Shown one piece after another: positions 1 through 48,111 of a stretch of 48,111 bases of DNA. This stretch comes from Candidatus Pollutiaquabacter sp. (lineage in GTDB: Bacteria > Bacteroidota > Bacteroidia > AKYH767-A > 2013-40CM-41-45), in NCBI GenBank assembly GCA_947465495.1, contig CANIAS010000017.1:1-48111 (forward strand), read 5' to 3'. The position numbers and the translations under genes are program-made. The notes under the pieces were generated by a model that saw only the letters and a list, made by a program, of their open reading frames with translations, had not been told where the DNA came from and searched no databases. How positions within the stretch are numbered: position 1 is the stretch's first letter; every line of letters begins with the position of its first letter.

Positions 1-572
1 AAGTTTTACTAAACAATTCCATGGGTATACAGTTCGATCAATCCTTTTATTACACCTTTATACATAATCCATTAATCTTGACACAAAAGGCCAGTGTAAA
101 TCGTCTGCAGCAATCATCTACGGATGCTTCCTACAGTTATGGCACGGATTCTTATTTACGAATAACGTATGCATCGATTGAATGGTATATAGGATACAAT
201 CATACGGTTGCGATTCAACAAACGTCTTCCATATGTTATTATACGCCTTTTAATCCGATGGATAAATTTTCCACCACGCTTGCGTATGAAATCGAGAATA
301 GGTGGCGCGTGGGTATTGAATCAAGTTGGAATGGTAGCCAGTATCAATACAACAACATCCGTGTCAACAATTATTGGTTTTTTGCTGCCATGGTTCAACG
401 GAAGGTCAATCATTTCACCGTCGTGTTGAATGTAGAGAATCTGCTCAACGTACGACAATTTCAATTTTCACCAACAGTCACTGGTACTGCTCAAGCCCCT
501 GAATTCGCGCCAGTTTGGGCGCCATTGGAAGGCAGGGTATTCAATCTTTCTGTCAAGTATGATTTTAAATAA
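1..572 (+). CDS. TonB-dependent receptor-like outer-membrane beta-barrel, C-terminal part
   Basis: The gene is cut by the left window edge: the frame is open from base 3, so the ATG at 21 is probably an internal methionine. The visible ~190 residues are rich in alternating aromatic and polar residues typical of beta-strands (for example RWRVGIESSW and HFTVVLNVENLLN). They end in VKYDFK, an aromatic-rich barrel terminus. The phrase NVENLLN near the end is characteristic of the last strands of TonB-dependent receptors (usually FNVxNLFD). Such proteins import large or scarce substrates across the outer membrane using TonB energy. The substrate cannot be told because the plug and most of the barrel lie outside the window. 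A non-TonB barrel is possible. It converges on the MFS gene downstream, with 13 bases between the stops. Confidence 0.72.
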   Translation, partial: VLLNNSMGIQFDQSFYYTFIHNPLILTQKASVNRLQQSSTDASYSYGTDSYLRITYASIEWYIGYNHTVAIQQTSSICYYTPFNPMDKFSTTLAYEIENRWRVGIESSWNGSQYQYNNIRVNNYWFFAAMVQRKVNHFTVVLNVENLLNVRQFQFSPTVTGTAQAPEFAPVWAPLEGRVFNLSVKYDFK

Positions 573-585
573 ATACCAACGTACT

Positions 586-1797
586 TCACGCTCCTATTGG
601 TTTGTCGTTGCGAATCACATAGAAAAATATCGCCAACAATAAGCTGATGCTTATTAGTGTATAGAAAAGCGCATTGAATCCAAAACGATCAGCAATGCCC
701 AGGCCAATTACTGGAGCAGTGATAGTCGCAAGGCCGAATCCAATGGAGTAGAGCGCCGAGTATTGTCCTTGACGGTCTTTGGGCGCACGCGACAATGCGT
801 AATTCATCATGAATGGCATGGCAAAAATTTCCGACAGGGTAATCACCACTGTGTAAGCGATGGAATACAGGATGGCGCTTTTCCCAAGTAGCAGAATCAG
901 GAATGCTATTGGTAAGAGGAGTGTTCCCAGGATGATAAAGCTGAATTCACGTTTTTTCTTTTCAAGTACAAGAATTAATGGCATTTCCACCACCACGACG
1001 ATGGCGCCGTTCAACGCCATTAACAATCCTACCAGGTCTTCTGAGTACTGAAACACATGACTGAAGAACTGTGGAACGCTGGCAAAAATTTGAAAAAAAC
1101 AGGTGCCATACACCGCCACCAGGAAAATAAAAAAGAGGTAACGATAATCGCGATAGGCGGATGGGCTGGCCAATTGCTTGTCGCTATCCGATTCCCGCAC
1201 CATGGTCGGAGGATGTTTCGGCAGGTAGAGGTACAGCATAATGGCAGCGCCGAAACTGGTGAAGGCATCAATGAGAAACAACCATTTATAGCCAAGATAA
1301 AGTGCTGTAAATCCACCAATCGCTGGTCCGATTGAAAAGCCAAGATTAACAGCCAGGCGAACTAATGACACGGATCGCGTACGGTTTTCAGGTGTTGAAT
1401 AAGCCGCAATCGCTGTTGAGTTCGCCGGACGAAACATGTCCCCAATCAACGGATAACAGAACATGATGATACTAATCATTACTGGGGTAGTTGCCCATAG
1501 CATAAATAGTAGTACGACTCCGCAACCGATTAATGCTGCAAGCATGACGTTGAAATAGTTCATTCGATCGGTCAGCCACCCTCCCAGATAAGCTCCCAAC
1601 ACACTCCCAATTCCGTAGAAGCTCATGATCAGTCCGGCTTGTCCAATTGAAAAGTGCAACACTTTTGTCATGTACAGCGCGGTGAAGAGCAATACCATCG
1701 ATCCGCTCCTGTTAATGAACATCGCGATGGAGAGGATCCAGATATTGCGTTGTAAATCGGAAAACGCTTCTCGGTAGAGTGATAGCAGACGAATCAT
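586..1797 (-). CDS. MFS transporter (drug/metabolite exporter type)
   Basis: A 403-residue protein with about 12 hydrophobic segments, the usual size for a 12-helix major facilitator. The motif-A loop between helices 2 and 3 reads GGWLTDRM (family form GxLaDrxG), preceded by SVLGAYLG. The pattern GPAIGG around residue 157 in helix 5 resembles motif C of drug:H+ antiporters. It would act as a proton-coupled inner-membrane transporter. Export of drugs or metabolites is the likeliest role, but no substrate can be assigned. The start is the ATG at 1797. It stands alone on the minus strand, facing the receptor gene and divergent from the small barrel protein, with about 180 bases of shared upstream region. 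Confidence 0.85.
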   Translation of the reverse strand: MIRLLSLYREAFSDLQRNIWILSIAMFINRSGSMVLLFTALYMTKVLHFSIGQAGLIMSFYGIGSVLGAYLGGWLTDRMNYFNVMLAALIGCGVVLLFMLWATTPVMISIIMFCYPLIGDMFRPANSTAIAAYSTPENRTRSVSLVRLAVNLGFSIGPAIGGFTALYLGYKWLFLIDAFTSFGAAIMLYLYLPKHPPTMVRESDSDKQLASPSAYRDYRYLFFIFLVAVYGTCFFQIFASVPQFFSHVFQYSEDLVGLLMALNGAIVVVVEMPLILVLEKKKREFSFIILGTLLLPIAFLILLLGKSAILYSIAYTVVITLSEIFAMPFMMNYALSRAPKDRQGQYSALYSIGFGLATITAPVIGLGIADRFGFNALFYTLISISLLLAIFFYVIRNDKPIGA

Positions 1798-1976
1798 GTG
1801 AGATTGCGAAATTACACAATCAGTTGTGGCGCTTTTCGCATAATTAGTATTCCTTTGAACAATATCACTTCTTCAACATACCATGTTCACATTTTGAGTT
1901 TGGTCATCGGATCGCGTTTGTGCAGGAACTATCTTTCAGAGTATCTTTAGCCTCTCACCAAGCACACCGAACACCC

Positions 1977-2447
1977 GTGAAAAAGATCCTAACCTGTTGC
2001 CTGATTACTCTTGCGAGTTCTTTTATTTCTAATCGCACCTCCGCCCAGTCTAATTGGGAGGCTGGTGTTCGCTTTGGCGATGGATTTGCGTTGGATGCGA
2101 CGATTCCATTGAATACAGAACCGCGTTTGCATGCAGCAGCTTATTTCGGAAACAACTTCGGCTTAGGGGCTTACTTCAATTGGATGTTCGCACTGAACGA
2201 AGGGCCACAAGGATTGAAGTTCTATCCTGGTGTCGGTCCGGAATTATATTTCGGCAATGAGTTCAACATTGCCGCTGCTGGTGATTTTGGCGCCGAATAT
2301 TCTTTTGATTTTCCACTCACCGTCGGAATTGATTGGCGTCCACGGTTCATGATTACCGATGGCTTCGATTTTCAAGGCAGTAACTGGGGATTGTGTGCGC
2401 GATTTCGTTTTGGCGAGGGAGTAAGTTTCAAGCGAGTTAATAAGTAG
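1977..2447 (+). CDS. Small secreted outer-membrane beta-barrel-like protein
   Basis: The chosen start is the GTG at 1977, because translation from it gives a clean Sec signal peptide (MKKILTCCLITLASS..., cleavage likely after TSAQ). The earlier in-frame GTG at 1920 would put 19 polar residues in front. The mature protein (~130 residues) consists of short amphipathic beta-strands with many Gly and aromatic residues (RFGDGFALDATIP, GPELYFGNEFN) and ends in ARFRFGEGVSF. This suits an 8-strand barrel or lipocalin-like outer-membrane protein. No enzyme motif is visible. It lies 7 bases before the GNAT-like gene on the same strand, so the two may be co-transcribed. Confidence 0.7.
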   Translation: MKKILTCCLITLASSFISNRTSAQSNWEAGVRFGDGFALDATIPLNTEPRLHAAAYFGNNFGLGAYFNWMFALNEGPQGLKFYPGVGPELYFGNEFNIAAAGDFGAEYSFDFPLTVGIDWRPRFMITDGFDFQGSNWGLCARFRFGEGVSFKRVNK

Positions 2448-2454
2448 TATTCCC

Positions 2455-2928
2455 GTGTCTGAACACTTTCAGCGGATGATCCGCCTGGCGGAAGAGTTCT
2501 TCGAGACGAAAAACGATCCCGAACAACTCGATGTGAATCAGGAAGTGATGGAGCAATTAGAGCGAATTCATCCTGCCACACTTTCGGAAGACGTAGAAGG
2601 AGATGGTCCTGTTGTATGGATCCTCTTAATCCCTGCTACTTCCCAATCCATGGAGTCGTTTCTAAGTGGCAATATTTCCGAAACGCAACTGCTACACGAA
2701 AGCAACACCGGCGGAATCTACGACACTATTTATCTCTGTTCGGCATTAGTACTCCCTGAATTTCGCCAACAAGGGCGTGCACATCGAATCGCGTGCGAAG
2801 CAATCGCTGCCATTCGCCAAGACCATCCTATCCGTACGTTGTTTACGTGGCCTTTTAGTCAGGAAGGTAGTCGACTCGCCGAGAAAATTGCTGGCACTTC
2901 TGGATTGACCTTACGCAAGCGTTACTAG
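2455..2928 (+). CDS. GNAT-like acetyltransferase domain protein
   Basis: A 157-residue protein. The segment LVLPEFRQQGRAHRIACEAI matches motif A of the GNAT fold: a V-P beta-strand followed by the acetyl-CoA pyrophosphate loop R-x-x-G-R/x-A. The flanking strand IYLCSALVLPE and the downstream helix fit the same fold. The N-terminal ~60 residues are helical and acidic, with no family signature seen. The start is GTG at 2455; an ATG eight codons in (2476) is an alternative. It follows the small barrel gene by 7 bases and converges with the M20 peptidase gene, with 1 base between the stops. Substrate unknown. Confidence 0.62.
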   Translation: MSEHFQRMIRLAEEFFETKNDPEQLDVNQEVMEQLERIHPATLSEDVEGDGPVVWILLIPATSQSMESFLSGNISETQLLHESNTGGIYDTIYLCSALVLPEFRQQGRAHRIACEAIAAIRQDHPIRTLFTWPFSQEGSRLAEKIAGTSGLTLRKRY

Positions 2929-2929
2929 T

Positions 2930-4372
2930 TCAGTTTTTCTCCAAGAGTTTTTCATAAAACAAAATTGTTTCAGAAAAGCTTCGAGCACTCAATCGCTCAT
3001 TGGTGCCATGCATCCCTGAAAGGATAGAGCGGTCCATGCGAACTGGCAGGAATCGGTAGGTGTCTTTTACGATTTTTGTGAAATGACGAGAGTCCGTAGT
3101 GGCAATTGATAAGCTAGGGGCTACGACTGCATCCGGAAAAACTTCGCGAATCGTTTTGGAAATCTTTTCAAAACCATCTCCAGTGATCGATGCATTCGAA
3201 GATGCTTCCATCGGAATTCCTTTCACTACGATTTCAATGCGGGGATCGTTCACTTTCTGGCGAAGTTGCTCTAGGATCATTTGGCTGCTATCGCCGGGTA
3301 GTAAGCGAATGTTCAGCACAGCCGTTACCAGCGATGGAATCACGTTTTCTTTGACGCCTCCTTTGAGTATAGTGCATGCTGAAGTTGTGCGTATCATCGC
3401 ATTTGCCTCAGGGATTTTTTCGTACTCTCCAAGAATGATCGGATTGAAGAGCCAGCGATTGGCGAACAATACCTGAAATGGGAACCCCATTTGAGGACCG
3501 GTCGCATCCATGAAACGGTCGACCGCCGGGATGACGTGTCGTTCGAAAGGATCCTGATGTAAGCGTACAAGTGCCGATGAAAGTATGTCTGTTGGAGTTT
3601 CGGTGGGAGGAAAACTCGAATGCCCGCCATTGCTTGTTACACGTAGCTCAACCGTCATGTATCCTTTTTCCGCGGTCATCACCAGTGCCACTGGCTCGCG
3701 GACAAAAGGCACCATATTCTCAGCCACTAGTCCACCTTCATCCAATATCCAGTCGAATTGAACGCCTCGCTGCTCCAAGGTATCGCTAATGATTTTGGCA
3801 CCTTGATCACCTCCAATTTCTTCGTCGTGTCCGAACGCAATATAGACATCACGTTTTGGCTTGAATGATTTTATAAGCAAATGATGTATTCCTTCTAATA
3901 TGCCAATAACTCCGGCTTTATCGTCAATGGCACCACGTCCACGAATGGTGTCGTCTTGAAATTCCTCTTGGAAGGGTTTAAACCGCCAGTTTACTCCTTC
4001 GACTGGTACCACATCCAGGTGGGCATAGAACAAGACAGGCGCGGAGGTTGTGGATCCTTTCCAATGTAATAGCAACGAATGTGCGCCAATGGTTTCGTGC
4101 GCCAGTTCCATGAACACATCCGGGTAGGTGTTTTTTAAAAAAGTAGTAAATGAATCGATGGCCGACAATCCAGCCTGTACAGAATCCTCGTAGGAAACAC
4201 CTTGGAAGTGGACAGCTTGCTGTAAATGGAAGACAGCTGTAGTATCAATTGACATGTCTTTTTTGAAGGCAGCAACCGACACACTCTTTGCATTGAAAAG
4301 AATCGAATGAACGATGATGATAGCCACCAGCATTGAACTCAAGAGCAAAATAGACCGGAGTATTATTTTCAT
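2930..4372 (-). CDS. M20 family peptidase (PM20D1/carboxypeptidase S-like), membrane-anchored
   Basis: A 480-residue dinuclear-zinc hydrolase of family M20. Residues 3-26 form an uncleaved signal anchor or signal peptide, so the enzyme acts in the periplasm or on the membrane. Metal-site motifs are intact: FYAHLDVVP (His118, Asp120), RGRGAIDDKAG (Asp150 as bridging ligand) and AFGHDEEIGG (catalytic Glu184, ligand Glu185). The lid or dimerization segment follows (GHSSFPP, TSACTILKGG), and a C-terminal His ligand is seen in SGMHGTNERL. Length and the long N-terminal extension match the PM20D1/CPS1 subgroup, which cleaves or forms N-acyl amino acids or dipeptides; the natural substrate here is unknown. 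It is transcribed alone. Confidence 0.88.
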   Translation of the reverse strand: MKIILRSILLLSSMLVAIIIVHSILFNAKSVSVAAFKKDMSIDTTAVFHLQQAVHFQGVSYEDSVQAGLSAIDSFTTFLKNTYPDVFMELAHETIGAHSLLLHWKGSTTSAPVLFYAHLDVVPVEGVNWRFKPFQEEFQDDTIRGRGAIDDKAGVIGILEGIHHLLIKSFKPKRDVYIAFGHDEEIGGDQGAKIISDTLEQRGVQFDWILDEGGLVAENMVPFVREPVALVMTAEKGYMTVELRVTSNGGHSSFPPTETPTDILSSALVRLHQDPFERHVIPAVDRFMDATGPQMGFPFQVLFANRWLFNPIILGEYEKIPEANAMIRTTSACTILKGGVKENVIPSLVTAVLNIRLLPGDSSQMILEQLRQKVNDPRIEIVVKGIPMEASSNASITGDGFEKISKTIREVFPDAVVAPSLSIATTDSRHFTKIVKDTYRFLPVRMDRSILSGMHGTNERLSARSFSETILFYEKLLEKN

Positions 4373-4654
4373 CAGGGTAATTTTAATTAAAGCTACGAAT
4401 ATGACGATGAATTATCGACTTTATACTGCAATTAGTAAGTATTGACCGTTTCACCTGTTCATAAAACAGTGATTAAAAACTTAAGTGCTATAAATTCTTG
4501 CGTGTCAAGCAAAGTACATTAGGTAAGGAGATAACTGAAAAATTCATAATCAATACAAATTCATCGGGAACATCATGTCGGATGGATTTTTTGTTCTGGC
4601 TCGAACTTTTTAGAAAAAGTAAAGTAGAACGTGTTTTGATTTGACTAGCCAACC
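4373..4654. other. Divergent intergenic region with a perfect palindrome
   Basis: AT-rich 282-base spacer between the divergent M20 peptidase and REC-HTH-HPt genes. No coding frame of note. It contains a perfect inverted repeat, ACTTTTT-AG-AAAAAGT, at 4605-4620, about 35 bases before the regulator start codon. No convincing TAnnTTTG box was found. Confidence 0.5.
4605..4620. promoter_or_regulatory. Candidate operator: 7-bp palindrome with AG spacer
   Basis: ACTTTTT (4605-4611), AG, then AAAAAGT (4614-4620). The arms are perfectly complementary. It lies in the presumed promoter region of a regulator that itself carries a Fis-type HTH, so autoregulation is conceivable. The arms are A/T tracts, so chance occurrence is also possible. 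Confidence 0.25.
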
Positions 4655-5797
4655 ATGTTTGACCACACTATGCAAAGTTCTAATTTCAAGTTATTGTTAT
4701 TGAGTGATGACGAATTCTATCGTGAATTGATTCATACTCATTTAAGGTCCTGGGCTCATTTGGACGTAGTTGAAATGAAGAATGCAGGGTCCTTATTGGC
4801 ATATGACCAAACTGCACCCGATTTCATTTTAATGGATGAGCAATTTGAAGATCATCAAGTGGAAGAGCTCGTATCTGTCCTTCGACTTAAATTTTCGGAT
4901 GTTCCATTGACCATTTTTACATCGGATGAGACGACGGGTCGTCGGTTGGAGTTGAAGCAGCTTGGGGCTTACGAAGTAATTGTGAAGGATGAAAATTTGT
5001 GTGACTTATTGGAGTTTAATGTTAACGGGTATATCCAGCAATTGCAATTGCAGCGAAATAATGAGAATTTACGCAAACGGATTGAAAAGAACTTCATTCT
5101 GTCGGCTACCCCTTCTATACTTAGCAAGACAATCCAAGAGGATGAAACGTCGTTGGAAGATTATACCATGCAAATCATCCATCAGTACCTGGCCAAATAC
5201 AATAATAATGTTGTCTTGGTAGCCCGAAAGCTTGGTGTTGGGAAATCGACTATTTACCGGTATCTGAAAGACAATAAGCTCAAGTTATCGGGCGATCCAT
5301 TTATCATGGGCGGAGCTACCTCTGAGTCGATGTTGGAACATGCTTCTGGCGTCCAGGAGTACCGGTCTTCATCCAGCGCTTCACACAATACCGGCAGTGT
5401 CCTGGAATCGGCTATTGAATGGTCATCGCCGAACGCTCCAACAGATCTTTCTTTTCTTTTCAAAGTATCCAAAGGAAATCCGATTGTCGTGATTAATATG
5501 GTCGAAACGTTTTTCCGCTCAGCGGGTAAGCTGATTGAGCAATTAAAACAATTCCAAACCAATCGTGATGCTGGCCATATCATAAATACCTTGCATAAAT
5601 TCAAACCAACCGTTGATTCAGTTGGCATGCGATCGTTAAAAAACTTGATTTTAAATACAGAGGAGCGTTTGTCGGCGAAATCCGACTGGGCAGAGATCGA
5701 TCGTTGTCTGGAGGAAGTGTATACCACTTACTATCAATGCGAAAACAGTCTGCGCCAACAACGTGATCGCTTGAAATCGGCAGGTACGTCGCTTTAA
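4655..5797 (+). CDS. Response regulator with REC, Fis-type HTH and C-terminal HPt domain
   Basis: A 380-residue protein with three modules. Residues ~11-125 are a receiver domain with an intact phosphorylation site (Asp18/Asp19, phospho-acceptor Asp61 in FILMDEQF, Thr89, Lys111). Residues ~165-210 resemble the C-terminal DNA-binding domain of NtrC-family activators (HQYLAKYNNNVVLVARKLGV then KSTIYRYLK), but there is no AAA+ sigma54-activation domain. After a Ser-rich linker, residues ~262-370 form an HPt helical bundle with His314 in LHKFKPTVDSVGM. The protein could therefore receive phosphate on REC, bind DNA and also pass or accept phosphate through HPt. The start ATG at 4655 has a second Met six codons in. 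It is monocistronic and upstream of purD. Each domain is clear; the combined role is inferred. Confidence 0.82.
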   Translation: MFDHTMQSSNFKLLLLSDDEFYRELIHTHLRSWAHLDVVEMKNAGSLLAYDQTAPDFILMDEQFEDHQVEELVSVLRLKFSDVPLTIFTSDETTGRRLELKQLGAYEVIVKDENLCDLLEFNVNGYIQQLQLQRNNENLRKRIEKNFILSATPSILSKTIQEDETSLEDYTMQIIHQYLAKYNNNVVLVARKLGVGKSTIYRYLKDNKLKLSGDPFIMGGATSESMLEHASGVQEYRSSSSASHNTGSVLESAIEWSSPNAPTDLSFLFKVSKGNPIVVINMVETFFRSAGKLIEQLKQFQTNRDAGHIINTLHKFKPTVDSVGMRSLKNLILNTEERLSAKSDWAEIDRCLEEVYTTYYQCENSLRQQRDRLKSAGTSL

Positions 5798-5898
5798 TAA
5801 AGGGATGCGGATTGCAATCTTTAAAAAACGGTTATTACCACTCCGACTTTCGTGTGGTTTGATTTTTCTCCGTTAATTTGCCGTCTCATTCGGCAATC

Positions 5899-7176
5899 AT
5901 GAATATTCTATTATTGGGTTCTGGTGGCAGAGAACATGCCCTGGCCAATGCTATTTCCAAGAGTCCTTCCTGTAGTAAATTATGGATTGCACCTGGTAAT
6001 GCAGGTACATCTACTTGCGGACGTAATGTGGCCATTTCGTCAACCGATTTTTCCGCCGTCGCTTCATTTTGCGTGGAGAATGAAGTTCAACTTGTTGTAG
6101 TGGGTCCGGAGGAACCTCTGGTGAAAGGGATAACCGATTTTTTCAGCGCCGACGATAGGCTGTCTCAGATCCCGGTTATCGGTCCAACGGCCGCCGGTGC
6201 TCGCCTAGAAGGAAGTAAGGATTTTGCCAAATCGTTTATGCTGCGCCATGGAATTCCAACGGCTGCATACGGCTCGTTTACAGCTGCTTCACTTTCTGCG
6301 GGCTATGATTTCCTAACGACCTTACATCCACCGTATGTATTGAAGGCCGATGGATTGGCCGCTGGTAAAGGCGTTTTGATACTTGATCGGTTAGAAGATG
6401 CAAAGCAAGAGCTGGAGGCGATGTTGCAGCATGCCAAGTTCGGGGCGGCAAGCAGTACGGTTGTCATTGAAGAATTCCTGCACGGTATCGAACTTTCTGT
6501 ATTCGTTCTGACGGATGGCGAGCATTATAAGATTCTTCCAGCAGCTAAGGACTACAAGCGGATTGGTGAAGGTGATCAGGGATTGAATACAGGAGGAATG
6601 GGTGCTGTGTCTCCGGTTCCATTTGCCGATGCTGACTTTATGAAGACCGTGGAACAGCGTATCGTTAGACCTACGGTGGAAGGATTGAAAAAAGATGGTA
6701 TCGGTTATCGTGGATGGATCTTCATTGGATTGATGAATATGGATGGCAACCCTAAGGTCATCGAATACAACGTGCGCATGGGCGATCCGGAAACGGAAGT
6801 TGTATTTCCGCGAATTCAATCGGATGTTGTCGAATTATTGTCAGCAACGGGCAACGGAACGTTGGATCAGCACGAACTTCGAATAGACCCTCGAACGGCG
6901 TTAACAGTGATGATGGTCAGTGGTGGTTATCCAGAAGAATATGAAAAAGGGAAGGTAATAACGGGACTCGACCGTGTTTCAGGTAGCATGGTCTTTCATG
7001 CAGGCACATCGACTGATAAAGATGGCAACATCATCACTAACGGTGGACGAGTTCTAGCCGTAACGTCACTTGGAGCGGACTTAGCTGAAGCACAAGCCAC
7101 CAGCTATGCGTCAATTCGTGAAATCGCGTTTGATGGAAGTTATTTCCGTCGCGATATTGGCAAGGATCTCGAATAG
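5899..7176 (+). CDS. purD: Phosphoribosylamine-glycine ligase (GAR synthetase)
   Basis: Catalyses ATP-dependent joining of 5-phosphoribosylamine and glycine, the second step of purine synthesis, in the cytoplasm. The N-terminus MNILLLGSGGREHALA is the PurD N-domain signature. VVGPEEPLVKGI and the ATP-grasp elements follow (GSKDFAKSFM, LKADGLAAGKGV, EEFLHGIELSVF). The classical PurD pattern RMGDPETEVVFPR lies near residue 295. The start is placed at the ATG at 5899, where the conserved N-terminus begins; a TTG seven codons upstream is unlikely. The length of 425 residues is normal for the family. It converges with a REC-TM gene, with 23 bases between the stops. Confidence 0.97.
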   Translation: MNILLLGSGGREHALANAISKSPSCSKLWIAPGNAGTSTCGRNVAISSTDFSAVASFCVENEVQLVVVGPEEPLVKGITDFFSADDRLSQIPVIGPTAAGARLEGSKDFAKSFMLRHGIPTAAYGSFTAASLSAGYDFLTTLHPPYVLKADGLAAGKGVLILDRLEDAKQELEAMLQHAKFGAASSTVVIEEFLHGIELSVFVLTDGEHYKILPAAKDYKRIGEGDQGLNTGGMGAVSPVPFADADFMKTVEQRIVRPTVEGLKKDGIGYRGWIFIGLMNMDGNPKVIEYNVRMGDPETEVVFPRIQSDVVELLSATGNGTLDQHELRIDPRTALTVMMVSGGYPEEYEKGKVITGLDRVSGSMVFHAGTSTDKDGNIITNGGRVLAVTSLGADLAEAQATSYASIREIAFDGSYFRRDIGKDLE

Positions 7177-7199
7177 TCCTATAACAATGGGAGGACCGA

Positions 7200-7730
7200 T
7201 CAACGGTAATAATAGGAGAGTACCAGGAGTAAAGTGAATAGAATCAGTCCGACAACGCCCAATGTGGCGAAGTCTTTACGATCTTTTTTTAACCGAAAAA
7301 TTTCGTTGGTCTTAAGGATAGAAGTTAGTACGGTTGTGAAGGTGCTCTCATTTCCTTTGACGAAATAATCAATAGCCCCCTTCTGCAGGGTATCTAAAGC
7401 AATGGATAGTTTGTCCTGTGCGGAAAGAATCACGACTGGCATTTTAGGATCTCGACGTTTTATCTCTTCCAGAACTTGCAAGCCATTCATCCGGCCATTG
7501 CCGCCGAAATCGAAATCGCACACGACAAACCGACGGTCGCTGGGCTTGAGAACAGAAAGAAACTCCTCGCCACTTGAGTAGCATTCAATACCAGCGATGT
7601 TCATGGAGGTCAGATAATCTTTCAGGGTCTCGATGAAAAGTGCATCATCGTCCACCAGTGTAATAGTGAATTCAAGAGCCCGTTTGTCACCATTTTCAGG
7701 AAGTAGGGCGAAGTAGTAGAAATCGTACAC
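7200..7730 (-). CDS. Membrane-anchored response regulator (REC plus one C-terminal TM helix), copy 1
   Basis: A 176-residue protein. Residues ~22-140 are a complete receiver domain: acidic cluster Asp27-29, phospho-acceptor Asp72 in VVCDFDFGG, Ser103 in VILSAQD and Lys125 in DYFVKGNES. A short basic stretch (RLKKDRKD) precedes one hydrophobic helix at ~155-174, and the chain ends YYYR. There is no DNA-binding or enzymatic output domain. The expected topology is REC in the cytoplasm, tail-anchored in the inner membrane. The only start in frame before the REC domain is the GTG at 7730, and a stop lies five codons upstream of it. A paralogue of the same architecture lies at 39383-39901. Transcribed alone, downstream of (and not overlapping) the DUF6341-like gene on the same strand. 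Confidence 0.85.
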   Translation of the reverse strand: MYDFYYFALLPENGDKRALEFTITLVDDDALFIETLKDYLTSMNIAGIECYSSGEEFLSVLKPSDRRFVVCDFDFGGNGRMNGLQVLEEIKRRDPKMPVVILSAQDKLSIALDTLQKGAIDYFVKGNESTFTTVLTSILKTNEIFRLKKDRKDFATLGVVGLILFTLLLVLSYYYR

Positions 7731-7754
7731 GTGGCGTTTGACTTAAAGTAGTTG

Positions 7755-7922
7755 TTAATCGATTTTTTCTACCGACTTATTTTTACTCATGTAGCGCATC
7801 CATGCAAAGAAGGCAAAAAAGCCAATTCCGATGAGGAGCTTATTGAAAAAGGTCCCCAGTGGAGGGACAATCGTGAAGATTCCTTCGAATACGTCACCGA
7901 GAAAATGCCAGAATCCAGTCAT
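7755..7922 (-). CDS. Small membrane protein, DUF6341-like
   Basis: A 55-residue protein starting at the ATG at 7922 (MTGFWHFLGDVFEGIFTIVP). It has an amphipathic N-terminal helix, one membrane segment (NKLLIGIGFFAFFAWMRYM) and a charged tail. Its size, sequence style and position next to a DUF6427-like gene resemble the small DUF6341 family of Bacteroidota; this comes from memory of gene neighbourhoods and was not searched. Longer in-frame translation to 7973 adds an unlikely His/Tyr/Ser-rich leader. A good Bacteroidota-type promoter lies just upstream (7942-7973, minus strand). Function unknown. Confidence 0.6.
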   Translation of the reverse strand: MTGFWHFLGDVFEGIFTIVPPLGTFFNKLLIGIGFFAFFAWMRYMSKNKSVEKID

Positions 7923-7941
7923 GCTGCTATGGTTTATGTTA

Positions 7942-7973
7942 CAAATATAGGAATAGGAGTGGTACACGGGCAA
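7942..7973 (-). promoter_or_regulatory. Bacteroidota-type promoter for the DUF6341-like gene
   Basis: On the minus strand TTG (7973-7971), a 21-base spacer, then TATATTTG (7949-7942), a perfect match to the TAnnTTTG -7 box. Transcription would begin about 14 bases before the ATG at 7922. Confidence 0.45.
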
Positions 7974-7999
7974 TCAAAATTTGCCTACTTTTAACACGC

Positions 8000-8980
8000 A
8001 TGATTCGTTTTTTCAGGTCCCCGCAACCGGCCGCATTGTTCATTATTCCATTCATAACCATGCTGTTATGGTCAATAGGATGGGTTTTTATGCCTGTTTA
8101 TAATGCATCCGGGCTTTCGCCTGTTTGGAATTTCATCCAACCCTTATTCTTCGTGATGCCCGTTGCAATACGTACACTGCTGATGGTTTTGGTGGTTTCA
8201 ACGAGTGCCATCTATTTTAATCGGCTGATGAATAGACATGAGGTTCTGTATAAGAACTCGTATTTGCCCTCGCTTTTTTACGTCCTCTTGTCTTCCGCCT
8301 TTCCCGCATTTCTATCAGTACATCCGATACATTTTATCAATTTGATGCTGCTCTTACTATTGGACAGTTCATTTGATTTTTTCAAAAATGATCGGGTCGT
8401 AAAATCAATATTCAATGGAGGCTTTTTAACCGGCGTTATCTGCATTATTTATTTTCCAATGTTTCCGTTGATCCTTTTTTACTTCATGGTACTTGTAATA
8501 CTTCGTTCGTTTGAATTACGCGAATGGTTAATAGCAGCAGTCGGAATCTTTGTGCCGTTTTTTTTTCTCGCAGTTTGGTGGTTTCCGCAAACGCTGATTG
8601 GCCAAGTACATTGGCTGAACGACTATATTTTGAATTACCGCCTTGCCGTGTTGATGCCTCTTCCTGCCAAAGCAAATGTACTCGCGTTGTTCATTGGTTT
8701 GCTGGTTCTTGTATCGATCGTTAAACTGCGCAGTCATTATTATAAGAACATCGTTCGAACCCGAGCGTATCAACAGTCGATCATTCTATTGCTGTTGTTT
8801 TTGATAGGGATTATTTTCCTGTCGGGGAATATGATGGTTGCCAATTTCTCCACCTTGGTAATTCCTTGCGCAGTGGTCATCACGTATTGGTTTGTGGCGG
8901 CTAAGAAAAGGCTATGGTTTTATGAGTTGACCTTATGGGCGTTCATTGGATTGATCGTATGGAATCATCTGAGTAGTTGA
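8000..8980 (+). CDS. Polytopic membrane protein, DUF6427-like
   Basis: A 326-residue integral membrane protein with about 9-10 hydrophobic helices and short loops. The N-terminal RFFRSPQPAALFIIPFI and the central motif LLLLDSSFDFFKND resemble the uncharacterised DUF6427 family of Bacteroidota (assignment by recollection). Helices 4-6 hold paired aromatic and Pro positions (YFPMFPLILFYF) as in GT-C or O-antigen-polymerase-like proteins. The gene directly downstream, 16 bases away, encodes a GT-C-type membrane protein, so a role in lipid-linked sugar or envelope processes is possible but unproven. The start ATG at 8000 follows a near -7 box, TACTTTTA, at 7986-7993. Confidence 0.68.
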   Translation: MIRFFRSPQPAALFIIPFITMLLWSIGWVFMPVYNASGLSPVWNFIQPLFFVMPVAIRTLLMVLVVSTSAIYFNRLMNRHEVLYKNSYLPSLFYVLLSSAFPAFLSVHPIHFINLMLLLLLDSSFDFFKNDRVVKSIFNGGFLTGVICIIYFPMFPLILFYFMVLVILRSFELREWLIAAVGIFVPFFFLAVWWFPQTLIGQVHWLNDYILNYRLAVLMPLPAKANVLALFIGLLVLVSIVKLRSHYYKNIVRTRAYQQSIILLLLFLIGIIFLSGNMMVANFSTLVIPCAVVITYWFVAAKKRLWFYELTLWAFIGLIVWNHLSS

Positions 8981-8996
8981 TATCTATTATTGAGAT

Positions 8997-10829
8997 ATGA
9001 GCAAGAAACAGGAATCTCCAATGCCGGTAGTACCCTCGGATCGATGGTCGTTGCGTGCAGTACCCTATGTGTTGTTAGTGGCTGCGGTTTTGTTTTTTTT
9101 CGGATCAGTTGTCCGTAACAATAGCGCGTTGGACGATGTCATGGTATTGACCAATAACACGTATGTGCAATCCGGCATTGCTGGAATACCCTCCATTTTC
9201 TCGTATGATTCCTTTCATGGGGCTACGCATAAACCAGCTACGCGTTTAGGATGGCGTTATCGTCCCTTATCATTGGCTTTTTTTGCAATAGCCTATGAGT
9301 TCTTTGGGAGTCATTGGCAGAATTATCATTGGTTGAGTTTGCTATTTTATGCAATAGGTGCGTGTGTCGCCTATAGTTTCCTTAAACGATGGATTTTCAA
9401 ACAAGACAAATGGCTACCGCTTTTAACAGTACTTTTTTTCATCATCCTGCCCGTACATACGGAGGTTGTTGCTAATACCAAAAGCTGCGACGAGTTGTTG
9501 GCTTTTATTTTTTCCATTCTATTTCTCGACCACTACCTACGCTGGTGTTTTAAGCCTGATCATAAGCGGTTGGTGATTGCGCTGTTGTCTTTTCTGGCAG
9601 CATTATTTTCCAAGGAGAGTAGTGTGCTAATGGTCTTTCTTGCTCCAACATTGTTGTATGTCGTCACAGAAAAAGGCCCACTTGCTTGCCTACGTAGTTC
9701 TTTGCCTTTTATTCTTGCTATTGGCCTATTTTTAAGTTGCCGTTTAGCAATTAGTAACTTGCCAGACCCGCAAATTGACCTGGCAGCAAACCCATATTTA
9801 TTTGCAACAGGAGTAGAGAAGTTAGCTACTATTTCCTGGGTACTGTTAGAGTATCTCAAGTCTCTTTTTATTCCTGGTGAGTTGATTTATGATTATGGCT
9901 ACCGCCATATACCATATGTCGATTTCACATCGAAAGTTGCCTTACTGGGCGCATTGTTGCATCTAGCGTCCTTGGTATTGAGCATATATTTTGTGATTAG
10001 CAAGCGCTTGTTAGGGTTTCTGCTGTTAGCCTATTTGACAGGAATGCTGTTGTTGTCAAATTTATTCTTCAATGTCGGTCCGATAATGGCGGATCGTTTC
10101 ATTTTCACACCGGGGTTCTTTTTAATAACCGCTACGGTATTCATTTTTCATGTATGGCTAACGAAGTTGTCAAAGGGTAAATCTATTTTAATGCTTTCGA
10201 TTTTATTTTTAGTAGTAGCTCCATTTGCCTATTCTAAAACCAGCCAACGTATTTCTGAGTGGAAAGATAATGACACACTTTTTACAGCAGATCTACCCAA
10301 GGCTCCTACTAGTTTTCGTGTAATTGTCTTTAAAGCTATTTCACTTTCTGAAAAAGCTCGCACGTGCACCGATTCATTGGAGCGTATTGCATTATGGCGA
10401 TCTTCCATCCAATTGATGGAGCGTGCATATGCAATCTATCCAGATTATAAAATGATGTACATGGATTGGGGATCAGCATACTATAATTTGGGGCAATTGG
10501 ATAGTGCTGAATGGGCTTGGGAAAGGCATCGGTTGTTGTACCCTACCAGCTCTTTTATTGAGAATAACCGGCGATTACTGGAGGATGCAAGATTCAACCT
10601 TCAGTTGCAACTTTATAATGAGCACTTTCATGAACGAAATTTACCATACTTGAAGCAGGTCTTGTTGAAGGCGCTACAGTACCGTGCTACTTCTGCTCCA
10701 GTATGGAATTTAATAGGCAAGGTCTATTACCTGGGTGGTCAACGTGATAGTGCCCGCTATGCCTGGGAACGTGCAGTTGCATTGGATTCTTCCGATGCAG
10801 AATCAAAAAAATTTCTGAACATGCCTTGA
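8997..10829 (+). CDS. Tmtc-like GT-C membrane protein with C-terminal TPR repeats
   Basis: A 610-residue protein. About 11-12 membrane helices occupy residues 20-420. The first large loop carries NNSALDDVMVL, an Asp-Asp pair placed like the catalytic acidic motif of protein O-mannosyltransferase-type GT-C enzymes. The segments WRYRPLSLAFFAI, PVHTEVVANTKSCDELLAF and FFIILP...LFSKESSVLM follow the pattern of the eukaryotic and bacterial Tmtc family. Residues ~455-605 form at least two TPR units (YYNLGQLDSAEWAWERHRLL and YYLGGQRDSARYAWERAVAL), presumably outside the cytoplasm. It probably transfers a sugar from a lipid carrier to secreted protein; the actual donor and target are unknown. It is 16 bases after the DUF6427-like gene, so likely the same operon. 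Confidence 0.75.
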   Translation: MSKKQESPMPVVPSDRWSLRAVPYVLLVAAVLFFFGSVVRNNSALDDVMVLTNNTYVQSGIAGIPSIFSYDSFHGATHKPATRLGWRYRPLSLAFFAIAYEFFGSHWQNYHWLSLLFYAIGACVAYSFLKRWIFKQDKWLPLLTVLFFIILPVHTEVVANTKSCDELLAFIFSILFLDHYLRWCFKPDHKRLVIALLSFLAALFSKESSVLMVFLAPTLLYVVTEKGPLACLRSSLPFILAIGLFLSCRLAISNLPDPQIDLAANPYLFATGVEKLATISWVLLEYLKSLFIPGELIYDYGYRHIPYVDFTSKVALLGALLHLASLVLSIYFVISKRLLGFLLLAYLTGMLLLSNLFFNVGPIMADRFIFTPGFFLITATVFIFHVWLTKLSKGKSILMLSILFLVVAPFAYSKTSQRISEWKDNDTLFTADLPKAPTSFRVIVFKAISLSEKARTCTDSLERIALWRSSIQLMERAYAIYPDYKMMYMDWGSAYYNLGQLDSAEWAWERHRLLYPTSSFIENNRRLLEDARFNLQLQLYNEHFHERNLPYLKQVLLKALQYRATSAPVWNLIGKVYYLGGQRDSARYAWERAVALDSSDAESKKFLNMP

Positions 10830-10834
10830 GTCAA

Positions 10835-11266
10835 TTATCTCCAGGTTCTTTTTCCGAGGTAATGATCTTCCCGGTTACGCATTTCTTTCAATTTCGCAGC
10901 CGATTTGTCGGAGTAACCGCACAAATGCAAAACGCCGTGAATCATCACTCGATGTAATTCATCGGTGAACGAATTATTCAGTGAAGCGGCATTCGCTGTA
11001 ATTCGATCGATGGAAATGAAAAGATCCCCCTGAATCATGGAGGCGTCATCGGAAAGATCGAATGTGATGATATCGGTATTGTAGTTGTGCTGCAAGTATT
11101 GCTTGTTCATTTTCCGTAAATAACGGTCGCTGCAAAAGATCACGTTGAGCGTGCCTGCCCGAAAACCCTCTTTACGAATAGTGTTAATGACCCATTTCGA
11201 AATCACATCGCGATCAAGAAAGCGAAAGCGTACGTCTTCCTTAAAATAATTGATTGCAGTAGCCAT
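10835..11266 (-). CDS. ybeY: Endoribonuclease YbeY (rRNA maturation factor)
   Basis: A 143-residue UPF0054 protein acting in 16S rRNA 3'-end maturation and ribosome quality control. The metal motif reads HGVLHLCGYSDKS: the first two His ligands of HGxLHLxGYDH are present, but the third His is replaced, with Asp-Lys at that point. I recall the same GYxDK form as common in Bacteroidota YbeY, so it is probably a lineage variant and not a broken site. Other family segments are visible (NVIFCSDRYLRKMNKQYLQH, DIITFDLSDD, GDLFISIDRI). It converges on the Tmtc-like gene, with 5 bases between the stops. In many Bacteroidota ybeY lies next to the RsbW-like and DUF4175 genes found here from 12.3 kb; a secreted-protein gene separates them. 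Confidence 0.93.
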   Translation of the reverse strand: MATAINYFKEDVRFRFLDRDVISKWVINTIRKEGFRAGTLNVIFCSDRYLRKMNKQYLQHNYNTDIITFDLSDDASMIQGDLFISIDRITANAASLNNSFTDELHRVMIHGVLHLCGYSDKSAAKLKEMRNREDHYLGKRTWR

Positions 11267-11343
11267 AACATCGTGGTTAGTGCATGCAAGATAACGATTG
11301 TATCATTCCCGATGTTCCGGTCGGATTGTTACCTTCGGGTGCG

Positions 11344-12237
11344 ATGAAGAAAGGGCTCGTCTCGTTTTTATTTTTTGTAGGAATGTCATTTTCTGTTTTC
11401 GCACAGGAAGATTATACGTGGTGGAACACGATCCATCATTGGGATGGTGTCACGCCCTGGAACCAATACCTGACGGTATCTCCGGCATTTTTTGGTCCGA
11501 ATGCATTACCAGTTCCTGACATTCGCAGTGGAGTTCCGGATTCGCTCTACCGGTTTGAAATAATGACCGGTGTGCATGCAAGTCCTGGTGACCATACAGT
11601 CGATGGAAGCCTAACTGTCGTAGCGCCATTCTGTGACGGCAAAATCACGCTGGAAGCATTTGTAGTGCCCTTGGAATTTTACTGCATGGATACGTTGACG
11701 CGTGATGTACGGGCCGTCCGCGATCAAGATGGTCGGGGTCGTGCAGGTGGAGATATTTACTTTTCAACTAACATCGCCTTGCTGAAGGACCATCCAGTCT
11801 ATCCCGACATCGCTTTGGAGATTGCGCTTCGGACTGCATCTGGAACGCAACTTGGAGCCGCCCGATATACCGACGCTCCCGGCTATTACATGGATCTTTC
11901 GTTCGGTAAATCCTATTCAATTAACGAAGCGTATAAATTGCGGGGTTATGTGATGTCAGGTTTTTATTCCTACCAGACGTACGACTTGCAACAGCTCCAA
12001 AATGATTGCTTTTTATATGGCGCTGGGGTGGATGTAAGCTCGACACATTTTCGATGGTCCAATCAATTGGGTGGGTATGTCGGTTATCGTCACGATGGTG
12101 ATGCACCACTAGTTTTCAGGTCTCTTTTCCGTTTTGAATGTAAATTAATTGATTGGCTTTTGGACTTTCAGGTAGGAGGTCACGACTACGCCTATCGTTC
12201 TGTTCATGCTGGTCTTTCCTGGAAGTTGCGACCATAA
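11344..12237 (+). CDS. Secreted protein of unknown function
   Basis: The start is set at the ATG at 11344, which opens a signal peptide (MKKGLVSFLFFVGMSFSVFA, cleavage before QED). An earlier ATG at 11284 would add 20 non-hydrophobic residues. The mature chain (~277 residues) is beta-rich, with repeated long strands such as ITLEAFVVPLEFY and FRWSNQLGGYVGYRHD, and ends in the aromatic pattern AGLSWKLRP. This resembles an outer-membrane barrel. The segment DGRGRAGGDIYFSTNIAL is a glycine-rich loop. No enzyme signature is recognised. It ends at a strong bidirectional terminator (12239-12262) and is divergent from ybeY. Confidence 0.68.
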   Translation: MKKGLVSFLFFVGMSFSVFAQEDYTWWNTIHHWDGVTPWNQYLTVSPAFFGPNALPVPDIRSGVPDSLYRFEIMTGVHASPGDHTVDGSLTVVAPFCDGKITLEAFVVPLEFYCMDTLTRDVRAVRDQDGRGRAGGDIYFSTNIALLKDHPVYPDIALEIALRTASGTQLGAARYTDAPGYYMDLSFGKSYSINEAYKLRGYVMSGFYSYQTYDLQQLQNDCFLYGAGVDVSSTHFRWSNQLGGYVGYRHDGDAPLVFRSLFRFECKLIDWLLDFQVGGHDYAYRSVHAGLSWKLRP

Positions 12238-12238
12238 A

Positions 12239-12262
12239 AAAAGGAGGCCATTGCCTCCTTTT
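12239..12262. terminator. Bidirectional intrinsic terminator
   Basis: Perfect 10-bp stem AAAAGGAGGC / GCCTCCTTTT with loop CATT (12249-12252). A-rich sequence before and T-rich sequence after let it serve both the secreted-protein gene (+) and the RsbW-like gene (-). Confidence 0.85.
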
Positions 12263-12288
12263 AAGAATATCATTGTTTCAAGCAGCTA

Positions 12289-12708
12289 TTAATTGCTACT
12301 CAATTTAAAATTGAGCTCCACGACTCGTCCTCCGTCAGAGAAAATCAGTTGGTCGGCCAGGTGCTTCATGAGGAAGATTCCCCGACCGCATTCTTTTTCA
12401 AGGTTCTCTGGTGCTGTTGGGTCAGGAAGATTGTAAAAATCAAATCCTTTTCCTTCGTCGGCAATGGTGAAAGTGAGTGTATTATGGATACATCCGTATT
12501 GGATACGGACTTTTTTCATGGGGTCCGACTTGTTGCCATGATACATGGCGTTGGTTACCGCTTCAGTAAGAGCCACTAGCATGTTCCCAAATGTGTCTTC
12601 ACTGACGTGGTAACTGTCACGTACTTCTTCGATCATTCTTTCTACGATCGACAGGCTTTCGGTTTGTGAGTTCAGTTCTATCATTTGGAGTCCGCCGTCC
12701 TTAATCAT
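12289..12708 (-). CDS. RsbW/SpoIIAB-like ATP-binding protein (HATPase_c)
   Basis: A 139-residue GHKL-fold serine kinase or anti-sigma-like protein. Visible boxes are ALTEAVTNAMYHGNK (N box with Asn), IADEGKGFDF (G1 box) and ECGRGIFLMKHLADQL (G2 box). In Firmicutes such proteins phosphorylate an anti-anti-sigma factor and bind a sigma factor; in Bacteroidota the partners are generally not known, and no STAS gene is adjacent here. The start ATG at 12708 is 10 bases after the DUF4175 stop; a second ATG at 12684 (MIELNSQTESLSIVERM) is an equally good N-terminus. It is the last gene of the minus-strand run and ends at the terminator at 12239-12262. Confidence 0.85.
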   Translation of the reverse strand: MIKDGGLQMIELNSQTESLSIVERMIEEVRDSYHVSEDTFGNMLVALTEAVTNAMYHGNKSDPMKKVRIQYGCIHNTLTFTIADEGKGFDFYNLPDPTAPENLEKECGRGIFLMKHLADQLIFSDGGRVVELNFKLSSN

Positions 12709-12718
12709 TTACAACTGG

Positions 12719-15700
12719 CTATTTTTCAAGAGATTGAAAGTAATCGGATACTTTTTGTTTGTAATAAGAATTGAACGATGGGGGTACTGTACGAAGCAAT
12801 TCCATCTCCTTCAACTTGATTCTTTTATACTCTTCAAATTCAGCAGGGTTACGCTGATAGGCATTTTTAGCCTCTTCGGATTTACGTTGCTCATCCTGAT
12901 CTCTTTCACGTTCGGCTCGCTCACTGTCCAGCAGACGCGAGAGGATATCTTCCTGACGTTGAAGGGTCTGGTCAGATATCATTTTATTTACGATGTCTTT
13001 TTCCGTTTCCTCCATCTTGTTTTGGATTTCCTGCAGGTTGCCAAGTGAATTTTTGCCATCCTTGTTTTCCTGCTGATTGAGTTTGTTCAGCTCATTTCGG
13101 ATAAATTCCTGTTGTGCGGCCAGTTTGGCCAGCTGTTCGCTCATAGCTTGGTCCCGCTGCATTTTTCCATTCTGGGTGCCACCTTGCTTTTTCATGGCCT
13201 CCTTCATCTTTTGCATGTTTTTATTCAGCTCTTCCTGCATCTTTCGAAGCTCAGAAGCCGACGAAGGTTTTTTCTGGCCTGGTTTGTTGCAAGTGGATGA
13301 TTGCTTGGATTGTTGCTGTTGCTGTTGTTGCTGCTGCATTTGTTTGAGGGCTTCACTTAGCAACAAAGTCAGGTTATTAACCGAAGTCATGACGAATTGT
13401 TGCCGTGTGCGCGCCTGTGGCACTAGACGGTCCTCCATATTCTCCATGGCCTCTTCCATGTTCAGGTTGATGGCTCCAATTTCCTGATTGACTTTGGATG
13501 CAATGGAAGCCACGCGCTTAGTGAGGGCGAACAGCGAGTCTTCAATCACACGGGCATCGTCCTTTAATTTACGCTGTTGCTGGGAAAGTTTCAGGTACTG
13601 TGGATTGTTGATATCGATCGTTTTTAAGTCTTGCATCAATCGCTCTTGATCAAAGGAGAGTTTCAGCAGATTTTCCAGAAGCGCCCGCAATGCATTCATG
13701 TCTTCCTCCTGTTGCTCCTGTTGCATTTTCTGCTGCTGCTGCTCCATTTGCTGGGCCATTTCGTCCATCTGCTCAGCGGCTTTCTTTTGTGACTTCGAAG
13801 CTTTGCCGGATTTTTTATCGCCAAGCTGGTTGCTGGAGTTATTCATCTCCTGCTCAATCTGCTCTTCCTGCTTACCAGTATTTGGGATATCATTTTTCTT
13901 TTCCAGCGCATCGTTTTTCTTGGCTAGTTCCTTCATGTCTTCACGGAACTGGTCAAAGGCCTTGTTCAGGCTATCCTGTTGCTTCTTTAATTCGTCGGTA
14001 TTAGCGTCCTTCTTTTCACTTTCTTTGGAAAGATCGTCCTGCTTTTTAGCGAGGTCTTTAAGTTTATCGATATTCTCTTGGAACTTTTGTTCGAACTCCA
14101 TTTGCTTAAATAGTTCGATGGTCCGTTCCAGGTCTTTCTGAAGATCTTTGTTGTCCTGCTTCATTTCACCCAGCTGCTGTTTCAGCTGTTCCTTATCTAC
14201 TTTTTCCATCATCTTCTGAAGCTCTTCCATGAGTTTTTCCAACTCCGGCGTCATCAGTTTGTCCATGAGGGACTGCAGCTGATCTTGTTTTTTCAGGATA
14301 TCTTCGTTCGTTTTCTTGTACTCCTGCTCCTTGCGATTCTTTTCTTCGTTCTGCTTGCGAATCTCATCCAGTTTTTCGCGCAACTCTTTTTCTTTTTTCA
14401 GAATCTCTTCGGCTTTTTTCTTCTCTTCCCACCCAGCTTCTTGTTTCTCTAGTAATTTACGATTTAGATCATTGACATCCTTTTGCAGTTCTTTGGCCTG
14501 CTCGATACTTTCTTTCAAATCATCTTTAATCGATTGATTACTCTTCTCCGTATTCTCCGCAATTTCTTGTAATGATGGAGCTTTGAATACTTGGGTTTGG
14601 GATCGCGTTGATTTTGGTCCAGCGATTCCATCGTTGTCCCATACCTCGAAATAGTATTCTACTTCATCACCAGCCTGGATATTTACCTGGCCAAGATCCC
14701 ACAGGTGAAAGAAAGCGTCAGCATTGAGATTCTTGTTCAACGGCAAGTTTTCCGAGACTACTCGATTCTTGTTCTGTCCGGTAGAATCGTTTGATCGGAT
14801 GAAATGATACGTAAACGTGAGCCGTGAGAATCCATAATCGTCTTTGATGACACCACGGAAGAAATTGCGTTTTGATGAAAGCGAGTCCTGCTGCTGTTCG
14901 ACGCTGATGCTTGGGTATTGGTCAGGAATCACGTTGATGCTATAGAGCATGGAATCTTTGCTCTGCATAAAATCGTTTCCAGTTATGACGCGGTAGCCGT
15001 CGTTGCGCAGCAATCGACGATCGTACTCGAATCGCTGGTCCTTAGTGGCCACTAAGGTGATGGTAGTGTCAGCAAACGCCAAACGTACAAACGACGTATT
15101 CTGTGTTGTGAATGACCACGCAACACGCGTTCCTGCAGGAATAGTTAGGTCCCCTGTGTTTTGTATCGTTTCGTTTTGTTTGCCCAAATAAGCAGGGTAG
15201 GAAAGGGCGATTTTGAAATTCAACAAGACGGGGTTTGGAAGCGCTTCCAAGGTATAAGGCTTAGAATAAAATCCGTCGGCAGTCAGACGGAAATCTATGT
15301 TGTGCTGCAGATTACGGAACGTGTATTGGAAATGGGTAAGGTCAATTTTTTCGAGTCGAAATTGGTTGCCATCGATCACTATGAATACTTCGGCTGGCAC
15401 TTCCTGGCCGTCCATTTCTACGTGCACTATGAAATCTTGCTGCTGAATGGCTTTTAGTTCCTTCTCTGCAATATTAAAAGTGAAGGGCGCCTCCTCTTCG
15501 AAATACGTACGGTGCTCGATCAGTCGTTGAGTACTGTCAGTAATCAGTGAAGGCGAAGTAAAAAGCAGCACGACAAGAATTGCTGCGGGGATTGCCGCCC
15601 AGCGCAAGTACCGTCTGTTATCGCGGAGGTCAATGGCAGTGGAAAAAGAAACGGGTTTTAAAGCAGCTGATTTCTGTTGAATGGAGGCCTCGATGAGCTC

Positions 15701-16084
15701 GCGACTCATGGCGGAGCTGTTGTTCGCTTGCTCTTTCAGTTGGAGTACATTCAATAGCTTGTCTTCGACATGCGTGAAGTATGTACCGATGATACGAGCT
15801 GCTTCTTCGTGGGAAATGATTTTGCCAATTCGGTTAAGTCGAGCCAGCGGGGATGCCACAAATCGATAGAGCACCAGGCCAATGGCGGCCATAAATCCAT
15901 AGAAAAGAAAGGTGCGAATGGAGGTGTCGAAATGCCCCAGTGATTCAAGGCCGGCGACCACCAAAAAAAAGGCAAGAATTAATGTGAAAGCATAGATGCC
16001 GCCTCGTATAAGTTGATTCTTATAGTACTTGCGGATGAATGCATCCAGGTTATTGATCAGTAAGGAATAATTGCTTGTCTGCAT
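12719..16084 (-). CDS. DUF4175-family giant coiled-coil membrane protein
   Basis: A 1121-residue protein. Two membrane helices occur near residues 25-45 and 55-75, followed by LNRIGKIISHEEAARIIG, typical of the DUF4175 N-terminus, and a third helix around residue 160. A beta-rich extracytoplasmic region (~200-490, with EVEYYFEVWDNDGIAGPKS) precedes a very long Glu/Lys/Gln-rich coiled coil (~500-1000). It includes a nine-glutamine tract encoded at 13310-13336 and several Q-runs near 13730. Function is unknown; the family is largely restricted to Bacteroidota and often neighbours an RsbW-like ATPase and ybeY, as here. Start ATG at 16084; the hybrid kinase stop is 125 bases upstream. Confidence 0.88.
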   Translation of the reverse strand: MQTSNYSLLINNLDAFIRKYYKNQLIRGGIYAFTLILAFFLVVAGLESLGHFDTSIRTFLFYGFMAAIGLVLYRFVASPLARLNRIGKIISHEEAARIIGTYFTHVEDKLLNVLQLKEQANNSSAMSRELIEASIQQKSAALKPVSFSTAIDLRDNRRYLRWAAIPAAILVVLLFTSPSLITDSTQRLIEHRTYFEEEAPFTFNIAEKELKAIQQQDFIVHVEMDGQEVPAEVFIVIDGNQFRLEKIDLTHFQYTFRNLQHNIDFRLTADGFYSKPYTLEALPNPVLLNFKIALSYPAYLGKQNETIQNTGDLTIPAGTRVAWSFTTQNTSFVRLAFADTTITLVATKDQRFEYDRRLLRNDGYRVITGNDFMQSKDSMLYSINVIPDQYPSISVEQQQDSLSSKRNFFRGVIKDDYGFSRLTFTYHFIRSNDSTGQNKNRVVSENLPLNKNLNADAFFHLWDLGQVNIQAGDEVEYYFEVWDNDGIAGPKSTRSQTQVFKAPSLQEIAENTEKSNQSIKDDLKESIEQAKELQKDVNDLNRKLLEKQEAGWEEKKKAEEILKKEKELREKLDEIRKQNEEKNRKEQEYKKTNEDILKKQDQLQSLMDKLMTPELEKLMEELQKMMEKVDKEQLKQQLGEMKQDNKDLQKDLERTIELFKQMEFEQKFQENIDKLKDLAKKQDDLSKESEKKDANTDELKKQQDSLNKAFDQFREDMKELAKKNDALEKKNDIPNTGKQEEQIEQEMNNSSNQLGDKKSGKASKSQKKAAEQMDEMAQQMEQQQQKMQQEQQEEDMNALRALLENLLKLSFDQERLMQDLKTIDINNPQYLKLSQQQRKLKDDARVIEDSLFALTKRVASIASKVNQEIGAINLNMEEAMENMEDRLVPQARTRQQFVMTSVNNLTLLLSEALKQMQQQQQQQQQSKQSSTCNKPGQKKPSSASELRKMQEELNKNMQKMKEAMKKQGGTQNGKMQRDQAMSEQLAKLAAQQEFIRNELNKLNQQENKDGKNSLGNLQEIQNKMEETEKDIVNKMISDQTLQRQEDILSRLLDSERAERERDQDEQRKSEEAKNAYQRNPAEFEEYKRIKLKEMELLRTVPPSFNSYYKQKVSDYFQSLEK
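13310..13336 (-). repeat. Polyglutamine-coding CAA/CAG tract
   Basis: Nine consecutive Gln codons (mixed CAG and CAA) inside the DUF4175 gene, flanked by KQM and SKQ. Imperfect trinucleotide repeat, so only moderately prone to slippage. Confidence 0.9.
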
Positions 16085-16209
16085 CGTACCGACCGTGACC
16101 GGAATTCAGTGTTCTTACAAAGTTACGAAGAAACTACCCTGTTTTCCATCAGCGTGAATCCCAAGAACGTTTTTTACGCAATTAAATTGATGTTGTTCCG
16201 CTTTTTCGG

Positions 16210-18969
16210 TCAGAATTCATTCGCGCGAATCTGATCAACGACCTGATTCATGAGGACGTCCATGTTAATTATCAAAGACTCCAGTTTACCATCAGGATCT
16301 CCGATTTTGGCCAGTTGTTCGATTTGTTTGATTCCCTCATAAAGTCCGGTAATCATCAACTGATCGATGCTTGGTTTCATACGATGGGCCAAATCCCCCA
16401 CTTTGGTGAGGTCTTTTTGACCGGCAGCGGCTTTTAAGTCGCGGAATCCTGCGCTTGTTTCCTCGATGAAAAGCTGTAGCATCCGTTTTAGGAAGTCTGG
16501 ATTTTTCACCGTGAATGCTTCCAGTTTTGTAGTGTCGTAGAGTTTACTTTTGGTAGGAGCAACTTCGCTAACCGTAGCTGGAACGGCCGGTGCGTGGATA
16601 CCCAGTACTTTTTGAATTTTTCGGAGCAGTAAACTTTCCCGATACGGTTTGAGCAGGTAGTCGTTGATGCCGACTTCTTCCATGGATTTTCTGACTTCAG
16701 CACTGGTATTGGCGGTTAGTGCAATCACCGGCGTGTTGATTTTCATGTCAGTGCGCATGCGTCGGGTCGTTTCTAGGCCGTCCATCACGGGCATCCGGAT
16801 GTCCATCAATACCAAATTGAAGGATTTATTAGCCAATTGCTCCAAGGCGTCTTTGCCGCTATTGGCAGTAGTAACTTCCGCACCGAAATTCCCTAACACA
16901 ATTTCTGCTAAGGTGAGGTTCATCGTATTGTCTTCCACTACCAGGATCTTTTGATGCTGTAATTGATCAACATTCGATAAAATGGGGTTCGGCTTTTTCA
17001 AATCCTCGTGCTTTCCGATGTCGAAAGGGAATTCCAACACCACACGGGTACCGGTACCTTTCAAGCTGTCGATTCGCAATTCTCCACCCATCAAGTGAGC
17101 CAGCTGTCGGCTGATTGTAAGTCCTAAACCACTGCCGCCGTATTGCCGGCTGATGGAAGTACTTTCCTGTCGGAAACTTTCAAACACATCTTCCAGTTTA
17201 TCCTGGTCGATTCCGATTCCAGTATCTTCAATTACGCAGCGCAGCATGACACTTCCATCTTTCTGTTTGTCGACGTAGGTGCTAATATCTACGTTTCCTT
17301 CCTCCGTAAATTTAATAGCGTTGCCGCCGATGTTCATCAGGATCTGATTCAATCGGAATGGGTCGCCAATGAGTACTTCTGGCACATCTTCATCGATTTC
17401 GCAGTTAAGTCGGAGCCCTTTTTCTTCGGCTTTAAAGGAGAGGATCTGTCGGACTTCTTCAATCGATTTGCGGATGGAGAAACTGATTCGTTCAACTTCC
17501 AGACGCCCAGATTCAATCTTTGAAATATCCAAGACATCGTTGATGATGACCAGGAGGTTGTCGGCAGCGGAGATGATGGAATTCAGAAAGCGCTCTTGTT
17601 TCTCATCGTGGATCAAACTCGACAAATGCCTGCTCATTCCCATGATTACGTTCATCGGCGTACGAATCTCGTGACTCATGTTCACGAGAAATATTTCTTT
17701 GGCCTTGGAAGATTCTTCTGACTTTAGCTTCGCCTGTTTCAGTTCGATCTCCAGTTTTTTACGCCAGGTGATATCCAAATGTATCCCGATGGAACCCGTT
17801 ATTCTTCGTTGTGTATCGTACAATAACGCTTTACTGACTAACATCCATTTAGATTCTCCTGAATGTGTAGTAATCTCAGCTTCGTATACATCCGTGATTC
17901 CACGGTGTCGACGCTTTAATTGATAAGAGGCGTCAAAATTGATATTGCGCTCCTTGAGCAATTCTGCCAGGCCATGACCTTTTAGTTCTTCGATGGGATA
18001 ACCAATCATTCGAGAAAAACTATTGTTGCAGTAAGTGACCCCGTCTTCGCTATCAAATTCCACCAATCCAAGGTCCATGTTCTCGATAATACCACGGTAT
18101 TTTTCTTCGCTCCAACTCAATTGTAAAAGCGCCTCTTTCTGCAAGGTGATGTCCTCTTCAATAGCGAAGAATTGCTCTACGTTCCCCTGACTATCTGTAA
18201 CAGGCTGGCCTGTAATTCGGATCCAGTATGATTCGCCCGTTTTTCGGTAGTTGAGCAGCTCACATGAAAATTCTTTTCCTTCTTTGATCTGACGACTCAG
18301 GTACTGCACGGTGTTGCGATCGGTATCCGGCCCCTGCAAAAAACTGCCGGGTTTACGTCCAATCACTTCTTCCAGCAAATAGCCGGATATTTTTTCGAAG
18401 GACTTATTGGCCCACTCGATTTCTCCCTTTGCATTGGTTACAATGATTGCATTGATGCTGTCAGTTGCGATCATTGACAGCCGCTTTAGGTCTTTTTGTT
18501 GGGACTGATGACGCGCTAAGACTTCTTTGAGGTCGTCCATGCCGATCTCGTGGGTCTTTGACATATGCAACACATCAATGATTGGATCGTGCAGGGCAAA
18601 ATCGTTGATTATCAGTCCTTGCTTGGTTAGGTCTTCAAGATTATTGAACCATGGGGATCCAAGGAATAATAGTTGACGAGCAGTAGCAGGTATGATCCAT
18701 TGCCCCCTGATTTTCATTTTTGGTTTTCCAGTAGTCTCCAGAATGAACAAGGAGTGGGTGTTCGCTACGATGGATTGAAACGAAGGGTTAGCCAAAAACG
18801 GTCGTTGGACTTGAAAAAAATCATGAAAAAAATCGCCGATGTTGGCATGCGTCGCTTTCTGCAATGAATCACCGATCGAAGTAATTCGCTCTTCCTCATC
18901 GATGCGGATGTGGAAGGGGAAAAGCAACCGAAAGTCGCTGTCAGAAAGCTGTATGGGATCCGGATTCAT
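16210..18969 (-). CDS. HNOBA-PAS-PAS hybrid histidine kinase with REC and HPt (H-NOX partner kinase)
   Basis: 919 residues from the ATG at 18969, which overlaps the H-NOX stop as ATGA (a TTG at 18984 is the only longer option). Residues 1-~145 are an HNOBA domain as in soluble guanylate cyclase: LLFPFHIRID, MKIRGQW, LLFLGSPWFNNLEDL, FALHDPIIDVL. A coiled helix leads to PAS1 (~165-275; LOV-like GRKPGSFLQGPDTD but without the photoactive Cys) and PAS2 (~288-402). HisKA follows (His433 in [11 protein letters not shown]), then HATPase (N box NIGGNAIKFT, DTGIGI, GGSGLGL), REC (Asp723 in LVLMDIRMPVMDG, Lys773) and HPt (His861 in LAHRMKPSIDQ). A complete internal relay, predicted to be controlled by NO bound to the adjacent H-NOX. 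Output partner not adjacent. Confidence 0.92.
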   Translation of the reverse strand: MNPDPIQLSDSDFRLLFPFHIRIDEEERITSIGDSLQKATHANIGDFFHDFFQVQRPFLANPSFQSIVANTHSLFILETTGKPKMKIRGQWIIPATARQLLFLGSPWFNNLEDLTKQGLIINDFALHDPIIDVLHMSKTHEIGMDDLKEVLARHQSQQKDLKRLSMIATDSINAIIVTNAKGEIEWANKSFEKISGYLLEEVIGRKPGSFLQGPDTDRNTVQYLSRQIKEGKEFSCELLNYRKTGESYWIRITGQPVTDSQGNVEQFFAIEEDITLQKEALLQLSWSEEKYRGIIENMDLGLVEFDSEDGVTYCNNSFSRMIGYPIEELKGHGLAELLKERNINFDASYQLKRRHRGITDVYEAEITTHSGESKWMLVSKALLYDTQRRITGSIGIHLDITWRKKLEIELKQAKLKSEESSKAKEIFLVNMSHEIRTPMNVIMGMSRHLSSLIHDEKQERFLNSIISAADNLLVIINDVLDISKIESGRLEVERISFSIRKSIEEVRQILSFKAEEKGLRLNCEIDEDVPEVLIGDPFRLNQILMNIGGNAIKFTEEGNVDISTYVDKQKDGSVMLRCVIEDTGIGIDQDKLEDVFESFRQESTSISRQYGGSGLGLTISRQLAHLMGGELRIDSLKGTGTRVVLEFPFDIGKHEDLKKPNPILSNVDQLQHQKILVVEDNTMNLTLAEIVLGNFGAEVTTANSGKDALEQLANKSFNLVLMDIRMPVMDGLETTRRMRTDMKINTPVIALTANTSAEVRKSMEEVGINDYLLKPYRESLLLRKIQKVLGIHAPAVPATVSEVAPTKSKLYDTTKLEAFTVKNPDFLKRMLQLFIEETSAGFRDLKAAAGQKDLTKVGDLAHRMKPSIDQLMITGLYEGIKQIEQLAKIGDPDGKLESLIINMDVLMNQVVDQIRANEF

Positions 18970-19520
18970 GGATTGATTGACCAACTGATACGGAATATTT
19001 CATGGTCACTGCCATCGTTTCGATTGGCAATAAGTTCGATGGTAGTTTCAGTGGCATAGAGTTTACTGAGACCTTGCAGTAATCCACGAACAAATTCTTG
19101 TAAACCAAGGCGGTGAGAAAAGTAGTGCAAATCCAATCCGTTGTCACGAATATTCGAAACGCGAAATTCTGGCGGCGTCAGCTTGGGGTAAAGTAACATG
19201 ATACGACTGTGGAATTGGGGAAGGTTTAGCAGGAATTCACGAAGGTTGTTGCCGCCAGCTTCCATTAAACCGCCATATTTTTTTTTACCTACCTGCAAGA
19301 CCCAATATTCTCCTAAGGCAATCATGATGTCGCGTAAATCGATGGATAGTACCTCCGCAGCAGCTGTTGCTAATTGATAGGTGATGTCGTCGTTGTAGGG
19401 CTCGGTGCTGATGAAGAAATCCACCTGAATACCGGCCCGTTCACGGACAGCCTCCCATTTATCGTGACCGAATCTCTCTGTGATCAACTCTTCCACCGCT
19501 TTGTTCACGATTCCATACAT
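18966..19520 (-). CDS. H-NOX heme-nitric oxide sensor protein
   Basis: A 184-residue stand-alone H-NOX protein that binds heme and senses NO. The N-terminus MYGIVNKAVEELI is characteristic. Key residues: proximal heme ligand His104 (LPQFHSRIM), the conserved Pro in KLTPPEF, and the heme-propionate clamp Y-x-S-x-R at Tyr133/Ser135/Arg137 (HYFSHRLGL). By alignment from memory with Thermoanaerobacter tengcongensis H-NOX, the distal-pocket Tyr140 corresponds to Phe143 and no Trp9/Asn74 network is seen. The pocket should therefore exclude O2 and favour NO. It overlaps the hybrid kinase start by ATGA, so the pair is translationally coupled, the usual arrangement of H-NOX with its kinase. Upstream is the RlmI-like gene, 36 bases away. 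Confidence 0.94.
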   Translation of the reverse strand: MYGIVNKAVEELITERFGHDKWEAVRERAGIQVDFFISTEPYNDDITYQLATAAAEVLSIDLRDIMIALGEYWVLQVGKKKYGGLMEAGGNNLREFLLNLPQFHSRIMLLYPKLTPPEFRVSNIRDNGLDLHYFSHRLGLQEFVRGLLQGLSKLYATETTIELIANRNDGSDHEIFRISWSINP

Positions 19521-19556
19521 GACTAATTGGCTTTAGAAGATCAAATTAGTAAATAA

Positions 19557-20441
19557 TCAGGACTGATGAAAGCGTCGACCGAAAACTCCCAATGGAAGCT
19601 TGTCTCCTTGTGAGCTCGGAAGGAACAATTCACCGGTTTCAAGACCTTTTTGGTGATCGAGGAGGTTTTCAATAATCAATGACGAAAAGCCCAGCGAGTA
19701 GGTGTTCAGCAATAGAAAGTGCTCTTTTTCATCAAGCAGTTGTACTACGTGTTTGATGGTATCATTGATCATCTCTTCCAGTTTCCACTTCTGTCCGTCA
19801 GTCCCATGTCCATAAGCGGGCGGATCTAAAATGATTCCGTTGTATTTTTTTCCTCGCTTAACTTCCCGTTTTACAAAGGTAAGAGCATCTTCGACGACCC
19901 ACCTGATATTTGTCAGGTCGCTCAGTTCCATGTTTTCCCGTGCCCAGGTCACCACTTGTTTAATAGAGTCCAGGTGGGTGGTGTCGGCTCCGCCTGCTTG
20001 AGCGGCCAATGAAGCACCTCCCGTGTAGGCAAAGAGATTCAAAATGCGAGGACTTTCCGTTTTCATGGCTGAGACACAAGAATGGATGTAGTCCCAATTC
20101 ACCGCTTGTTCAGGAAAAACCCCGACATGTTTGAAAGAGGTCAGGCCCAAACGTAATCGAATTTCTTTCCCCGACTTTACCCCATTACGACCAAGGTCAT
20201 ATCCGATGTGCCAGCGATCAGGCATGTCTTTTAGTTTCTTCCAGGTTCCGCTGGAGGAAGAGTTGGGAACGAACCGGACATGCGCTCGTTTTTCCCATTC
20301 TTTAAATGATAATCGAGCATCCCAGATGGCCTGGGGTTCCGGACGAATGGTGATGTAGGAGCCGAAGCGCTCCAGTTTTTCAAAGTGTCCGCAGTCGATC
20401 AATTCGTAATCCGGGAAACCGGTAGGGGATAAAACCAGCAT
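19557..20441 (-). CDS. RlmI-like class I SAM-dependent methyltransferase
   Basis: 294 residues from the ATG at 20441; further upstream sequence is open but adds an unlikely extension. The N-terminus has the pattern PDYELIDCGHFEKLERFG. The Rossmann core includes motif I, ILNLFAYTGGASLAA, and motif IV, NGIILDPPAYGHG, as in the COG1092 group (23S rRNA m5C1962 methyltransferase RlmI and relatives). The PUA domain of RlmI at the N-terminus is not evident, so the RNA target is uncertain. It is first in a minus-strand run leading into H-NOX, 36 bases downstream; co-transcription is possible but no functional tie is obvious. It is divergent from the coiled-coil protein gene. Confidence 0.8.
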   Translation of the reverse strand: MLVLSPTGFPDYELIDCGHFEKLERFGSYITIRPEPQAIWDARLSFKEWEKRAHVRFVPNSSSSGTWKKLKDMPDRWHIGYDLGRNGVKSGKEIRLRLGLTSFKHVGVFPEQAVNWDYIHSCVSAMKTESPRILNLFAYTGGASLAAQAGGADTTHLDSIKQVVTWARENMELSDLTNIRWVVEDALTFVKREVKRGKKYNGIILDPPAYGHGTDGQKWKLEEMINDTIKHVVQLLDEKEHFLLLNTYSLGFSSLIIENLLDHQKGLETGELFLPSSQGDKLPLGVFGRRFHQS

Positions 20442-20653
20442 GGAACGAAGGTAACAATTCGCAGTCGTTTGGTGTCGGGCTTTCTCCAATCGGATGAATT
20501 CTGTCGGGCGCTGGCTCCGGTCAGTTGTAGGCCAATGAACTTGGGTAACTTTCTAAAAAAAAAGAGTTTTGTTGGATTTTCGGAGGCATAATACATTTAT
20601 ATTTATAGCATCATTATTCATTTATTATTTTCAAAAACATCATTCTGAATGCT

Positions 20654-21331
20654 ATGAGCCAGGAAATGAACATCGAAAAACTGAATCAAAAGATTGAAAA
20701 TCAGCAGCGTTTAATCCTCCAATTGACGGAGGAAAATGAAACGCTTTATCAGCAATTCAATCATTTGATGATTCGAAATAATAAGTTTTTGAAGCGTATT
20801 GATGATCAGCAACGCATCATTGACGACCTGCATATACGTCTGGAAGAATTGCAATTAATCAGCAATAATCAGTTGCGCCTAAACGACCGGTTACGCGTTA
20901 ACCCTGCTCCAAGCCTTGTTGATTGGAAGGATGAAAAATTAGTAGGCGTTGACCTGGAGTTGCTTTTTGAACGTTGGAAATCCTTCCCAGGCCAAACTAG
21001 CTTGAATACTCCAAACCTAAAGAAACAGGTACGTTTGATGACTGCCTTATACAGCCATGGCGCCATGAGTGCGTCACAACTTTTTAGTGCGTGTGAGGTT
21101 GGCGGTGTGACCGGAGCTAGGTATGTAGCGCAACTCAAAAAGTCTGGGCTGGTGTGTTATACCGGTGCGCGTAAAAAAGGGCAGTATGAATTGACACCGG
21201 CCGGCATCCGTTTCATTGAGCAAACCAATCCGGTGCCAATTGCTTCGGGGCAGGTGACTTCCATGGAGCTTCCAGAAGGCATTCCGTTGCGCGCCAATAT
21301 TACGGTGTCAAGGCCACTGGAAGAGGAATAA
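20654..21331 (+). CDS. Coiled-coil protein with C-terminal winged-helix-like domain
   Basis: A 225-residue soluble protein. Residues ~5-78 are a continuous coiled coil rich in Gln/Glu/Asn/Leu (IENQQRLILQLTEENETL). Residues ~115-195 look like a winged helix of MarR/PadR style: helices KKQVRLMTALYSHGAMSASQ and GGVTGARYVAQLKKSGLV, then a wing (YTGARKKGQYELTPAGIRFI). The Tx-AG-RxxI ending after the wing is common in such domains. A DNA-binding, coiled-coil-dimerised regulator is the best guess. No known family name was recognised. It is transcribed alone; a weak promoter-like pair, TTG (20569-20571) and TACATTTA (20592-20599), lies upstream. Confidence 0.65.
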   Translation: MSQEMNIEKLNQKIENQQRLILQLTEENETLYQQFNHLMIRNNKFLKRIDDQQRIIDDLHIRLEELQLISNNQLRLNDRLRVNPAPSLVDWKDEKLVGVDLELLFERWKSFPGQTSLNTPNLKKQVRLMTALYSHGAMSASQLFSACEVGGVTGARYVAQLKKSGLVCYTGARKKGQYELTPAGIRFIEQTNPVPIASGQVTSMELPEGIPLRANITVSRPLEEE

Positions 21332-21407
21332 ACTTGAACGGTTGTTTTTATAGTACATCTCCAGCAGAATAGCCGGTTGCCTGAAGGCAGCTCACCTGAT
21401 TACTTAG

Positions 21408-21415
21408 TACCTTTG
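21408..21415 (+). promoter_or_regulatory. Candidate -7 box for gltX
   Basis: TACCTTTG matches TAnnTTTG exactly, 20 bases before the gltX ATG at 21436. No well-spaced TTG -33 element was found. Confidence 0.35.
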
Positions 21416-21435
21416 TAATATAGTCGAACATCCTT

Positions 21436-22989
21436 ATGTCCATGCGTCCTCGTGTACGTTTCGCCCCAAGTCCTACCGGCCCTTTGCACATGGGCGGTGT
21501 ACGTACAGCTCTCTACAACTATCTCTTCGCTAAAAAGCTGCAGGGTGATTTTATCCTGCGCATTGAAGATACTGACCAGCAACGTTTTGTTCCTGGCGCG
21601 GAGGAGTACATTATCGAAGCGCTTCGTTGGTGCGGAATAGCGCCGAACGAAGGTGTTGGATTTGGCGATGGCCCACATGCCCCTTATCGTCAAAGTGAGC
21701 GTAAAGACATCTACCGTCAGTACGCTGAACAGTTGGTGCAATCAGGTCACGCCTATTATGCATTTGATTCGGCAGAATCACTTGAATTACAGCGTAAAGC
21801 GCAGGAAGCTGCCGGCTCGGCGTTTTCCTACAATAGCGCTACTCGTCTACAGCTGACTAATTCACTGGTACTTTCGGAAGCAGATGTACGCCAGCGACTC
21901 CAATCCGGGGAAGCTTTTGTTATACGCTTGAAAGTTCCCGAAAACGAAACAATACACGTTCAAGATATTATTCGGGGTGATGTACACGTAGTATCCTCTC
22001 AATTGGACGATAAGGTGTTATTTAAAAGCGACGGTATGCCTACGTATCACCTGGCAAATGTTGTTGACGATTATCTCATGAAAATCACGCACGTGATTCG
22101 CGGGGAAGAATGGTTGCCATCCGCTCCGTTGCATGTCTTATTATATCGTTCTTTCGGATGGGAATCCGTGATGCCTCAATTTGCTCACTTGCCACTCTTG
22201 CTCAAACCGGACGGAAATGGAAAGCTGAGTAAACGCGATGGGGACCGACTCGGATTTCCGGTTTTTCCACTCAACTGGACCGATCCTGTTACCGGAGAGG
22301 TTTCTTCCGGGTACAGAGAGCGAGGCTATTATCCAGAGGCCTTTGTGAATGTGCTGGCGCTTTTAGGTTGGCACCCGAGTGATGACCAGGAAGTTTTTTC
22401 CATGCAGGAGCTCATGGAGAAATTCTCGCTGGAACGTGTCAGTAAATCAGGCGCGAAATTCGATCCTGAAAAAACAAAGTGGTTCAACGAACATTACTTG
22501 CGCCAACGCACGGATGAGCAACTGGGACTGGCATTAAGGTCGCTGGTTAAAAATTCCTTCGGGCTCGAAGAGGATGATCCGCGGATGACTTCTGCTTTTT
22601 TGAATGCTGCTGCACGTTTGTTGAAGGACCGTGTTCAATTTGAACACGAGCTCGTTGTGAAGGGAGAATATCTGTTCATTGCTCCTGACCAGTACGAAGA
22701 AGCAGTCATCGCTAAACGTTGGAAGCCGGAACTTGCGGAGGTCTTTGAGGCTGTGATCAACGCATATCAAGCTGCGGACTCTTTCACCGAAGAACAGGCA
22801 GAATTAATTTTCAAGGAGGTTGCTGCGGCTCATCAATGCAAGCCAGGCGATCTTTTACAATTGTTCCGTGTCATGATCAGTGGTCATGGTGCAGGTGTAC
22901 ATCTGTTTGGCATGGTATCCTTACTGGGTAAGCAGGAAGTTATAAAACGACTTCAACGTGCCTTGGCCGTCCTACAGGCATCAGTTTGA
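21436..22989 (+). CDS. gltX: Glutamyl-tRNA synthetase
   Basis: A 517-residue class I aminoacyl-tRNA synthetase charging tRNA-Glu. RFAPSPTGPLHMGGVRTALY contains the HIGH-type motif (HMGG) and KLSKRDGDRLGF is the KMSKS loop. Both ATP-binding motifs, the helical stem-contact fold and the anticodon-binding C-terminus are present, and length is normal or slightly long for bacterial GluRS. Start ATG at 21436. It is followed 42 bases later by glnS, so charging enzymes for Glu and Gln are neighbours. The presence of GlnRS suggests that this GluRS is the discriminating form that does not need to mischarge tRNA-Gln. Confidence 0.97.
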   Translation: MSMRPRVRFAPSPTGPLHMGGVRTALYNYLFAKKLQGDFILRIEDTDQQRFVPGAEEYIIEALRWCGIAPNEGVGFGDGPHAPYRQSERKDIYRQYAEQLVQSGHAYYAFDSAESLELQRKAQEAAGSAFSYNSATRLQLTNSLVLSEADVRQRLQSGEAFVIRLKVPENETIHVQDIIRGDVHVVSSQLDDKVLFKSDGMPTYHLANVVDDYLMKITHVIRGEEWLPSAPLHVLLYRSFGWESVMPQFAHLPLLLKPDGNGKLSKRDGDRLGFPVFPLNWTDPVTGEVSSGYRERGYYPEAFVNVLALLGWHPSDDQEVFSMQELMEKFSLERVSKSGAKFDPEKTKWFNEHYLRQRTDEQLGLALRSLVKNSFGLEEDDPRMTSAFLNAAARLLKDRVQFEHELVVKGEYLFIAPDQYEEAVIAKRWKPELAEVFEAVINAYQAADSFTEEQAELIFKEVAAAHQCKPGDLLQLFRVMISGHGAGVHLFGMVSLLGKQEVIKRLQRALAVLQASV

Positions 22990-23031
22990 TGCCTTCGAAA
23001 TTCATTCCACATAGTTGACAATAATTTTAAC

Positions 23032-24699
23032 ATGAGCACTGAAAAAGGCCCGAATTTCTTAGAAGAAATAATTGAAGAGGATATTAAGTCTGGAAAACAC
23101 GGTGGACGTGTTCTAACACGCTTCCCGCCGGAGCCCAATGGCTATTTGCACATCGGTCACGCTAAATCCATCTGTTTGAATTTCGGACTTGCCAAGCAGT
23201 TCGGCGGACAGACCAATTTACGTTTCGACGATACAAATCCGGAGAAGGAAGAGACCGAATATGTAGAAAGCATTAAACGGGACATTCAATGGTTGGGCTT
23301 TACCTGGGCGAACGAGTTTTATGCTTCCGATTATTTCGAACAGTTGTATGGTTTTGCATTGGAATTGATTCGTAAGGGAGTGGCCTATGTAGATGATTCT
23401 ACGGCAGAAGAAATCGCAGCCATGAAAGGAACTCCAACAGAACCTGGCAAGCATAGCCCATTTCGCGATCGTTCCATAGCTGAGAACCTCGATCTTTTTG
23501 AGCGCATGCGTACAGGTGAATTCCGTGATGGCGAGCGTGTGCTTCGTGCCAAGATTGATATGGCCTCACCCAATATGCACCTGCGCGACCCGCTGATGTA
23601 TCGTATAAAGCATACGGCGCACCACCGCACGGGGGACGCTTGGTGCATCTATCCGATGTATGATTTCGCACACGGTCAGTCGGATTCCATCGAACGCATT
23701 ACCCATTCGATTTGTACGCTTGAGTTTGCGGTGCACCGTCCGTTGTACGAATGGTTCATTCAACAACTCGAAATTTTTCCTAGTCAACAGTATGAATTCG
23801 CCCGACTTAATCTGAATTACACGGTCATGAGTAAGCGACGACTGTTGCAGTTGGTAAAAGAGAAAATCGTTACCGGATGGGATGATCCTCGCATGCCTAC
23901 CATTAGTGGCATCCGTCGTCGGGGGTACACTCCTGATAGTATTCGCCGATTCGCTGAAATGGTCGGTGTGGCGCGCCGTGAGAATGTCATTGATGTCGGT
24001 ATGCTGGAGTTCTGTGTACGTGAACATCTAAATAGGATTGCTACGCGGGTGATGGTCGTGCTTGATCCCATCAAGTTGGTAATTACCAATTATCCGGAAG
24101 GAGATGGAGAAGTTTTACAGGCAGAGAATAATCCAGAAGTGGAAAATGCGGGTGGCACACGTGAAATGCCGTTCAGCAAGGAACTTTGGATTGAGCGGGA
24201 TGATTTTAAAATTATTCCCGAAAAGAAATATTTCCGGTTGGCTCCTGGTTTAATGGTCCGGTTGAAACACGCCTACATCGTGAAGTGTGAAGATTATGTC
24301 GTGGACGAAAAAGGGAATGTCACGGAAGTTCGTTGCACGTATGTTCCTGAAAGTAAAAGCGGACAAGACACCAGTGGTATTAATGTGAAAGGTACGATTC
24401 ATTGGGTTAGTACCCGGGAGGCCGTTCCTTGTGAAGTGCGTTTGTATGATCGATTGTTCAGCGTCGAAGATCCCTCTTCGGAAGAAGGTGATTTTAAAGA
24501 CTACATGAATCCGAATAGTTTGGAAGTCATACCTGCTGCCATGGCCGAACCATCACTTCGTCATGCTGGCAAAGACGATAAGTTTCAGTTCATCCGCAAG
24601 GGATATTTTTGTTTGGATGCAGATTCCTCTGCGGAGCGATTGGTCTTCAATCGTACCGTACCGTTGAAGGACTCATGGGCCAAGCAGAAGGAAGGGTGA
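23032..24699 (+). CDS. glnS: Glutaminyl-tRNA synthetase
   Basis: A 555-residue class I synthetase. The HIGH motif occurs in [18 protein letters not shown], the ATP-site motif [11 protein letters not shown] is the KMSKS equivalent, and the GlnRS-specific segment [19 protein letters not shown] is present. The C-terminal two beta-barrels ([20 protein letters not shown]) recognise the tRNA-Gln anticodon. The enzyme charges tRNA-Gln directly. Bacterial GlnRS is considered to have been acquired from eukaryotes and is typical of Bacteroidota and gamma-proteobacteria. The start ATG at 23032 lies 42 bases after gltX, suggesting one transcript. Confidence 0.97.
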
Positions 24700-24762
24700 T
24701 ATTGATATACTGGTATTTCTACGTAATGATTATTTCAACGCCGTTATTCTTCATCTTGTAAC

Positions 24763-25119
24763 ATGTCGCGCATACTGATCAACGATATACGCTCTTATGC
24801 GTATCATGGCTGTTTGTCCGAGGAGGCAATTATTGGCGGACACTATCGCGTAGATGCCATTTTGACCACCGATTTTTCGGAAGCCGCTGAACAAGATGAC
24901 CTATCAAAAACCGTTGATTATTGTGATGTACAACGTATTGTGCAGCGCGAAATGGAGCTTCGGTCGAAACTCATCGAACACGTGGCAAAACGTATTGGGG
25001 ATGCCTTGATGCTGGAACTTCCGTCCATCACACATCTTCGTCTGACCGTGACGAAATTATCTCCGCCAATGGGAGGTGATGTTAAATCTGTGGCGGTGGA
25101 ATTGGATTTTACCCGCTAA
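24763..25119 (+). CDS. folB: Dihydroneopterin aldolase
   Basis: A 118-residue enzyme of folate synthesis that cleaves 7,8-dihydroneopterin to 6-hydroxymethyl-dihydropterin and glycolaldehyde. Family marks are INDIRSYAYHGCLSEE (Glu in the pterin pocket), DLSKTVDYCDVQRIV with the catalytic-site Tyr, LIEHVAKRIGDALM, and the catalytic Lys in VTKLSPPMGGDV. Length is typical. Start ATG at 24763, 63 bases after glnS. The tRNA-Cys gene follows on the same strand. Confidence 0.95.
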   Translation: MSRILINDIRSYAYHGCLSEEAIIGGHYRVDAILTTDFSEAAEQDDLSKTVDYCDVQRIVQREMELRSKLIEHVAKRIGDALMLELPSITHLRLTVTKLSPPMGGDVKSVAVELDFTR

Positions 25120-25291
25120 TCCGAAAACAAGGATTTTGATTGAATGCCAAAGAGTTGATAATCAAGTTTTAGCACAACAATGAAAATTGAAAAATAAAAA
25201 GCTGCAACCTTGATGGACGGGCATTAGTAGAAGCTCACATATTTTTGATAACGACGTATGGTTTTCCTATCTTGCGTTCCTTAAAAGAAAT

Positions 25292-25365
25292 GGTCCTGTG
25301 GCCGAGCGGCTAGGCAGAGCTCTGCAAAAGCTTGTACACCAGTTCGAATCTGGTCGGGACCTCCA
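25292..25365 (+). tRNA. tRNA-Cys (anticodon GCA), CCA encoded
   Basis: Cloverleaf read by hand: acceptor GGTCCTG/CGGGACC (one G-T pair), D stem GCC/GGC, anticodon stem GAGCT/AGCTT with loop CTGCAAA (anticodon GCA), 4-base variable region, T stem ACCAG/CTGGT with loop TTCGAAT, discriminator T at 25362, then CCA at 25363-25365. Its 3' end is partly repeated at 26641-26657, which suggests past use as an integration site. Confidence 0.97.
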
Positions 25366-25391
25366 ATTTCAATTCATTAGAAGACATCAAG

Positions 25392-25418
25392 CCTCATTTC
25401 GCAAGAATGAGGTTTTTT
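25392..25418 (+). terminator. Intrinsic terminator after tRNA-Cys
   Basis: Stem CCTCATT (25392-25398) / AATGAGG (25406-25412) with loop TCGCAAG, followed by a run of six T. It ends the tRNA transcript and probably the gltX-glnS-folB run. Confidence 0.8.
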
Positions 25419-25822
25419 GCTTTTCGTTAGGAGACGTTGGGAGCCGTTAGGAACCGGTATTGATTCGCTCACGTTTCGCTAAGGGGCTTTTGGGTGTTTC
25501 GCTAAACAGTTGCGTCTGCGGAAAACAAACTTGCATTTTTTTACATGCCAGGAAGATTTTCTCAATGTTTCAATCTGAATCATTTTTGCTGATAAATGTT
25601 AAAATTGCAAATCAATATTTTAATTCGAGATAATTATATACAATTCGAAATCAATTTTCACTCTTTCAATTAACCTGACTATTTATGAGAAACGCACTTT
25701 TTGCTTTTGCAATTTTTATTTCTACGTAAAAAATTGAAAATACCTATGGGTTTTTCTAACAATCTCCGCTCGATAACAATCCCCAACTTTCCAACCATCC
25801 CATTGCACCTATCACCCCGCCC
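25419..25822. other. AT-rich non-coding stretch between tRNA-Cys and the nuclease fragment
   Basis: No coding frame with family resemblance. The first ~90 bases contain short direct repeats (CGTTAGGA twice near 25425-25470, TTTCGCTAA twice near 25474-25507). From ~25540 the composition is strongly AT-rich compared with the neighbouring housekeeping genes. This fits inserted or decaying accessory DNA. Confidence 0.5.
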
Positions 25823-26155
25823 ATGTATTCTCGCAAGAAAAAAGACATGGACGCATTCGAACAAATCATTGGCCAACTCCTGGCGGAAGAAAAGTATTGG
25901 GTTAGACATTCTGTAAAGATTGATCTTACTCCTGAAGAGAAAAGAAGCATCAACAAACCTTCCACGCCAAGACCTGAGATTGATTTAGTGGCTTATAACA
26001 CTACAACCGATACAATCTACCTACTGGAGGCGAAGTCTTACCTAGATAGTCCCGGTGTTGTTTATGAACATGTAGCCATTGAACAGGAAGAGCAGTCGGG
26101 CCGGTACAAGCTGCTTACAGCAAAAAATTACCGGGAAACACGCAGAATACAATAA
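25823..26155 (+). pseudogene. Truncated PD-(D/E)XK nuclease-like protein
   Basis: A 110-residue frame. The segments PEIDLVAYN and IYLLEAKSYLDSPGV hold the Asp and the Glu-x-Lys of a PD-(D/E)XK nuclease core (I-D...E-A-K), with a plausible N-terminal helix (DAFEQIIGQLLAEEKYWVRHS). After YKLLTAKNYRETRRIQ the frame stops, before the C-terminal half expected for homologues of about 200 residues. The stop falls inside a stretch that in another frame encodes the end of a HigB toxin (26139-26186). A deletion joining two genes is therefore the simplest explanation. The fragment may still be expressed, but is probably inactive. Start ATG at 25823. Confidence 0.6.
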
Positions 26156-26186
26156 AATAAATGCAGCAACAATAGAAGTTTACTAA
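26139..26186 (+). pseudogene. higB: Relic of the 3' end of a HigB-family toxin gene
   Basis: In the frame starting at 26139 the bases read HAEYNKINAATIEVY then TAA. This matches the well-conserved C-terminus of HigB RNase toxins (T-H-A/K-E-Y-D-K-I-x-A). The frame upstream carries no further HigB-like sequence and instead overlaps the truncated nuclease. It lies 18 bases before the higA-like antitoxin, exactly where a higB stop is expected. It is too short to be seen as a gene by length. Confidence 0.65.
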
Positions 26187-26204
26187 GACCAAATATTCAT
26201 AGGT

Positions 26205-26561
26205 GTGGAACTCAAAATAATTAAAACAGAAAAGGAATACAATAAAGCATTGGTCATGTTTGAAAAGTTATTCCTAGCTAAAAAGGGAACAAAGGAAGGT
26301 GACATAGCTGATGTTCTGGCTATTATGATTGATCGATATGAAAACGAAAATTTTCATATCAGCACCCCTGATCCAATTCAGGCGATCAAATATAGAATGG
26401 AACAACAAAACCTGAAACAAAAAGATCTTGCTCAACATTTAGGCGGCAAAGATAAAGTTTCGAAAATCCTTAACCGGAAACGGAAATTAACTCTTGAAAT
26501 GATTCGAAATCTGAACGAGTTTCTTAATATACCTTTGAATGCTCTTGTGAAGGAATATTAA
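26205..26561 (+). CDS. higA: HigA-like antitoxin / HTH transcriptional regulator
   Basis: A 118-residue protein. Residues ~1-60 form a helical N-terminal domain (EKEYNKALVMFEKLF, GDIADVLAIMIDRYE) like that of COG5499 HigA proteins. Residues ~62-115 are an XRE/Cro HTH (MEQQNLKQKDLAQHLGGKDKVSKILNRKR). In the family it neutralises the HigB mRNA interferase and represses the operon. Here the toxin gene is reduced to a 16-codon relic directly upstream, so the antitoxin is orphaned. The start is GTG at 26205, with no ATG nearer. Base composition is AT-richer than the flanking core genes. It could survive as a regulator or anti-addiction gene. Confidence 0.82.
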   Translation: MELKIIKTEKEYNKALVMFEKLFLAKKGTKEGDIADVLAIMIDRYENENFHISTPDPIQAIKYRMEQQNLKQKDLAQHLGGKDKVSKILNRKRKLTLEMIRNLNEFLNIPLNALVKEY

Positions 26562-26640
26562 AAACGTTTCGCCCACGACTCGCTTTTCTAAACCCCTGTC
26601 CGCATCAGCAAGCAAACCAAGCGCATATAAAAATCGAGCA

Positions 26641-26657
26641 AATCCGCTCGGGACCTC
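26641..26657 (+). repeat. Partial copy of the tRNA-Cys 3' end (possible att site)
   Basis: AATCCGCTCGGGACCTC matches tRNA-Cys positions 25347-25363 (AATCTGGTCGGGACCTC) at 15 of 17 bases, including ten identical in a row. Together with the preceding CGAGC it can fold as a T-arm-like hairpin. The two copies flank the nuclease/higBA patch. Confidence 0.5.
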
Positions 26658-26659
26658 TC

Positions 26660-26691
26660 AAAGCGTCTGTTCATCGAACAGGCGCTTTTTT
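26660..26691. terminator. Intrinsic terminator at the end of the accessory patch
   Basis: 13-bp stem AAAGCGTCTGTTC / GAACAGGCGCTTT (one G-T pair), loop ATC, then further T. It ends higA transcription; on the minus strand it would also sit downstream of the EEP gene. Confidence 0.82.
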
Positions 26692-26714
26692 GATTTATAC
26701 TGTGAATGATATTT

Positions 26715-27608
26715 TCATTCCGTTACCTCAAATTCAACAACTACAGGTAAGTGATCAGAAGGCCAGCGTCCATTTGGTAGACGTTCGTCTAACGTACGGT
26801 AGCTTTTCACTTCCAGTCCACTTGACCAAACATAGTCGATGCGTTTATCGGGTTCTGCATCAATCTTGAATCCATTAAAGGTATTGGAAGGGCCTGTTGC
26901 CGGACTTGCGGTGGTCAAATAGGCATCTGTCAGTCCATCGCGTACTATTAATTGACTGTTTTTTAGTTGTGTATACAATGCATCGTCTGGGGTTAGGTTG
27001 AAATCGCCCATTAAAATCACGGGAATGCTGACGATCTCCTCGGCTTTTGATTCGTTCAAAAGTTGATTCGTTTGGTTGTTGATGAACATCAACAACTGAT
27101 CAATGCTATTTTTTCGGGCAATATTTCCTTCGTGGTCAAGGTGTGTGTTCAACACCAGCATCGATCGTTTTGTGTTCTTTTCTTTGATTACGGCCCATGT
27201 GCAAATACGGTTGCAGGTAGCATCCCATCCTTTACCTGGCAATTCTGGGATTTCAGAGAGCCAAAACCATCCTTGGTGTAGTACGCTAAATCGTTTGTTG
27301 CTGATGAACAGTGGCGAAAACTCTCCTTGCGAAGCTCCATCGTCGCGACCCACACCGATAACGGTGTAACCCTTCAGACGGATTTTTAAAAACTCCAATT
27401 GACTGACAAGCACTTCTTGCAATCCTAAAACATCTGGAGTGCTCGAAGCAATCAATGCGGCAAGACCATCCCGTCTTGTCTCCCACACGTCGTCGCCGTC
27501 AGTCGGATTGGCGTAACGGATATTATACGTCATGGCTTTTTGTGCGGAGCTGGCCGTAGAAATTATTAGTAGCAAAAGAACAGCAACTAGACGATGGCTT
27601 TTTTTCAT
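26715..27608 (-). CDS. Secreted endonuclease/exonuclease/phosphatase-family protein
   Basis: 297 residues from the ATG at 27608, which opens a signal peptide (KKSHRLVAVLLLLIISTASS, cleavage near SAQ). The in-frame extension to 27719 has an odd His/Asp/Asn-rich leader and is unlikely. The EEP (DNase I-like) fold is marked by AMTYNIRYANP, DVLGLQEVLVSQL (metal Glu), LNTHLDHEGNIARKNS (catalytic His), ILMGDFNLTPDD (Asp, Asn) and the final WPSDHLPVVVEFE (Asp-His pair). All catalytic residues are present. Secreted Bacteroidota members act on phosphodiesters or phospholipids; the substrate is not certain. It is divergent from the second HNOBA kinase. Confidence 0.88.
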   Translation of the reverse strand: MKKSHRLVAVLLLLIISTASSAQKAMTYNIRYANPTDGDDVWETRRDGLAALIASSTPDVLGLQEVLVSQLEFLKIRLKGYTVIGVGRDDGASQGEFSPLFISNKRFSVLHQGWFWLSEIPELPGKGWDATCNRICTWAVIKEKNTKRSMLVLNTHLDHEGNIARKNSIDQLLMFINNQTNQLLNESKAEEIVSIPVILMGDFNLTPDDALYTQLKNSQLIVRDGLTDAYLTTASPATGPSNTFNGFKIDAEPDKRIDYVWSSGLEVKSYRTLDERLPNGRWPSDHLPVVVEFEVTE

Positions 27609-27974
27609 GGTGATGAAATTAGTAGGTAAAGAATAGAACGCAATCATTTTATTCAAGTATTTAATGCAATTATGATCATTATCATGGTCATTGCAGTTTT
27701 TTATGGCCATTTTCAACAAATCTCAAAGATTCTGAATGCAAGCAGTCAAGTAGTGAGCACGTAATCAGAATCGTTGATGTGTTGAGCATGTAATTTAAAA
27801 AACTAATACAATTCGGCTTTTACTATAGAAATCGTATTTATAGAAATTCGCTGATAATATGTATAATTCATCTGATAATTCTGACGAAGTTAAAGTGGTT
27901 ATGTCGTTGTATTGTCTAACTTCGTTCAGCAAATAGAACGCTGTTTGTCTTAATAATACTTTTAATTGTATATC
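27609..27974. other. Divergent intergenic region with an imperfect dyad
   Basis: A 366-base AT-rich spacer between the EEP gene and the HNOBA kinase. It contains an imperfect palindrome at 27665-27695 (outer arms TGCAAT / ATTGCA, inner ATGATCATTATCAT). No gene is visible in it. Confidence 0.5.
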
Positions 27975-29528
27975 ATGATTCAAGTGCCTGTTTCGCTAGC
28001 TATCGCGAATTTAGATGATTTGTTCCCTTTTCATGTTTCGGTAAATCACAACCTGGAGGTTGTTACTGTTGGGAGATCATTATTAAAATTAGTAGACTTA
28101 AAAATCGGAGACCAGCTGTCGGATCGGTTCGCTGTTCATCAACCTAAATTATATTCATTGACGTATGAAAGTCTTGCATCGAGCAAGCGCTCTATGATGT
28201 TTCTACAAGTCAATGCTGTGAAGCCATTCAAGCTCCGTGGAGAATGGACAATGAATGATGAACAGTCGCTGCTTTTCTTTGCAGGGACGCCCTTTTTTCA
28301 AAGTTGGGAAGAAGTAAAGCAGTATGGTTTGACGGTAGATGATTTTGCGCGACATGATCCACTGATTGACCTCTTATTGTTGCACCAAACACAAGAATTA
28401 ACGGAACAGAATGTTCTGAAGCTCACAGAAAAAATTATCATCAATGAGACGTTCGTGCGCATCTTTCACAAGTTTCCATCGATGATATGGCGAGCCGCAT
28501 CGGATAAGCGTTTCGACTATTTTAATGAAACATGGTTCGAGTTTACAGGGCGCACCATGGAACGTGAAATAGGTTTTGGATGGACCGATAGTATACATCC
28601 CGATGACGCTAGCAAGTATCTCAGTGTCTACATGACTTCGTTTAACCAACGCGTCCCATTTGATACGGAAATTCGCCTGCGTAACAGAAAGGGTGAGTTT
28701 CGATTCATTCGGGTGTATGGTCAGCCATATACAGATAAGGACGATCGATTCATGGGCTACATTGGGTCGTGTTACGATGTAACCACTATTCGTGAAAATG
28801 AAGTCCGACTCAACGAGCTAAACACGATGAAAGACAATCTTCTGTCCATCATTGCGCATGATCTCAAAAATCCATTGGTCAACATCGTCGGACTGGTTGA
28901 TATTCTCGCTAAGAATTATGGCAAGACGGATCCGCAAACGGTTGGAACAGTCATTAGAAATCTGGATAACACGGCAAGAACCACCTTCGGCTTACTTCAA
29001 AGTTTGCTCGAATGGTCACGTAGTCAAAAGAACGATTTAAGGCTCAATCTTCGTCCATTTAAATTTGCTGAGGCCTGCGACGAAGTGTTAGATAGTCTTC
29101 GCCCTTTGGCAGATGTAAAGCACATTAAGATTGAACGTGAACTTCAGGATGAATTAGAGATAGTGGCCGATGAGAACATGTTCAAGACGGTGGTGAGAAA
29201 CCTCGTTGGAAACGCGATTAAATTCACGCACGAAAACGGCAAGGTTAATATATCTGCGCTTCGACAGAATGGCGACTACAAGTTTGTTATTTCTGATAAT
29301 GGAGTGGGAATACCACAGGAGCAGATCGCACGGCTATTTGAAACAACTAGGAATAAGCCCACATTTGGTACAGCCAATGAGAAAGGTACCGGATTGGGAT
29401 TGATGCTTTGTAAAGATTTCGTCAATAGGCACAACGGGAAGATATGGGCAGAAAGCAAAGCTGGAGCTGGTACGGATTTTATTTTTACCATTCCATTTAG
29501 TGAAAACACCTTGACAGGTGAACGATAG
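27975..29528 (+). CDS. HNOBA-PAS sensor histidine kinase without receiver
   Basis: 517 residues from the ATG at 27975; a TTG three codons earlier is less likely. Residues 1-~145 are a second HNOBA domain: DLFPFHVSVNHN, FKLRGEWTM, LFFAGTPFFQSWEEV, DDFARHDPLIDLL, parallel block for block to the kinase at 16210-18969. A PAS domain follows (~163-272; FPSMIWRAASDKRFDYFN, GWTDSIHPDD), then HisKA (His295 in IIAHDLKNP) and HATPase_c (LVGNAIKFTHENG, ISDNGVGIP, KGTGLGLMLCKDF). No REC or HPt and no membrane segment, so it is a cytosolic kinase passing phosphate to a separate regulator. No H-NOX gene is adjacent, so its gas sensor must be encoded elsewhere, possibly the H-NOX at 19 kb. Confidence 0.9.
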   Translation: MIQVPVSLAIANLDDLFPFHVSVNHNLEVVTVGRSLLKLVDLKIGDQLSDRFAVHQPKLYSLTYESLASSKRSMMFLQVNAVKPFKLRGEWTMNDEQSLLFFAGTPFFQSWEEVKQYGLTVDDFARHDPLIDLLLLHQTQELTEQNVLKLTEKIIINETFVRIFHKFPSMIWRAASDKRFDYFNETWFEFTGRTMEREIGFGWTDSIHPDDASKYLSVYMTSFNQRVPFDTEIRLRNRKGEFRFIRVYGQPYTDKDDRFMGYIGSCYDVTTIRENEVRLNELNTMKDNLLSIIAHDLKNPLVNIVGLVDILAKNYGKTDPQTVGTVIRNLDNTARTTFGLLQSLLEWSRSQKNDLRLNLRPFKFAEACDEVLDSLRPLADVKHIKIERELQDELEIVADENMFKTVVRNLVGNAIKFTHENGKVNISALRQNGDYKFVISDNGVGIPQEQIARLFETTRNKPTFGTANEKGTGLGLMLCKDFVNRHNGKIWAESKAGAGTDFIFTIPFSENTLTGER

Positions 29529-29530
29529 TC

Positions 29531-30532
29531 TTATCCTGCCATTATAAACGAAATCCCTTCTACGAAACCAATCGCTTTCAAAAATGAACGAATGGGTTCG
29601 CGTGCATCTCTTTTAGAGATTAAATTTAGCACAAACGTTTGCCCGTCATTGTATAATCTATCTGCAGGAATGAAGTCCCAGGGACTGGTGTTCCTATTGG
29701 TCACATCGGTTATCAACGAAATCTTTAACCCCGCTTTCGCTAAACGGTGAGCTTTTTCACGGATGTTTTTGCTTCCGCCACAAACCACGATGCGGTGATT
29801 TTCGGGAACATGCTTCGACATCCAATCAAGCAAGTATGCAGTTTTGGCTTCAAAAAAACGATCTTCCTGGTAATGATGATGAGTCCTGGTCAGCCGGTCG
29901 GTGGAGTCGCGCCAATGTAGCAGTATTTCTGGTAGCTTAGCAATGGCAACATCCTGCTTCATCCATCGTAGCCACAGTTCATAGTCTTCCGGAATCGGAT
30001 CCGTGGAATAGTGACCGTATGCATTAAATAAAGAGCGGCGCATCAGCAAAGTGGGATGTGCCACGGGCGACTCAATGAATCGATTCAGGTAATGATCCTC
30101 TGCGGATAGGATGTTATTTTGCCATTGCACAAATTCAATGATTCCTGTGTTTGATTCGTTTACGGGATAAACAGAAGTTTGGCACGATACAGCTCCAACC
30201 TCGGAATGTTGCTGCAAATATTCCAACTGTTTTAATAATCGTTCAGGCATTGCAATGTCATCGGCATCCATTCTTGCAACGAAAGGCCCAACACATTCTT
30301 CCAGTCCTCGATTAAGTGCGAAAGCAATTCCCGGACGATCCTCGTGTAATAAAAGGCAGCGCGAATCCACTTCCACGAATTTATTCACCACAGTTAAACT
30401 GTCGGCATTGCCTGCATTGTCAATCAATAGTAATTTGAAATCCCTGTAAGTTTGTTGCAGGATACTCTCTATTGCTAGTTGCAACAGCGTCGTCTCAGTA
30501 GTGAAGGGGAGCAGGACGGCTATGGTAGCCAT
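29531..30532 (-). CDS. Family 2 glycosyltransferase
   Basis: A 333-residue GT-A enzyme. IAVLLPFTTETTLLQLAIES starts the nucleotide-sugar fold, FKLLLIDNAGNADS follows, and the metal-binding DxD-type motif is in FVARMDADDIAMPERL. IPEDYELWLRWM contains the ED catalytic-base region. Residues ~240-333 are an extra C-terminal domain (HRIVVCGGSKNIREKAHRLA) that looks Rossmann-like. It has no membrane helix and probably builds surface polysaccharide or glycoprotein glycan. It lies 9 bases downstream of the small secreted protein gene on the same strand, and the kinase gene converges on it with 2 bases between the stops. Confidence 0.9.
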   Translation of the reverse strand: MATIAVLLPFTTETTLLQLAIESILQQTYRDFKLLLIDNAGNADSLTVVNKFVEVDSRCLLLHEDRPGIAFALNRGLEECVGPFVARMDADDIAMPERLLKQLEYLQQHSEVGAVSCQTSVYPVNESNTGIIEFVQWQNNILSAEDHYLNRFIESPVAHPTLLMRRSLFNAYGHYSTDPIPEDYELWLRWMKQDVAIAKLPEILLHWRDSTDRLTRTHHHYQEDRFFEAKTAYLLDWMSKHVPENHRIVVCGGSKNIREKAHRLAKAGLKISLITDVTNRNTSPWDFIPADRLYNDGQTFVLNLISKRDAREPIRSFLKAIGFVEGISFIMAG

Positions 30533-30541
30533 GACGTTGAA

Positions 30542-31102
30542 TTAATGATTCACTGGATACGCGTCTTTTCGTTGTGCTTTAACCAGCAGGTAAGTGCCGT
30601 CCATGGCTTCAATAACACGAAATGACTTTCCATCTTTTTGCAATAGGCGATTTCTCGTGCGGTCGACCTTATTATCGTAGGTATTGTTAAGCTGATAACC
30701 GATGGTTTTAAGTGCTGCCATGAAATTACCCGCTTCTTCTGTCACTGGGTGAGATAATATGGTTTGAATTTGATAGACGCTAAACAACGTATCGGTGAAT
30801 AATCGAATGCGTATGTTTCCGGCATTGTTTAGGTAGGTTTCGCCATAAACGGTTAGTCCGGTCACTAGGCCGATACCGGATGCCATGGTTCTGGTGGTTG
30901 GCTGAGCTTCGGTGTCAAAGGTGAATCCTTGTTTCAATAGCCATTCGGCAAAGAATTTCCGGTCACTTCCAAGACCGAGATCCATCCGTTGCACGAGGGC
31001 CATTTGTGCTGACGCAAACGTTGCACGTGATAGTATGAGCACAAATAGAAATCGTTTTAACCATTTGTTTTTGTTAGATAGGGATTGAGGAAGTTTGTTC
31101 AT
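30542..31102 (-). CDS. Secreted protein of unknown function
   Basis: 186 residues. An N-terminal signal peptide with a long basic n-region (KNKWLKRFLFVLILSRATFASA, cut before QMALV). The mature part is short and mixed alpha/beta, with tracts GIGLVTGLTVYGETYLNNAG and QIQTILSHPVTEEAGNFMAA. No recognised family. It precedes the GT2 gene by 9 bases, probably in one operon, and is divergent from the methyltransferase gene at 31168. Confidence 0.65.
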   Translation of the reverse strand: MNKLPQSLSNKNKWLKRFLFVLILSRATFASAQMALVQRMDLGLGSDRKFFAEWLLKQGFTFDTEAQPTTRTMASGIGLVTGLTVYGETYLNNAGNIRIRLFTDTLFSVYQIQTILSHPVTEEAGNFMAALKTIGYQLNNTYDNKVDRTRNRLLQKDGKSFRVIEAMDGTYLLVKAQRKDAYPVNH

Positions 31103-31167
31103 TTATCGGATCATCTCGTCGTAGTTCGTGCTAAATTACGCTTCTTTGCAGAAGTAATTGCAACCAC

Positions 31168-31836
31168 ATGAAAGATGAATTACCGTTTGAAACTACCGAA
31201 GAACAATTGATAATTGAAGGCCGGTCATTTCGGATCCGACATGTTTCCGATAGTGATGCCTTGTTTGAACGGCTTTTGAATCTCCCCGAAGATCATCCCG
31301 ATGTGAAAGACGAACGAATTCCATATTGGGCAGAAGTTTGGCCGGCTGCTATCGGATTGGCTGAACATGTTATTCGTTATTCAAATCAGTTGATTGGAAA
31401 AGATGTATTGGAAATTGGTTGTGGATTAGGATTGCCAGGCATTGTTGCCGGTTGTTATGCTAATCAGGTAGTCATGACAGACTACCTTTCAGAAGCGGTT
31501 TCGATGGCCGAGCACAATTGGCAGCTGAATCACACACATAGTCCGTTGATGAAAACATTCGATTGGAGAAGTTGCGATCCTTCTTTAAAAGCAAGTGTTA
31601 TTCTTGCATCTGATGTAGCCTACGAGCAGCGGATGTTTTTTCCATTATTGAGCGCTCTCCATGATTTGCTTTCTGATGACGGCGTTGTGTGGCTAAGCGA
31701 ACCCGATCGCCATTTCGCACGTGTTTTTTTCGATACGTTAGATCGACAAGGCTTTTCGGTCGAGCACAAGGAGCATTCTGTCGTGAGAAAAGCAATAACC
31801 TATCGTGTCAATGTACACGTGCTAAAAAAGAAATAA
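31168..31836 (+). CDS. Class I SAM methyltransferase (lysine-methyltransferase/METTL21-like)
   Basis: 222 residues. The pattern PYWAEVWPAAIGLAEHV followed by VLEIGCGLGLPGIVAG (motif I, SAM-binding) and VVMTDYLSEAVSMAEHN (acidic residue for ribose) is that of the family-16/Nnt1-type methyltransferases. ASDVAYEQRMF is the motif-IV position. These enzymes modify protein lysine or small molecules, and the bacterial substrates are largely unknown. Start ATG at 31168. It converges with the NarL-type regulator downstream, with 16 bases between the stops. Confidence 0.82.
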   Translation: MKDELPFETTEEQLIIEGRSFRIRHVSDSDALFERLLNLPEDHPDVKDERIPYWAEVWPAAIGLAEHVIRYSNQLIGKDVLEIGCGLGLPGIVAGCYANQVVMTDYLSEAVSMAEHNWQLNHTHSPLMKTFDWRSCDPSLKASVILASDVAYEQRMFFPLLSALHDLLSDDGVVWLSEPDRHFARVFFDTLDRQGFSVEHKEHSVVRKAITYRVNVHVLKKK

Positions 31837-31852
31837 ATGGAAAGGAAATTAC

Positions 31853-32515
31853 TTAGTCCAGGAATGGGCGGATGGAAACGGCAAAGGTGATGAGCGATAG
31901 CTTACCACTGATACCCAGCTTATCGGCCATGTTGGCGCGGTGATTTTCAATGGTCTTAAAACTCACAAAAAGTATTTCCGCAATTTGTCGACTGGTCTTT
32001 CCTTCTGCTACTAAGCGGAGCACTTTTTTCTCCGTCTTTGTCAGTTTGTTTAATTTGTCGTTTACTTCATCACGGGAGAACTTCATGTTAAGTCCTTCGA
32101 CCTCACCCGTATGTTTGAAGATGGAGCGCAAATTATGGTAGCGTGACATGCGTGTCTCAATAGCCTTTAATAAATCTTCTTTTACGAAGGGCTTTGTGAG
32201 ATAATCATCAGCACCTAGATTCATTCCTTTTCGAATGTCGTCACGTTCTATTTTTGCTGACATAAAAATGAATGGAAGTTCAGTACCACCGACTCCCTGC
32301 CGCACAGAATTCAGAAAATCATAGCCATCCATTTGCGGCATTTTCACGTCGCAAAGAATCAGATCGGGTTTGAAATCGGAAATCAATTGTTTGGCCTGAA
32401 CACCATTTTCAGCACCAACCGACTTGTATCCGGAAAGGTCCAGCAGCGTGCAGATGCTTTCGCGCAACATCCGCTCGTCATCAACGACCAGTATTTTTTT
32501 TGCGTTTATGGACAT
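31853..32515 (-). CDS. NarL/LuxR-type response regulator
   Basis: 220 residues from the ATG at 32515 (MSINAKKILVVDDERM); a TTG 27 bases upstream is unlikely. REC at ~7-125 has intact Asp17/Asp18, phospho-acceptor in LILCDVKMPQMDG, MSAK and DYLTKPF. LuxR-type HTH at ~155-215: LTKTEKKVLRLVAEGKTSRQ, then FVSFKTIENHRANM. It is a DNA-binding transcription factor phosphorylated by a histidine kinase, but no kinase gene is adjacent. The nearest orphan kinase is the HNOBA kinase 2.3 kb away, which lacks a receiver; pairing is a guess. Confidence 0.92.
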   Translation of the reverse strand: MSINAKKILVVDDERMLRESICTLLDLSGYKSVGAENGVQAKQLISDFKPDLILCDVKMPQMDGYDFLNSVRQGVGGTELPFIFMSAKIERDDIRKGMNLGADDYLTKPFVKEDLLKAIETRMSRYHNLRSIFKHTGEVEGLNMKFSRDEVNDKLNKLTKTEKKVLRLVAEGKTSRQIAEILFVSFKTIENHRANMADKLGISGKLSLITFAVSIRPFLD

Positions 32516-32712
32516 CGTATTGATTGAATTCTTAGACGGCAAAATAACTAAAATTAATTGGTATGAATCGACTTATTAAATTGTTTAGCAACAGGAGTTG
32601 CGAAGTAGCTGAACGGCCCGAAATGCCGTCCAATGGCTTATTTGGAGGGTAAACCGTCCAAAAATCACATATATTGGATGTGTAAGTCGTCTGTCGTTCC
32701 GATTTTTCGGCC

Positions 32713-33411
32713 ATGGCATCTTTTCGGGAATTCGGGGAAGCATTTTTTTCCTTGTTTTACCCATCGCTTTGTGCCGCATGCGCTGCGGATCTGAGGCGAG
32801 GGGAGCAGGTCCTTTGTCTTCGCTGCATTTTATATTTACCCCAAACCGATCATTTTCAACGGATAGAGAATCCAGTACGTTTGTTATTTGCAGGGAAGGT
32901 CGGAATTCGCTCAGCGGCGGCTCTTTTTTACTTTTCAAAAGGGGAGAAGGTGCAACAACTGGCACACCTGCTGAAATATGGAGGCCGAATGGACGTAGGA
33001 GAATTTACAGGAAGAATGATAGGGGAACAAGTGGTCCGCTCGTCGTCGATGCAAGATGTGCAGGCGGTTGTGCCTGTTCCCTTGCACTTGGATCGGCTAC
33101 GGAAGCGTGGCTATAACCAAGCTGCCTGTATTTCCGCAGGAATCAGTGAGGCCTCTGGAATTCTCCATTTGCCGGATGCTTTGATCAGACTTCGAGCGTC
33201 CGATACTCAAACGAGAAAGCAGCGATTTGATAGGTATCAGAATGTAGATGGCATTTTCCAAGTGCGGGATCCCGCAACCGTTGCCGGGAAGCATATTTTA
33301 CTCGTTGACGATGTCATCACGACGGGCTCCACCTTGATTGCTGCCGTGGAAGCTTTGCGTGAAGTGCCAAAGGTTGAAGTGTCAGTGGTCGCTATGGCCG
33401 CTGCGCGGTGA
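32713..33411 (+). CDS. comF: ComF family phosphoribosyltransferase-like protein
   Basis: 232 residues. N-terminal zinc-ribbon cysteines CAAC and CLRC (~residues 20-40) are intact. The type I PRTase core ends in the PRPP loop HILLVDDVITTGSTL. Middle signatures LAHLLKYGGRMDVG, VVPVPLHLDRLRKRGYNQA and RLRASDTQTRKQRFDR are classical ComF. In naturally competent bacteria ComF supports DNA uptake and single-stranded DNA handling; its enzymatic activity is uncertain. Start ATG at 32713. The fRMsr-type gene follows 33 bases later on the same strand, so co-transcription is possible. Confidence 0.9.
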   Translation: MASFREFGEAFFSLFYPSLCAACAADLRRGEQVLCLRCILYLPQTDHFQRIENPVRLLFAGKVGIRSAAALFYFSKGEKVQQLAHLLKYGGRMDVGEFTGRMIGEQVVRSSSMQDVQAVVPVPLHLDRLRKRGYNQAACISAGISEASGILHLPDALIRLRASDTQTRKQRFDRYQNVDGIFQVRDPATVAGKHILLVDDVITTGSTLIAAVEALREVPKVEVSVVAMAAAR

Positions 33412-33444
33412 AGGCAATCAAAAAATGCTGCATCTTTGCAGGGT

Positions 33445-33939
33445 ATGTCAACCGACTTGCACCTGCCCGATTCTAACGATCGTTTGGAACGTTACCAATC
33501 CTTGATTCTACAGTTACCGGCATTGATGGATGATGCCGTTGGCCGTATTGCCAATGCCGCCAATTTTGCGGCTGCTATCAAGGACTTTTTCGGATTTCAT
33601 TGGGTTGGATTTTATTTTATACAAGACGTAAATGGCACACCTGAGCTTGTCCTTGGACCTTTCCAGGGACCAGTTGCATGCACACGCATTGCGCTGGGTC
33701 GTGGTGTTTGCGGAACCGCTTGGCAGCGCTGCGAGACGGTGGTAGTTCCGGATGTTGAGCTGTTTCCTGGCCATATTGCCTGTAGCTCATTATCTCGTTC
33801 TGAAATTGTGTTGCCCGTTTTTTCGGAAGGAAGAATAATTGGTGTGCTGGATATCGATAGTGCTGTTGAAGATGATTTTACGTCGCTGGATGTTACATCA
33901 CTGCAGGAACTTGTAAAAATCGCAGAGCGCTATTTATGA
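33445..33939 (+). CDS. GAF-domain free methionine-(R)-sulfoxide reductase
   Basis: 164 residues from the ATG at 33445. A GAF domain of the fRMsr type: HWVGFYFIQDVNGTPELVLG, then FQGPVACTRIALGRGVCGTA with two of the redox cysteines, and PGHIACSSLSRSEIVLPVF with the catalytic cysteine, ending VLDIDSAVEDDF. The enzyme reduces free Met-(R)-O to methionine, a cytosolic oxidative-damage repair. All three catalytic cysteines are present. The stop overlaps the start of the next gene as ATGA (33936-33939), so the two are translationally coupled. Confidence 0.88.
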   Translation: MSTDLHLPDSNDRLERYQSLILQLPALMDDAVGRIANAANFAAAIKDFFGFHWVGFYFIQDVNGTPELVLGPFQGPVACTRIALGRGVCGTAWQRCETVVVPDVELFPGHIACSSLSRSEIVLPVFSEGRIIGVLDIDSAVEDDFTSLDVTSLQELVKIAERYL

Positions 33940-35549
33940 TGCGGAAGTCGTTTTTTTTCCTTCTTGGATGTACTGCCTCCCTGTTAGCTTCTTGCGCATT
34001 GCAAGTTGCTCCGACCGGCGGAGTTCGTGACGAAATCCCTCCCATACTTCTTTCTGTCGAACCAGCAGACGGATCGACTCGTTTCAATGCCTCAGAGATT
34101 GTCTTTCGGTTCGATGAAAATCTGCAGCTAAAAGATGTCAATAGTAAGTTGGTTATTTCACCACCGTTGAAACATGTTCCATTGGTAAAAGCTCGTAAGG
34201 AGAAACTGGTCGTTACACTGGATGACACCTTATTGCCGAACACTACGTATGCATTTAATTTCGGAGATGCAGTAGCCGATCTGAACGAAGGGAATTCTGT
34301 CAAGGACCTCACCTACGTGATTTCAACCGGCGACATCATCGATACGCTGGTAGTCAATGGAAGTGTCGTTCGTTCCGAAAATCTCGTTCCAGAGAAGTCC
34401 ATGTTGGTATTGCTTCATCCTGCTACTGCCGATGATTCTGCCATTTATCGCGATCGTCCCCGCTATTTCACGCGCACCCGCGACGATGGCTCTTTTAAAA
34501 TCACCAACGTAGCTCCCGGTAATTATCGCATATATGCCTTGATGGATCACAATGATAATTATGTATTGGATGACCCTTCCGAGCGAATCGCCTTTCTTTC
34601 ACAAGCGGTCGAGCCATCGAATATATCGTATGAGTTGTTTTCGTTCCAGAAGGAATTGCTTCCTGCATTAACAAAAGCATCCAACGACGGTCCGGGTAAA
34701 ATCAATATTATTTTCAATCGCCCGTTTCCAGTTGTAAATGTGAGTTTGTTGTCCGATTCAACAGCGTTGCAGGTTTGCCATCGCTTCACGTCCATGACAA
34801 GCGATACGTTGGTGTACTGGTATAAAAACATGGAAGCGGATACCGCAAGCTTCTTGTTGGCATTTCAGGATCGTGTTGACACAGTAACGGTTCAGCTGAT
34901 GAAGAAGCAAAGTGCTATGGCAAAAAAACGTGGCTTTGACCTCGATGTAGCGGTACTGCTGGATGCAAATGGTGTACAACCGCCTAATCGTCCTCTGGTC
35001 GTCACCTGCAATCATCCGGTGGAAAAAGTTGATACGGCCTTTGTAAAGTGGCAAGTTGAATCGGCGATGGTTCCTGTTTCCGAAGGCTTCCTTTCCGATT
35101 CAAGCAACTTGAAATTTACTTTCAACACTCCGTGGAAAGAAGAGCAACGCTATTCGTTACGGCTGTATCCCGGAGCATTGGTGGATGTTTATGGAATGAT
35201 GAACGATACTGTATCGGTAGACTTTTCAGTGGCTTCAGTGACGGATTATGGAACGGTGAAGGTCACATTGAGCGGCCGCTCGGTGGCTTCTGCTAGCATC
35301 CTCCAATTGGTCAGTGTAAAAGATGACATCATCCGGTCCTTTACCTTTAATGGTGATACCGCAGCGTATTATGATTTTATAAAACCTGCTTCATACAGAG
35401 TCAAGTTGATTGACGATGTTAATGGTAACGGAAAATGGGATACCGGTGATGACCTGAAGGGCGTACAACCTGAAAAAGTACGCTATTATAATGACCCCGT
35501 TCCTGTGCGTGCGAACTGGGATGTCGAAGTCAAATGGGATGTTAAATAA
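33936..35549 (+). CDS. Ig-like (Big_5) domain lipoprotein
   Basis: 537 residues. An N-terminal lipobox (LLASC, Cys20) predicts lipid anchoring, presumably to the outer membrane. The mature protein starts ALQVAPTGGVRDEIPPILLS, then an Ig-like domain typical of Bacteroidota Big_5 lipoproteins (SEIVFRFDENLQLKDVNSKL, LLPNTTYAFNFGDAVADLNE). DDGSFKITNVAPGNYRIYAL is a prealbumin/SdrD-B-like domain, and YRVKLIDDVNGNGKWDTGD is a calcium-binding-like loop. No catalytic motif. The start overlaps the fRMsr stop by 4 bases. A bidirectional terminator follows at 35550-35577. Confidence 0.82.
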   Translation: MMRKSFFFLLGCTASLLASCALQVAPTGGVRDEIPPILLSVEPADGSTRFNASEIVFRFDENLQLKDVNSKLVISPPLKHVPLVKARKEKLVVTLDDTLLPNTTYAFNFGDAVADLNEGNSVKDLTYVISTGDIIDTLVVNGSVVRSENLVPEKSMLVLLHPATADDSAIYRDRPRYFTRTRDDGSFKITNVAPGNYRIYALMDHNDNYVLDDPSERIAFLSQAVEPSNISYELFSFQKELLPALTKASNDGPGKINIIFNRPFPVVNVSLLSDSTALQVCHRFTSMTSDTLVYWYKNMEADTASFLLAFQDRVDTVTVQLMKKQSAMAKKRGFDLDVAVLLDANGVQPPNRPLVVTCNHPVEKVDTAFVKWQVESAMVPVSEGFLSDSSNLKFTFNTPWKEEQRYSLRLYPGALVDVYGMMNDTVSVDFSVASVTDYGTVKVTLSGRSVASASILQLVSVKDDIIRSFTFNGDTAAYYDFIKPASYRVKLIDDVNGNGKWDTGDDLKGVQPEKVRYYNDPVPVRANWDVEVKWDVK

Positions 35550-35577
35550 AAAGACCCTGCCGGCTGGCAGAGTCTTT
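35550..35577. terminator. Bidirectional intrinsic terminator
   Basis: 12-bp stem AAAGACCCTGCC / GGCAGAGTCTTT with loop GGCT (35562-35565). One pair is A-C mismatched on the plus strand but G-T on the minus, so it is stronger for the minus-strand deiminase gene; T-rich flanks on both sides. Confidence 0.8.
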
Positions 35578-35595
35578 CTTTTTCGAAGAGGGAAT

Positions 35596-37317
35596 TTATC
35601 GCACTACTACTTTTTGGCGAATAACCTGATTGTTTGCATTGACTTCAATCAAGTAAAGCCCGGCGGCTAATCCAGAGGTATTAAACCAAAGTCTTTTTTC
35701 ACCTGCACTGATGTTGCCATCAAAGATTGTGGCTACTTGTTTTCCCATGAGGTCGGTCAGTTGTGCATGAATAACTGTACTGGTGGTAGCACTGATTTGA
35801 AAACAGGTCAGGCCTTTTGATGGGTTAGGATAAACGGTTCCAGCTGAAATCAATGGCGACACATTACCAATTGATGTGCTGGCATCCACCTTGAACTTCC
35901 AATATCCGGCTGGCGCAGTAATAGGCCGATTTTGTGTTTTGCCAGAATTTGCTTCACCGCGTAAGTAATAATAGACCGTCGAACCTACCGGTTGAGCAGG
36001 AATGTCGCCGGTCCATTCATCTGGATTTCCGGTAGCGGACATTGCAACTGTCGTATATGCTTGTAAAGTATCTGTCCGGTAAAAAATGGTTGCTGATGCA
36101 ATACCAGATCGGTGCTGGAATAAGCCATTGACTGTATATCCTGGCACACTGCTCAATTGATCATGCAGTGGTTGATGGACAATCAGTAGCGGATCACGAG
36201 TAGCTACCTCTTTGGTGATGCAGTGAATGGCGCCAAGCGCAGGAATCATTTGGTTGCAATCAATGCCAACTACGCGATATCCCGGCATACTTTCACGCCA
36301 GATACGGAAGGCGGTGGTGTCATACTGTGGATCGTAAGTCGGTACGATGATGGTTTTATTTACGAATACAGCGTTGGCATAGGTGCGATAGTCGCCACCA
36401 GTATTCGGATATGCACCCATGGCATCAGGAGGCATGGGGATGCGCACTACTTTATAGGGAGTGCCAAATGGCGAATTGAAATTCGTGAGTATATAAGATA
36501 GGTTGGAGTCAATCGTTGGTCCGTCTGCAACTCCAGGAGGATATTCTCCGACAAGAAGCGTCTCTTCGTCTAGCAGTTTCATGTGCATGTCGATGTGATG
36601 AATCTGATCATAGGGCAGGGTGTTCATTTTAATATACCGGTTGATGCCCATGAATTGTTGCATGATGGAATCTACTTGGACTTCGGTTTTAGTAGGATTT
36701 TCATCAAGAATAAGTCTGGAAGAAAACCCGGTGCCCAGTCCGTCGCACATAAAATTTCCTCCGGTATGAATCAGATCGTAGGGGGAAGTCGTTGTTTCGT
36801 AAAGCGGAAGTCCGGTGAAGGTGGCGATGCCACGAGACACTGTGTCGTCTTTAGCACGAGGACGGTTGTAGATCCAGTCAATCAAAAATAGCGAGTCCAC
36901 ATCGTTGGTGTATACGTTCCAGGGGCCGAAGTCCCGGCACCAGACTGAATTAAATCCGGTTTGAATGAAATCCACATTGTTGGTAGAAACACCGTTTGCG
37001 TTTAGGTTAGCGATTACCTGATTAGAATCGTTACAAACGACCAGCACTTTTGTTTCAGTCCGTGCATACTCAATAATTTGACGAACGGTATTTGTATAGG
37101 TTGTCCACACGACTACGAGTGCATCGATTGGTTCCCATTCGGCAGAAGCCCTGATCGGGGAGAAGGGCGGAATGGTTATTCCGTTGGTTTGTTGCTGTCC
37201 AACCTGTCGCAAGTAGGCAGGCATGGCCGCGCGTTCAACGGGTGTAAGAGGCTGATCAGCGAATGATGAGAGCGCTGTAATAGCGAATACTAATGTAAGC
37301 AACAGGTGCCGTTTCAT
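35596..37317 (-). CDS. PPAD-like peptidylarginine deiminase with T9SS sorting domain
   Basis: 573 residues. Signal peptide at 1-20. The deiminase (pentein) fold carries the set known from Porphyromonas gingivalis PPAD: Asp129 in VWCRDFGPW, Arg152 and Arg154 in YNRPRAKDD (bind the substrate carboxylate in PPAD), His241-x-Asp243 in HHIDMHM, Asn315 in YRTYANAVF and nucleophile Cys366 in LGAIHCITKE. An Ig-like fold (~390-480) follows, then a type-A T9SS sorting domain at the C-terminus (YPNPSKG, GLAAGLYLIEV, QKVVV). It should be exported across the outer membrane and convert C-terminal arginine of peptides to citrulline, or possibly agmatine to carbamoylputrescine. The gene follows the omega-amidase gene by 28 bases. 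Confidence 0.87.
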   Translation of the reverse strand: MKRHLLLTLVFAITALSSFADQPLTPVERAAMPAYLRQVGQQQTNGITIPPFSPIRASAEWEPIDALVVVWTTYTNTVRQIIEYARTETKVLVVCNDSNQVIANLNANGVSTNNVDFIQTGFNSVWCRDFGPWNVYTNDVDSLFLIDWIYNRPRAKDDTVSRGIATFTGLPLYETTTSPYDLIHTGGNFMCDGLGTGFSSRLILDENPTKTEVQVDSIMQQFMGINRYIKMNTLPYDQIHHIDMHMKLLDEETLLVGEYPPGVADGPTIDSNLSYILTNFNSPFGTPYKVVRIPMPPDAMGAYPNTGGDYRTYANAVFVNKTIIVPTYDPQYDTTAFRIWRESMPGYRVVGIDCNQMIPALGAIHCITKEVATRDPLLIVHQPLHDQLSSVPGYTVNGLFQHRSGIASATIFYRTDTLQAYTTVAMSATGNPDEWTGDIPAQPVGSTVYYYLRGEANSGKTQNRPITAPAGYWKFKVDASTSIGNVSPLISAGTVYPNPSKGLTCFQISATTSTVIHAQLTDLMGKQVATIFDGNISAGEKRLWFNTSGLAAGLYLIEVNANNQVIRQKVVVR

Positions 37318-37345
37318 AAGTGGATGTTTAATGGAAGTGAAGGTA

Positions 37346-38122
37346 CTATTTGTAGTCGAATTCGTCCGCGTCCTGCCAGAATGGGAATTGGTTCCTAAAA
37401 TTAATCAATGATTTTTTTTCAAGGGTTGCTTGAAGTACCATTTTTTGGTGGGCAGTAGCGGCACTTGTTTTTTCGCCAAGGAAATCATAGATGGCAGTAT
37501 CGCCAGAATGCAGGATTCCGTTACCATCCGCGCCGACTCGGTTGACGGCCACTACATAGCTTTGATTTTCGATCGCTCGCGCCGGCAGTAGCATTTTCCA
37601 GGCAGCGTTTCTGCGCTCTGGCCAATTAGCCACATATAATAAAAGGTCGTAATCGAAATTCTTCGAGCGTCTGCTCCAAACGGGGAATCGTAAGTCGTAA
37701 CAGATTAGTGGAAAAATGGCCCATCCTTTACACGTGAAAATCAAACGTTGATTTCCGGCGGTATAGGTTTTCTCTTCGCCGGCCAGTCTGAAAAGATGGC
37801 GCTTATCGTACTGTTGATAGGTGCCGTCCGGCTGCATCCAGATTAATCGGTTATAATATGATCCATCTACGTGGATTATTAGACTTCCGGTTACGACGGC
37901 TTGCAATTGTATGGCCATTCTACGCATCCACTGCATCGAAGGGCCTTCCAAGGGCTCAGCATTACTTTTAGCATTCATGGTGAATCCGGTGGAGAACATT
38001 TCAGGCAATACGACCAAATCGGTCGTTCCTTCAAGACCGGTAAGTAATTTCTGAAGTTCCGAAAGGTTAGCAGGTGCATTTTCCCAGTGAAGCGGAGTCT
38101 GAAGAAGTGTAATACGTAACAT
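37346..38122 (-). CDS. Omega-amidase / nitrilase-family hydrolase (YafV-like)
   Basis: 258 residues from the ATG at 38122 (MLRITLLQTPLHWE); an ATG four codons upstream (38134) also fits. Nitrilase triad: Glu in LVVLPEMFSTGF, Lys in YDKRHLFRLAGE and Cys in IFPLICYDLRFPVW. These phrases are those of YafV/MtnU, an omega-amidase that hydrolyses alpha-ketoglutaramate to alpha-ketoglutarate and ammonia. It sits 22 bases downstream of a methionine/glutamine-type transaminase, whose by-product it would remove. Cytosolic. Confidence 0.9.
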   Translation of the reverse strand: MLRITLLQTPLHWENAPANLSELQKLLTGLEGTTDLVVLPEMFSTGFTMNAKSNAEPLEGPSMQWMRRMAIQLQAVVTGSLIIHVDGSYYNRLIWMQPDGTYQQYDKRHLFRLAGEEKTYTAGNQRLIFTCKGWAIFPLICYDLRFPVWSRRSKNFDYDLLLYVANWPERRNAAWKMLLPARAIENQSYVVAVNRVGADGNGILHSGDTAIYDFLGEKTSAATAHQKMVLQATLEKKSLINFRNQFPFWQDADEFDYK

Positions 38123-38144
38123 GGTGGGATACATTAATTATTGA

Positions 38145-39302
38145 TCATGCACGAACACGTTGTAATCGATTTGCTGCAGCGATAAGCGTTTCGTCTGTTT
38201 TTGCAAAACAAAATCGAAGCAGTCGATGGTCTTGCGGTTGACGATAGAATACAGAAGTGGGGATGGATGCAACGCCATGTTCTTTGGTAAGGCGAACGGC
38301 AAAATCGGTATCTTTTTCATCGGTGATTTCGCTGTAGTCTAGTAGTTGGAAATAAGAACCGGCAGCTGGCACGAATTTAAAGGAGGAACCGTTGAGCAGT
38401 TCCAGAAATCGGTCGCGTTTAGCTTGGAAGAAGTCCGGAAGTTCGAGGTAGTTGCGATTATTCATGAAATCAGCCAATGCATATTGCATCGGTGCATTTG
38501 CACAGAATACTACGAATTGGTGGACACGACGGAATTCCTTCATGAGATTTTCAGGAGCAATGCAATATCCCATCTTCCATCCTGTTGAATGATAGGTTTT
38601 ACCAAAGGAGTAGGTTACAAAGCTACGAGCGGCAAGTTGCGGATAACGCAAGACACTTTCGTGGCGCCTTCCATCGAAGAGCAGGTGCTCATATACCTCA
38701 TCACTCACTATGAGTACTTCAGTACCGTCGGTGATCCGGTCTAGTTCTTTTAAATCACTTTCATTAAAAAAGGAGCCCGTTGGGTTGTGCGGCGAATTGA
38801 TCAGGATCATTTTCGTACGCGGTGTCATTCTTTTTCGAACAAGGCTCCAATCGACACGATAGGTCGGAGCTTGCATTTGAATGAATACCGGAATACCTCC
38901 TGCCAGCTCGATGGCAGGCACGTAGGAATCATAGGCAGGTTCCAGGACGATGACTTCATCTCCAGGACGAATCATGGCGGTGATTGCGGTATATATAGCT
39001 TGTGTTGCTCCGCTGGTGATGGTAACTTCCGTGTCTGGATCGACGTCAGCGCCGTACAACGCTTTCGATTTATCAGCGATCGCTTTTCGAAGTGCAGGCA
39101 CACCTTGCATCGGCGCATATTGATTCAAGCCTTTGCGCATATAATGATGCACTAGGTCAATAAGCTCATTGGATACCTCGTAATTCGGAAATCCTTGAGA
39201 CAGGTTGATGGCTTCGTGTTCGGTGGCCAAAGACGACATAACGGTGAAAATCGTCGTTCCTGCCCATGGTAATTTTGACGAGATGATTCCGGGAAAATGC
39301 AT
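38145..39302 (-). CDS. Methionine/glutamine-type aminotransferase (YbdL/MtnE-like)
   Basis: A 385-residue fold-type I PLP enzyme. The catalytic Lys is in YSFGKTYHSTGWKMGY; NSPHNPTGSFF and DEVYEHLLFDG bind PLP. The N-terminal NLSQGFPNYEVS and NQYAPMQGVPALRKAIAD are typical of YbdL-like methionine aminotransferases. They transfer the amino group of glutamine to 4-methylthio-2-oxobutyrate in the last step of methionine salvage, or act on aromatic 2-oxo acids. Together with the omega-amidase directly downstream this forms the glutamine transaminase-omega-amidase pair. Start ATG at 39302, followed by a terminator hairpin between it and the REC-TM gene upstream. Confidence 0.93.
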   Translation of the reverse strand: MHFPGIISSKLPWAGTTIFTVMSSLATEHEAINLSQGFPNYEVSNELIDLVHHYMRKGLNQYAPMQGVPALRKAIADKSKALYGADVDPDTEVTITSGATQAIYTAITAMIRPGDEVIVLEPAYDSYVPAIELAGGIPVFIQMQAPTYRVDWSLVRKRMTPRTKMILINSPHNPTGSFFNESDLKELDRITDGTEVLIVSDEVYEHLLFDGRRHESVLRYPQLAARSFVTYSFGKTYHSTGWKMGYCIAPENLMKEFRRVHQFVVFCANAPMQYALADFMNNRNYLELPDFFQAKRDRFLELLNGSSFKFVPAAGSYFQLLDYSEITDEKDTDFAVRLTKEHGVASIPTSVFYRQPQDHRLLRFCFAKTDETLIAAANRLQRVRA

Positions 39303-39331
39303 AAGGGGAGTTCGTTGGATTAAAAATAAAT

Positions 39332-39356
39332 AAAAAAACCCGCGGCAAGCGCGGGT
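39332..39356 (-). terminator. Intrinsic terminator of the REC-TM / HPt / kinase operon
   Basis: On the minus strand stem ACCCGCG / CGCGGGT (39356-39350 and 39344-39338) with a 5-base loop, followed by a seven-T run. It lies 27 bases after the REC-TM stop, separating it from the aminotransferase gene. Confidence 0.85.
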
Positions 39357-39382
39357 GTGAAATAAAGTGAGACGTGTTCAGA

Positions 39383-39901
39383 TTAATACCAACCAGGATT
39401 GGAACTGATGGCCCCCTTGCTATATAATATTGCAATCAACACAATCATTGCCAAAAATGCAATTCCCAAGAGCATCGTAAGGCGTTTATAAAGCTTTGCT
39501 TCTTGCGTCAGTTTAAGACGTTTGATGATGTTAAAAATGACATTTTCGGAGCGGTGGAACGCACTTTCATTCTTAACGATGTAATCGTAGGCTCCGTACT
39601 TCATGGTATTGACCGCTACTTCTATTTTGTCCTGACCACTAAACATGACAACTTCGGTATCAGGAGCCAATTTCTTGACTTCTTTCAGAATGTCCAATCC
39701 GTCCATGGCATCTTTCCCAACCAGGTCGAAGTTGTAATCAAGGAAAATGATTTGCGGATTCAATCCCATATTTTTCAAGCACTCTTCCCCTGATCCAAAC
39801 ACATGGATAGAGATGGTGGAGTATTTGCTCAGGTAATCCTGAAGCATCATAGCTTGCATGGGATCGTCATCGACGATGAAGATCGTTTGGATCTGATTCA
39901 T
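39383..39901 (-). CDS. Membrane-anchored response regulator (REC plus one C-terminal TM helix), copy 2
   Basis: 172 residues. Complete REC at ~3-125: Asp11-13, phospho-acceptor Asp55 in IIFLDYNFDLVG, Ser88 in VVMFSGQDK and Lys110 in YDYIVKNES. A basic or amphipathic stretch (IIKRLKLTQEAKLYKRL) leads to one membrane helix (~142-160) and a short exposed tail (SKGAISSNPGWY). There is no DNA-binding or catalytic output domain. It shares architecture and signatures (SAQDK/SGQDK, DYFVK/DYIVK plus NES) with the protein at 7200-7730. It is last in a minus-strand operon after an HPt protein (94 bases) and a REC-HK-REC kinase, so it is the probable final acceptor of that relay. Start ATG at 39901. Confidence 0.87.
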   Translation of the reverse strand: MNQIQTIFIVDDDPMQAMMLQDYLSKYSTISIHVFGSGEECLKNMGLNPQIIFLDYNFDLVGKDAMDGLDILKEVKKLAPDTEVVMFSGQDKIEVAVNTMKYGAYDYIVKNESAFHRSENVIFNIIKRLKLTQEAKLYKRLTMLLGIAFLAMIVLIAILYSKGAISSNPGWY

Positions 39902-39995
39902 ATTCTTGGTTTATCCGTTCAAAATTAGGAATTATTTGAAAGGGGTAAAATTCGTCGAGCAGGGAGTTTTCAGCTATTCGCTGATAAATTCCACG

Positions 39996-40337
39996 TCAGG
40001 CGATTTCGGCCGCAAGCTCTTCCATCGCCTTTCGGCAAAGGCCATCGAATTCCGTTAGCATGCCAGGTAATTTATCTAGCTCTGTTTTCGTCGAGGCATG
40101 ATGCTCCAGCGCTTTAATCAGGGGTTCGGCAGCTTTAATGCCCATGTAGGAGATTTGCGGCTTCAAAGCATGGGCCGCGGCGCGAAGGCCGTCATAATTC
40201 TCGCTTTCAAGGCTGGTTTTCATGTTTGTCAGCGAGTTCGGACAGAGTTGAAGAAACATGGAGATGTATTTCTTCATCTTGTCTTTGTTTCCTCCTGCAA
40301 ATGTATTCAGGAAGGTAAGGTCGGTGATTCTTTCCAT
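39996..40337 (-). CDS. Stand-alone HPt phosphotransfer protein
   Basis: 113 residues from the ATG at 40337 (a TTG at 40355 is less likely). A single four-helix HPt domain with phospho-acceptor His56 in AAAHALKPQISYMGI. It shuttles phosphate between receiver domains. The upstream kinase (39 bases away) ends in a receiver but lacks an HPt, and downstream is a REC-TM protein, so this protein is placed to link the two. No membrane segment. Confidence 0.9.
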   Translation of the reverse strand: MERITDLTFLNTFAGGNKDKMKKYISMFLQLCPNSLTNMKTSLESENYDGLRAAAHALKPQISYMGIKAAEPLIKALEHHASTKTELDKLPGMLTEFDGLCRKAMEELAAEIA

Positions 40338-40376
40338 AGTGAATGGTTGAGACAATTCGTCGTTAGTTCCAATTGA

Positions 40377-41996
40377 CTACTTCAGCACCAATTTTCCGAT
40401 TTTGAAAATCAGGTCATTGGGGTCAAATGGTTTCGCAATATACTGATCAACCCCCGAATCATAACATTTATCAACCTCCTCTTTCGTCACATTGGCTGTC
40501 ATAGCCATTATTTTAATGGAATTCTTTGGCGATGGAAGTTCCGTTCGAATTCGCCGAATAGCTTCGAAGCCGTCCATGACCGGCATTTGGATATCCATGA
40601 GTATCAAATCGTAGGAACCCGTAGATGCTTTTTCGAGCCCTTCAGCGCCGTTTTCGGCAATGTCGATGGTGATTTCTGGTATCATATCGTTCAAGGTGTC
40701 TGTAGCGACCATTTGATTGAAGACGTTGTCTTCCACTAAAAGTATGCGAAGGCCTTTCAGTTTAGACACATCCGTAGCAGTTGGTAGGGGTGGTTTTTCA
40801 AGGTCTTTTTCATCGCCGATGCCAAAAGGAAGTGTGAATGAAAACGTCGTTCCGCTGCCGACTTCGGATACAAGGTCAATCGATCCTCCGTGAAGATCAA
40901 TCAACTGTTTGGAAATGGTTAACCCTAACCCTGTTCCTCCAAATTTACGGTTGGTATTACTGCTGGCTTGGGAGAAGCTGTCAAATATGACGCCGATAGT
41001 ATCCGATGCTATACCAATACCTGTATCGACCACTTTGAAATCTATAACACACCGCTGAGGCAATAGCTCTGCCAGTCGGACCAGTAAATTTACAGATCCT
41101 ACTTCGGTGAATTTAATGGCGTTTCCTAGTAGGTTGAGTAGGATTTGACTTAATCGGACAGGGTCGCCAATCAGCACCTTTGGAATCGCATCGTCGATGT
41201 CCATACTTAATTTAAGGCCTTTTTCCGCCGACCGCACAAGCATGATTTGATATAGATTGTTGAAAGTAGACTGTAGCGAGAAAGCGGTCTTCTCGAGTAT
41301 CATCTTGCCAGCTTCAATCTTGGATATGTCTAAGATGTCGTTGATGATTACCAGCAAGTTCTCGGATGATTTTTTGATGGTGTCAAGGTACTTGGCTTGC
41401 TGGTCATCTAAGTTGGACTTCAGGAGCAAATGGGTGAGGCCAATGATAGAGTTAAGCGGTGTGCGAATTTCGTGGCTCATATTCGCCAAGAATTGTTGTT
41501 TGAATTTTTCGCTTTGACGCGCTTTGTCTTTCTCTAGCTCAGCGCGTTCTTTGGCAATTAGTGTGAATTCAAGTTGTTCGTGCGCTTTAATTCCTTGCCG
41601 GATCATGCGCACTTCGCTGAGGGTTTTCATGATTGTTACTTCCAAATCAGCAAAGTCGATGGGCTTTGTGATGAAGTCAAAGGCCCCGCTATTCATTGCT
41701 TTTCGGATGTTCTCCAGATCGCCATATGCACTTACCACAACAGCTTTGAAGGAACCCGCCTGTTTTTTCAATCGAGTAAGCAAGGTGAGCCCATCCATCA
41801 CTGGCATATTGATATCGGTGAGCACCATGTCAAACTCCCGCCCCGAAGAGTTCAGTTTAGTCAACGCTTCTTCGCCATTGACGGCAAAGTCAAATTTAAG
41901 TTCTCCTCCTTTGATCTGCCGGCGAAATCGCTGGCGAATCAATAATTCTATATCCGGTTCGTCGTCAACGACAAGAATGAGCGGCGGGAAAGACAT
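40377..41996 (-). CDS. Hybrid histidine kinase REC-HisKA-HATPase-REC
   Basis: 539 residues, cytosolic with no membrane helix and no PAS. REC1 at ~5-125 (Asp61 in [13 protein letters not shown], Lys111). A coiled linker (~130-168) leads to HisKA (His175 in [11 protein letters not shown]), HATPase_c ([27 protein letters not shown]), and REC2 at ~415-535 (Asp468 in [13 protein letters not shown], Lys in AKPFDP). With no sensor domain, input probably comes through phosphorylation of the N-terminal REC by another kinase. REC2 would pass phosphate to the HPt protein encoded next. Start ATG at 41996. Confidence 0.93.
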
Positions 41997-42530
41997 AGCA
42001 AGGAGTTATTACCACTTCCAAGTTAATCAATAATCGGGTGTTGAGTAAGCCTGGAAAGCATCGTTGTCACGCTATTTAAGAGGAGATAAATCATGTTTTT
42101 GGTAAACGATTCATCAACAGAGAAAATAATGTTTCAGGAGTCGGAACGCAATGTCTGCCATAATTTTATTCTGCGGATCACTACTTTACCCTCTTGCAAT
42201 TAACAATTCCGCCACGTGAAAAAGTGAGCTGAAAATCGTAGTTGAATAGCATTTCAAGTATTGGATGGTATTCGATTTCCTTACGACATCATTGGTAATA
42301 CCTTTAAAAGCCGCTCTGGATAAGCATTTTAGAGGTTTTACAGAGTGAGAATGCGTGTTGCTAAACCCGAATAATGCAGCTTCTGTAGAGGGAGCACTCG
42401 GTGAATTTTGCAAGATTTCTCCTATGAAAATTTCAATTTTCATTGTGAATAACTTCTCGTTTTCATAGTGCGTGCATTGCGTTTTGCTTTGTTGATTTGT
42501 GTCATTGAATTAACCCAAAACAATCAAACA
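41997..42530. other. Intergenic region before the histone-like gene
   Basis: 534 bases between divergent genes. An 85-codon minus-strand frame (42186-42443) has no family character and is rejected. A 36-codon plus-strand frame at 42093-42203 is preceded by AAGAGGAGATAAATC, unusually like a Shine-Dalgarno site for this phylum, but its product has no recognisable feature. No terminator or clear promoter was found. Confidence 0.4.
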
Positions 42531-42908
42531 ATGGCAACCAAAAAAGCTAAGAAAAAAGCTCCGGCCAAGAAAGCCGCTAAGAAGGTAGTTAAGAAAGCTG
42601 CTAAGAAAGTAGTTAAGAAAGCTGCTAAGAAGGTAGTTAAGAAAGCAAAAGTTAAGCGTAAGCCTAATGCAGCTTTCATGAAGCCGATGACCCCAAGTGC
42701 CGCATTGGCAGCAGTGGTAGGTAACAAAGCGATTCCTCGCACCGAAGTTACCAGCAAACTGTGGGCTTACATCAAGAAGAACAAACTTCAGGATGCTAAA
42801 GAGCGCCGTAACATCAATGCTGACGAAAACTTGAAGAAGGTATTCGGTGGTAAGAAGACGGTTAGCATGTTTGAAATGACCAAATTGGTCAGCAAGCACC
42901 TCTCCTAA
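42531..42908 (+). CDS. SWIB/MDM2-domain protein with histone H1-like lysine-rich tail
   Basis: 125 residues from the ATG at 42531, where the basic tail begins (an earlier in-frame ATG at 42468 would add a hydrophobic leader and is unlikely). Residues 1-46 are almost entirely Lys, Ala, Val and Pro, built on three exact eight-residue units KKVVKKAA. Residues ~48-125 form a SWIB domain (FMKPMTPSAALAAVVG, EVTSKLWAYIKKNKLQ, NADENLKKVFGGKKTVSMFE). Similar fusions are known in Chlamydia and Bacteroidota and are thought to act as DNA-compacting chromatin-like proteins. It is monocistronic with a strong terminator. Confidence 0.88.
   Translation: MATKKAKKKAPAKKAAKKVVKKAAKKVVKKAAKKVVKKAKVKRKPNAAFMKPMTPSAALAAVVGNKAIPRTEVTSKLWAYIKKNKLQDAKERRNINADENLKKVFGGKKTVSMFEMTKLVSKHLS
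42573..42644 (+). repeat. Three tandem 24-bp units coding the KKVVKKAA tail repeat
   Basis: Units at 42573-42596, 42597-42620 and 42621-42644. Each encodes AAKKVVKK and they differ by a few silent bases, so copy number could vary between strains. Confidence 0.9.
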
Positions 42909-42931
42909 TCCTACTTTACGATTACAACGTT

Positions 42932-42957
42932 TGAAAGCCGTCTCACCAGACGGCTTT
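42932..42957. terminator. Intrinsic terminator after the SWIB gene
   Basis: 11-bp perfect stem GAAAGCCGTCT / AGACGGCTTTC with loop CACC, 24 bases after the stop. Confidence 0.85.
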
Positions 42958-43044
42958 CTACATTTATAGATAGTTGTTCATTCGTTTCCAGAGTAATTCT
43001 GTTTCGTCCGATTGAATTATCTTACATTTACCTGCCCTAAGAAT

Positions 43045-45465
43045 ATGCTGGAAACCGCTGCCCGAATAATCCTGAGATACCGTATCGCCACGTTGGTGGT
43101 CTTGTTGTTATTGACAGGATTCATGGGTTATATGGCGACCAAGGTCCAGTTAAGTTACGAAGGCGCAAAGATCCTTCCGGAGTCGGATCCTACCTATTCA
43201 GAATACATCCGTTTCAAGCAACAGTTTGGCGAGGACGGAACGGTGATGGTAATCGGTTTTCAAAGCAGTAAGATTTGGCAAGAACAAACCTTTGGTGATT
43301 GGTACGATCTTACTACGGATGTTAAAAAGGTAGAAGGTATCCAAGAGGTGCTTTCCATCGGACGTACTTTTCACGTTGTTCGGAACGATAGTCTGCAGCA
43401 GCTCGATTTTAAACCACTTGTACCTTTTCGACCAACGTCCCAGGCGGCGGTAGATAGTATCCATACTGCATTGGAAGGACTCCCATTCTACGAGGGATTA
43501 CTATTTAATAAAGACTCGAATGCCACGCTGATGGCCATTACTTTTGATCAGCAGAAGTTGAATACGAAGGGACGAATTGAAACTGTACGTCGTATTAAGG
43601 AAATGGCCGACTCGTTTGCAGCTAAAAATGGAATCCAGCTGCATTATAGCGGATTGCCTTATATCCGAACGGCGGTTTCAGACAAGATTGCACGTGAAAT
43701 GAAGATGTTTGTTGGATTGGCATTGCTCGTTACGGCCATCATCCTCATTCTATTCTTCCGTAGTTTCCAAGCCGTCATTTTTCCCATTATAGTTGTTGTG
43801 TTCGGTGTGGTTTGGTCCTTCGGAACCATGGTCCTCATTGGTTATAAAATCACCATTCTGACCAGCCTACTGGCACCACTGATCATTGTAATTGGCATTC
43901 CAAACTGCATTCTTTTATTGAATAAATACCAGCAAGAATATCAGAAACACCGGAATCAGGTGAAAGCCCTGGCACGAACAATCTACCGTATCGGTGCCTC
44001 CACCTTCTTTGCCAACGTAACTACTTCGCTGGGCTTTCTTGTATTTGCCTTTACACAAAGTGAAGTTCTTACCGAATTCGGAATCATCACATCGCTTAAT
44101 GTGATGCTGACCTTTTTAATTTCATTGATTCTTATTCCGATTGTTTTCAGTTTTCTGCCTCCTCCTTCCGATAAGCAGATTAAACACCTCGACCGAAAAG
44201 CGTTGCACCGTTTACTAAGTCGCGTGGATCGTTGGGTGCATCAATACCGTTGGCGGGTTTATGTCGTTGTCGCCATTGTTATCGTTATCAGCCTTTATGG
44301 GATGACTAAGATCACCACCGTGGGCTTTGTCGTGGACGATTTACCAAAGAACGATATCATCTACAAGGACCTTAAATTTTTCGAAACGAATTTTAAAGGA
44401 GTACTACCCTTTGAAGTAACTGTTGATACGCGCAAAGCCGGCGGTGCACTTGAATTGAAAACGCTTTACAAGATTAACCGGTTGCAAAAATTGTTGGCGC
44501 AATATCCGGAGTTTTCGGAACCTGTTTCAGTGGCAGAAGGGATCAAGTTCTCGTATCAGGGACTTAACGATGGCGATCCGCGATTCTATATCCTGCCCAA
44601 CATTCAAGAACTAGCACGTTTACGGAGTTACGCTAGTACAGCGAAAGGTAATCAGCGGATGTTTCGCTCTATCCTTGATAGTACGAATAGGATTACCCGC
44701 ATCAGTATTCAAGTTGCTGACATTGGCTCAATACGTATGAAGAAACTCATGGATGAATTGCGACCACGAGTGGACAGTATATTTGACCCGAAAGACTATG
44801 ACCTTCACCTCACCGGCAATTCCATTATCTTCCTGAAGAACAACGACTATTTGTTGTTGAACCTCAAAGAGAGTATTCTATTGGCTATAGTATTGATTGG
44901 GACGGTGATGTTTTTTCTCTTCATGTCATTCCGGATGGTCTTGATTGCACTGATTCCTTCCATGGTGCCATTGCTGTTGACGGCTGCATTTATGGGGTTC
45001 TTCAGCATCGCACTTAAGCCGTCTACCATCCTAATTTTCAGTATCGCCTTTGGTATTGCGAGTGACGGCACGATGTATTTCCTGACAAAGTACCGGCAAG
45101 AGCTACGAAAATTCGGTGGAAGTATTTCTAAAACGGTGTCGCTGACCATTCACGAGACTGGTATCAGCATGGTCTATACTGCGGTTATCCTTTTTAGTGG
45201 TTTTTTTATTTTTTCTGCATCCAGTTTTGGTGGAACGGCCGCTTTAGGGATTCTGATTTCTGTGACGCTTTTCATCGCCATGTGTTCTAATCTTATTTTT
45301 CTGCCTACTTTATTACTCACTTTACAGAAGCGGTTGATCACTCGTGCCTTTCTCAAAGAGCCGTTGATTCAGGTGTTTGATGAAGAAGAAGATGTGGAAT
45401 TGGACGACCTGCAGGTCTATCGCAAGGATTGGGATGAAAAAGAAACCGATTCTGAGGGAAATTAA
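43045..45465 (+). CDS. RND/MMPL-superfamily exporter
   Basis: 806 residues from the ATG at 43045; a TTG upstream is less likely. About 12 membrane helices in two halves, each with one N-terminal helix, a large periplasmic loop and five further helices, as in the MMPL/SSD branch of RND transporters. Halves begin ILRYRIATLVVLLLLTGFMG and YRWRVYVVVAIVIVISLYGM. The SSD-like second halves contain VFGVVWSFGTMVLIG and FSIAFGIASDGTMYFL. The C-terminus is acidic (DEEEDVELDDL). It probably moves lipids or hydrophobic compounds, powered by the proton gradient. No periplasmic adaptor or TolC-like gene is adjacent. A TACATTTA -7-like box lies at 43023-43030. Confidence 0.85.
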   Translation: MLETAARIILRYRIATLVVLLLLTGFMGYMATKVQLSYEGAKILPESDPTYSEYIRFKQQFGEDGTVMVIGFQSSKIWQEQTFGDWYDLTTDVKKVEGIQEVLSIGRTFHVVRNDSLQQLDFKPLVPFRPTSQAAVDSIHTALEGLPFYEGLLFNKDSNATLMAITFDQQKLNTKGRIETVRRIKEMADSFAAKNGIQLHYSGLPYIRTAVSDKIAREMKMFVGLALLVTAIILILFFRSFQAVIFPIIVVVFGVVWSFGTMVLIGYKITILTSLLAPLIIVIGIPNCILLLNKYQQEYQKHRNQVKALARTIYRIGASTFFANVTTSLGFLVFAFTQSEVLTEFGIITSLNVMLTFLISLILIPIVFSFLPPPSDKQIKHLDRKALHRLLSRVDRWVHQYRWRVYVVVAIVIVISLYGMTKITTVGFVVDDLPKNDIIYKDLKFFETNFKGVLPFEVTVDTRKAGGALELKTLYKINRLQKLLAQYPEFSEPVSVAEGIKFSYQGLNDGDPRFYILPNIQELARLRSYASTAKGNQRMFRSILDSTNRITRISIQVADIGSIRMKKLMDELRPRVDSIFDPKDYDLHLTGNSIIFLKNNDYLLLNLKESILLAIVLIGTVMFFLFMSFRMVLIALIPSMVPLLLTAAFMGFFSIALKPSTILIFSIAFGIASDGTMYFLTKYRQELRKFGGSISKTVSLTIHETGISMVYTAVILFSGFFIFSASSFGGTAALGILISVTLFIAMCSNLIFLPTLLLTLQKRLITRAFLKEPLIQVFDEEEDVELDDLQVYRKDWDEKETDSEGN

Positions 45466-45504
45466 TAGCGAGTCATCGCGTTCAGTTTTATCGAATACGT
45501 TAAT

Positions 45505-45512
45505 TACTTTTG
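45505..45512 (+). promoter_or_regulatory. Candidate -7 box for rmlA
   Basis: TACTTTTG matches TAnnTTTG, 20 bases before the rmlA ATG at 45533. No good -33 TTG was found. Confidence 0.35.
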
Positions 45513-45532
45513 TTCAATAGCAACTGAACACC

Positions 45533-46393
45533 ATGAAAGGCATCATACTCGCTGGAGGGTCTGGCACCCGACTTCACCCCATCACCTTGGCTATGAGCAA
45601 ACAGCTCATGCCGGTCTACGACAAGCCGATGATTTATTATCCCTTGTCGGTACTGATGATGGCCGGCATCCATGAAATACTTATTATTTCAACGCCGCAT
45701 GACCTCCCTCAATTTCAACGTTTGTTGGGAGACGGAAGCACAATTGGTTGCCGCTTTTCGTATGCTGAGCAATCGGTACCGAATGGACTAGCTCAGGCGT
45801 TTGTTATTGGCGAATCCTTTATCGGCGATGATAAAGTTGCACTTATACTTGGCGATAATATCTTCTATGGTACCGGTCTTCAGCAGTTACTACAAAGTAA
45901 TAGCGATCCGGAAGGCGGCGTTGTATTTGCCTATCACGTTAGTGACCCAGAACGTTACGGTGTGGTCGAATTTGATCAGCAGAACCGAGCCATGTCAATC
46001 GAAGAAAAACCAGCTAAGCCAAAGTCAAATTATGCGGTCCCCGGCCTTTATTTTTACGACAATTCCGTCGTAGCCATTGCAAAACAGTTACAACCGAGTG
46101 CTCGTGGGGAATATGAAATTACTGACGTGAACAAGGAGTATCTCCGCCAAGGAAAACTCAAGGTGGGCATTCTCGACAAAGGCACAGCTTGGCTCGATAC
46201 TGGAACTTTTCAGTCCCTGATGCAGGCTTCCCAATTCGTTCAGGTGATTGAAGAACGGCAAGGATTAAAAATTGGTTGTATCGAGGAAGCGGCCTATACC
46301 ATGGGATTTATTGATGCTGAGCAATTGAAAAAGCTGGCTGACCCGTTATTGAAAAGTGGCTATGGTCGCTATCTACACTCATTAATTGCCTGA
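45533..46393 (+). CDS. rmlA: Glucose-1-phosphate thymidylyltransferase
   Basis: 286 residues, the normal length. It makes dTDP-glucose from dTTP and glucose-1-phosphate, first step of dTDP-rhamnose synthesis for surface polysaccharide. The nucleotide-binding N-terminus is intact: [34 protein letters not shown]. The metal-site Asp is in [10 protein letters not shown], and GVVEFDQ and [20 protein letters not shown] are typical of RmlA. The usual partners rmlB, rmlC and rmlD are not adjacent, though an SDR epimerase follows 120 bases later. Confidence 0.96.
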
Positions 46394-46513
46394 ATGCCGT
46401 TTTTTTTCATAAAATCGGTTTTTGGACGCTTGACCTCTATACTCCTTTGTGTTATTTTTACAATAATTAATCATGGGAAAGGATAGTTTATCGATCCGCT
46501 TTATTGGAGGGCT

Positions 46514-47455
46514 ATGAAAAGAACGATTTTGATTACCGGTGGGGCCGGCTTTATTGGAAGTAGTTTGGCAGAACGGTTGGCCAATGACCCTGAAAATTTC
46601 ATCGTCATTGCAGATAACTTGTTGACGGGCTCTCACCTCAACGTGCCGCGCACGAAACACCATAACATCAAGTTTATTAAGGCGGATGTTAATCATTTCA
46701 ATGATATCTCGTCGATCTTTCATGCGTTCAAATTCGATTATGTTTTCCACTACGCTGCTGCAGTTGGCGTAAAACGTACGTTGGCCAACCCTGTAATGGT
46801 TCTGAACGATCTAAAAGGAATTGACAACATCCTGAATCTTTCCAAGAATACCGGTGTCAGACGTGTGTTCTATACCTCATCATCGGAAGTATATGGAGAG
46901 CCTGTGGAATATCCGCAAAATGAACATACTACTCCGCTGAATTCGAGACTTCCCTATGCGATTGTGAAAAATGCCGGGGAAGCCTATTTGCGCTCCTTTA
47001 AGCGTGAATACGATCTTGATTTTACCATCTTCCGCTTATTTAATACCTACGGCCCGAAGCAAAGCACCGACTTTGTCGTTTCCCGCTTTATTCATTCCGC
47101 ATTGAAGGATAAGGACATCACAATTTATGGTGATGGGTTGCAGACGAGAACCTTTTGTTACATCGAAGACCACCTGGATGCTACGATGAACGCATTTTAT
47201 AATAATGAATTGATCAACGACGTTGGTAACATCGGAACAGACCAAGAAATCACGATTCTCGATTTGGCTAGTACGATTATCAGACTCACAAAGTCCCGTT
47301 CAAAGATTATTCACTTGCCGTCCTTGAAAGAAGGAGACATGACACGCCGTCGCCCGGATGTTACGATCATGAAAGGATTATTAGGTCGTGAGTTCACTAT
47401 GCTGGATGAAGGAATTAATAAAATCCTCCAAAACAGCAATTACATCATGGCCTGA
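46514..47455 (+). CDS. NAD-dependent epimerase/dehydratase (extended SDR)
   Basis: 313 residues. Rossmann nucleotide-binding motif ILITGGAGFIGSSLAERL, substrate-site HYAAAVGVKRTLANP, catalytic Ser/Tyr/Lys in TSSSEVYGE and LPYAIVKNAGE (Y-x-x-x-K), and the nucleotide-sugar segment FRLFNTYGP. It resembles UDP-glucose 4-epimerases and UDP-glucuronate decarboxylases, not dTDP-glucose dehydratase. GDGLQTRTFCYIEDHLDAT is the standard extended-SDR motif. It is preceded by GGAGGGCT a few bases before the ATG, an unusually SD-like site here. Follows rmlA on the same strand, consistent with envelope sugar synthesis. Confidence 0.9.
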   Translation: MKRTILITGGAGFIGSSLAERLANDPENFIVIADNLLTGSHLNVPRTKHHNIKFIKADVNHFNDISSIFHAFKFDYVFHYAAAVGVKRTLANPVMVLNDLKGIDNILNLSKNTGVRRVFYTSSSEVYGEPVEYPQNEHTTPLNSRLPYAIVKNAGEAYLRSFKREYDLDFTIFRLFNTYGPKQSTDFVVSRFIHSALKDKDITIYGDGLQTRTFCYIEDHLDATMNAFYNNELINDVGNIGTDQEITILDLASTIIRLTKSRSKIIHLPSLKEGDMTRRRPDVTIMKGLLGREFTMLDEGINKILQNSNYIMA

Positions 47456-47518
47456 CGGCCTCGTTTAATGTATAGATTGCACCAAGTAGGCGGGATATAA
47501 TTTTCCTACCTTCGTCGC

Positions 47519-48111
47519 ATGCACGATCCGCGATATTTCCAGCAGCTCATCGAGCAGCGAATCGCAGCCATGGAATTGGCTGAACGACCTAAGGAACTTT
47601 ATGAACCTATCCGTTACATGCTACAACTCGGCGGCAAGCGTATGCGTCCGGCGTTGTTGTTGATGTCGAATGAGCTTTTTGGGGGTGATACTGAGAAAGC
47701 CATAGGAGCAGCAATGGGTATCGAGGTGTTTCACAATTTCACCTTGTTGCACGACGATATCATGGATAAGGCGCCACTTCGGCGTAGCCAACCTACCGTT
47801 CATACCCGCTGGAATCCTGACATCGCAATACTCTCCGGCGATACCATGTTCGTTAAATCGTGTCAGCTCATGCTTCAGGTGCCCGCTGAATCTTTACCTG
47901 CAGTATTGGAAGATTTCTTCCATACAGCTGTGGAGGTTTGCGAAGGACAACAGTTTGACATGAACTTCGAAACTCAATCACATGTTCGAATCGAAGATTA
48001 TATTGAGATGATCGGATTAAAGACCGCCGTATTGTTAGGGTGTTCTTTACGCATTGGAGCTTTGATTGCCGGTGCAAACGCAGCAGCTGCAGAAAGTATT
48101 TATCAATTTGG
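47519..48111 (+). CDS. Polyprenyl (octaprenyl/farnesyl-type) diphosphate synthase, 5' part
   Basis: The gene runs off the right edge; 197 codons are visible. The N-terminus has YMLQLGGKRMRPALLLM, the conserved substrate-binding region (GGKRxRP). The first aspartate-rich motif DDIMD is in FTLLHDDIMDKAPLRRSQPT, followed by IAILSGDTMFVKSCQLM and EGQQFDMNFE. The second Asp-rich motif lies beyond the window. These enzymes chain isopentenyl units to allylic diphosphates for quinones or lipid carriers. Short/long specificity cannot be judged. The start ATG at 47519 follows a TACCTTCG near-box. Confidence 0.93.
   Translation, partial: MHDPRYFQQLIEQRIAAMELAERPKELYEPIRYMLQLGGKRMRPALLLMSNELFGGDTEKAIGAAMGIEVFHNFTLLHDDIMDKAPLRRSQPTVHTRWNPDIAILSGDTMFVKSCQLMLQVPAESLPAVLEDFFHTAVEVCEGQQFDMNFETQSHVRIEDYIEMIGLKTAVLLGCSLRIGALIAGANAAAAESIYQF

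Follow-up and report, generated by a model that had tools for sequence, protein, structure and literature searches.

On the reverse strand of the window, as we call the whole 48,111-nucleotide stretch analysed here, positions 7200..7730 hold a gene with a GTG start for a tail-anchored single-domain response regulator of 176 amino acids (copy 1). It is one of a genuine, selected family of tail-anchored receivers found in Chitinophagales-like and other Bacteroidota, and another member (copy 2) is encoded on the same strand of the window. We lean towards the reading that copy 1 is a membrane-localised switch and works through contact with a partner in the inner membrane.

Gene Structure and Predicted Topology

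The GTG start of copy 1 is supported because the orthologue in genome G003 carries ATG at the corresponding position and the orthologue in G002 is conserved from residue 1. Response_reg on residues 23-126 (E 5e-18) was the sole Pfam domain found, and NCBIfam gave receiver-level matches only, below cut-offs, with no recognised output domain in either collection. The receiver domain (residues 22-128; 7347..7667, reverse strand) has the acid pair D27/D28, the acceptor D72, S103, Y122, and K125 all in place, and D28, D72, S103, Y122, and K125 are invariant in an alignment of 27 family members. With its acid pair, Asp, Ser/Thr, and Lys intact, copy 1 belongs to the single-domain response regulators, and its phosphorylation is predicted. 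A scan of 7100-8100 for promoters and terminators gave no signal above shuffled background.

The receiver is followed by a basic linker (residues 129-153; 7272..7346, reverse strand) and by a C-terminal transmembrane helix (residues 154-176, FATLGVVGLILFTLLLVLSYYYR; 7203..7271, reverse strand) with virtually no extracytoplasmic tail. The best 19 residues of the helix have a mean Kyte-Doolittle value of 2.53, and its insertion energy is about -2.7 kcal/mol by our own, approximate re-implementation of the Hessa scale. Since six K/R residues stand within 20 residues before the helix and none after it, an N-in topology is predicted. In the AlphaFold model (mean pLDDT 81) an unbroken helix of residues 130-175, of which the linker is part, runs from alpha5 through the membrane segment. 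A single C-terminal transmembrane helix, a short far-side tail, and cytoplasmic positive charges are the sequence features of a C-tail-anchored inner-membrane protein, and the plan of receiver, phosphorylation residues, basic linker, and C-terminal helix given in the preliminary description was found complete.

Nonsynonymous divergence of copy 1 between G000 and G002 is 0.09 in the linker and transmembrane helix and 0.17 in the receiver, with synonymous sites saturated. The tail evolves no faster than the receiver, and this sequence comparison indicates that it is under purifying selection.

Neighborhood and Distribution of Copy 1

A gene for a 54-aa single-transmembrane protein (7755..7919, reverse strand) lies 24 bp upstream of copy 1 on the same strand; DUF names were sought for this protein and for 8000-8980, and no Pfam match above cut-off was obtained. 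This small gene is kept beside purD in relatives without copy 1 at this site: the two genes are adjacent, with copy 1 absent there, in G003, G005, G006, G008, G009, and G010, and are separated by 46-176 bp in those genomes, compared with 579 bp in the window. The most likely origin of copy 1 at this site is therefore an insertion between these two genes in the G000-G002 lineage. Among relatives, orthologues of copy 1 are present only in G002 (80% identity) and G003 (53%), and copy 1 is a gene of recent origin, confined to its lineage.

Neither the window nor G002 or G003 has a kinase gene linked to copy 1, in line with the earlier statement that it is outside a kinase operon, and no linked partner gene was found either. 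This lack of a linked partner or kinase gene counts against the switch model. Just upstream of purD, 4655-5797 on the forward strand encodes a receiver with weak matches to a Fis-type HTH and to Hpt, both below cut-off, which is an unusual combination.

Extent of the Family

Copy 2 (39383..39901, reverse strand; 172 aa) is the protein at 39.4 kb for which the same plan had been proposed, and it aligns with copy 1 at 35% identity over 151 aa (E 3e-25). Its predicted phosphoacceptor is D55. Its transmembrane helix (residues 140-162; 39416..39484, reverse strand) has a mean Kyte-Doolittle value of 2.94 for the best 19 residues and an insertion energy of about -2.9 on the same approximate scale, and its AlphaFold model (mean pLDDT 84) has an unbroken helix 114-161 from alpha5 through the membrane segment; hydrophobicity and insertion energy support a transmembrane helix in both copies. 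Beyond the helix, copy 2 has an extracytoplasmic C-terminal tail with the motif GxIxxxPGW (39386..39415, reverse strand), in which G163, I165, and W171 are invariant in 28 orthologues, and the membrane helix itself varies freely among them. Copy 1 has no such conserved far-side end, so the two tails are not equivalent.

The best GTDB loci for copy 2 come mostly from Chitinophagaceae-like, Prolixibacteraceae, and Flavobacteriales genomes, and 79 of the 80 end in a transmembrane helix with a strong insertion energy, typically in proteins of 162-180 aa, which bears out the earlier claim of a real family. Across the family, an average of 4.2 K/R residues precede the helix and 0.6 follow it. Close relatives of copy 2 are not universal, since a match at E 1e-22 was obtained in 16 of 296 sampled genomes of the phylum. 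A count per genome in relatives, as had been suggested, showed that several tailed members may occur together, with five in G006.

Among the receiver proteins checked in the own genome, copies 1 and 2 are the only complete ones with such a tail, and the others had no post-receiver segment with an insertion energy below +2.9. Two more members are cut by contig ends, one of the tailed clade on contig C96 and one of the soluble clade of copy 1 on C90. The C96 gene (L195:2178-2513), a third family member, lies directly downstream of a UvrD-like helicase ORF; in relatives, at loci L155, L158, and L160, there is likewise a large ORF upstream that belongs to a single common cluster and is helicase-like in L155. 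Proteins of 250 aa with about 115 residues before a soluble receiver resembling copy 1 were seen at L194:1150-1902 and also in L065 and L066.

Descent of the Tails

A quick-type tree was constructed from 108 rows and 122 columns, and the grouping tested on it was picked post hoc. In this tree copy 1 and both of its orthologues group with soluble receivers (99% SH-aLRT), including the cut C90 gene and a 150-aa G002 protein that has 42% identity to copy 1 and stops at the point corresponding to the start of the copy 1 linker. A topology with all tailed members in one clade was rejected (AU p 3e-11), and we regard this tree-based rejection as strong but not final. By parsimony about six tail changes occurred, in which gain and loss are not separable. 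The rejection of one tailed clade and the soluble nearest kin of copy 1 argue together that the membrane tail is a module gained or lost repeatedly.

The two copies had been described as a duplication pair. This did not hold, as copy 2 is old and order-wide and copy 1 is young and kin to soluble receivers; copy 1 as a recent duplicate of copy 2 was rejected on its position nearer to soluble receivers in the tree. The further claim that the membrane position is the function stands in part: repeated gain or loss of the tail fits a position that matters, but position as the whole function is not established. The soluble nearest kin also imply that a receiver of the copy 1 branch can work without the membrane, which counts against the switch model.

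The same data bear on the possibility that the receiver is a soluble regulator to which the hydrophobic C-terminal extension is incidental, its position being functionless. Tail sequences do differ between clades, and tails have been gained or lost several times, as would suit an extension of this kind; we consider it very improbable, as 79 of 80 homologues have strong insertion energies, the positive-inside bias is strict, and both the tail of copy 1 and the motif that follows the copy 2 helix are conserved.

The Kinase-Hpt-Receiver Operon of Copy 2

The operon of copy 2 runs from a hybrid kinase through Hpt to the receiver, and its receiver end is conserved. A stand-alone Hpt protein (39996..40355, reverse strand) is encoded directly upstream of it, and upstream of Hpt is a soluble hybrid kinase of REC-HisKA-HATPase-REC order with no predicted transmembrane helix (40377..41996, reverse strand). 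Orthologues of copy 2 occur across the order with 52-82% identity, tail included; an Hpt gene adjoins them in 27 of 29 genomes of the order, usually with the hybrid kinase upstream. The Chitinophagaceae have a fused TPR-kinase-REC-Hpt protein of about 880 aa, encoded 36-139 bp upstream of the tethered receiver. At L149:4983-6908, two tailed receivers are interleaved with soluble ones, and a nearby kinase falls into one cluster with the hybrid kinase of the window. Aminotran_1_2 neighbors occur both downstream of copy 2 and in Chitinophagaceae, but they resemble each other only distantly, and a shared aminotransferase neighbor was dropped as a functional clue for this reason.

In a textbook two-component system, the sensor kinase is in the membrane and the response regulator is in the cytoplasm. 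Because 41 of 42 kinases of copy-2-type loci have no predicted transmembrane helix, the usual topology appears inverted, with the kinase cytoplasmic and the receiver held at the membrane. The solubility of these cognate kinases, many of which have TPR repeats, would also be expected if the receiver were a recruitment platform that draws a soluble kinase or Hpt to the membrane, where the kinase and not the receiver acts. We think this improbable, since it does not require the phosphoacceptor triad that is conserved in all members, and copy 1, without a linked kinase, has nothing obvious to recruit.

TonB Fusions and Glycosyltransferase Operons

Outputs of the receiver in relatives are suggested by gene fusions and operons. 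A 395-aa protein of G029 consists of receiver, linker, transmembrane helix, proline-rich region, and TonB_C, in this order, and its operon is ExbB-ExbD-ExbD-TonB-substrate-binding protein-TPR. Full-length receiver-TonB fusions in ExbB-ExbD-ExbD operons were found in six genomes, that is, 6 of 42 in the order (L241:3395-4585, L242:241-1437, L243:2812-4008, L244:3210-4406, L245:3688-4868, and L246:3942-5129), and none in the 296 sampled genomes of the phylum. In the tree, the receivers of the fusions fall inside the group of copy 2 orthologues, with the alternative of fusions outside the copy 2 clade not firmly rejected (AU p 0.085). A search of the own genome gave no receiver-TonB fusion or operon, and its ExbB-ExbD-TonB-like cluster is of another type, without a receiver.

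In G001 and G006, a tailed receiver of another clade is the last gene of an operon (L303:382-3259 and L304:1751-4601) that also encodes a DUF1972 glycosyltransferase and a WecA-type polyprenyl-phosphate transferase; these precede the receiver gene, and the gaps are small or absent. These operons and the TonB fusions suggest that different branches of the family pair with different inner-membrane machines, and the fusions point to phosphorylation control of membrane energisation. The TonB link belongs to the clade of copy 2 and not to that of copy 1, which counts against the switch model for copy 1.

The fusions also bear on a third explanation, in which the tethered receiver is a phosphate sink or insulator: it would draw phosphoryl groups off a shared Hpt close to the membrane and would lack a dedicated output partner. 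Such a role would agree with the absence of an output domain, with the presence of multiple paralogous receivers in a genome (as many as five with tails, in G006), and with soluble sisters in the same genomes. A sink, however, does not need a membrane tail, yet that of copy 1 is under purifying selection by the above comparison; the far-side motif of copy 2 keeps its G, I, and W in all 28 orthologues, and a receiver-TonB fusion implies output. We therefore consider a sink unlikely.

Proposed Mechanism and Comparison with Known Systems

According to the switch model, the receiver of copy 1 would be in the cytoplasm and its C-terminal helix in the inner membrane, N-in, with almost nothing on the far side. 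Copy 1 would be a lineage-restricted member of a family in which tailed proteins other than copy 1, for example copy 2, stand at the end of phosphorelays from a hybrid kinase and Hpt. The tethered receiver would obtain its phosphoryl group from a soluble hybrid kinase and Hpt, and phosphorylation would shift its alpha4-beta5-alpha5 face and dimer state. This shift could travel along the continuous alpha5-linker-membrane helix, and an inner-membrane partner would be controlled by direct contact with the tethered receiver.

Single-domain response regulators of the CheY, DivK, and MrrA type are soluble (reviewed in PMC12471899). Like them, copy 1 has a receiver only, with no DNA-binding or enzymatic output, and action by protein contact is expected; unlike them, its alpha5 is continued by a C-terminal membrane helix. 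The closest solved relative by profile is NtrC1 (1zy2; E 5e-25), and the NtrC-family receivers NtrC1, DctD, and NtrX, which share the extended alpha5-linker helix, are among the best folds. In NtrC-type receivers, the alpha5-linker helix controls dimers. Copy 1 differs from the NtrC family in that its linker helix is predicted to enter the membrane, and with neither the sigma-54 AAA+ domain nor the Fis-type HTH it falls outside this family. Hybrid transmembrane transcription regulators, common in Bacteroidota, have a receiver in a membrane protein and carry DNA-binding domains (PMC10269533); copy 1 shares the membrane receiver but has no DNA-binding domain, and is not one of these regulators. 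As for the ExbB-ExbD-TonB energy transducer, the six relatives have a complete TonB with a receiver from the copy 2 clade joined to its N-terminus, whereas neither copy 1 nor copy 2 contains a TonB domain or a proline-rich region.

Single-domain response regulators and C-tail anchors are both known. In open-licence literature we found no description of membrane-anchored single-domain response regulators as a family, nor of the receiver-TonB link and the soluble-kinase layout. It is possible, and we propose it only tentatively, that these proteins are a class of response regulators that control machines of the inner membrane directly and in a phosphorylation-dependent way, among them the TonB-ExbBD energy transducer and a WecA-type glycosyltransferase, and in which the receiver is in the membrane and the kinase is cytoplasmic. 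The kinase, Hpt, receiver, and TonB provide concrete testable pairs. Phosphorylation control of membrane energisation, to which the TonB fusions point, would be a route that we did not find described in open-licence literature. The textbook layout appears to be reversed in this family, and the reversal is conserved across many Bacteroidota. If this is true, two-component signalling would be turned inside out.
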